Below are positions 1-43,954 of a stretch of 43,954 bases of DNA, in pieces (the stretch's first letter is position 1; every line of letters begins with the position of its first letter). The stretch lies in contig JAIVHM010000001.1 in the NCBI GenBank assembly GCA_020201095.1, forward strand, positions 16,214 through 60,167. Direction: 5' to 3'. Source of the DNA: Halomonas sp. (GTDB taxonomy: Bacteria; Pseudomonadota; Gammaproteobacteria; Pseudomonadales; Halomonadaceae). The notes below the pieces were generated by a model. The model did no database searches. It worked only from the letters and a program-made list of their open reading frames with translations, and was not told the DNA's origin. The position numbers were made by a program, and so were the translations under genes.

Positions 1-133
1 GTGCAGCACGCCGGGGCACCAGCACCACCCAGGGATAGCGCGCGTCGAGCATCAACAGGGCGCGGCAGAGCGGTAAATCTGCCAGTGGCAGCGTATCGTT
101 AGTCAGGCGCTCATCGATTACAAAGGTCGTCAT
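1..133 (-). CDS. HIT-family nucleotide hydrolase-like protein, N-terminal part only
   Basis: The ATG is at 133 and the gene runs off the left edge, so only 44 residues are visible. The protein begins [17 protein letters not shown] and continues with [12 protein letters not shown], which resembles the start of bacterial histidine-triad (HIT) proteins related to diadenosine-polyphosphate hydrolases. An AAGGA ribosome site lies 7 bases upstream of the ATG. The catalytic HxHxH motif would lie outside the window, so enzyme activity cannot be judged. Start and family are fairly secure; substrate is unknown. Confidence 0.7.
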
Positions 134-277
134 TAGATGATCCTTATTGCATAGCGCAGGGTGTAGCCTTCAATTAGGCGCAATCCTGAAAAGGCTGTTA
201 CCCTGAAAGGGCTTTTGGCTCATATATATTGAGTTGAAGTATCCCGATAGTGAATGAATTTGTTAAGGAGAACACTC

Positions 278-409
278 ATGAAAAAACTACTGGCAATGAG
301 CTTTATTCTTTTGATGTCGGCTGGCGCGCTGGCAGGATGCAATACCATCGGTGGTGCAGGCCAAGACGTTGAAGAGGGTGGTGAAGCCGTCCAAGACGCT
401 GCAAGCTAA
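278..409 (+). CDS. Entericidin A/B-like small lipoprotein
   Basis: A 43-residue protein with a basic start (MKKLL), a hydrophobic stretch and a lipobox L18-A19-G20-C21, leaving a mature part of 23 residues. The mature part (CNTIGGAGQDVEEGGEAVQD) is the Gly/Glu/Asp-rich tail typical of entericidin-type lipoproteins: CNT, a GxGxD-like element, then repeated acidic and small residues. TTAAGGAG lies just upstream of the ATG. In Escherichia coli entericidins are an envelope toxin/antidote-like pair tied to stationary phase and osmotic stress; here only one copy is present, as in many gammaproteobacteria, so a toxin role is not implied. A strong hairpin follows the stop, so it is probably a single-gene transcript. 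Confidence 0.85.
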   Translation: MKKLLAMSFILLMSAGALAGCNTIGGAGQDVEEGGEAVQDAAS

Positions 410-425
410 GCAAAGCGGCACTTAG

Positions 426-473
426 CGGGCCGACGTTTAGCGTCGGCCCGTTGCGTTATAAACGCATTTTTTT
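426..473 (+). terminator. Rho-independent terminator after the entericidin gene (double hairpin)
   Basis: A perfect 10-base stem (426-435 with 441-450, loop TTTAG) is followed at once by a second hairpin (452-457 with 461-466, loop ATA) and a run of seven T at 467-473. The end of the T run is only about 20 bases before the next gene's start codon. Confidence 0.85.
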
Positions 474-493
474 ATGTGAAAGGAGTTTCAAGG

Positions 494-850
494 ATGATAT
501 GTCGGCGTGGTGGGCAGCTTATTGTTTTGACGTTTTTACCCCTCTTCCTGGCGGCCTGTGCGCAAACGCCAGGCACGGGCGACGATGTTCCAAGTGCGCC
601 CCCGCCACCGCAGGTTGGTAGCACTCAGCCAGCCGATGACGAAAGGACAGCCTGCCGCCTGGATGACATTCAGTCCATTGTGGGAACCCCGCTTGACGAC
701 ACGTCAAGCGACGCGCTCGCGCGTCAAAGCGGTGCTGAACAAGTCCGCGTGTTGCGGCCAGGCGAGGCGGCCACCATGGACCATCGCCCCGAGCGGCTGA
801 ATGTCCACCTCAACGATAATGACGTTATCGAAGAGGTCAGCTGCGGCTAG
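494..850 (+). CDS. I78-family peptidase inhibitor-like lipoprotein
   Basis: 118 residues from the ATG at 494, chosen because AGGAG (481-485) sits 8 bases before it; a GTG at 476 lies at the foot of the terminator and has no ribosome site. Residues 1-22 form a lipoprotein signal ending L19-A20-A21-C22. After a Pro-rich linker, residues 53-118 match the pattern of the I78 inhibitor family as I remember it: an ACRLDD start, a VGTPLD turn, VRVLRPGEAATMDHRPERLN, then a C-terminal VSCG. The two Cys of the domain (near residues 53 and 117) may form a disulfide. I78 proteins inhibit serine proteases (Aspergillus elastase inhibitor type); here it would sit on the periplasmic side of a membrane. The target protease is unknown. 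Confidence 0.8.
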   Translation: MICRRGGQLIVLTFLPLFLAACAQTPGTGDDVPSAPPPPQVGSTQPADDERTACRLDDIQSIVGTPLDDTSSDALARQSGAEQVRVLRPGEAATMDHRPERLNVHLNDNDVIEEVSCG

Positions 851-856
851 TCTGCG

Positions 857-1861
857 TTAGTCGTAGCGATCCTTCCAGCGTTGGCGGTTGACCTGTTCTT
901 TAAGTAACTCCAGAACGTCGTACACCACCTGCTCGGTGACCCGGTCACTGCCTTCGTCAGGCGTCAGCCAGCTATCAAAGCCATTCTCCGCCGCGCCTTC
1001 AACGAGCCGTTGAAACTCGGGGGAATGAATCGACAGGGCAACTTCATCCACCATCCGTTGGGCCACGCCGCTTAGCGATGCTTCCATGGCGCTGGTTGCA
1101 GGCTCCCCCATGGGCAGGCGTCGCAGCCGCTGAATTTCAGGGCTTTCACGCAGCGTGCGGCTAACCAAATTGCTAATCGCCGCCATAATGGCGTGTCGAT
1201 TGTGCTGGTAGGCAGCTCCCACCGATGTCTCTAGTCGCTGGGCGATTTCCTGGATAAGCTGCTGTTTGCGAGGCATGACGACACGGTCTATCACCTGCTC
1301 GGTCAAGGAATCGCTTGAGCGGATCTGTTGCTGAACATTGCCCAGCAACCGCAGGGCGATTCGGTCGGAGAGCTCTTCCAGCAAAATATCGTAATACTTG
1401 CCGAAGAACTGATAGATCCACCAACCCTCGACGTTGATAAGGCGCAGGCGGTGCAGCCGGTAAAGCAGTGAAACAACCCGCAGAATGCGCAGCCAGCGCA
1501 GCCCGCTCAGTGGAATGCATCCCAGTACGTCGTACCAGTGCACAAAGGGGTAGAAAAACCAGCGATGGTAGCGTCGCTCGGCAATCGCCACGGCCCATCC
1601 TAATAATACGTCGGCGATAAAAATGCCGACAAAAAACAGGTCGATGGTAATAAAGCGGCTGTGAATGGTTGTCGCGTAGGCATTATGCAAACCCGGTGAT
1701 AGGGCTTCAATTGCCTGATTGACGGGTTCAAGCAAAAAGAGCGAATCAAACAGTAACAACCCGAGGTTGATAACGACGGCTGCCAGAATGAAAAAATCCC
1801 AGCCGATATGCGCGTACTCAACGCCTTTGGGCAGGTTGGGGTAGCGCTCCCTGGCAGGCAT
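857..1861 (-). CDS. Voltage-sensor-like membrane protein (ion transporter-like, no visible pore)
   Basis: 334 residues with AAGGAGTTGCC immediately before the ATG. Hydrophobic segments lie at about 21-45, 68-93 and 101-118, followed by an arginine-rich helix at 119-141 with R122, R125, R128, R135, R138 and R140. This spacing resembles the S4 segment of voltage-gated channels, and acidic residues at D74, D84 and D111 sit where S2/S3 countercharges are expected. After the S4-like helix the protein becomes amphipathic and mostly soluble (150-334); I see no S5-pore-S6 or selectivity filter. Similar Halomonas proteins are often labelled ion transporter. Conduction is doubtful; it could be a voltage-sensing domain coupled to a soluble helical tail. 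The family is seen; the role is not known. Confidence 0.6.
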   Translation of the reverse strand: MPARERYPNLPKGVEYAHIGWDFFILAAVVINLGLLLFDSLFLLEPVNQAIEALSPGLHNAYATTIHSRFITIDLFFVGIFIADVLLGWAVAIAERRYHRWFFYPFVHWYDVLGCIPLSGLRWLRILRVVSLLYRLHRLRLINVEGWWIYQFFGKYYDILLEELSDRIALRLLGNVQQQIRSSDSLTEQVIDRVVMPRKQQLIQEIAQRLETSVGAAYQHNRHAIMAAISNLVSRTLRESPEIQRLRRLPMGEPATSAMEASLSGVAQRMVDEVALSIHSPEFQRLVEGAAENGFDSWLTPDEGSDRVTEQVVYDVLELLKEQVNRQRWKDRYD

Positions 1862-1905
1862 GGCAACTCCTTGGACTTAGTTGGCTGGAACCGCGCTAGA
1901 CAAGC

Positions 1906-2427
1906 TCATGGCGGCGTTTGTGATTGATGCTGCTGTTGAGCCAGCTGCTCTTGATGTTCGGCTTGTTTGCGCATTTTCTTGCGTAGTGCGGCTTTCTCAA
2001 AGCGTAGCTGCTGCAGTGGCGTTGCCAAGGCAAGCGGTGGAACCCTGGCGGGTTTTCCGTCAGCGTCTACCGCCACCATACTGAGATAGCAGCTATTGGT
2101 ATGGCGAATCAGTTTATTGCGGATATCTTCAGCCACTACCTTGATGCCAATTTCCATCGACGAGCGACCCACGTGATTGACACTGGCCAAAAAGGTCACC
2201 AGTTCGCCAACGTGAATGGGTTGCTTGAACAGCACCTGGTCGACCGACAGGGTAACCACGTAATGGCCCGAGTAGCGGCTGGCGCAAGCGTAGGCAACCT
2301 CGTCGAGTTTTTTGAGAATCGCACCGCCGTGGACTTTGCCACTGAAATTCGCCATGTCAGGCGTCATCAAGACGGTCATGGACAATTCGTGCTGACCGGG
2401 CAGGGCGGTCATTGGAGTATCCGACAT
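1906..2427 (-). CDS. Acyl-CoA thioesterase, hotdog fold (YciA/BACH-like)
   Basis: 173 residues from the ATG at 2427 (MSDTPMTALPGQHELSM); an in-frame extension to 2490 runs through the terminator hairpin of the gene behind and is not credible. The hotdog signature is clear: MANFSGKVHGGAILKKLDEV, where the HGG turn begins the long central helix and D/E residues act in hydrolysis, then YVVTLSVDQVLFKQPIHVGE and a GRSSMEI strand. The last 40 residues are Gln/Lys-rich and probably disordered. The enzyme hydrolyses acyl-CoA thioesters to free acid and CoA in the cytosol; chain-length preference cannot be read. It follows the short-chain fatty acid permease on the same strand but is separated from it by a hairpin. 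Confidence 0.85.
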   Translation of the reverse strand: MSDTPMTALPGQHELSMTVLMTPDMANFSGKVHGGAILKKLDEVAYACASRYSGHYVVTLSVDQVLFKQPIHVGELVTFLASVNHVGRSSMEIGIKVVAEDIRNKLIRHTNSCYLSMVAVDADGKPARVPPLALATPLQQLRFEKAALRKKMRKQAEHQEQLAQQQHQSQTPP

Positions 2428-2458
2428 GGGCTCTACTCGTTTCTTGAAATCAATGTAA

Positions 2459-2483
2459 AGCGCCTGCCAAGAAGGCAGGCGCT
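2459..2483 (-). terminator. Hairpin terminator after the fatty acid permease gene
   Basis: A perfect 10-base stem (2459-2468 with 2474-2483, loop AAGAA) is followed on the minus strand by TTTACATTGATTTC. It lies 17 bases after the permease stop and before the thioesterase start, so it should separate or attenuate the two. Confidence 0.7.
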
Positions 2484-2499
2484 GACGCATTGCCGTGGC

Positions 2500-3810
2500 T
2501 TAAAACCACACCAGGCCCACCGAGATGATAGCGCCGGTAATAAACAGCTGAACCAGGCAAAAACCCATAATATCTTTGGCTTTCAGGCCCGCAATCGCCA
2601 GAACAGGCAACGCCCAGAACGGCTGCAGCAGGTTGGTCCAGGCATCACCCCAGGCAACTGCCATGGCGACACGTGAAATGTCCGCGCCCAGTGCTTCCGC
2701 TGCGGGCAGCATGACCGGTGCTTGAACGGCCCACTGACCCCCACCTGAAGGCACGAATAGGTTGACGATCCCGGCGCTGATAAACGACCAGAAAGGCAAT
2801 GACGTTTCAGTGGCAAACGAAATCAGCCATTCCGACATGCTCTGTGCCAGGCCCGACTCCACCATGATGGCCATGATGCCAGCATAGAAGGGGAACTGGA
2901 TGACGATGCCAGCGCCCCCTTTTATTGCTTCTTGCAGACTGATGAGCAGGTTGCGTGGGGTGCGGTGAAGCACAATCGCCAGGAACAGGAACAGGAAGTT
3001 CACCACGTTCAGGTTCAAACTGCCGCCACGCAGCAGGAAATGATCCGCAAGGAACAGCAGCCCGGGAATACCCACCAGCCAGGCCAACGAAGTGCTGTTT
3101 TCAAGCTTTTCAGCCGGGCGGGTAATGCGGCCTTTGGTCTCTGGTTCATCGTCCAGCAGCTTGGTGTCCACATAGACGCTGTCTTTTTCGTCCGGCAACA
3201 TCAAGCGGTTAACCAGCGGAATGGAGACAAACAGGCACGCCACGATGGCCAGGTTAAAGAACGCAAACACCGTTGACCCCGTGCCGATAACGCCAATGTC
3301 ATCAGCGGCAAAGTGGCCTTCGGTGGCAATGGTGAGCGGAATTGACCCCGCCAGGCCCCCGTGCCAGACCACAAAGCCGGAGTAGGCACTGGCGACCAGC
3401 AGGCGATAATCGACACGCACCAGACGCGCCAGTTCCTTGGCAAACAGCGCACCCACCACCAAGCCAAAGCCCCAGTTAATCCAGCTTGCCGCTAACGACA
3501 CCAGGGTGACCAGAATAATCGCGCCCCCGGGGCTTTTCGCGGTGCTAGCGAGGCGTTGCAGCAGTCGCTTTACGGGAGGCGAACTGGCCAGCATAAAGCC
3601 GGTGACCAGTACCAGCAGCATCTGCATGGAGAAGGTTAACAACCCCCAGAAGCCGTCGCCCCAGAAACGCAGGACGGCCAGGGGCGTCTGGCGTTCAATA
3701 GCGATTGCAGCGGCAGCGGCAATCAAGGTCAGCAGCAGTACAAAGATATACGGGTCTGGAAGATAGCGTTCGACCATCTTCACTGCCGGTTTGGATATCA
3801 TTTTCAACAT
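2500..3810 (-). CDS. atoE: Short-chain fatty acid transporter (AtoE family)
   Basis: 436 residues, close to the roughly 440 of the AtoE family, and almost wholly hydrophobic with about ten to twelve membrane segments. Typical stretches are VERYLPDPYIF near the N-terminus, WGDGFWGLLTFSMQMLLVLVTG, SWINWGFGLVVGALFAKE, and VPSGGGQWAVQAP followed by AWGDAWTNLLQPFWALP. AtoE of Escherichia coli takes up butyrate and other short-chain acids beside acetoacetate-degradation genes. Here there is no atoDAB neighbour; only an acyl-CoA thioesterase follows. A charged loop (about residues 205-240) separates the two halves. The family is clear; the exact substrate and direction of transport are inferred. Confidence 0.85.
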   Translation of the reverse strand: MLKMISKPAVKMVERYLPDPYIFVLLLTLIAAAAAIAIERQTPLAVLRFWGDGFWGLLTFSMQMLLVLVTGFMLASSPPVKRLLQRLASTAKSPGGAIILVTLVSLAASWINWGFGLVVGALFAKELARLVRVDYRLLVASAYSGFVVWHGGLAGSIPLTIATEGHFAADDIGVIGTGSTVFAFFNLAIVACLFVSIPLVNRLMLPDEKDSVYVDTKLLDDEPETKGRITRPAEKLENSTSLAWLVGIPGLLFLADHFLLRGGSLNLNVVNFLFLFLAIVLHRTPRNLLISLQEAIKGGAGIVIQFPFYAGIMAIMVESGLAQSMSEWLISFATETSLPFWSFISAGIVNLFVPSGGGQWAVQAPVMLPAAEALGADISRVAMAVAWGDAWTNLLQPFWALPVLAIAGLKAKDIMGFCLVQLFITGAIISVGLVWF

Positions 3811-3906
3811 GGCAGGCTCGCTTTTTCATTATTAGGAAGTGCCACGTTAATATACGGCCCCGCAGCACTTTTTTCATCCTAACAAGCAGATTTGGCATGT
3901 GATTTA

Positions 3907-5195
3907 TCAACGCCAGCGAGTAAGACGGTAGTGGCGGTAGTAGCCAATCAACACAGCCGAGCGTACGCAGGTAAATGCCATGAAGGCGAGCCACAGGCCG
4001 TGGTTGCCAAGCCCCTGGGTTAGCCACCAGGTAGGCAAGTATACCGCCAGGCCGATAAAGATGCTGTTGCGCATGGCCGCAATGGATGTCGTGCCGATAA
4101 ATACGCCGTCCAGCAAGTAGCTCCACACCGCGATCAGCGGCATCGCGACCATCCAGGGTAAGTAAATGGCAGCGGTGTCACGCACCTCTTCAAGACCGGT
4201 GAGCAGGGCAATCAATCCATTGCCACCGAGGGCAAATACGAGCGCGGCGCCGGCGGCAGTCCACCAGGAAAAGTGCGCCGCTGCGCGTACCGTGTCGGCA
4301 AACGCTTGCCAGTCTCCCCGGCCAACGGCGCGCCCTACCAGCGACTCTGTTGCGTGGGCAAAGCCGTCCAGGGCATAACTGGTGAGCATGATGAACTGCA
4401 GCAGCACGGCATTGGCGGCGAGGGCTATGTCGCCCTGGCGCGCCCCCTGGGCAGTGAAAAACGCCATGGCAAACAGCAGCCCCAGCGTGCGTATGAAAAG
4501 ATTGGCGTTGACGTTGAATAGCGCCGCGTAGGCGGAAAGTACCCCCAGGCGGCTGCGCAGAAAACGGCCTTCAAGCTTGCCTAGCTGCCGCAAGACCAGA
4601 AAACCACCAAACGCCAGGGCAGAATAGTCGGCGATGACGCTGGCCCAGGCCACGCCGTCGCTTTTGAACCCCAGGCCCATCACAAACCACACATCAAGGA
4701 CGATATTCACGCTATTGGTCAGTACCAGGATCATTAGCGTGACGCGGGCGTTCTGCTGGCCAAGAAACCAGCCCAGAATGGTGTAATTGGCCAACACCGC
4801 TGGGGCTGACCAGAGGCGTATTTCAGCATAGCTTCTCGCCAGCGCAGTAGCGGCGTCGCTGCCATCGAGTAGCCACAGCCCCAGAGAAATAATCGGTGAC
4901 GCAAAGATAATCAGCAAGCTACCGATCGTGAACGCCATGATCAGCGACTGGCCGAGCAGGTTACGTACATCGCTGTCGCTTTCGCGGCCGACTGCCTGGG
5001 CAACCAGGCCTGTCGTGCCCATGCGTAGAAAGCCAAAACCCCAATACAGGAAACTAAACAGGGTGGCGCCGAGAGTAACGGCAGCCAGATAGCGGGAGTC
5101 AGGCAGGTGGCCGACCACGGCCGTGTCCACCAGCCCAAGTAGCGGAACCGTGATATTGGAGATGATGATGGGCCAGGCCAGCTGCCATATACGCA

Positions 5196-5196
<1 letters not shown>
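3907..5196 (-). CDS. dinF: MATE-family efflux transporter, DinF subgroup
   Basis: 429 residues with twelve hydrophobic segments. It opens with IWQLAWPIIISNITVPLLGL and VDTAVVGHL, the usual start of the DinF branch of MATE exporters, then FSFLYWGFGFLRMGTTGLVAQA. MATE proteins expel drugs or metabolites in exchange for protons or sodium. The start is a GTG whose G is shared with the TAG stop of the ferredoxin gene (one-base overlap), so translation is probably coupled and the gene is the last of a fabY-coaD-ferredoxin-MATE run. No LexA gene is beside it, unlike Escherichia coli dinF. Substrate unknown. Confidence 0.85.
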
Positions 5197-5453
<257 letters not shown>

Positions 5454-5516
5454 TCACGGATGGCGTTCGCACCCAGGCAATTTATTACCCGAGTGTTTTA
5501 TTCAACAATAGTGTCG

Positions 5517-7921
<2,405 letters not shown>

Positions 7922-8061
7922 GCCGGGTTCCTCGTGGTGCGGTGGTTTAAGTAACAATTATTGGCAATGCGTCACAGGCGATGAACCTTGCTGCTTGTAA
8001 GCAAAGGGTTTTACCCGCCGCTTTGCACTTAATAAATATGACAAAATGGCTATTGCTGCCA

Positions 8062-8074
8062 GTGATCATATCAC
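8062..8074. promoter_or_regulatory. Small palindrome in the fabY / methyltransferase divergent gap
   Basis: GTGAT-CAT-ATCAC is a perfect five-base inverted repeat in the 291-base gap (7922-8212) between the divergent fabY and TrmB-like genes. It might be an operator for a fatty acid regulator, but no consensus could be matched. A second imperfect hairpin (GCAAAG...CTTTGC, about 8001-8026) is nearby. I saw no small gene and no strong promoter in the gap. Confidence 0.2.
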
Positions 8075-8212
8075 CGGGCGAGCAGCGGCGTCATGCCGCA
8101 ACCATGCTGGACGGGTAGAATCGCATTATTTACGCAATTTGTGACGCGCTGATGCTCGAAAGCAGGTCACATGACGCGACGGCCAACCGATTTTTTATTA
8201 CAGAGGATTAAC

Positions 8213-8815
8213 ATGCAGCAGCCTTCGCGGCCAGTGGTCTCCAATCAGCCAGGCCCTCACCATGACTAGACGGCATTCGCGTCAGCAGCGCAATGGTATG
8301 AGGGCCAGACAGGCCCGCTGATACTTGATGCAGGTTGCGGCGTGGGGCTCTCGACCCGTCAGCTCGCTGAGCAGTTTCCTGAGCACGCGGTCATCGGTGT
8401 TGATCGCAGCGAAGATCGACTTACCCGGGCCCATGGTGAATTACCTGCCAATGCCTGGTTGGTGCGTGCCGATCTGGTCGATTTCTGGCGGCTGGCTCAC
8501 CAGGCTGGGTGGGCACCCAAGCGCCACTATCTGCTTTACCCAAATCCTTATCCTAAGGCGTCGCATCTAAAAATGCGCTGGCATGGGCACCCGGTCTTCC
8601 CCACACTGTTGGCGCTGGGAGGCTTGCTGGAGGTTCGCTCAAACTGGTCGCTTTACGTTGAAGAGTTCGCTATGGCGGTGTATCAGGTAACCGGACGCGA
8701 GGCCGACGTCAGTGAATGGGTGCCCAGCGGCGAATACTTAACGCCGTTTGAGGCTAAATATCATCAAAGCGGCCAGACGCTATGGCGTTTGCGCGTTGCC
8801 TTGGAGTCGACATGA
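8213..8815 (+). pseudogene. TrmB-like SAM-dependent methyltransferase, interrupted by TAG and internal deletion
   Basis: Translation from the ATG at 8213 (after AGAGGATTAAC) gives MQQPSRPVVSNQPGPHHD, then TAG at 8267-8269, then in the same frame TAFASAAQWYEGQTG, motif I LILDAGCGVGLSTRQLA, GVDRSEDRL, LLYPNPYPK and RWHGHPVFP to the TGA at 8815. This is a methyltransferase of the TrmB-like type (tRNA m7G46) in which PNPY replaces the usual PDPW. Relatives, as I recall them, carry about 20-25 more residues between the GPH and AFA elements. The T of TAG looks like the first base of a Leu codon and the AG the end of a Gln codon, so a deletion in multiples of three would make exactly this stop. The next possible start (GTG 8342) lies inside motif I and would lose SAM binding. 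Probably non-functional unless the stop is a sequence error. Confidence 0.75.
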
Positions 8816-9141
8816 CATTCGTCTATTTGGTGCTTGCGATTATTGCCGAAGTGATTGCCACCAGTGCCTTGAAAGCCTCCATGGGATTTACCCGTCCGTT
8901 GCCAAGTCTTCTGGTGGTTGGTGGTTATGGCGTGGCATTCTATCTATTGAGTCTGGTGCTCCGCAGCTTGCCTGTGGGAATTGCCTATGCCATCTGGGCG
9001 GGGCTGGGTATTGTTCTGGTCACCTTGGTCGGCGTGTTGGTGTTCGGTGAAAAACCGGATTTGCCCGCCGTCGTGGGTATTGGCTTGATCGTCGCCGGCG
9101 TGGTGATGCTGCAAGTCTTTTCGAAAATGAGTGTGCATTAA
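8812..9141 (+). CDS. Small multidrug resistance (SMR) transporter, EmrE-like
   Basis: 109 residues and four membrane helices. The ATG overlaps the methyltransferase stop (ATGA, 8812-8815), so it was probably translated by coupling to that gene. Glu13 in IIAEVIATSALKAS corresponds to the essential Glu14 of EmrE; Tyr59 and Trp62 in VGIAYAIWAGLGIVLVTL match EmrE Tyr60 and Trp63. The helix-4 region (LPAVVGIGLIVAGVVMLQV) also fits. EmrE-type proteins exchange protons for quaternary ammonium drugs or osmolytes across the inner membrane as an antiparallel dimer. A guanidinium-exporter role is less likely given the EmrE-like core. If the stop upstream is real, expression could be reduced. Confidence 0.92.
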   Translation: MTFVYLVLAIIAEVIATSALKASMGFTRPLPSLLVVGGYGVAFYLLSLVLRSLPVGIAYAIWAGLGIVLVTLVGVLVFGEKPDLPAVVGIGLIVAGVVMLQVFSKMSVH

Positions 9142-9151
9142 GGAAAAGCGG

Positions 9152-10627
9152 ATGTTCCGCGTTGGCTGGCAGCGTTGTAGTCGAAGTGTTTGGGGGTGGC
9201 GGTCAGCCGTCGGTGTGCTGAGTTTATTGGTCAGCTGCCCTCTATGGGCTGATTTTAGCCGGGTAGGCCAGCTCCAGGAGAAAGGGTTTGCCGTCAGCGC
9301 CGAGGCGCGGCTGCTCAATGGCAATGCCAATGCGGCACCGCTGGCGAGTATTGAGCCGATGAGCCAGCTTTCGCCGGCATCAGTCACCAAGGCGTATCTG
9401 GCCGCTGCAGCGTTGCAGCGCTTTGGCCCTCAGCATCGGTTTACCAGCGAGCTGCTCAGTTCGGGGAGCGTGCAAGACGGCGTTTTACGCGGCGATTTGA
9501 TTTTTGAAGGTGGCGGCGACCCAGGTCTTACCACCGAAGATATTTGGCGTCTAGTGCAGCGTTTGCAGCAAGCGGGTGTGCGTCAGGTTGAGGGTGCTTT
9601 AGAAGTCAATCAGTGGCGCTTTGGTCCCGTTGACTGCATCACGACTGACCGCTGCGATGCGCTGACGCGTGTCGCCAATGCTTACAGCGCACCGCTTTCG
9701 TCAGCGGGGGTGAATTTTGGCAGTTGGTGTGCCAACGTTGCTCCAGCGTCCACGCCCGGTAACCCGGCGCGTGTGTCGTTATGTGACGGTCAGTCGTTGG
9801 GTACCATGATTGATAACCAAGTGGTCACAAAGCCGGATAACAGCGGCACCGAGCTCTCCGCCGAACGGATCACCAACGGCGACGGGGATGTGTTTCGATT
9901 GAGCGGACAAATATCAACCAATGCCCCTGCGCGGGACGTTTATCGTGGCGCGGGCGATGCGGCAGAAGTCACCGCTGAGGTACTGCTGGACATGCTCGGA
10001 CAGGCAGGGATTAACGTGCGTGATGGCTTCCGACTCACCTCGATACGGCCACCCGGCGATGCGCAGCGACTTGCCGCCGTGGACAGCAAGCCGCTACAGG
10101 AACTGCTGTTGCGCATCATGAACTATTCGAACAACTACATGGCTGATGTGCTGGCCCTCAATCTGGTGGAGTCCCCCCAGGCTCAGCTTCGTCAGGCGGG
10201 ACTGGCGTTGGAGCGCTATGCCGAGACTCTTCCCGGGCATGGGCCGCTGACACTCTACAGCGGTAGCGGGTTGACCACTGAAAACCGCACGTCGGCACAT
10301 GGTATCAATGTGATGCTGACCGAGATGTTCCATGAAAGTGCGCTATTTCCAAGCTTTATCGCGGCCTTTCAGTCACCCGCCAACGGCGTGATGCGATTTA
10401 TCCGGCGTGGTTCTGATACCTTTCAACACAACGTCATGCTAAAAACCGGTACGCTAAACCAGCCGTTCGCTGTGCGCGCTGCCGCTGGCTACTTTCGCAC
10501 GGCGCAAGGGCGTTGGGGGGTATTCAGTGTACTGGTCAACGGCAACGCCAGCACTCCCTACCTGAACTGGTCACAGGTGCTGGATCCGCTGACCAAAGAT
10601 CTTGACGCCATGATTCTCGCCAATTGA
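9152..10627 (+). CDS. dacB: D-alanyl-D-alanine carboxypeptidase/endopeptidase, PBP4 (family S13)
   Basis: 491 residues from the ATG at 9152, with AAGGA seven bases upstream overlapping the end of the SMR gene. A signal peptide covers about residues 1-34 (cleavage after PLWA). The three penicillin-binding motifs are present: Ser77-x-x-Lys80 in SPASVTK, Ser326-Asn-Asn328 in NYSNNYMAD, and Lys431-Thr-Gly433 in LKTGTLN. The long insert between the first two motifs, with GDLIFEGGGDPGLTTEDI, is typical of class C low-mass PBP4. The enzyme trims pentapeptides and cuts D-Ala-mDAP cross-links in the periplasm. Length agrees with the family (about 480). Confidence 0.95.
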   Translation: MFRVGWQRCSRSVWGWRSAVGVLSLLVSCPLWADFSRVGQLQEKGFAVSAEARLLNGNANAAPLASIEPMSQLSPASVTKAYLAAAALQRFGPQHRFTSELLSSGSVQDGVLRGDLIFEGGGDPGLTTEDIWRLVQRLQQAGVRQVEGALEVNQWRFGPVDCITTDRCDALTRVANAYSAPLSSAGVNFGSWCANVAPASTPGNPARVSLCDGQSLGTMIDNQVVTKPDNSGTELSAERITNGDGDVFRLSGQISTNAPARDVYRGAGDAAEVTAEVLLDMLGQAGINVRDGFRLTSIRPPGDAQRLAAVDSKPLQELLLRIMNYSNNYMADVLALNLVESPQAQLRQAGLALERYAETLPGHGPLTLYSGSGLTTENRTSAHGINVMLTEMFHESALFPSFIAAFQSPANGVMRFIRRGSDTFQHNVMLKTGTLNQPFAVRAAAGYFRTAQGRWGVFSVLVNGNASTPYLNWSQVLDPLTKDLDAMILAN

Positions 10628-10652
10628 CGACTTATTTTTTGAGGCAATCGCC

Positions 10653-11024
10653 ATGAAACCAGGGCATACCGGCTTGACGCATTTAGCGCATTCGACGCGC
10701 TACTCATGGAAAGGATTGAAAGCGGCGTTCCTCAACGAAGCCGCGTTTCGTCAAGAGGTCACCATTACGGCCATTCTTCTGCCGTTTGCCTGGTGGATCG
10801 GCGAAGGGCCGGTGAGCTGGCTATTACTGATCGGCAGCTGTTTTTTTGTGTTGGTCGTTGAGTTGCTTAATAGTGCGATCGAAAACGTGGTGGACCGTAT
10901 TGGCACTGAACACCACGAACTCTCCGGGCGGGCCAAGGATATTGGCTCGGCTGCGGTGATGCTGTCGTTGATACTCGCCGGGCTCACCTGGGGGCTGTTA
11001 GGCTGGCAGAAATTCGTCGCCTAA
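10653..11024 (+). CDS. dgkA: Diacylglycerol kinase DgkA
   Basis: 123 residues, three membrane helices, GAGG upstream of the ATG. Signature stretches are NEAAFRQEV at the amphipathic N-terminus, VELLNSAIENVVDRI (the active-site helix with the conserved Glu and Asn) and SGRAKDIGSAAV. The enzyme phosphorylates diacylglycerol with ATP in the inner membrane, recycling the lipid left after osmoregulated glucan or lipid A modification. It lies 25 bases after dacB and may share its transcript. Confidence 0.96.
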   Translation: MKPGHTGLTHLAHSTRYSWKGLKAAFLNEAAFRQEVTITAILLPFAWWIGEGPVSWLLLIGSCFFVLVVELLNSAIENVVDRIGTEHHELSGRAKDIGSAAVMLSLILAGLTWGLLGWQKFVA

Positions 11025-11056
11025 CGTCAGACTTACTTCAGGGCAGCGAGGTCATT

Positions 11057-13935
11057 ATGCAACTTGATGAAGCGTTTTTACCCTTTGATACCTTACCCAA
11101 AGCGCTTCAGCCAGTGACGAAGCAAGCTTGGCAGCGTCTCTGTGAGGCGCTTTCCCAGGCCGACAACGTGGCCGATATGACCCGGCAACCTTGGCCGTCT
11201 GCAGATTGGTCATCGCTGTCCGCTGAACGCCGCAAGGCCCTGGTGCGGGTGCTTTCCATCTCGAGCTTTGCACTCGATACGTTGATCCGTTATCCCGACT
11301 GGCTGACGACACTTGACAGTGGCGGTGAGCTGGATGCCACGCCCGCCCGCGAAGACCAGATTGAACTGTTATCCAGCGCGCTGGAAAATGCCGACGACGA
11401 AGACGCCATGCAGCGGGCCATCCGCCGCTTCCGCCGGGCTCGCATGCTGGGCATTGTGTGGCGCGACCTCAACCGGCCACCAGGCTACTCCATGTGGGAT
11501 ACCGCTCGCGCGGTATCGCAGCTGGCAGAAATTTGTCTTGAAGCGGCGCTTGGCTGGCTTGAACAGTTTTATGCCCCGCGCTGGGGGCTGCCATCCCCCA
11601 CGCGCGACGGCGAACCGCAGCGGCTAGTGGTACTGGGTATGGGCAAGCTGGGGGCTGGAGAGCTCAACCTGTCCTCGGATATCGACCTTATTTTCGCGTT
11701 TGCCGAAAACGGCGAGACCCAGGGCGGCCGCAAGCCGCTTGAGCATCAGGAGTATTTCACCAAGTTGGGTCAGAAGCTCATCGCCGCGCTGGATTTCATG
11801 ACCGCGGACGGGTTTGTTTTCCGTGTGGACATGCGCCTTCGCCCGATGGGCGATGGCGGGCCGTTGGTGGGCAGTTTTGCGATGCTTTCCAGCTATTACC
11901 AGGATCAGGGTCGCGAGTGGGAGCGTTACGCGATGCTAAAAGCGCGCCCAGTCGCGGGGGATCTGGACGCAGGCGAGGAGCTCTTGTCGGGTCTGCGTCC
12001 TTTTGTGTACCGCAAGTATCTCGACTTTGGTGCCATTGAGTCGCTGCGCGAACTGAAAGCGATGATCAACCGCGAAGTGAAGCGCAAAGGCATGCAGCAA
12101 AATATCAAACTTGGCCCGGGCGGCATTCGCGAGGTTGAGTTTGTGGTGCTGGCGTTTCAATTGATTCGCGGCGGGAGGTGGTGGATGATCTGCTGCCTGA
12201 TTACGCCTTCCTTCGCGATATCGAGCACGTCCTGCAGGCTCTGGAAGACCGCCAGACGCAAACACTGCCCAGCGAAGAAACGGATCGTGAACGGGTTGCG
12301 TTTGCCATGGGGCACGATGACTGGCCAAGCCTTATCCACCAGCTGGATGAAGCGCGCGAACGTGTCCGTCAGCATTTCGACGCGGTGATTGCCGAGCCAG
12401 AAGACGAAGTAGAAAACGAAAGCGATGAGCAAACGCCGGGGCTTGAGCAGTGGCGACTGCTGTGGCGCGGTGAGCTGGAGCAGGACGAGGCCCTGGAACG
12501 CCTGGAGGAGGCCGGGTTCAAGGCACCTGACAAGACGCTCACTCAACTGTCTCGCCTGTATCATTCACGTCAGGTGCAGAGCATGCAGCGGATCGGCTTT
12601 GAGCGCCTGGATGCGTTAATGCCTCTGCTGCTAGATGCCCTGGCCGACAATGACACGCCGGACACGGCGCTTTTGCGCGTTCAGCCACTGATCGAATCGG
12701 TCTTGCGGCGCACGGCGTATCTGGCCCTGCTGCGCGAGAACCCCCACGCCCTGGAACATCTGATGCGGTTATGCGCGGCGAGCCCGTGGATCGCCGAACA
12801 GCTGGCGCGCTATCCCATTCTGCTCGATGAGCTGCTGACCCCCGATACCCTCTACACGCCAGCTGATAAAGCCCGCCTGGCCGATGAATTGCGTCAGGCG
12901 CTTAACCGGCTTCCCGAGGATGACGAAGAAGCGCAACTTGAGGCGCTACGGGTTTTCAAGCATGCCCAGATGCTGCACGTGGCTGCCTCGGATATCGTAG
13001 GCACCCGGCACTTGATGAAAGTAAGCGATTACTTAACCTATATCGCCGAGGTGATCCTGGATGCCGTGCTGGCGATGGCCTGGAAGCATCTTGCCGCCAA
13101 GCATGGCGTACCCAGCGGCTGTGATTCGCGGGAGCCAGCATTTTTGATCGTCGGCTACGGTAAGCTCGGGGGGATAGAACTGGGTTACGGGTCTGATCTG
13201 GACCTGGTGTTCCTCCACGATAGCGATGGTCAGGGCACTACCGATGGCCCGCGGCCCATTGATACGCCGGTATTTTTTACCCGCTTGGGCCAGCGAATTA
13301 TTCATTTGCTCACGGCGGTGACCCCAGCGGGCAGTCTTTACGAGGTCGACATGCGGCTAAGGCCTTCGGGTAATTCCGGCCTGTTGGTTACCTCGCTTGC
13401 CGCCTTTGCCGATTATCAGCGCCAGAACGCCTGGACCTGGGAGCACCAGGCGCTGGTGCGCGCGCGCGTGGTCGCGGGCAGCGCGTCGTTGGCCAGCAAT
13501 TTTGACCAGTTGCGCGGCGATATTCTGGGGGGCAAGCGGGATACGACTGCTTTGCGCGAAGAGGTGGTCAACATGCGTCAAAAAATGCGCGATCATCTTG
13601 CCACCAAAAGTGAGGGGGACAGCTTCAATCTCAAGCACGACGCCGGTGGTATGGTGGATATCGAGTTCCTTTGTCAATACGCGGTGTTAGCACTTGCTAA
13701 CCAGACACCGTCGCTGCTGACCTATAGCGATAACATTCGCATTTTAGAGGCTCTGGCAGAGAGTGGGCACTTACCCGAAGAAGAGGCGGAGCAGCTTCGC
13801 GATGCGTATCTTGCGTACCGGAGCGCGACGCATCGGGCTGCGTTGACCGGCGACAAAGCGGTGGGGTTTGCGGCCGACTACGCGGATCACCGGAGTATCG
13901 TCACGGCATTGTGGCAACGTTTTCTGGCGCCTTGA
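11057..13935 (+). pseudogene. glnE: Glutamine synthetase adenylyltransferase/deadenylase glnE, broken by a frameshifting deletion
   Basis: Two consecutive reading frames together make one GlnE. The first (from ATG 11057) carries the N-terminal nucleotidyltransferase domain with GMGKLGAGELN and Asp208/Asp210 in SSDIDL, and reads up to QLIRGG at about 12172, then turns into unrelated sequence ending at 12388. The second frame begins to match at about 12175 (EVVDDLLPDYAFLRDIEHVL, then DRQTQTLPSEE) and carries the C-terminal domain with GYGKLGGIELGYGSDLDLVF, ending at 13935. About 25 residues normally found between LIRGG and the AFLRDIEH region are absent, so the lesion looks like a loss of roughly 75-80 bases not divisible by three. 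GlnE sets glutamine synthetase activity by adding and removing AMP. Both catalytic halves are otherwise well preserved, so the break is recent or artefactual. Confidence 0.85.
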
Positions 13936-13988
13936 TGCAGGGAGTTGGATGGCGATAGCAGAGTGGCTAAGCAGCATGGAGGCGGGCG

Positions 13989-14882
13989 ATGATCGGTAAT
14001 ATCCTCGGTACCTTGCTGCCGGTTTTTTTAATTGCCGGCGCGGGTGCTGCTTACGGGCGCTTTCGCACGCCAGATATTCGCAGTTTAAACACCCTGAATA
14101 TGGAGCTGTTCGTCCCACTTCTGGTGTTTGCTGTGTTGGCCGACCGGCAAGCGCCGTTGGCCGATTATGCTTGGCTGGCAAGCGCGGCAGTGGCGGTAGT
14201 GCTTGGGTCTGGTTTGCTGTTATGGCCCATTGCCCACTGGCTGCGGTTAGATATAAAAACCTTCCTACCCCCGATGATGTTCAACAACTCTGGCAACATG
14301 GGCGTGCCCTTGCTGGTCCTGGCATTCGGTGAGCAGGCGCTTCCAGCGGCGGTTGTGGTGTTCATTGTAGAAATGCTGCTGCATTTTTCGGTCGGCCTCT
14401 ACATGCTCGATCCACGTACGTCGCTGTGGCGTTTGTTGCGCATGCCGATTGTCGCGGCAAGTCTGGCAGGGTTGGCCGTCAACGTCAGCGGGCTAGCGTT
14501 GCCGATGTGGCTGCTCGAGGCTATGAACATGCTGGGTGGGGTATGTATTCCGTTAATGCTGTTTGCGCTAGGGGTGCGGCTGCTGGAGATTGATTTCAGC
14601 GATTGGCGCACTGGCCTACTGGGCGCATTGCTTTGCCCGCTGTCGGGGCTCGTGATTGCGCTACCGCTGATTATTTGGTTACCGCTCAATAGCCTGCAGG
14701 CGGCGGTACTGCTGGTGTTTGCCGCCTTGCCGCCTGCCGTGCTGAATTATCTGGTCGCGGAACAGTACCGACTGTCGCCTCACAAAGTGGCGTCTATCGT
14801 GTTAATCGGCAACCTGGGTAGCTTGGTAGTGATGCCGCTAACCCTGGCCGCTGCCTTTATCTGGCTTCATGCCCCCCAATAA
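13989..14882 (+). CDS. AEC-family (auxin efflux carrier-like) transporter
   Basis: 297 residues in two repeats of five membrane helices, with GGAGG shortly before the ATG. Diagnostic features are the LNMELFVPLLVFAVL helix near residue 36, the broken helix with FNNSGNMGVPLLVLAFGE (about 98-115), and its counterpart IVLIGNLGSLVVMPL near the C-terminus. Members export or import small carboxylates such as malonate or malate, or amino acid-like compounds; bacterial substrates are rarely proven. It follows glnE by 53 bases on the same strand. Nothing unusual in length. Confidence 0.85.
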   Translation: MIGNILGTLLPVFLIAGAGAAYGRFRTPDIRSLNTLNMELFVPLLVFAVLADRQAPLADYAWLASAAVAVVLGSGLLLWPIAHWLRLDIKTFLPPMMFNNSGNMGVPLLVLAFGEQALPAAVVVFIVEMLLHFSVGLYMLDPRTSLWRLLRMPIVAASLAGLAVNVSGLALPMWLLEAMNMLGGVCIPLMLFALGVRLLEIDFSDWRTGLLGALLCPLSGLVIALPLIIWLPLNSLQAAVLLVFAALPPAVLNYLVAEQYRLSPHKVASIVLIGNLGSLVVMPLTLAAAFIWLHAPQ

Positions 14883-14933
14883 AGGCTATTTGTCACGAAA
14901 AGCATCTTGCGGCTGAAAAGGCAGTTTCAAAAT

Positions 14934-15308
14934 CTATCTGTCGCTATCGTCAGCTTTCTTTTCGGTTTCGCTTTTAATCTCGTACTGACCTTCAAGAACA
15001 TCTCGATGGCGCGCGCCAGAAGAGGGCTCAGCGTGGTTGCCACCAATATCTTGGGCCTGTTGTGCGCGCATTTGCTCCATACGCTTTTTCATCTTGTGGC
15101 GGACAAACGGCATCATGGCCCAGCCTACCAATAGGAAAAAAAGGCCCAGCACAACGCCGACTATCATCAGCGCACCAAACGCCAACCAAGTAAAAAGTAG
15201 CTTCAAACTCCCCATGACGCCATTGGGTTGGGTCTGGGTCGCCCGAGCGCGCCACTGGTGGGCGGCCTGCCAGGCAGCGTTACGTTGATCACGATTCATG
15301 TGGGGCAT
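14934..15308 (-). CDS. Unrecognised small membrane protein with charged tail
   Basis: 124 residues from the ATG at 15308, preceded by GGGAGGCTTTC; a longer in-frame start at 15365 lacks a ribosome site. The N-terminus is polar and Trp-rich (MNRDQRNAAWQAAHQW), residues about 33-68 form one long or two close membrane helices, and the rest is charged (RHKMKKRMEQMRAQQAQ, then Glu/Lys/Asp-rich). A short motif VLEGQYEIKSE near the end looks conserved-like. I do not recognise the family. It stands alone, divergent from the BCCT gene. Confidence 0.55.
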   Translation of the reverse strand: MPHMNRDQRNAAWQAAHQWRARATQTQPNGVMGSLKLLFTWLAFGALMIVGVVLGLFFLLVGWAMMPFVRHKMKKRMEQMRAQQAQDIGGNHAEPSSGARHRDVLEGQYEIKSETEKKADDSDR

Positions 15309-15468
15309 GAAAGCCTCCCTCGTTTGGTAACACAGCTTGGAACACACTTGTTGAGCAGAGTTCACCTAGCTTGGTGATAACGTTAAAGCCGCGTTGCATG
15401 CAGAGTGTTTGCGCAGGTGTTAGGCTTTCCGGCCCTAACGCATCAGTTCACTTTAACAGGGTTGTTAT

Positions 15469-16830
15469 ATGGCAAATCATGGAGGCAAGTCGGTGTTCAT
15501 CGCATCGACACTGATTATTTTCGGCTTGGTGGTTGTTGGCGCATCGTTTCCGGAAAGTTTTGGCAGTGCTGCTGAGTCAGCACTCGCGACGGTGACCGAG
15601 TTGTTCGGCTGGTTCTACCTATTTTCCGTGTTTGGCTTTGTGGTATTCCTGTTCGGCCTGGCGCTCAGTAAGTACGGAAAAGTGCGCCTGGGGCCTCAGG
15701 ATAGCCGACCCAACTATTCTTTCTTTTCCTGGATTAGCATGCTGCTGGCCGCCGGGTTCGGCGTGGGTCTGGTGTTCTATGGAATGGCCGAGCCGATGTT
15801 TCACTACATTGACCCGCCCTACGGAGATGTAAACGCAGAAACCGAAGCCTCGGCGCGCTATGCGATCCAATACAGCTATTTTAACTGGGGGATTCACCAG
15901 TGGGCGGCATTTTCTGTCGTCGGGTTGATCATTGCCTATTTTCAGTTTCGTAAGGGACAGGCGGGGCTAGTGTCGTCTGTACTATCATCGGTCACGGCAA
16001 AGCACCCAAAGATACGCCCCTATGCCTCATGGCTCGATGTGTTCGCCGTTGTGGCTACAGTCATGGGGGTGGCGACATCGCTGGGGCTGGGTGTGTTGCA
16101 GATGAACGGCGGGTTGAATGCCGTATTTGGCCTACCGGAAAATGGCTTTTGGCAGTTCGTCATTCTGTTTGTGATGTTTTGCGCCTACATGCTCTCCACC
16201 TGGTCGGGCCTTGATAAAGGCATCAAGCGTTTGTCGAACCTGAACATGATTCTGTGCATTGGCCTGATGCTATATGTGTGGATTGGGGTATTCGGCGGTG
16301 CCGCGCTCAATATGGAGATCGTCGGTGATGACATTGGCCTTGCCGCGGCGACTCAGGACAATATCACTGTGGCGTTGTTTGAAATGTTTGAACTGATGCC
16401 ATTCTCCGGTGTGCTGTCACTCATTGCCATCATGTTGATTTTTGTTTTCCTGGTGACATCCGCGGACTCAGCGTCTTACATCGTGGCGCAAATGACCGAT
16501 AATGGTTCTATCAATCCGCCACTTTACAAGCGGGTGTTGTGGGGTGTGCTGATTGCCGCGATCTGCTTTACCTTGATATTGGCGGGCGGGCTTACCGGTC
16601 TGCAATCGGCAGCGGTGCTGTCTGCGCTACCGTTTACCTTTATTCTCTACATGATGGTGATCGTGCTGGTGCGAGAATTGCGCGCCGATCGTAAAGCGAT
16701 GCTTACCCAGCTCTACCGTCGCCACGGTGAAACCCCTGTGGGGGCCGATGCCTTTGAAGCGGAAGAGCTAGGCGAAGAAGAGCGTTTGCGCCGTGCGCCC
16801 AACGTTGTGAACCGCCGCATTAATCACTAA
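15469..16830 (+). CDS. BCCT-family osmolyte transporter with a missing internal block
   Basis: 453 residues; relatives have about 500-540. The N-terminal half is normal: AAGFGVGLVFYGMAEPMFHY (residues 94-113), SYFNWGIHQWAAFSVVG (136-152) and STWSGLDKGIKRLSNLNM (243-260). The C-terminal half is also normal: VWIGVFGGAALN (270-281) and FLVTSADSAS. Between them, at residues about 266-271 (near base 16270), the end of one helix (ILCIGLML) runs directly into the start of another. In BetP-like transporters roughly 80-90 residues lie there, including the helix with WTIFYWAWW whose tryptophans hold the trimethylammonium substrate; no such motif exists here. The frame is kept. The protein is therefore probably not a working betaine or choline transporter unless the gap is an assembly error. 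The ribosome site is weak (CAGGG). Confidence 0.85.
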   Translation: MANHGGKSVFIASTLIIFGLVVVGASFPESFGSAAESALATVTELFGWFYLFSVFGFVVFLFGLALSKYGKVRLGPQDSRPNYSFFSWISMLLAAGFGVGLVFYGMAEPMFHYIDPPYGDVNAETEASARYAIQYSYFNWGIHQWAAFSVVGLIIAYFQFRKGQAGLVSSVLSSVTAKHPKIRPYASWLDVFAVVATVMGVATSLGLGVLQMNGGLNAVFGLPENGFWQFVILFVMFCAYMLSTWSGLDKGIKRLSNLNMILCIGLMLYVWIGVFGGAALNMEIVGDDIGLAAATQDNITVALFEMFELMPFSGVLSLIAIMLIFVFLVTSADSASYIVAQMTDNGSINPPLYKRVLWGVLIAAICFTLILAGGLTGLQSAAVLSALPFTFILYMMVIVLVRELRADRKAMLTQLYRRHGETPVGADAFEAEELGEEERLRRAPNVVNRRINH

Positions 16831-16856
16831 GGACATCCCATGAAGGGTAACGACTG

Positions 16857-17003
16857 ATGGTCAGGCAAACACGGCACGGTGCCACGCGGCGGCAGTCCAA
16901 AGGGGCTGTCTTCGATCGCTGGTTAGACCGTGCCGTGTGTGTCTCGGTTATAACGGCGCTGGTGGTCGGGCTTGCCGCTGTCATCGCACATTGGTGGTTG
17001 TGA
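16857..17003 (+). CDS. Small single-helix membrane protein coupled to the BCCT gene
   Basis: 48 residues: a basic N-terminus (MVRQTRHGATRRQSKG) and one membrane helix at about 27-45 (CVSVITALVVGLAAVIAHWW). Its ATG overlaps a TGA that ends a five-codon reading frame MKGND beginning at 16840, 9 bases after the BCCT stop; GAAGGG inside the mini-frame could serve as its ribosome site. No family recognised. Its position suggests a small partner of the BCCT transporter, but this is inference; it could also be non-coding. Confidence 0.5.
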   Translation: MVRQTRHGATRRQSKGAVFDRWLDRAVCVSVITALVVGLAAVIAHWWL

Positions 17004-17012
17004 GCCGGTCGT

Positions 17013-18278
17013 TCAAGCTGTCCGCGAATGGGTTTCGATGCGATTTCGTCCTTGCTGTTTGGCGTGATAAAGATGTTGGTCGGCCTGGTCTAGCAGTGCC
17101 TCTGCGCTGCTATTTGTGTGGACGGATGTGCTGGCGACACCCATGCTGGCAGTCAGATGAGCGTGCGTGCTCGAATAGGCATGAGGAATGGCCAGCGACA
17201 GCACTGCCTGTCGTAAGCGCTGAGCGACCTCCAGTGCGGCTTTTTCATCTCGATTGGGCAAGACGCAGACAAATTCCTCCCCACCATAGCGAGCCAACAG
17301 GTCATGGGTTGGATCGATGCAGTGATTTAGTACCTGTGCCACTGCCCGCAGGGTGTCATCACCCATGGCGTGGCCATAATGATCGTTAAATTCTTTAAAG
17401 TTATCGATATCGATAAAGATAACTGAGAACGGCTGGGCCTTTTGCTTGGCGCGCTTCCATTGCTGCTGATAGAACAGGTCAAAATGCCGCCGGTTGGCGA
17501 CGCCCGTCAGTCCATCAATATGCGACAGGTGGTGGAGCTGGTCGCGTTGCTCCAACCCTTGTTGAAAGGCCTGCAGCAAGTGGTCGAGGCTGTCGACCAA
17601 ATGCCCCAGCTCATCATGGCGATGACCCCGCAACTGGGGTTTTTTCCATTCGCCGGGGCGTTCAGGATCGGCATGCGCGATGGCGTCGTGGACTTTGAGC
17701 AGGGGGCGGGTAATAAAGTAATGGAAGAAAGCAATAATCAATAGGCTAAGGATAAAGGCTTCCATCACGCTGGTCCCAACGACCGATATACTTCGGTCAA
17801 GAAATTGCTGGGTCAGGCGTTGCTCATCAAGCCGAAGCTCGACCTCGCCAACTTCGGCTTCGGGTAAATCGGAAGCCACGTAATAGTTCAGCTGAATTTG
17901 GTAGTGCAGAATATCGCCAAACAGCCGTTGGCTTAACCAGCTCGCTTCAACTCCCTCGGTGGGTGCAAATTCTGCTAGCGGGCTGCCGAAATCGTCACGG
18001 ATGGCGACTTCGGCAATATCATTATCGCGGAATAACCCGTGGGCGATCTGGTGAGCCAGGTCAGGGTTTAGCTGAAAAGCGGCTTCGGCGGCAGCGCCAT
18101 TAACAATAGCCAGTTGTTGTTCAACACGCTGGGTAACATCCTGTCGCATCGACAAAGCGTGATTGAATAGCTCTATACAGCCAGCAATAACGCTGATCAA
18201 TATAGCCAGCAGCAAGGTTAGCAGCGCTTGCTTGGACGTTAGACTACCCGAGCGTAATGGTAGGGGTGTCTTATTCAT
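17013..18278 (-). CDS. Membrane-bound diguanylate cyclase (GGEEF) with periplasmic sensor loop
   Basis: 421 residues from the ATG at 18278 (MNKTPLPLRSG), preceded by GGAG. Membrane helices lie at about 18-36 and 170-189, enclosing a periplasmic domain of some 130 residues; then a HAMP-like linker, and a GGDEF domain (about 252-417) with DIDNFKEFND and the active-site loop ARYGGEEF (GGEEF at 332-336), so it should make c-di-GMP from GTP. The inhibitory I-site (RxxD five residues before the loop) is replaced by PTHD, so product inhibition is probably absent. The start overlaps the binding-protein gene behind it by eight bases, which indicates co-translation and suggests that the periplasmic proteins feed the signal. 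Confidence 0.9.
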   Translation of the reverse strand: MNKTPLPLRSGSLTSKQALLTLLLAILISVIAGCIELFNHALSMRQDVTQRVEQQLAIVNGAAAEAAFQLNPDLAHQIAHGLFRDNDIAEVAIRDDFGSPLAEFAPTEGVEASWLSQRLFGDILHYQIQLNYYVASDLPEAEVGEVELRLDEQRLTQQFLDRSISVVGTSVMEAFILSLLIIAFFHYFITRPLLKVHDAIAHADPERPGEWKKPQLRGHRHDELGHLVDSLDHLLQAFQQGLEQRDQLHHLSHIDGLTGVANRRHFDLFYQQQWKRAKQKAQPFSVIFIDIDNFKEFNDHYGHAMGDDTLRAVAQVLNHCIDPTHDLLARYGGEEFVCVLPNRDEKAALEVAQRLRQAVLSLAIPHAYSSTHAHLTASMGVASTSVHTNSSAEALLDQADQHLYHAKQQGRNRIETHSRTA

Positions 18279-19002
18279 GGCGGCGGGCTCCGTGTGCCTC
18301 GCCAAAGGGAGAGAGGTGGTGCTGAAGCCGCTTGATCAGGTCTTTGGACACGCTGGGGTTGCAGGCAAGATATAGCGGCGCACGATAGAACGTAAACAGG
18401 TGTTGCAGCGCGACGTTTTTCGCATTGGCCAGAAACTCGCCGGTGGCTTTGCCGGTGACGATGACATCGATGAGACCCGCGTTCAAGCGCGCCAGATTCT
18501 CGCGCTCATTGGGCGCGAGCAGAACGTCAATCCCTTGCGCTGCCACATGATTACCCACTGCATCTTCGCGAAAACTGCCCACGCGTAAGTTAGCCAGTTC
18601 TGGTATTGAACTTGCCTTGATATCGCGACCTGCAAGGCTGAACGCCGCCCATTCGTTGACGACTAGCGGCCCTGCCCAGCGAAAGAGAGCCTCGCGCTCT
18701 GTGGTGCGGGTGGTGGAGTAAACGCAGTGCTGGTCGCGCAGGCGCGCAGCGGTGTAGGCCCTAGCCCAGGGAAGCAACCGAAACTCCGCTTCAATATCCG
18801 CGGCACGCAGTCCCCTGCGGAGTACCTGGGTGGCGCTACCCATGATTTGTCCCTGTTCACTTGCGTAATTGAAGGGTGGGTAATCTTCGGTATTAATCGT
18901 CAATGGAGCGGCACTGAGTGGCTGACAAAGCGTCAACAACAATGTTCCAAGTAAAGATCGCCAGCGCGCCGCAATGCGTTGTAGTAGTGCTTTAGTCCGC
19001 AT
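18271..19002 (-). CDS. Periplasmic solute-binding protein, family 3-like (second of a pair)
   Basis: 243 residues from the ATG at 19002 (MRTKALLQRIAARW), which gives a signal peptide ending near QPLSA; a longer frame to 19137 overlaps the preceding gene without a signal. The mature protein opens with LTINTEDYPPFNY, the usual first strand and ligand loop of amino acid-type binding proteins (SBP_bac_3), and continues with WARAYTAARL, CVYSTTRTTEREALFRWAGP and IDVIVTGKATGEF. It shares the layout of the neighbour upstream (E-YPP-NY, the STTRT-RE-FRW-GP segment), so the two are paralogues. No ABC permease or ATPase gene is adjacent, so it likely acts in signalling rather than uptake. Confidence 0.82.
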   Translation of the reverse strand: MRTKALLQRIAARWRSLLGTLLLTLCQPLSAAPLTINTEDYPPFNYASEQGQIMGSATQVLRRGLRAADIEAEFRLLPWARAYTAARLRDQHCVYSTTRTTEREALFRWAGPLVVNEWAAFSLAGRDIKASSIPELANLRVGSFREDAVGNHVAAQGIDVLLAPNERENLARLNAGLIDVIVTGKATGEFLANAKNVALQHLFTFYRAPLYLACNPSVSKDLIKRLQHHLSPFGEAHGARRHE

Positions 19003-19792
19003 GGTGAGTGATCTCGCGGTCTCTTTGTCCAGCACGGACATCCTCCAGTGCCTCTTGGAGGCGATTAACCAGGTTCTGATCCGTGGCGAGGTTGATAGCA
19101 AAATATAAATTCGATTCGCTGAGCGTATGCACGGCATTTAACCGACTGGCGTCAACGCCTTCTTGGGTGGCGATCCAGCGTGCCACCTCATCGCTACAGG
19201 CCCATAAGTCGACGCGCCCACGGCGCAACATACGCAAGGCACTGCGGTTATCGATGGCCGGTCTAAGCAACTCAGCAGGGTAATCAGCTTCTTGCAGCGC
19301 GTGAGCACCAATATCTTCGCGTATTACCGTAATGCTCAACCGCTTGTTAATCGCCTCTTCCAACGACACGAGTCGGGCAATCTGGTTCTCCCACGTCAAC
19401 AGCACGACCCGGTCGCGTGCGATGGGACCCACCCATTTGAATTGAGCTTCTCGGACCGGAGTGCGGGTGGTCGAAAATAACGCCGTATTGGGTTCGATTT
19501 GCGCCAATTCGTAACCGCGCACCCAAGGATAGTAAAGAATATCCTCACGCTTGAAGGTCGTGTCCGTGTGTTCAAATACGTCTTCAAGCAGCGTGACTGC
19601 TCGACCTCCCAACTGGCCGGTCTGAGGATCTAAATAGTTGTAAGGCGGGTATTCTTCAGTAACGAAGGTGAGCGATGTAAGGTCAGCGGATGAATCGCTG
19701 GCGAGTGCCAGCGGTGCCAAAAGGGGCAGTAGCCCCGCAAGCCACCGCCTGATTATCGGCTTTCGACAACGCAGCACCCCCACCTCCTGCAT
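18992..19792 (-). CDS. Periplasmic solute-binding protein, family 3-like (first of a pair)
   Basis: 266 residues with a signal peptide (IIRRWLAGLLPLLAPLALAS). The mature start LTFVTEEYPPYNYLDPQTG and ALFSTTRTPVREAQFKWVGP match its downstream paralogue and the SBP_bac_3 fold; DLWACSDEVARWIATQEG is the second-lobe element. The ATG at 19792 has AGGGA nine bases before it; a GTG five codons in, after AGGAGG, is an alternative that leaves the signal peptide intact. It is the first gene of a three-gene overlapping operon with the second binding protein and the diguanylate cyclase. Ligand unknown; amino acids or related small acids are typical of the family. Confidence 0.82.
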   Translation of the reverse strand: MQEVGVLRCRKPIIRRWLAGLLPLLAPLALASDSSADLTSLTFVTEEYPPYNYLDPQTGQLGGRAVTLLEDVFEHTDTTFKREDILYYPWVRGYELAQIEPNTALFSTTRTPVREAQFKWVGPIARDRVVLLTWENQIARLVSLEEAINKRLSITVIREDIGAHALQEADYPAELLRPAIDNRSALRMLRRGRVDLWACSDEVARWIATQEGVDASRLNAVHTLSESNLYFAINLATDQNLVNRLQEALEDVRAGQRDREITHHAD

Positions 19793-19936
19793 GTATTAAT
19801 GTCCCTGTTATTAGATGATCAATCAAACTTAGAGCAAGCGGAAGCGACTGTCATCTCTATTCTTCCAACGGTAGGCGTGTCGCATTTACACGCCAACCTG
19901 ATACGCTTGGGGCCTTGCTAACTGGTGAGAGAAACC

Positions 19937-21286
19937 ATGGTGCACGCTCAACCTACCCACGCTGCTTCTGGCCTCGCTCCGCGCCGTGAAATTTTTGGCT
20001 GGGCGATGTTCGATTTTGCCAACCAAGCTTACACCCTGTTAATTATCACCGTGGTGTTCGGCGAATTGTTTACCACCGTGATTGTCGGTGACCGCGGTGA
20101 TGACTTTCGTCTTGCCAATTTGCTGTGGAGTCTCGCTCTGGCTACCAGCTATCTGTTGGTGGTCGTCAGCGCTCCGCTATGTGGCGCCATCATGGATGAG
20201 CGGGCAGAAAAGAAACGCTTTCTAATGTTCAGCTACCTGGCGACCGTTGGGACAACCGCCCTGCTTTACTTCGTGGCGCCAGGCTATGTGGTTCTTGGGC
20301 TGATTCTTATTATTGTGTCGAACTACGCCTATTCGATGGGCGAGTCATTTATTGCGGCCTTTTTGCCGGCGCTGGGCCCGCCCAATGCGTTGGGCAAAAT
20401 TTCTGGGTTTGGCTGGGCGCTTGGCTATATCGGCGGACTTTTCGCGGCGGGCTTCACGCTGGTGGTATTGGGGGAGGCAAGTGCCGAAAACTTCGAACGC
20501 ATTCGCTGGGTAGGCCCCTTTGCTGCCGGGTTTTTTCTGGTGGCCGCCATTCCCACCTTTATATGGGTGAAAGAGCGGGCAACGCCGCAACCGCGTCGCG
20601 GCTCCTATTGGCATACGGCACGTCGGCGTGTCACTGCTACCTTCCATGACCTTAAGCATTTCAGGGACCTGTCGATCTTTCTGGTATCGCTGCTGTTTTC
20701 GATGGCAGGGGTGTACATCATTATTGCCTTTGCCTTTATTTATGGGGCGCAGGTGATCGGCTGGGAGGCAAGCGTGCGCAATATCATGTTCATTATTGTG
20801 CAAATTACCGCGGCCGCTGGGGCATTGGGCTTTGGCTGGATTCAAGACCAACTTGGCGCAAAGCGTACCTACCAGATCACTCTGGGGCTCTGGATCGCCG
20901 CCATTTTGGCGATCTGGCTGACCCCGCAATTTACCGACTGGGTGAACCGGGCCGCCGGCTGGCAATGGCAACCCCAGTATGTCTTTTTGTTCGTGGGGTG
21001 TTTAGCCGGGCTCAGCCTGGGTTCCAGTCAGTCAGCGAGTCGCGCGCTGGTCGGGTTATTTTCGCCAACGACCAAGTCAGCGGAGTTCTTTGGCTTTTGG
21101 GGGCTGGCCAACAAGCTGGCAGGGGTCATCGGGATTGTATCGCTGGGAGGGCTGCAGACGCTGGTAGGCCTTCAGGCATCGATCCTGCTGTGCGCGGTAT
21201 TGTTTGGCGTGGCGATGCTGATTTGTGCCAGGGTCAATGAAGCGCGTGGGCGTCAGGCAGCCCTGAACTGGCAGGCCTCACCTTAG
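19937..21286 (+). CDS. UMF1-family major facilitator transporter
   Basis: 449 residues and about twelve membrane helices. The ATG at 19937 has GAGAG before it; a GTG four codons earlier is the only alternative. The start REIFGWAMFDFANQAYTLLI is the mark of the UMF1 (Atg22-like) group, followed by APLCGAIMDERAEKKRFL, LGKISGFGWALGYIGGLFA and SLGSSQSASRALVGLFSP. Yeast Atg22 exports amino acids from the vacuole, but bacterial substrates are unknown. It is transcribed away from the binding-protein/cyclase operon across a 144-base gap in which I saw no strong promoter. Confidence 0.85.
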   Translation: MVHAQPTHAASGLAPRREIFGWAMFDFANQAYTLLIITVVFGELFTTVIVGDRGDDFRLANLLWSLALATSYLLVVVSAPLCGAIMDERAEKKRFLMFSYLATVGTTALLYFVAPGYVVLGLILIIVSNYAYSMGESFIAAFLPALGPPNALGKISGFGWALGYIGGLFAAGFTLVVLGEASAENFERIRWVGPFAAGFFLVAAIPTFIWVKERATPQPRRGSYWHTARRRVTATFHDLKHFRDLSIFLVSLLFSMAGVYIIIAFAFIYGAQVIGWEASVRNIMFIIVQITAAAGALGFGWIQDQLGAKRTYQITLGLWIAAILAIWLTPQFTDWVNRAAGWQWQPQYVFLFVGCLAGLSLGSSQSASRALVGLFSPTTKSAEFFGFWGLANKLAGVIGIVSLGGLQTLVGLQASILLCAVLFGVAMLICARVNEARGRQAALNWQASP

Positions 21287-21352
21287 TGGCTTGTGTCGGC
21301 TGTTTCGATATGCTTAGCTGCACAATCATGAGTCCCAATCCAAGGAGTTGAT

Positions 21353-21532
21353 ATGGGCATCGAAGTCGGTGGGTTACTGGGGCTTATCTGGCTCGTCATC
21401 ATCGTTTGGGCGATCGTCAAAGTGGCGAAAAGTCCTGCGGGTGGCCTGGCCAAGTTGCTGTGGATATTGGTGCTGCTATTTTTCCCACTGGTCGGGCTGA
21501 TTGCCTGGTTTTTGCTGGGACCGAAAGGCTAG
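21353..21532 (+). CDS. PLDc_N-type two-helix membrane protein
   Basis: 59 residues, with AAGGAGTTGAT directly before the ATG. It consists of one helix (GLLGLIWLVIIVWAIVKVAK), a short loop, and a second helix ending LVGLIAWFLLGPKG. This is the phospholipase D N-terminal membrane domain as found in cardiolipin synthases, here on its own without a catalytic part. Stand-alone copies are widespread and of unknown role. It is followed by a strong hairpin. Confidence 0.8.
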   Translation: MGIEVGGLLGLIWLVIIVWAIVKVAKSPAGGLAKLLWILVLLFFPLVGLIAWFLLGPKG

Positions 21533-21572
21533 CGCCCCGTTGCTGGTGAGCTGCTAGTAAAGCGGATACATG

Positions 21573-21601
21573 AATAAGGCAGGCCAGAGGCCTGCCTTAT
21601 T
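21573..21601. terminator. Bidirectional terminator between two small genes
   Basis: A perfect 13-base stem (21573-21585 with 21589-21601, loop AGA) with A/T-rich flanks on both sides (AATAAGG...CCTTATT). It lies between the PLDc_N gene (plus) and a convergent 43-residue gene (minus), so it can end both transcripts. Confidence 0.75.
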
Positions 21602-21630
21602 AAGTAATCGGCGATAGATATGAATGGCGA

Positions 21631-21762
21631 TCAGCTTTGTTCTTCGCCGGGAGGCGCTTTGTAATGCCCCGGAATTTTGAGCTTTTCTCCGTTAGGCAGG
21701 TCGCGCACTTGGGTAGGAACGTAAACGCGTTTGATCACACTTTTTGGTTTGCCACTTCCCAT
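21631..21762 (-). CDS. Small basic soluble protein, unrecognised
   Basis: 43 residues: MGSGKPKSVIKRVYVPTQ, then RDLPNGEKLKIPGHYKAPPG and EEQS. An ideal AGGAGG ribosome site lies upstream of the ATG, and a strong convergent terminator follows the stop. There is no membrane segment and no Cys. The Pro/Gly-turn pattern suggests a compact beta-type peptide. I do not know the family, but the signals around it make a real gene likely. Confidence 0.6.
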   Translation of the reverse strand: MGSGKPKSVIKRVYVPTQVRDLPNGEKLKIPGHYKAPPGEEQS

Positions 21763-21995
21763 GACCGTCTCCTCCTGTCAAATTGTCGACAGCGCAGTTC
21801 CTTACATTAGCTGTCGATGTGGCAAGAATCAAGCGGTGGCTGTTGGGTTAAATGGTTAAGAAACGTGCATATTGCGTTGCCTGGCAGGCACCTGGGTGCT
21901 TTTGAGGTATCCTTGAAACAAACATAAACAGCCTGCTTGTGTATGGGGTAAGCAGGCGATAAGACACATCGCTTAAAGTGGAGTTGACAACTAGG

Positions 21996-22754
21996 ATGGT
22001 GGATCACTTGGAAGAACAGTTTCAGGCACTTGGCAGTCAAGAATCGCACAAGCCTGATTATCCCGACCAGGATCACGTACTCATCATCGAGGACGACCAA
22101 CGTCTGGCAGAGCTGACTCGGGATTATCTGGAAGCCAATGGTTTTCAGGTCACGCTGGAGGCAGATGGGGCGAAAGGGGTGGATCGCATTCTGACGCTGC
22201 AGCCGGATCTGGTCATTCTTGATTTGATGCTGCCCGGCGAAGACGGCTTGGCAATCTGTCGTCGCGTGCGGCCCAATTTTGCGGGTCCGATCATGATGCT
22301 GACGGCACGCACAGACGACCTGGATCAGGTGTTGGGGCTTGAAATGGGCGCGGATGACTATGTGCCCAAACCTGTGCAACCACGAGTGTTACTGGCCCGC
22401 ATGCGGGCGCTTTTGCGGCGTGCCGATGGCCCCGCCCCAGATGGCGAAATACGGCTGCGCTTCGAGAATCTTGAAATCGATAATGCCACCCGCGAAGCCT
22501 GGCTATCGGGGGAGCGTATCGACTTGACCAGCGCCGAATTTGACCTGCTGTGGCTGCTGGCTCGGAATGCCGGGCGTGTGCTCACTCGGGAAGAAATTTT
22601 TAACGATCTGCGGGGGATTAAATATGATGGGCAGGATCGCTCGATCGATGTGCGTGTGTCGCGAATTCGCCCAAAGATTGGTGATGACCCTAACCAGCCT
22701 CACCGCATCAAGACGGTTCGCAGCAAGGGCTATCTGTTTGTGAAAGACAGCTAA
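21996..22754 (+). CDS. OmpR-family response regulator, RstA-like
   Basis: 252 residues from the ATG at 21996 (MVDHLEEQF); the start is uncertain, since GGAG is 12 bases away and a GTG at 21978 has no ribosome site. The receiver domain has Asp33/Asp34 in LIIEDDQRL, the phosphorylation site Asp76 in VILDLMLPGEDG, Thr103, and Lys125 in YVPKPVQP. The winged-helix domain reads LTSAEFDLLWLLARNAGRVL and DLRGIKYDGQDRSIDVRVSR and ends IKTVRSKGYLF, strikingly like RstA of Escherichia coli. The N-terminus has about 25 extra residues before the receiver. It pairs with the kinase 23 bases downstream. Confidence 0.9.
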   Translation: MVDHLEEQFQALGSQESHKPDYPDQDHVLIIEDDQRLAELTRDYLEANGFQVTLEADGAKGVDRILTLQPDLVILDLMLPGEDGLAICRRVRPNFAGPIMMLTARTDDLDQVLGLEMGADDYVPKPVQPRVLLARMRALLRRADGPAPDGEIRLRFENLEIDNATREAWLSGERIDLTSAEFDLLWLLARNAGRVLTREEIFNDLRGIKYDGQDRSIDVRVSRIRPKIGDDPNQPHRIKTVRSKGYLFVKDS

Positions 22755-22777
22755 TAACTACTCAGAAGGATAGCCAC

Positions 22778-24376
22778 ATGCGGCGGGTGCTCAGCCACGG
22801 CTCGTTTTTACGTTTTTATCTGCTGCTGGGTGCCGCGCTGTTAACGGTGTTTTTAATCGCCCTGGGTGGGCGTGCATTTATCGACCATGTCAGCCGCGAA
22901 AACTACCGCGAGGCATTGACGGCGCTGCCCATGTCGTTAATGGCCCGGCAACTTGCCGACAACTCGCCGCGCGAACGCCAAGAGCAGCTATCGAGTTGGG
23001 CTGAGCAGCTCGATATGCAGTTGACTCTGGTGCCGTTGACAGACGCCTCGCTAAGCTATTTCGAACGCGCTCGGCTGGAGCGGGGGAAGGTGCTGGTAGC
23101 GACGACATCCCCCTGGCGATTGCAGCGCCGCCTTCACGATCAACCCTGGCTGTTGCAGGCCGACTTTTCTGACTGGAGCGAACAGCAGTGGCACGCTACC
23201 ATCGAGATGCTCGGCGCCTGGCTGTCGCCGCTTGACGGTAGTGAACGGCGTGAGCAACTTGAATCATTGGAGCAGGGTAGCTGGCCGCTCGCGCTGTTAG
23301 ATCAATCGCCTGCCGGGCTGAGCGATGCGCAGCAACGCCAACTGGATCGTGGTGAAGTGGTCACGCGGTTGCGCGGTGAAGAACTGTCAATAAGCTTCAT
23401 TTATCAACTCCCGACCGGCTCTCAGTGGCTTGAAGCAGGACCCGCAAGTGGTGACTCCAAGCTGCCCTTCAATCTCCACCTACCGCTATTGATGGCCCTG
23501 ATGGTCGTGCTGGCGCTGATTATCTATTTGGTGATGCGCAGTATCGAATCGCGCATGGCGCGTTTGGAACTCGCAGCGACGCGGATTGCCAGCGGACGGC
23601 TGGAAACCCGCGTCAAAGTCGAAAGCGGTGATTTTCTGGGGCGCTTGGGCATGGCGTTCAACGGTATGGCCAATCAGGTTCAGTCGCTGTTGCGCGGTCA
23701 GCAGGAGATGATTCGCGCCGTTTCCCACGAGCTGCGCACGCCAGTGGCGCGTATTCGTTTTGCAGTACAAATGGTTGAGGATATGACCGACCAGCCTGCT
23801 ATTCGGCGTCAGCTTCAGGGCATCGACACCGATATTGCCGAGCTGGATGAGCTGGTCGATGAAATTCTCACCTATGCCCGGCTGGGGGGCGAGACGGTCA
23901 ACGGCGCCGAGCTGGAAATGTCGCTGGTGGAATGCCGAGCGATGGCTGAGAGGGTGATTGATTCGCTTTCGCCGCTCCATGAAGGCTTGGCGATAACGCT
24001 TTCGCCGGGGCCAGACATTGAGCTTCTGGCCGAGCCTCGCTACCTGCAGCGCGCGTTGCAAAATCTGGTCAGCAATGCCTGCCGTTACGGCCAGTCCAAG
24101 GTGGTGATTGGGCTATGGGATGAGCCGCACCTAGTGCGTATTGACGTAGAAGACGATGGGCCAGGGGTTCCAGCCGATGCGCGGGCCGACGTGTTCAAAC
24201 CCTTCGCTCGTCTGGATGATAGCCGTGCCCGCAGTTCGGGGGGTTACGGGCTGGGGCTGTCGATTGTGCAAAAAGTCATGGCTGGCCACGGCGGTAGCGT
24301 CACCGTGGATGCCAGTCCTTCTCTCGGGGGCGCACGGTTTACGCTGCTGATTCCGCGTCGCGAGTCGCCGGCTTGA
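22778..24376 (+). CDS. Sensor histidine kinase, RstB-like
   Basis: 532 residues, with AAGGA before the ATG. Membrane helices at about 13-30 and 234-253 enclose a periplasmic domain of roughly 200 residues, larger than in RstB of Escherichia coli. HAMP follows at 254-306, then the H-box RAVSHELRTPVARIRFA with His317, the N-box LQNLVSNACRYG, and ATP-lid motifs DVEDDGPGVP and GGYGLGLSIV. All catalytic residues are present. The H-box flanks match RstB. The signal is unknown. The last 38 bases overlap the convergent metR gene. Confidence 0.92.
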   Translation: MRRVLSHGSFLRFYLLLGAALLTVFLIALGGRAFIDHVSRENYREALTALPMSLMARQLADNSPRERQEQLSSWAEQLDMQLTLVPLTDASLSYFERARLERGKVLVATTSPWRLQRRLHDQPWLLQADFSDWSEQQWHATIEMLGAWLSPLDGSERREQLESLEQGSWPLALLDQSPAGLSDAQQRQLDRGEVVTRLRGEELSISFIYQLPTGSQWLEAGPASGDSKLPFNLHLPLLMALMVVLALIIYLVMRSIESRMARLELAATRIASGRLETRVKVESGDFLGRLGMAFNGMANQVQSLLRGQQEMIRAVSHELRTPVARIRFAVQMVEDMTDQPAIRRQLQGIDTDIAELDELVDEILTYARLGGETVNGAELEMSLVECRAMAERVIDSLSPLHEGLAITLSPGPDIELLAEPRYLQRALQNLVSNACRYGQSKVVIGLWDEPHLVRIDVEDDGPGVPADARADVFKPFARLDDSRARSSGGYGLGLSIVQKVMAGHGGSVTVDASPSLGGARFTLLIPRRESPA

Positions 24377-25277
24377 TGCCGGTGAGGACGGCAAACGATG
24401 TTTCCTGTGCGGTACGTAAAAAATCTTGCATCCACGGCGCCTCCAGCGTTTCTTCGCGCACGGCTGCGTACAGCGTGCTCCATACGCCCTGCTCGCCAAG
24501 CTTGACCGCGCTTACGTAGTCGCGTTCCAGGTACTCTGATAGTGCCCAGTTAGGCAATGCACAGACGCCACGGCCGCTGGCGACAAGCTGCATCATCATG
24601 ATCGTGAGCTCAGCGGTGCGGATTTCCCGGGGGCGTACATTGGCGGGTGTTAAAAACTGGCTAAAGACGTCAAGCCGCGACTGCTCGACCGGGTAGGTGA
24701 TCAGGGTTTCATCGGCAAGCGCTTCGGGGGTCACGAAGTTCTGACCGGCAAGCGGATGTTGCCGGGCAACCGCGAGCAATCCTTCATAGCAGAACAGTGG
24801 CGCGTAGTGAATCCCTTCTATTGGCTGCGGATCAGCGGTGATCACCAGATCGAGCTGTTCGCGCGCGAGCGCGGGTAGAGGGTCAAAATGGTGGCCGCTG
24901 GGAATGTCGATCTCGACCTCGGGCCAATGATCGCGAAAGTAGTCCACCGTGGGCATCAGCCACTGGAAGCAGCTGTGGCACTCAATGGCCATGTGCAGAC
25001 GTCCCATTTCAGTTCCCGCCATGCGCGCCAAATCGCGCTCTGCCTTGCGAACTTCAGGCAGAATCTGATCGGCGAGTGCCAGCAAACGCAAGCCCGCGCG
25101 AGTGAATTCAACCGGTCGGGTCTTGCGCATGAACAGTGGGCTATCCACACGGCTTTCAAGGTCTTTTAACTGATGCGATAGCGCAGACTGAGTGAGATGA
25201 ACCCGCTCGGCGGCCTCTACTAAAGACCCTGTCTCGCGAAGCGCCAACAGGGTGCGCAAGTGGCGTAATTCAATCAT
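24339..25277 (-). CDS. metR: LysR-family regulator of methionine genes, MetR
   Basis: 312 residues. The DNA-binding part (IELRHLRTLLALRETGSLVEAAE, with the recognition helix LTQSALSHQLKDLE) and the effector domain, including AIECHSCFQWLMP, SGHHFDPLPALAREQLDLV and YPVEQSRLDVFSQFL, match MetR closely. MetR senses homocysteine and activates metE and related genes. The gene is divergent from metE across 99 bases, the classic arrangement. Its 3' end runs 38 bases into the end of the RstB-like gene on the other strand. Confidence 0.95.
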   Translation of the reverse strand: MIELRHLRTLLALRETGSLVEAAERVHLTQSALSHQLKDLESRVDSPLFMRKTRPVEFTRAGLRLLALADQILPEVRKAERDLARMAGTEMGRLHMAIECHSCFQWLMPTVDYFRDHWPEVEIDIPSGHHFDPLPALAREQLDLVITADPQPIEGIHYAPLFCYEGLLAVARQHPLAGQNFVTPEALADETLITYPVEQSRLDVFSQFLTPANVRPREIRTAELTIMMMQLVASGRGVCALPNWALSEYLERDYVSAVKLGEQGVWSTLYAAVREETLEAPWMQDFLRTAQETSFAVLTGIKPATRDAESAA

Positions 25278-25279
25278 GA

Positions 25280-25292
25280 TGAGAATATTTCA
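25280..25292. promoter_or_regulatory. Candidate MetR-binding site next to metR
   Basis: TGAG-AATAT-TTCA matches the known MetR pattern TGAA-N5-TTCA at seven of eight fixed positions. It lies just before the metR start in the metR/metE gap, a position suited to autoregulation and to activation of metE. Confidence 0.5.
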
Positions 25293-25346
25293 TTTTTAAT
25301 ATTAGAAACTTTAGTTTGATTCACGTTTTGCCGATGCCCAGACTAA

Positions 25347-25360
25347 GTGAAATCATTCAC
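25347..25360. promoter_or_regulatory. Second candidate MetR site in the metE leader
   Basis: GTGAA-ATCA-TTCAC is a perfect five-base palindrome with a four-base centre, one base shorter than the usual MetR spacing. It lies 17 bases before the metE ATG, so it would sit in the leader or early transcribed region. Confidence 0.3.
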
Positions 25361-25376
25361 GTTGCAAGGCTTTATC

Positions 25377-27674
25377 ATGACAGTTTCTCATATCCTCGGC
25401 TATCCCCGCATTGGCGCCCGGCGCGAGCTTAAAAAAGCCACCGAAGCCTACTGGCAGGGCGAGTGTTCCCGCGAAGCGCTCGAACAGACCGGCCGCGACT
25501 TGCGTTTGCGTCATTGGCAAGCCCAGCAGGCGGCGGGACTCGACTTGGTCAGCGTTGGCGATTTCGCGTTTTACGATCAGGTACTGAATGTCTCGGTCCT
25601 GTTAGGCGCAGTGCCTGAACGCTTTAACGCGCAACAAGAAGTGGCGGCGGGTGAGGTTGACCTTGATACTAGTTTTCGCATGGCGAGGGGGCGAGCGCCA
25701 TGTGGCGAACCGGCAGCTGCCTGCGAAATGACCAAGCACTTTGATACCAACTATCATTACCTGGTTCCAGAACTGCACGAAGGCCAGCGTTTTACGCTGG
25801 CCTCCAATCGGCTTTTCGACGAGGTCGATGAAGCTCTGACGGCGGGATTCACTCCCAAGGTGGCTCTGACCGGCCCGCTTACTTGGCTGTGGCTGGGTAA
25901 GTCCCAAAGCGGCGAATTTGATCGATTGACGCTGCTGGATAGCGTCCTGGACGTCTACGGCGAAGTGCTGGCACGCCTTGCCACCCAGGGGGTCGAATGG
26001 GTTCAACTGGATGAGCCAGCGCTGGTGCAGGACTTGCCTCTTGCCTGGCAGCAGGCCTATGAGCGCGCCTATCACCGCTTGCAGTCCGCCCCCTTGAAGC
26101 TGATGGTGGCCAGTTACTTTGGTGGTCTGGGTGACAATCTGTCGGTGGCGACCCGGCTGCCGGTGGATGGGCTGCACATTGATGCCGTGCGCGCCCCTCA
26201 GCAGGTGGACAGCGTGATCGATCGACTGAGCCCTCACCAGGTGCTATCGGTGGGTTTTGTTGATGGTCGCAATATCTGGCGTGCCGACCTAGCGGCGCTG
26301 CGTGAGCGCCTATTGCCGCTCAAGGTTCGCCTGGGTAAGCGGCTCTGGCTGGCGCCAAGCTGTTCGCTGCTGCACGTGCCGGTGGATCTTGCCCAGGAGA
26401 CAGACCTTGACGAGGCACTGGTCGGTTGGCTGGCCTTTGCCCGCCAGAAGCTCGACGAGGTGGTGTCTCTGTCCCGACTGGTTGATAACCGTGCCACCCA
26501 CCTCGATGAGCAGCGTTTGAACGCCGCGACACAGGCGTTGGATGCCCGGCGTGAATCGGTCCGCATCCATCAGCCTGCCGTCAGTGCTCGCGTTGCCGCC
26601 ATCACGGCCGAGGATAGCCAGCGTTACTCGCCCTATGCCGAGCGTGCGGTGGCGCAGCGGCGTGCCTTGAACCTGCCATTGTTGCCCACCACGACCATTG
26701 GCTCCTTCCCGCAAACCCCCGATATTCGAGCGGCGCGCCGCGACTTTAAAGCCGGGAAGCTAAGCCAGACCGACTACGACGCGCGTATGCGGGCAGATAT
26801 CGCCTACGCGGTAGAGCGCCAGGAAACATTGGGTCTGGACGTGCCGGTACACGGCGAGGCCGAACGCAATGACATGGTGGAATACTTTGGTGAACAGCTG
26901 GAGGGCTTTGCCTTTACCCGCTTTGGCTGGGTGCAAAGCTACGGCTCGCGGTGCGTCAAACCGCCGATCATTTATGGTGACGTGACACGTCCTGCTGCCA
27001 TGACCGTGCGCTGGAGCGAGTATGCGCAAACGCTGACCGACAAACCCATGAAAGGCATGCTGACTGGCCCAGTGACGATCCTGCAGTGGTCGTTTGTGCG
27101 CGATGATCAGCCGCGGGAGACCACCTGCCGTCAGATTGCGCTTGCGCTGCGTGACGAGGTGCAGGATCTGGAACGAGCCGGTATCCACATCATTCAAATT
27201 GATGAGCCGGCCCTGCGCGAAGGGTTGCCGCTGCGTCAGAATGAATGGCAGCGCTATCTGGACTGGGCGGTGACGTGTTTCCGGTTAAGTGCTTCAGGCG
27301 TCGACAACAGCACGCAGATCCACACCCATATGTGCTATTCGGAGTTTAATGACATTATCGGCGCGATTGCGGCGCTGGACGCCGACGTGATCACTATCGA
27401 AACGTCACGCTCGAACATGGAGTTGCTGGACGCCTTTCAGGACTTTGCCTATCCCAACGAGATCGGCCCGGGTGTCTACGATATCCATACGCCGAATATT
27501 CCCGACGTGGCGTGGATGGTCGAGTTGCTCGAAAAGGCGCTGGAAAAAATTCCCGCCGAGCGGCTGTGGGTCAATCCGGACTGCGGCCTGAAAACCCGTA
27601 CCTGGGCCGAGGTAGAGCCGGCCCTTGCCAATATGGTCGAGGCTGCCCAACAGATACGCAAGCGCTATACGTAA
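25377..27674 (+). CDS. metE: Cobalamin-independent methionine synthase MetE
   Basis: 765 residues from the ATG at 25377 ([18 protein letters not shown]), with AAGG seven bases upstream; an in-frame GTG at 25347 lies in a probable operator. MetE moves the methyl group from methyl-tetrahydrofolate triglutamate to homocysteine in the cytosol. The zinc ligands are His651 and Cys653 in [10 protein letters not shown], Glu675 in TIETSRS, and Cys736 in NPDCGLKTR, each ten residues later than in Escherichia coli. The N-terminal barrel is intact ([19 protein letters not shown]). The full family length is present and a strong terminator follows. Confidence 0.98.
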
Positions 27675-27695
27675 ACGCAATACGACAGCATATTT

Positions 27696-27721
27696 AACCC
27701 CGGCCTGGTGCCGGGGTTTTT
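27696..27721 (+). terminator. Rho-independent terminator after metE
   Basis: A nine-base stem (27696-27704 with 27710-27718, loop CTGGT) followed by a T run to 27721. It lies 22 bases after the metE stop, between metE and the convergent ppk gene. Confidence 0.85.
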
Positions 27722-27728
27722 GACGTAG

Positions 27729-29924
27729 TCAGCTTTTGCTGGCGTAGGCGTAAAGCAGGGTTTCCTGAGCGCTGATCGCATCCCCACTGCCGGGGTCTTG
27801 CAGGTGGTAGCTACCGTCGCTCTGCAATAGCCAGCTCTGGCAATTGTCGACCAGATACGTTTCCAGGTCCTTGCGTACTCGCGTGGCCAGCTTTTTATCC
27901 AACAGCGGAAAGCAGGTTTCCACCCGGTGGAACATGTTGCGCGACATGAAGTCGGCGCTTGAACACCAGATTTCCGGCTTGCCGTCGTTGTGGAAATGGA
28001 AAACCCGCGTGTGTTCCAGAAAACGGCCAATGATCGAGCGTACCCGGATATTGTTCGATACCCCCGGTAAGCCGGGTTTCAGGCAGCACATGCCGCGGAT
28101 GATCAGGTCGCATTCGACACCTGCCTGGGAGGCGCGATAAAGCGCTTTGATCAGTTTCGGCTCGGTCAGCGAGTTGCACTTGATAATGATATGGGCTCGT
28201 TTGCCCTTGCGGGCGACCTGGGCTTCGCGGTCGATCATTTCCATGAGCCGCTCATGCAGGGTAAACGGCGCGTGGAGCAGGGTATCGATCTTGCGCGCGC
28301 GGCCCATGCCCGACAGTTGTTGGAATACCTTATGAACGTCGGCGCACAGCGCCTTGTTGGCGGTCAGCAAGCTATAGTCGGTATACAGCTTGGCGGTCTT
28401 TGAATGGTAGTTACCGGTGCCCAGGTGCGCGTAGTGGCGCAGTTCACCACGCTCGCGGCGCACGATATGCAGCATCTTGGCATGCGTCTTGTACGCCATG
28501 ATGCCGTAAATCACGATGGCCCCGGCTTCCTGCAGGCGTGACGCCAGCTGTAAATTATCGGCTTCGTCGAAGCGCGCGCGCAGTTCGATCACCACGGTGA
28601 CTTCTTTACCCTGGCTGGCAGCGTCCACCAGCGCGCTGACAATCGGCGAGTCAGACCCGGTGCGATAGAGCGTCTGTTTGATCGCCAGCACAGCCGGGTC
28701 GCGTGCGGCTTCGCTGAGCAGGTCTTCAATCGGCGAAAATGACTGGAAAGGGTGGTGCAGCAGCAGGTCCTGCTTGGCGATGGCATCAAACAGACTGCCG
28801 CCGCCCCTCAATGCTTTGGGAATGCCGGGCGTATAAGGGCGGTACAGCAGTTCTGGCCGGTCAACGTCACCCAGAACAGCCATCATCCGGGTCAGGTTGA
28901 CCGGGCCTTGAACACGGTACAGGTCGCCAGCATCAAGACTGAACTGGCGCAGCAGGAAGTTAGTCAGGTCGTCGGGGCAGTTATCGGCCACTTCCAGGCG
29001 CACGCCGCTGCCGTAACGCCTAGCCAGCAGTTCGCCGCGCAGCGCGGAAGCCAGGTCGGAGACCTCCTCTGGGTCGACGCTCATATCGGCGTTGCGCGTC
29101 AGGCGGAACTGATAGCAGCCACGCACCCGCATGCCCGGGAACAACTCTTCGGCATGGGCGTGGATCATCGACGATAAGAAAACGTACTCGGTAAAACCCT
29201 CGCTGCAAAGATGTTTGGGGAGCGCCATGAGGCGAGGCAGCGAGCGGGGCGCAGGGAGAATCGCCATCCCCCCGGCGCGCCCAAAGGCATCCTTGCCCTC
29301 AAGCTCGACGATAAAGTTGAGACTCTTGTTCACCAACCGCGGAAAGGGGTGCGAGGGGTCTAACCCAATGGGGCTGATGACCGGCATGATGTCGTTGTTG
29401 AACAGCTCATGAACCCAGTCTTTTTGCGCCTTTGTCCATTGGTCGCGGCGGCGAAACCTCAGCCCCTGGGCCTCTAAAGCAGGCAACAGGGTATCGTTGA
29501 GGATTTGATACTGGCGGACGATTTGCGCGTGGGCGATGTCGGAAATTTCGCCCAGCACGGCCTTGGGCAGCCGCCCGTCGGCGCCCGTTGTATCGTCACC
29601 CAGGGCAATCTGGTGTTTGAGCCCGGCGACCCGAATCTCGAAGAATTCATCCATGTTGGATGAAAAAATAAGCAAGAACATCAACCGGTTGAGTAGCGGG
29701 TGCGCTTCGTCCAGCGCCTGCTCCAGCACACGAATATTGAACTGCAGATGGGATAGCTCGCGGTTGAAGTATAGCTGCGGGTCGTCCAGGTCGGTCTCGG
29801 GCAGCGCTTCGCGGGCCTGAACGCCCGTCGGTGTCCGGTTGATGCGAAGCGTGGACATGTCGCTATCGCTGCCGCCATGATCGTGAAGCGGGGAGGGCGA
29901 ATTATCGGTGACCTGATCGTCCAT
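27729..29924 (-). CDS. ppk: Polyphosphate kinase 1
   Basis: 731 residues, GGAGG before the ATG. It builds polyphosphate from ATP reversibly. After about 45 variable residues come the family start LYFNRELSHLQFNIRVLEQA, then SSNMDEFFEIRVAGL; the catalytic His481 in MAYKTHAKMLHIVRRE, the HLGTGNYHSKTAKLYTDYSL loop, and the second active-site His near FHFHNDGKPEIWCSSAD. Length fits (Pseudomonas about 736). The gap upstream holds two perfect inverted repeats, described separately. No ppx gene is beside it. Confidence 0.97.
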   Translation of the reverse strand: MDDQVTDNSPSPLHDHGGSDSDMSTLRINRTPTGVQAREALPETDLDDPQLYFNRELSHLQFNIRVLEQALDEAHPLLNRLMFLLIFSSNMDEFFEIRVAGLKHQIALGDDTTGADGRLPKAVLGEISDIAHAQIVRQYQILNDTLLPALEAQGLRFRRRDQWTKAQKDWVHELFNNDIMPVISPIGLDPSHPFPRLVNKSLNFIVELEGKDAFGRAGGMAILPAPRSLPRLMALPKHLCSEGFTEYVFLSSMIHAHAEELFPGMRVRGCYQFRLTRNADMSVDPEEVSDLASALRGELLARRYGSGVRLEVADNCPDDLTNFLLRQFSLDAGDLYRVQGPVNLTRMMAVLGDVDRPELLYRPYTPGIPKALRGGGSLFDAIAKQDLLLHHPFQSFSPIEDLLSEAARDPAVLAIKQTLYRTGSDSPIVSALVDAASQGKEVTVVIELRARFDEADNLQLASRLQEAGAIVIYGIMAYKTHAKMLHIVRRERGELRHYAHLGTGNYHSKTAKLYTDYSLLTANKALCADVHKVFQQLSGMGRARKIDTLLHAPFTLHERLMEMIDREAQVARKGKRAHIIIKCNSLTEPKLIKALYRASQAGVECDLIIRGMCCLKPGLPGVSNNIRVRSIIGRFLEHTRVFHFHNDGKPEIWCSSADFMSRNMFHRVETCFPLLDKKLATRVRKDLETYLVDNCQSWLLQSDGSYHLQDPGSGDAISAQETLLYAYASKS

Positions 29925-29955
29925 GGTGACTGCCTCCGGCGTTAGTCATCTCTGA

Positions 29956-29976
29956 GCATATCATTGCCTGATATGC
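29956..29976. promoter_or_regulatory. Perfect inverted repeat upstream of ppk, candidate operator
   Basis: GCATATCA-TTGCC-TGATATGC: an 8-5-8 perfect inverted repeat 32-52 bases before the ppk start codon. Symmetry and position suggest a dimeric regulator site near the promoter. The regulator is unknown. Confidence 0.45.
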
Positions 29977-30001
29977 GTCTGTTAACGCAGTATGGCGGAG
30001 G

Positions 30002-30036
30002 AAGATGACAAAGACGTGTCACGGCATTGTCATCTT
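30002..30036. promoter_or_regulatory. Ten-base inverted repeat with PHO-box-like half-sites upstream of ppk
   Basis: AAGATGACAA and TTGTCATCTT form a perfect ten-base inverted repeat around a 15-base centre. Within it GTGTCAC-GGCA-TTGTCAT (30016-30033) has the 7-4-7 direct-repeat spacing of a PhoB box (CTGTCAT twice), though it reads on the strand opposite to ppk. No T run follows on either side, so it is unlikely to be the hemB terminator. Confidence 0.35.
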
Positions 30037-30063
30037 GGCGTTGCGGGCCTCAACCACATACGC

Positions 30064-31156
<1,093 letters not shown>

Positions 31157-31237
31157 GCCGTCTTGTGGTGTGCTTAAAGACTGACTAAAGTGGCTCAAAC
31201 GCTGCTGAACGAGCAGGCTCTGCACAAGGAGAAAAGC

Positions 31238-31897
31238 ATGACCAAACAGGTAGCAGTGATTCTTGCTGGCTGCGGTGTATACGACGGGTCAGAAATTTAC
31301 GAAACGACCCTGACTTTGCTGCGCTTGGACCAGCTAGGGATAGGATATCGTTGTTTTGCCCCGGATATCGAGCAGCACCATGTGGTAAATCACCTCACCC
31401 AGGAGGCCGACACGGACGAACGGCGTAACGTACTGATTGAGTCGGCGCGTCTGGCCCGCGGTGACGTCAGCCCACTTACGGACCTGGCAGCCGACGAGTT
31501 TGACGCGGTGATTGTGCCGGGTGGTTTTGGTGTCGCTAAAAATCTGTCGGATTTTGCCATGGCGGGAGACAGCATGCAGGTGCTGGAATCGTTCAGGGAA
31601 GTGCTGTCAGGCTTTCGCGAAGATGCCAAGCCGATCGGCCTGATCTGCATTGCCCCCGTGTTGGCAACGCGTCTATTGGGCGATGGGATTGCCGTGACGG
31701 TGGGTAATGATCCTGGCGTGTCGGGCGCCATTAGTGCCATGGGTGGCCTGCACCGCAGCTGTAGCGTCGAGGATATCGTGGTCGACCTGGAGCATCGTGT
31801 GGTCACGACGCCCGCTTACATGCTGGCAACGCGTATCAGTGAAGCTGCCACTGGCATCTTCAAGCTGGTTGACCGAATGGATGAAATGATGGACTGA
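31238..31897 (+). CDS. elbB: Glyoxalase-like DJ-1/PfpI-family protein ElbB
   Basis: 219 residues from the ATG at 31238, preceded by AAGGAG. The protein reads VAVILAGCGVYDGSEIYET, then FDAVIVPGGFGVAKNLSDFA and the nucleophile-elbow Cys in KPIGLICIAPVLA, typical of ElbB (sigma cross-reacting protein 27A). Escherichia coli ElbB has weak glyoxalase activity and has been linked to isoprenoid production; its real role is unsettled. It is a single gene divergent from hemB and ends at a strong hairpin shared with the convergent tat operon. Confidence 0.93.
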   Translation: MTKQVAVILAGCGVYDGSEIYETTLTLLRLDQLGIGYRCFAPDIEQHHVVNHLTQEADTDERRNVLIESARLARGDVSPLTDLAADEFDAVIVPGGFGVAKNLSDFAMAGDSMQVLESFREVLSGFREDAKPIGLICIAPVLATRLLGDGIAVTVGNDPGVSGAISAMGGLHRSCSVEDIVVDLEHRVVTTPAYMLATRISEAATGIFKLVDRMDEMMD

Positions 31898-31934
31898 TGG
31901 CCCGCCCGCGCTCTGCCGGAAAGTTTTATAGACT

Positions 31935-31966
31935 GACAAGCCGCTGTTCTCGGACAGCGGCTTGTC
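31935..31966. terminator. Bidirectional hairpin between elbB and tatC
   Basis: A perfect 13-base stem (31935-31947 with 31954-31966, six-base loop). T-rich flanks are short (GTTT after it on the plus strand; CAGTCTATAAAA on the minus strand), but it lies between convergent stops, where a shared terminator is expected. Confidence 0.65.
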
Positions 31967-31975
31967 GTTTGGGGG

Positions 31976-32761
31976 CTATTGCTCTTCAGATTCCTCGGCG
32001 GCTTTTTCGGCGCGCCGCTTGCCGAGCAGTCGGCCAAACAGCAGGCCAACCTCATAAAGCAGGTACATGGGAATGGCTAGCAGACTTTGCGAGATAACGT
32101 CGGGTGGCGTGAGTACCATGCCAACAACAAAGCACCCCAAAATGATATAGGGGCGCTTTTGGGAGAGGCTCTCGACCGTGGTGGCGCCGGACAAAATTAG
32201 CAGAAATGTGGCGACCGGGATTTCGAACGCCACGCCAAAGGCAAAGAACAGCTTGAGCACGAAGTTCAGATACTGATTGATATCCGTCATCACCGTGATG
32301 TTTTCCGGCCCTGCCTGGGTGAAAAACGCAAACAGCAACGGAAATACCACATAATACGCAAATGCGGCACCGGCATAGAACAGCACGATGCTGGACACCA
32401 GGATCGGAATCGCCAGCGCTTTCTCGTTATCGTAAAGCCCCGGCGCGATAAACGACCATGCTTGATGCAAAACGAAGGGAACCGCAATGAATAACGCGGT
32501 CACCAACGTCAGTTTAAACGGAGCAAGAAACGGTGAAGCCACTTCGGTCGCAATCATTTGCGACCCCGGGGGCAGCAGGGCCATCAACGGGTCTGCCACG
32601 AAAAGATAGATGTCGTTCGAGAACGCATAAAGCCCGAGGAAAATCACCAGAATCGCGATAACGGCCCGCATCAGCCGCGAGCGCAGCTCAATAAGGTGTT
32701 CGATTAATGGCGCTTGCTTCTGATCATGGTTGGGCTCCTGCGAATCATCAGACGTACTCAT
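31976..32761 (-). CDS. tatC: Sec-independent translocase subunit TatC
   Basis: 261 residues, six membrane helices. The N-terminal PLIEHLIELRSRLMRAVIAI and the segment FKLTLVTALFIAVPFVLHQA with WSFIAPGLYDNEKAL are the conserved first helix and signal-binding loop that recognise the twin-arginine motif; FGVAFEIPVATFLL and MVLTPPDVISQSLLAIPMYL follow. The start overlaps the tatB stop by four bases. TatC with TatB forms the receptor for folded, twin-arginine-tagged proteins. The C-terminal tail is charged (KRRAEKAAEESEEQ). Confidence 0.97.
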   Translation of the reverse strand: MSTSDDSQEPNHDQKQAPLIEHLIELRSRLMRAVIAILVIFLGLYAFSNDIYLFVADPLMALLPPGSQMIATEVASPFLAPFKLTLVTALFIAVPFVLHQAWSFIAPGLYDNEKALAIPILVSSIVLFYAGAAFAYYVVFPLLFAFFTQAGPENITVMTDINQYLNFVLKLFFAFGVAFEIPVATFLLILSGATTVESLSQKRPYIILGCFVVGMVLTPPDVISQSLLAIPMYLLYEVGLLFGRLLGKRRAEKAAEESEEQ

Positions 32762-33180
32762 GGGTGCTTACTGTCCTTGGTAGATGACTCGGCGTCGGAT
32801 GACGCGGGTGCTTTTTCGTGCACGGTTTCCAGTGCATCATCCAGGTGCGCGGCGGCACTGGCGGCGTGCTGTTCCGACGCCGTTGACGCATCGCGTGACG
32901 TCGGCGTTGGCTTTTCGGGGTCGTCGGCTATCCGTTCGACATCATGTTTGGCTTTGCGAAGGCTGTCATCGAGCTTTTTTTGCTGGTCGGAGAGCGTTTG
33001 ACGCAGATCTTCCGCTTCGAGCTGGGCACTGATTTCACGCTGCATGCCCGAAACGGAGCGCTTGATCTTGCCGACCCACAGGCCGACCGTGCGCGCAGCG
33101 CGAGGCAGGCGTTCCGGGCCCAGTACCAAGAGCCCGACGACACCAATGACCAAAATTTCAAAAAAGCCAAAATCGAACAT
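32758..33180 (-). CDS. tatB: Sec-independent translocase subunit TatB
   Basis: 140 residues. It has the N-terminal helix FDFGFFEILVIGVVGLLVLG, the conserved GPERLP hinge, an amphipathic helix and a long acidic, Ala/Ser-rich tail that is probably disordered. It lies three bases after tatA and overlaps tatC, so the three subunits are translated together. TatB and TatC bind the signal peptide. Confidence 0.96.
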   Translation of the reverse strand: MFDFGFFEILVIGVVGLLVLGPERLPRAARTVGLWVGKIKRSVSGMQREISAQLEAEDLRQTLSDQQKKLDDSLRKAKHDVERIADDPEKPTPTSRDASTASEQHAASAAAHLDDALETVHEKAPASSDAESSTKDSKHP

Positions 33181-33183
33181 GGC

Positions 33184-33459
33184 TTATTTGCGCTCGTCGT
33201 GATGATCAGCTGCCTGCTTTTCTTTCTCTTCCGCTTGAACGTCGTAAGTGTTGCTGGCCTCATCGTGACGAACTTTCGCCTGGGTCTGGTCGTCGTCCTT
33301 CTTGTCGGCGTCTTTCTCGTCTTCATGGACGGCTTTCTTGAAGCCTTTTACTGCACCGCCCAGGTCGGTACCGACGTTGCGAAGCTTTTTCGTGCCGAAA
33401 ACCAGGATGATGATGCCTAGTACAATCAGCAACTGCCAAATACTGATACCACCTAACAT
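33184..33459 (-). CDS. tatA: Sec-independent translocase subunit TatA
   Basis: 91 residues with GAGG eight bases before the [23 protein letters not shown] and [21 protein letters not shown] are the transmembrane and amphipathic helices of TatA; the remainder is a charged Lys/Asp tail. TatA polymerises to form the translocation site. First tat gene, about 40 bases after hisE. Confidence 0.97.
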
Positions 33460-33501
33460 ATGCGTGTCCTCGTGATGGAGCTATGTTGCAAAGCCTGAAG
33501 G

Positions 33502-33864
33502 CTATGGTTGGCGTGCCGCTTTTTCGTCGTGGCCGGAAATGCCGAAACGGCGCGCCAATTCGTTGAGTACATCCTGATGATCCAGTTCCAGATGCGACAG
33601 CATCACCAGGCTATGAAACCATAGGTCGGCAGTTTCAGCGACCACTGCCTGTCGCTCGTCAAAGCCGCCGTGTTCGGCGTCTTTGGCGGCGAGCAGTGTT
33701 TCGGTAGCTTCCTCGCCGAGTTTTTCGAGTATCTTGTTCAATCCCTTGTAATGCAAGGAGGCAACATACGAATCGTCTGGCGATGCGTGACGACGATGAC
33801 GTAATACATCGGCGAGTGCGTCAAGCACAGGCGCATTATTGGGGGTGGAAGGCGTCGTGTCCAT
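33502..33864 (-). CDS. hisE: Phosphoribosyl-ATP pyrophosphatase HisE
   Basis: 120 residues; the MazG-like fold shows [20 protein letters not shown] and [15 protein letters not shown], carrying the metal-binding Glu and Asp. It hydrolyses phosphoribosyl-ATP to phosphoribosyl-AMP in the second step of histidine synthesis. GAGG precedes the ATG, and ubiB ends 21 bases earlier. In Pseudomonas hisI sits between ubiB and hisE; here no hisI is present, and this HisE is not fused to it. Confidence 0.93.
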
Positions 33865-33885
33865 GGGGATCCTCAGGTTCTTGAA

Positions 33886-35508
33886 CTATTGCCATACCAG
33901 CAGCAGCAGACCGATCGCGGCGGCGACAAGCACCGGCCATTGCTGGCTGCCTGCCCATTGGCTCAATGGTTGCCAGGCAAGTGCCAAGCCTACTATAACC
34001 AAGCCAATTCTCAGGCGATGCTGGCGTTTACCCTGACGAGCCATCTGCTGTTGCATGTTGCTGATGGCAGACGTTTGCTGTTGACGCTGGCGGTGCTCGT
34101 GCTCCATGCGGTGGAGCGCCTGATGCGCCAGTACCGGTAGCTCGGGTAGCTGGTGCGAAAGCTCCGGTGCCTGGCGTTTAAGCGAGCGCCACAGTCCGCC
34201 AACGCCTGCGCGTTCTTTCATCCACTGCTCAAGGAAGGGCTTTGCCGTGCTCCACAGATCCAGGTCAGGATAAAGCTGTCGGCCAAGCCCCTCAATGTTG
34301 AGTAGGGTTTTCTGCAGCAATACCAATTGAGGCTGAACTTCCATATTAAAGCGCCGCGCCGTCTGGAACAGCCCCAGCAGGACCTGGCCGAAGGATATAT
34401 CTTTCAACGGTTTTTCCAGAATCGGTTCGCATACCGTGCGAATCGCTGCTGCAAACTCGTTGGCGCGGGTGTTTTCACCTACCCAGCCCGATTCAATGTG
34501 TAGGGCGGCGACTTCGTAATAATCCTGATGGAAAAACGCCAGCAGGTTGCGGGCCAGGTAATCCTGATCTTCCCGCGTCAGGCTGCCGACAATACCGCAG
34601 TCAATGGCAATATATTGCGGATCTTCCGGGTTATCGCAGTTGACGAAAATATTGCCAGGGTGCATGTCAGCATGGAAGAAATTGTCGCGAAACACTTGGG
34701 TAAAAAAGATTTCCACACCACGTTCGGCGAGTTTTTTCAGGTTGGTACCGTTGGCCTTGAGGGTGTGGATATCGGCGACGGGCACGCCGCGAATACGCTC
34801 CTGGACCATGACGTGGCGGCGTGTAAACGGCCAGTAGATAGTCGGCACAAACAGCAGCGGAGAGTCTTTAAAATTGCGCTTGAGCTGGGAAGTGTTAGCG
34901 GCTTCCTTATATAGATCAAGCTCATCAAAAAGCGTGGCCTCGTAGTCCCTGATGACTTCCACCGGGCGCAGACGACGCGCTTCGGGCACCATCGTGAGCA
35001 GCTTGGCCACCTGATACATCAACGCCATGTCCTGACGCATAATGCGGTCAATGCCGGGGCGAATAATTTTGACCACCACGTCTTCGCCGCTATGCAGCTC
35101 GGCAACGTGGACCTGAGCGATGGAAGCTGAGGCCAAAGGGGATGGGTCGAAGAACGCGAAGGCATCGCTTAGCGACATTTCGAGTTCTTTTTCCACCCGG
35201 GTAACGGCTTGCTCACCCGGAAAAGGTGGCACTTGGTCTTGCAAGCGCTTGAGTTCGTCGGCGATGTCTTCGGGCAGTAGGTCGCGTCGGGTGGAGAGCA
35301 TCTGCCCGAATTTGATAAAGATTGGCCCCAGCGTTTCCAGCGCAATTCGCAGGCGCTCACCGCGCGAGCGCTGGCCGATGGGCATCAGGCGCAGCGGTGA
35401 GAACCACAGCAAAAAACGTAGCCACCAGGGGAGCCGATCAAGCGGCAGGAGGGTATCCAGGCGGTAGCGGGCAATCACCCAGCTGATGCGAAACAGCCGA
35501 AAACTCAT
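33886..35508 (-). CDS. ubiB: Ubiquinone biosynthesis protein UbiB (atypical kinase family)
   Basis: 540 residues (Escherichia coli 546). The family-specific KxGQ motif is in [20 protein letters not shown]; the Ala-rich nucleotide loop reads [13 protein letters not shown]; the catalytic-like [11 protein letters not shown] and the metal-binding IDCGIVG are present. Two helices at the C-terminus (about 500-538) anchor it in the membrane. UbiB supports ubiquinone synthesis, probably by moving lipid intermediates with its ATPase activity. Its ATG overlaps the ubiJ stop by four bases. Confidence 0.96.
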
Positions 35509-36143
35509 TGGCGCGCTCCTGCTCGCAGCCGCCGGTCGAGGCGTTTGAAGCGGGCCTCCAGACGGTCAGTTGCCACCTCGAGCGCAGTCAACTGATCACG
35601 CAGTACATCTTGTTGTTGACGACCGGGCAGCAGGCGGGCTTCTTCAAATACGTACTCGGAGACATCCTGAACCAGTTCGTCCTTGGTACGCAGCCCCCAG
35701 TCAGCTGCCCGCCGTACGCCTTCAGCCAGCGAATGGGCAGGCGTATCTCCAAGCCAGCGCGCCAGTTCGTTTTCCCAGTCGAGATCCAGGTCTAGGAGCA
35801 GCGTGCGGGTAGCTTCGAGTAAATGCACCTGACCACGAATTGCAAGCTTGCCTTCAAACATTAATTGCTCGACCGACGCGCCGCCAAGCCAGGCTGACAA
35901 GGTTTCAGGGGTCAGTTCCACGACCGCATCAACGTGGTGATCATCAAGGTCGTCGGCGCGCAGCAGGTCAATCCCGGCGACATGATAATGAAGTACCAGG
36001 GCGAGCTGGGGGTGTTCGAAACGCACTAGCAGTCGGCTGCCCGAGAGCTGCGCAAGACGCGCGGGTGACGCCGGGTCACGGGCAAGCAGGGCGTTCAGCG
36101 TGCATTCACATCCGGCCAGTAACAAGGTCGGGGTTAGCAGCAT
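35505..36143 (-). CDS. ubiJ: Ubiquinone biosynthesis accessory factor UbiJ (SCP2 domain)
   Basis: 212 residues, AGAGG before the ATG. The first 110 residues form a sterol-carrier (SCP2) fold with [10 protein letters not shown] and [18 protein letters not shown]; the C-terminal third is helical ([17 protein letters not shown]), as in UbiJ. UbiJ and UbiK act as lipid-binding scaffolds for the later ubiquinone enzymes. It lies between ubiE and ubiB, the usual place. Confidence 0.92.
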
Positions 36144-36165
36144 GCTGACCTCTCGGTGGCTGGTG

Positions 36166-36921
36166 TCATAGCTTGATGCCGCGGTGCAGTGCCACGATAC
36201 CGCCGGTTAAATTGGTGTATTCCACCCGCTCAAGACCTGCGTCTTCCATCATGCTTTTCAGCGTCTCCTGGTCGGGGTGCATACGAATCGATTCCGCCAG
36301 ATAGCGGTAGCTTTCGCCGTCGCCTGCGACCCATTTGCCCATTTTGGGCAACAGGCGGAAAGAATATTCGTCGTAGGCTTTAGTGAGCAGCGGGTTGTTG
36401 GGCTTGGAAAACTCTAGCACCAGCAGGCGTCCGCCGGGTTTTAGCACCCGTGCCATGGAGCGTAGCGCGGCGTCCTTGTCGGTGACATTGCGCAGGCCAA
36501 AGGCGATGGTGATGCAATCAAAGCTGTTATCGGGAAACGGTAGGCATTCGGCGTTGGCCTGAACATACTCAACGTTGTTGCCCACGCCGTTGTCCATCAG
36601 CTTGTCGCGACCCACGTTGAGCATGGAGGCGTTGATGTCGGCGAGTACGACTTTGCCTCGTGGGCCGACCAGGCGTGAAAACTTAAGCGTCAGATCACCG
36701 GTGCCACCTGCGATATCGAGGACGTGGTGGCCCGGCCGAACGCCAGCACGCTCAATGGTGAGGCGCTTCCAGACACGATGAATGCCCATCGACATCAGGT
36801 CGTTCATGACGTCGTAGCGTGCGGCCACCGAGTGGAAAACATCGGCCACCCGAGAGGCTTTTTCGTCGACAGGAACTTCCTGATAACCAAAATCGGTCGT
36901 GCGTTTATCCGTGGGGCTCAT
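36166..36921 (-). CDS. ubiE: Ubiquinone/menaquinone C-methyltransferase UbiE
   Basis: 251 residues identical in layout to Escherichia coli Ubi[21 protein letters not shown], then [20 protein letters not shown], the SAM loop [14 protein letters not shown] and the [18 protein letters not shown] motif; it ends [11 protein letters not shown]. It C-methylates the benzoquinol ring during ubiquinone synthesis. First gene of the ubiE-ubiJ-ubiB-hisE-tatABC run, with a candidate promoter 70-100 bases upstream. Confidence 0.98.
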
Positions 36922-36992
36922 GGGGCTTTAGCTCCCGAGTTCGAGGCGATGAGCGTCGACCCAGTGGTCGTCGCATTAATAAGCTAGACGAC

Positions 36993-37022
36993 ATTGTAGC
37001 CTTGTCCGCCCTGGCTTGTCTG
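36993..37022 (-). promoter_or_regulatory. Candidate promoter of the ubiE-tat operon
   Basis: On the minus strand CAGACA (37022-37017) and TACAAT (36998-36993) are 18 bases apart; the -10 matches five of six. The start of transcription would be about 65 bases before the ubiE ATG. Confidence 0.3.
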
Positions 37023-37043
37023 CGTTTGCTCTGGGACGTTACG

Positions 37044-37427
37044 TCACAGCTGTTTGAACTGGATGCTGGCAGGCTCGCGGGAGGCCCCGGCCTCTTCGAG
37101 CCGTTGCAGGTAGTTTTCCCAGTAGGCCGTTTGATGCTGGGCCAGATCATAGAGATAGTTCCAGCTAAACAGTCCGCTGTCGTGACCGTCGTCAAAGTGC
37201 AGTTTGAGCGCGTAGTTGCCTGCCGGGGTGATGTTCTGCAGCCCCACGTCTTTTTTGCCGACCTGTAACACGGCAGTATCTCCGCCATGACCGCGCACCT
37301 CGGCCGAGGGTGAGTAAACGCGCAGCAGTTCCACCGGCAAACGGTAGCTTTCGCCATTGGCGTAGCCGAGTTCAAGCTCGCGGGTCGGCTTGTGATAGTG
37401 AACGCGGGTGGGAGTGGGAGCAGTCAT
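37044..37427 (-). CDS. DUF971 (gamma-butyrobetaine hydroxylase-like N-terminal domain) protein
   Basis: 127 residues from the ATG at 37427 (MTAPTPTRVHYHKPTREL), with GAGG before it. The domain is recognised by YRLPVELLRVYSPSAEVRGH, VGLQNITPAGNYALKLHFDD and GHDSGLFSWNYLYDL. This domain occurs alone in many proteobacteria, commonly beside hslVU, and in eukaryotes at the N-terminus of carnitine-pathway hydroxylases. The catalytic oxygenase part is absent. A role in iron-sulfur protein assembly has been proposed for similar proteins, but I am not sure of it. Confidence 0.85.
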   Translation of the reverse strand: MTAPTPTRVHYHKPTRELELGYANGESYRLPVELLRVYSPSAEVRGHGGDTAVLQVGKKDVGLQNITPAGNYALKLHFDDGHDSGLFSWNYLYDLAQHQTAYWENYLQRLEEAGASREPASIQFKQL

Positions 37428-37477
37428 GAAACACCTCAAAAGCGGCGGGGTGTCGGTGGCCAGTGGTGGCGCACTAA

Positions 37478-37499
37478 GGCTCGGCATCTCTGCCGAGCC
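37478..37499 (-). terminator. Hairpin after hslU
   Basis: A nine-base perfect stem (37478-37486 with 37491-37499, four-base loop) seven bases after the hslU stop. Only a short T stretch follows on the minus strand, so termination may be partial with read-through into the DUF971 gene. Confidence 0.55.
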
Positions 37500-37505
37500 G
37501 ACAGG

Positions 37506-38828
37506 TTACAGAATATAGCGCGATAGGTCTTCGTCGACAGCTAACTCACCCAGTTGCGCGTTGACATAGTCAGCGTCGATCAATAGCGGACTTTCCATAT
37601 CGCCACCCTTGAATGAGGCCTCTTCGAGCAGCCGCTCCATGACGGTATGCAGGCGCCGTGCGCCGATGTTTTCGGTGCCCTCGTTAACCTGCCAGGAGAT
37701 TTCGGCGATGCGCTCAATACCATCCGGGGTAAACTCAACGTCGAGCCCTTCGGTGGCCAGCAAGGCCGTGTACTGCCGGGTCAGCGAAGCAGACGGCTCG
37801 GTCAGAATGCGTTTGAAGTCGCCCGGTGTCAGCGCATCCAGTTCAACGCGGATGGGCAGGCGGCCCTGAAGTTCTGGGATCAGATCCGACGGCCGCGACA
37901 GGTGGAAGGCCCCGGACGCGATAAACAGGATGTGGTCGGTCTTGACCATGCCGTACTTGGTCGAGACGGTCGACCCTTCGATCAGCGGGAGCAAGTCGCG
38001 CTGCACGCCCTCGCGAGAGACTTCGCCGCCGCTTGACTGGCCGCTGCCTTTGGCGACCTTGTCGATCTCATCCAGGAAGACGATACCGTGCTGCTCGACC
38101 GCTTCCACGGCGCGCGCCTTGATCTCTTCCTCGTTGACCAGCTTGCTGGCTTCTTCGTCGCGCAACAGGCCAAAGGCTTCCTTGACCTTGACGCGGCGTG
38201 TTTCACGCTTCTGCTGGCCCATGTTGGAAAACAGGCTCTGCAACTGGCTGGTCATCTCTTCCATGCCGGGGGGCGTCATGATGTCGATGCCCTGACCATG
38301 GGCGGAAATCTCGATATCGATTTCTTTGTCGTCCAGCTCCCCTTCGCGCAGCTTCTTGCGGAAGGTCTGACGGGTGCCGTTATCCTCACGCGGCTTGTCT
38401 TCCTGGCCGCGGGGCGGTGGCAGCAGCGCATCGAGAATGCGATCTTCAGCGGCGTCCTCGGCCCGGTGGCCCACTTCCTCTTTGGCGTGTTCGCGGACCA
38501 TCTTGATGGCTGCTTCGATCAGGTCGCGAATGATCGATTCGACGTCGCGACCCACGTAGCCCACCTCGGTGAACTTGGTGGCCTCGACCTTGATAAACGG
38601 CGCGCGGGCCAGTTTTGCCAGGCGACGGGCAATCTCGGTTTTCCCCACGCCAGTGGGGCCGATCATCAGGATGTTCTTGGGCGTGACCTCCGGGCGCAGC
38701 TCATCGTCAAGCTGCATGCGGCGCCAGCGGTTGCGTAGCGCAATGGCGACGGCGCGTTTGGCATCCTGTTGACCAATAATATATTGATCTAGGGCGTGGA
38801 CGATTTCGCGGGGTGTCATCTGGGTCAT
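37506..38828 (-). CDS. hslU: ATP-dependent protease ATPase subunit HslU (ClpY)
   Basis: 440 residues. Walker A GPTGVGKT at 57-64, the substrate pore loop GYVG at 90-93, Walker B IVFLDEID at 249-256, and the C-terminal EDLSRYIL tail that docks into HslV. The middle I-domain (about 110-240) is acidic. HslU unfolds proteins and feeds them to HslV in the cytosol, chiefly under heat stress. It begins nine bases after the hslV stop. Confidence 0.98.
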
Positions 38829-38837
38829 AAAGGGGCC

Positions 38838-39371
38838 TCAACGTTCGTTGGTGTTCAGCTCTTCAAGCGTGATGTGGTGATTGGTGAACACGCAGATGTC
38901 ACCGGCGATAGCGAGGGATTTTTCGGTGATCTCTCGGGCGCCCAGTTCGGTATTTTCGAGCAGTGCCCGAGCGCTTGCCTGGGCATAGTTGCCGCCGGAG
39001 CCAATGGCGATGATGCCGCGCTCGGGCTCGACGACGTCACCGTTGCCGGTAATGATCAGCGAGGCGCTGTGGTCAGCCACGGCCAGCAGGGCTTCAAGGC
39101 GGCGCAGGGCGCGGTCGGTGCGCCAGTCTTTGGCGAGCTCGACAGCGGCTTTGGTGAGGTGGCCCTGGTACTTTTCAAGCTGGGCTTCAAAGCGCTCAAA
39201 CAGCGTGAAAGCATCAGCGGTACCGCCTGCAAAACCCGCCAGCACCTTGCCCCGGTAGAGGCGGCGTACCTTGCTGGCATTGCCTTTCATCACGGTGTTG
39301 CCCAGTGATACCTGGCCGTCACCCGCCAGGGCGACTTGGTTTCCGCGACGCACGGATACGATGGTGGTCAT
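38838..39371 (-). CDS. hslV: ATP-dependent protease proteolytic subunit HslV (ClpQ)
   Basis: 177 residues. The Met is removed to expose the nucleophile in [39 protein letters not shown] and [18 protein letters not shown] are further proteasome-like signatures. GGAG precedes the ATG. No clear heat-shock (sigma-32) promoter could be read in the 154-base gap upstream, which also contains the terminator of the SPOR gene. Confidence 0.98.
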
Positions 39372-39471
39372 GGAGGTAACTCCTTGAGGGGAGGCTGGCT
39401 CCCGATGACGATTGGGTCGATGCTCGACCTGATCAGTTCATAACAATTGGTGTAAGCAGTTCACAACAAAA

Positions 39472-39504
39472 TGCGGGCGGTCGATAAAAAATCAACCGCC
39501 CGCA
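39472..39504 (-). terminator. Rho-independent terminator after the SPOR gene
   Basis: A ten-base stem (39472-39481 with 39495-39504), a loop rich in T on the minus strand, then TTTTG. It lies 21 bases after the stop of the SPOR-domain gene and separates the argS group from hslVU. Confidence 0.7.
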
Positions 39505-39525
39505 CGTCATCAGGGAGTGAGTTTG

Positions 39526-40254
39526 TTAGTTTTGCAGCTGAATCAGCAGCGGCTCAATGCCTTGGGTGGTCATTAAATCCTGAGCGCGATTGAGCTCGCG
39601 GGTATCGTCGTAAGGGCCGACCTGAACACGGTGCCAGGTACTGCCATCCGCCTGAATTTCGCTGATTTGTGCCAGCAGGCTTAAGTTGCGTAGTCGCTGC
39701 TGTAGCTGCTCTGCGTCATCAAGCTCGCGGAACGAAGCGGCTTGCAGGACATAGCGCGCATCGTCTTCACTGGCTGCTTGCTGCGCGGTGGTAACCTGTT
39801 CTTCCGGACGCATATTGGCGGCGATCACCTGGGCGATAGGGTCGTCGACGGTGTCGTCATCGTCATCGCTTGCGGCGCTATCTGCTTCCGGGGCTGTCGG
39901 CGTCTCAACCGTTGAAGAAGGCGCTACTCCAGGCGCAATCACCTCGGTTTCAGGTAGCAGGGTGTAAAACTCAAATGTCGGCATAGAGGGCTCAGATGAG
40001 TCTTCGGTTTCCCGTGCGGCCTCGCGCGCTTCGCGCTCTTCAGCGCTTGATTCAGACGTCGTTTGGGTGGCATCGTCCGGCCTGTCCTGCCAGGGGGCCG
40101 TGCCATGCTGGTGTTGAGCCAGAAAGAAACCGGCCGCCACACCCACTAAGCCCCATAGCCAGCCAGGCAGGCGGAACCCGCCGCCTGAGCGGCTGGTTGA
40201 TTTGCGCTGACTGGTGGCACCGCGGCGGGTGGGCTTTTTGCGCGGGCTTGCCAT
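39526..40254 (-). CDS. SPOR-domain (FtsN-like) membrane protein
   Basis: 242 residues: a basic cytosolic start (MASPRKKPTRRG), one membrane helix at about 29-46 (LPGWLWGLVGVAAGFFLA), a long acidic, Ser/Thr-rich periplasmic linker containing DDDDDT, and a SPOR domain at about 165-242 (YVLQAASFRELDDAEQLQQR, then VQVGPYDDTRELNRAQ). SPOR domains bind bare glycan strands at division sites. The order priA-argS-SPOR matches Pseudomonas, where this protein is called FtsN-like. It starts three bases after argS. Whether it is the true FtsN is inferred. Confidence 0.85.
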   Translation of the reverse strand: MASPRKKPTRRGATSQRKSTSRSGGGFRLPGWLWGLVGVAAGFFLAQHQHGTAPWQDRPDDATQTTSESSAEEREAREAARETEDSSEPSMPTFEFYTLLPETEVIAPGVAPSSTVETPTAPEADSAASDDDDDTVDDPIAQVIAANMRPEEQVTTAQQAASEDDARYVLQAASFRELDDAEQLQQRLRNLSLLAQISEIQADGSTWHRVQVGPYDDTRELNRAQDLMTTQGIEPLLIQLQN

Positions 40255-40257
40255 GAG

Positions 40258-41943
40258 TTACATCTCCTCGGGGGCGCTGACCCCCATCAAATCCAAGCCG
40301 TTGCGCAGCACCTGGCGGGTGGCAAGGCCCAGCGCCAGGCGCGTATTGCGTAAGGTGTCGTCTTCGACCATGACCTTAACGGCGTTATAGCAGGTGTGAA
40401 AATCGCCCGCGAGGTCAAGCAGGTATTGGGCGACCTGCTGCGGTTCGCGGTTGTGGGTGGCGTTTTCGATGACTTCCGGGTAGCGGGCCAGGCGATTAAG
40501 TACAGCGCGTTCCTGGTCGCTGTCCAGCAGGGCCAGATTGCCCATGGCAAGGTCATGATCGAAGGGCTGTCCCGCCGCTTCGGCCTTGCGCAGCATGCTG
40601 CACACCCGGGCGTGGGCGTACTGGATATAGTACACCGGGTTGTCGTTGGACTGGGAGCGTGCCAGGTCAATATCGAAGGTCAGTTGCGAGTCGGCCCGGC
40701 GGGCGGCCAGGAAGAAGCGCGTGGCGTCGCGGCCCACTTCGTCGATCAGGTCGCGGATGGTGACGTAGCTTCCTGCGCGCTTGGAGAGTTTTACCTCCAC
40801 GCCGGAGCGAGTCACCATCACCATCTGGTGCAGCACGTAGTCCGGCCACCCCTTGGGGATGCCGACATTCAGCGCCTGTAGACCGGCGCGTACCCGGGTT
40901 ATCGTCGAGTGGTGGTCGGCCCCTTGCTCGTTGATTACCGTTGTGAAACCGCGCTGCCACTTGTCGAGGTGGTAGGCCACGTCGGGCAGGAAGTAGGTGT
41001 AGCCGCCTTCCTGCTTGCGCATCACGCGGTCCTTGTCGTCGCCGAAGTCGGTGGTGCGCAGCCACATGGCGCCGTCTTCTTCATAGGTATGGCCCGCGGC
41101 AATGAGTTTTTCAACCGTGGCGTCCACCTTGCCGTCGCCATACAGCGAAGACTCTAGAAAGTACACGTCAAACTCGACGCCGAAGGCCTTCAGGTCGAGA
41201 TCCTGCTCACGGCGTAGCCAGGCCACGGCAAAGGCTTGAATCGCGTCAAGGTCGTCGGCGTTGGCATTGGCGGTGACCTTGCGATCATCGGCGCTTACCG
41301 TTTTGCCTGCCATAAAGTCCTTGGCGACATCCAAGATGTATTCGCCGCGATAGCCGTCTTCCGGCCAGCTGGGGTCATCAGGGCCCAGACCTTTGGCGCG
41401 CGCCTGTACCGAGCCTGCCAGGTTGGCAATTTGCGCGCCCGCGTCGTTGTAGTAGAACTCGCGAGTCACGTCGTAGCCGCTTGCGTCAAGCAGGCGGCAC
41501 AGACAATCGCCGATTGCAGCGCCACGGCCATGGCCCACGTGCAGTGGTCCGGTGGGGTTGGCGGATACAAACTCGACCTGCACTTTCTCGCCCTTGCCGA
41601 TCAGGCTGCGGCCAAAGGCATCGCCGCTGTCGAGCACCTGGGCGACAATTTGCGCGGCGGCGTCGGAGGCAGCAAAGAAGTTGATGAACCCGGGGCCGGC
41701 AATCTCGGTTTTCTGGATGGCGTTGCTCGGCGGCAGCGCCGCGACCAGGGCATCAGCCAGTTCGCGGGGTTTCATGCTGGCTGGCTTGGCCAGCATCAGC
41801 GCCAGGTTAGTGGCGTAGTCACCGTGGGCCTTGTCCTTGGTGGGGTCCACTTTGATGGTGGGCGCTAGGTCAGCGGGCAGCACGCCTTGGTGCTTGAGCG
41901 CGGAAACCGCGCCGTCGAGCAGTGAACTAATCGTGTCTTTCAT
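40258..41943 (-). CDS. argS: Arginyl-tRNA synthetase
   Basis: 561 residues, class I. The HIGH signature is HVGH (135-138) in [18 protein letters not shown], the KMSKS-like site is [11 protein letters not shown], and the C-terminal anticodon-binding part has [17 protein letters not shown] and ends [11 protein letters not shown]. ArgS charges tRNA-Arg and needs the tRNA to activate arginine. The ribosome site is weak (GGAT). The gene follows priA after about 117 bases. Confidence 0.98.
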
Positions 41944-42060
41944 TTAAGCATCCGGGTGTTATCAGTGGCGGCGTGGGCATGCACGCGTCGCTATTCAGCG
42001 GCAAGGTGCCCTATTATCGGCAATTGAGCCGCAGTTTCAAAGCGGTGTGTACGCTTGCTT

Positions 42061-43954
42061 CTAGGACAGGCTTTGCGGATCGATATCAATCGACCAGCGA
42101 ACCCGGCGTGCATCGCGGTTGGCTTCAAGCCATTGGGCCAGCCAACTGGCGGCGGCGTGGAGCTGGCTGCGTTTATCCGCGGTCAATATGACCTGCAGGT
42201 GGTAACGGTTCTGGCGGCGCTCCATGGGGGCGGGCACGGGCCCCAGGCAGCGTGCTGGTGTGTCGCTGTTGGACAGCCACTGGCGCAGGGCCTGGGCGGC
42301 CTGCTGGGCCAGGCCAAGAGCCGCTTCCTCTTTGGGGCTTTCGATGCGCATTAGTGCCATAAAGCAAAACGGCGGCAGTTGGGCGAGGCGGCGCTCTTCC
42401 AGCAAGTTGCGCGCCAGTGTGCCATAGCCGTGTTGAGCAAGCTGGCCGATGTGCGGGTCGTCGGGATGCAGGGTTTGCACCAGAACCCGACCGGGGTGGG
42501 CCGCGCGACCGGCGCGACCGGCGACTTGCTCGAGCAGCTGGGCGCTATGTTCCAGGGCGCGGAAATCTGCCGCGTAGAGTCCGCCATCGGCATTGACCAC
42601 CACCACCAGCGTGACATGGGGAAGATGATGGCCTTTGGCGAGCATTTGTGTGCCCACCAGCAGGCAGGGCTCGCCGCGCTGTATCTCCTTGAGCATCTGC
42701 TCGAAGCTGTCCTTTTTCCGCGTGCTGTCGCGGTCGATGCGCTGCACCGTGGTCTTGGGGAACAGGCTTTGCAGGGTCTCTTCGGTGCGTTCCGTGCCGC
42801 TGCCCAGAGCGCGTAAATCGCCACTGCCACATTCCGGGCAGGCGTCCGGCAGGGCGCGGCGGCTGTCACAGTGGTGACAGGCAAGCAGCGGCGGCTGGCG
42901 GTGTAGAGTCATACGGGCATCGCACTGGCCGCACTCAGCGAGCCACCCGCAGCTGTGGCAGGCCAGAGTCGGCGCAAAGCCTCGCCGGTTGATAAAAATC
43001 AGAACCTGCTTGCCCGCGGCCAGGGTGTTTTTGATGGCAGTGAGGGAAGCCGGTAACAGCCCGCCCTGGCGGCGTTGGTGGCGCATATCCACCAACTCGA
43101 GCTTGGCGGGCGGGTGACGGCTGGGGCGCTGGGTCAAACGCAAGTGTCGGTAAGCCCCCGTCAGCGCCTGCTGCAGACTTTCCAGCGACGGTGTGGCGCT
43201 ACCCAATAATAAGGGTATTTTATGACGATGTGCGCGGGCAACGGCTAAGTCCCGAGCGTGATAACGCAGGCCGTCCTGCTGTTTGTAGGAGCCGTCATGT
43301 TCTTCATCGACGATGATCGCACCGGGGTTGGCGAGTGGGGTGAAAATCGCCGAGCGGGTGCCGATGATGATCAGCGCCCGCCCGCTGGCAGCAGCCTCCC
43401 AGACGTCCAGGCGCTCGGGGTCGGTAAGCCCTGAGTGCAATGCCACGACCGGCACTCGAAAGCGGCTTTTGAAGCGTGCCAGCGTCTGTGGGGTCAGGCC
43501 AATTTCGGGCACCAGTACGAGTGACTGCTTGCCTTTGGCCGCCACGGCCTCGATCAGTTGCAGGTAAACTTCGGTCTTGCCGCTGCCGGTGACGCCCTCG
43601 AGTAAACAAGGATGGTAGCCATCGAGTTTTTCATGCAGGGCGGCCAGCGCCGTCGCTTGTTCACGGTTAAGCGGCAGCGCAGGGCTCGCCAGTAGGCTAC
43701 CGCCGGGGGGTGTTGGTGCGGTGAGGGTAATGTCTTGCGCCTCGGCCAGGCCCTTTTTTTCCAGCGCGAGCAACTGGTCGCGGCTAAACCCGTGCGCATT
43801 GACCGCGCGCCCCGGCAATCCGTGGGGATGCTGTTGCAGCAGCGCGTGTAATGCCGCCTGTTTCGGGGCGCGGCTCAAGCGGTCATCGTCTGATGCGCCC
43901 GTCGCCCGCCAGAGTGTTTGCGTACGTCCGGCCATGGGGTGGCCCTGACGCAGC
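42061..43954 (-). CDS. priA: Primosomal helicase PriA, N-terminus cut by the window edge
   Basis: The visible part (about 630 residues) runs from LRQGHPMAGRTQTLWRAT, which aligns with the end of the PriA DNA-binding domain, to the TAG at 42061; roughly the first 100-110 residues lie outside. The internal ATG at 43935 is not the real start. Walker A is GVTGSGKTEVYLQ, the DEAH box is IIVDEEHDGSYKQQ, and the zinc region has four CxxC-like pairs (CHSCGWLAECGQC, then CHHCDS and CPECGSG). GTQMLAKGHHLPHVTLV and QVAGRAGRA are helicase motifs V and VI. PriA restarts stalled replication forks. The gene heads the priA-argS-SPOR run. Confidence 0.97.
   Translation of the reverse strand, partial: LRQGHPMAGRTQTLWRATGASDDDRLSRAPKQAALHALLQQHPHGLPGRAVNAHGFSRDQLLALEKKGLAEAQDITLTAPTPPGGSLLASPALPLNREQATALAALHEKLDGYHPCLLEGVTGSGKTEVYLQLIEAVAAKGKQSLVLVPEIGLTPQTLARFKSRFRVPVVALHSGLTDPERLDVWEAAASGRALIIIGTRSAIFTPLANPGAIIVDEEHDGSYKQQDGLRYHARDLAVARAHRHKIPLLLGSATPSLESLQQALTGAYRHLRLTQRPSRHPPAKLELVDMRHQRRQGGLLPASLTAIKNTLAAGKQVLIFINRRGFAPTLACHSCGWLAECGQCDARMTLHRQPPLLACHHCDSRRALPDACPECGSGDLRALGSGTERTEETLQSLFPKTTVQRIDRDSTRKKDSFEQMLKEIQRGEPCLLVGTQMLAKGHHLPHVTLVVVVNADGGLYAADFRALEHSAQLLEQVAGRAGRAAHPGRVLVQTLHPDDPHIGQLAQHGYGTLARNLLEERRLAQLPPFCFMALMRIESPKEEAALGLAQQAAQALRQWLSNSDTPARCLGPVPAPMERRQNRYHLQVILTADKRSQLHAAASWLAQWLEANRDARRVRWSIDIDPQSLS

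Follow-up and report, generated by a model that had tools for sequence, protein, structure and literature searches.

The window analyzed here is the whole 43,954-bp stretch at the end of a scaffold of 60,167 bp (G000:C120:16214-60167) of the draft Halomonas/Vreelandella genome G000, an assembly of 3,039,165 bp in 284 contigs with a completeness of 89.93% and a contamination of 2.17%, which looks like a metagenome bin. Three genes in the window carry N-free joins at which sequence present in related genomes is missing (Table 1). The loss in the TrmB-like methyltransferase gene is a multiple of three, yet a TAG at 8267-8269 straddles the junction and comes 18 codons past the ATG at 8213. In glnE, of which a single copy was found in G000, the frameshift leaves ORFs at 11057-12388 and 12178-13935. 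The BCCT transporter gene codes for a protein of 453 amino acids in the window as compared to 541 amino acids in the relative G013; it adjoins an intact and ordinary GGDEF diguanylate cyclase gene (17013-18305, minus strand).

Table 1. Interrupted genes and junctions (window positions) and N-free deletions counted on each scaffold of G000.
Feature	Position	Strand	Observation
Methyltransf_4-family (TrmB-like) methyltransferase gene	8213..8815	+	Interrupted at 8265-8272; protein of the relative 221 aa
glnE (glutamine synthetase adenylyltransferase/deadenylase)	11057..13935	+	Two frames after 76-bp loss; protein of the relative 984 aa
BCCT (betaine/carnitine/choline) transporter gene	15469..16830	+	88 codons missing in frame
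Junction 1	8265..8272		N-free join; net 63 bp missing vs G013 and G036
Junction 2	12174/12175		N-free join; net 76 bp missing vs G013 and G036
Junction 3	16277/16278		N-free join; net 264 bp missing vs G013 and G036
N-free deletions, C120			63, 76, 264 bp
N-free deletions, C10			124, 90, 124, 257, 107 bp
N-free deletions, C40			365, 118/120 bp
N-free deletions, C180			129, 190, 74 bp

Comparison of the Window With Related Genomes

Two complete relatives, G013 and G036, served as references, with identities along the window of 88.8-90.4% and 86.4-89.0%, respectively. For the C-terminal part of GlnE the nearest named relatives among the best 80 of 187 were Vreelandella subterranea and Halomonas sp. 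A40-4 (94% each), followed by the MAG Halomonas sp. HL-48 (89%) and V. arcis (87%). A sequence-only reading of the window had placed deletion-like lesions near 8268, 12175 and 16272; all three were present in the comparison with the references, within 6 bp of these points. Its claim that the rest of the window is free of such lesions was borne out as well, no other gap or break of at least 35 bp being detected relative to G013 and G036; the largest smaller gaps were 31 bp near 17016 (relative to G013) and 34 bp near 850 (relative to G036).

The distance between the flanks of each junction was surveyed in 80 named relatives (the best 80 of 187 confirmed stretches). Exactly 76 bp lay between the flanks of junction 2 in 80/80 of these. 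Both flanks of junction 1 were found in 39 of the 80, and in all 39 they are 66-67 bp apart, as compared to 4 bp in the window. Of the 80, 45 yielded both flanks of junction 3; these were separated by 264 bp in 41, by 262 bp in one and by 265 bp in one, and the distance was large, negative and uninterpretable in the other two. The junctions of the window were absent from every one of the 80 surveyed relatives with interpretable flanks, no distance being near zero; independent strains sharing the junctions, which the sequence-only reading had named as part of the evidence that would count against it, were found nowhere among them. Within G000, the 76-bp glnE segment had no match elsewhere, a search that is in itself uninformative, and the 262-bp BCCT segment had only two partial matches elsewhere, both of 76% identity and probably paralogues.

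Losses on Other Scaffolds

Four scaffolds of G000 were compared with G013 and G036: C120 (60,167 bp), C10 (47,880 bp), C40 (22,730 bp) and C180 (13,205 bp), in sum 143,982 bp. Together with C284, the latter three are the four longest among 20 sampled contigs; C284 was left out because neither G013 nor G036 has a collinear counterpart, and C180 was chosen partly for its N run, which makes the set a non-random sample. When the G013 stretch L036 was compared with G000, one long match was found beside C120 (C38, 1.7 kb), which was kept out of the counts. Events of 35 bp or more were considered, and an ORF of at least 120 amino acids in G013 was used to decide whether an event was inside a coding region.

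N-free deletions agreed by both references numbered 13, ranged from 63 to 365 bp and were found on 4/4 scaffolds compared (Table 1). Twelve of them lay wholly inside a G013 ORF; a 124-bp event in the 3' part of dapC (C10 6415) is counted in the 13 and not in the 12. By contrast, the control comparison of G036 with G013 over the same regions gave six events of at least 35 bp in 156,649 aligned bp, none of which was wholly inside an ORF. The density of N-free deletions on the four scaffolds was about one per 11 kb, possibly an overestimate because the set is non-random, and the window with three in 44 kb shows a rate no higher than that of the other compared scaffolds. The tightest group is found on C180, where three clean losses and one N run fall between 8217 and 11970 (3.8 kb). 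The lengths of the deletions disregard reading frame, as by chance: 4/13 are multiples of three relative to G013 and 5/13 relative to G036, where one measures 120 instead of 118 bp. This 118/120-bp event (C40 17960) has 28 unaligned bases, lies inside what reads from its sequence as a LysM/FimV-like variable protein, and is the least certain among the 13.

Several events were left out of the 13. Three were seen relative to one relative only (167 bp at C10 38748, 142 bp at C40 20959 and, in an ORF, 45 bp at C180 10447). The others were an intergenic 38-bp loss (C10 23186), two intergenic places with a rearrangement or insertion (C10 7583 and C40 22071), the end at 157 on C120 (G036 only), five N sites, and losses of kilobase size (C10 43417 and C40 5124). 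The latter are N-free relative to both relatives and amount to about 2.0 kb at C10 ~43417 and about 1.5 kb at C40 ~5118; they may reflect true differences in gene content or be bigger joins of a like nature.

An intergenic repeat of about 105 bp, dispersed and ending in inverted sequences, GGTGCCGAG...CTCGGCACC, was observed on C10 (L124) at 7616-7720 and on C40 at 22110-22194, and none was found in C120. It matched three places in the G013 stretches examined and no place in the corresponding stretches of G036, with several more matches elsewhere in both genomes. Being dispersed and having inverted ends, the repeat is MITE- or REP-like, and part of the 127-169-bp intergenic differences between G013 and G036 is probably due to its different occurrence in the two.

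Presumably indispensable genes are among those hit. The single dnaE match found in G000, on C10, lacks 124 bp and is split between two frames, one covering residues 1-83 and the other residues 122-1167; the two pieces are 96% and 99% identical to the protein of G013. In accA, the match ends at residue 224 of 318, with a frameshift and 257 bp missing, and the only other match in G000 is a 31% partial one. Moreover, bamA lacks 90 bp, an N run interrupts rseP, and on C180 two lesions are in ahpF and one is in prmC, with the N run in moeB. DnaE, AccA and BamA belong to the essential proteins of gammaproteobacteria. Lesions in genes that are presumably indispensable point to a fault in the assembly and not in the cell, with the proviso that a further dnaE or accA copy may lie outside the G000 sequence searched, as the draft is incomplete and some stretches are written as N.

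Junctions and N Runs

Per junction, the longest direct repeat averaged 3.3 bp (relative to G013) and 3.4 bp (relative to G036) over all 13, as compared to 3.5 bp at random, which is chance level. The longest of all 13 was 5 bp, identical to the random 95th percentile, and the ends of junction 3 share a 4-bp repeat, likewise at chance level. Short direct repeats, the search for which had been recommended from the sequence alone, thus did not exceed chance at the 13 junctions, and a deletion mechanism mediated by direct repeats (slippage or recombination) was rejected on this ground. Relative to G013, the aligned parts on either side of the junctions were separated by -2 to +1 bases at 11/13, and by 6 and 28 bases at the other two; with almost no overlap, no repeat of k-mer length was collapsed. 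Drop-out of segments with extreme base composition was likewise rejected: the mean GC content of 16 missing segments inside ORFs, which included three N sites and one 45-bp gap relative to G013 only, was 59.6% as compared to 58.0% (SD 5.8) for random segments, nothing marked.

N runs of 245 and 113 (C120), 25 and 5 (C10) and 74 (C180) were present, and none on C40; a 9-N run on contig C30 was left out of this comparison. With the Ns included, the shortfall relative to the relatives was 130-133 bp at the 245-N run, 161 bp at the 113-N run (G036 only), 135 bp at the 25-N run, 73 bp at the 5-N run and 122 bp at the 74-N run. Since the relatives hold 73-161 bp more at these places, the gap sizes were underestimated, and by amounts like many of the N-free losses. 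The 245-N run on C120 (scaffold positions 15969-16213) ends just before window position 1, and the 113-N run lies upstream at 9619-9731; between the aligned flanks of these runs there are about 380 bp (245-N run; G013 and G036) and about 310 bp (113-N run; G036).

Small indels of 1-2 bp in ORFs of C120, C10 and C40 were also counted relative to G013, giving 29 in about 120 kb for G000 and 23 in about 142 kb for G036. The rate in G000 is about 1.5 times that of the control, which by our estimate is within chance. These counts tell, less strongly than the other observations, against advanced decay, and the mild excess leaves room for some decay or base-level error.

Discussion

Most likely, the three lesions in the window do not reflect genuine biology. 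Judging from the sequence comparisons, we consider it highly probable that they are assembly artefacts, namely scaffold joins at which the gap was underestimated and the contig ends were abutted without Ns. We infer both the artefact status itself and the step at fault, the estimation of gaps during scaffolding. Following this, we propose that read pairs order the contigs and that the gap between neighboring ends would often be estimated too short. Where the estimate was positive, a short N run would be written; where it was zero or negative, the ends would be abutted, or wrongly filled, without an N, and a clean deletion of some 60-370 bp would result. In the window, three joins of this sort would then have landed in the TrmB-like methyltransferase gene, in glnE and in the BCCT transporter gene.

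The sequence-only reading had suggested an assembly or polishing fault in this stretch as one possible common cause. The common assembly cause is supported by N-free deletions on all four scaffolds, by the short N runs and by the presumably indispensable genes that are hit. Confinement to this stretch is not, given that C180 holds three deletions and an N run in 3.8 kb.

Not every loss is explained by underestimation alone, and a different artefact, in which gaps were filled wrongly or a graph step collapsed strain variants instead of ends being abutted, has to be weighed. Losses of 190, 257, 264 and 365 bp exceed the shortfall at the N runs, so that one constant bias cannot account for all of them, and in a bin-like assembly such as G000 strain mixtures would be expected. 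However, the near lack of overlap at the junctions tells against a collapsed repeat of k-mer length, and most of the lengths overlap those at the N runs. We therefore regard a different artefact in place of abutted ends as unlikely; faulty gap filling may nevertheless have contributed as a second step.

Alternatively, the losses could be genuine short deletions in a genome undergoing gene loss, i.e., natural pseudogenes at an early stage of genome reduction. The observed deletions are clean and two relatives agree on them, the assembly is smaller (3.04 Mb) than G013 (3.85 Mb) and G036 (4.15 Mb), and the raised rate of small indels in ORFs points in the same direction. However, that excess is within chance by our estimate, the junction repeats do not go beyond chance, the small size of G000 also fits a completeness of 89.9%, and gaps written as N are present on 3/4 scaffolds. 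Moreover, the single dnaE and the one clear accA detected carry frameshifts, yet the remainder of each is highly conserved. Taken together, this makes a gene-losing genome very improbable. It is scarcely credible that the deletions are real in the population, as short losses occurring at random over the genome with the functions kept by other cells or by further chromosome copies of a polyploid; if they were, genes for replication and fatty-acid synthesis would be among those losing stretches.

The sequence-only reading had also considered a local process removing short segments and had drawn attention to the spacing of 3.9 and 4.1 kb. Phase-variable excision, a hot spot of recombination or a mobile element would be examples of such a process. 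Three lesions do lie within 8 kb on one strand with none in the remaining window, but this is extremely unlikely to reflect such a process, as like lesions occur on 4/4 scaffolds compared, more densely in places (three in 3.8 kb on C180), no shared repeat beyond chance was found, and the flank distances in relatives are near constant (80/80, 39/39 and 43/45, the other two being uninterpretable) with no alternative junction. A local hot spot was accordingly rejected on account of the other scaffolds. Nor was any information found in the spacing: the lesions are weakly clustered, with a probability of P = 0.088 that three points placed uniformly over the 43,954 bp would all lie within 8.01 kb of one another.

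If the lesions are scaffold joins, as we propose, joins without Ns give healthy genes the appearance of broken ones and introduce false pseudogenes and false stop codons into drafts. False in-frame variants would also arise, as exemplified by the 453-amino-acid BCCT protein, which appears intact, and gene loss read from the G000 assembly would be misleading.

A limited literature search did not find a metagenome-specific description of such joins. Related behavior has been described for scaffolding in general. In the passages of PMC3504050 concerned with gaps, negative gaps are adjacent contigs that overlap by mate-pair distance and not by sequence, and under-predicted gap sizes are suspected behind some overfilled gaps. 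The G000 case resembles these drafts in that neighboring contigs would be judged too close and gaps under-predicted; it differs in that the drafts described there are of eukaryotes and have long reads, whereas the gaps of G000 were inferred from complete relatives. According to the part of PMC3158087 dealing with gap estimation, pairs that span a gap must exceed it in length, so that an uncorrected estimate is biased; by our reasoning the direction of this bias is towards gaps that are too short, as at the N runs of G000. The assembler presented there corrects for the bias.
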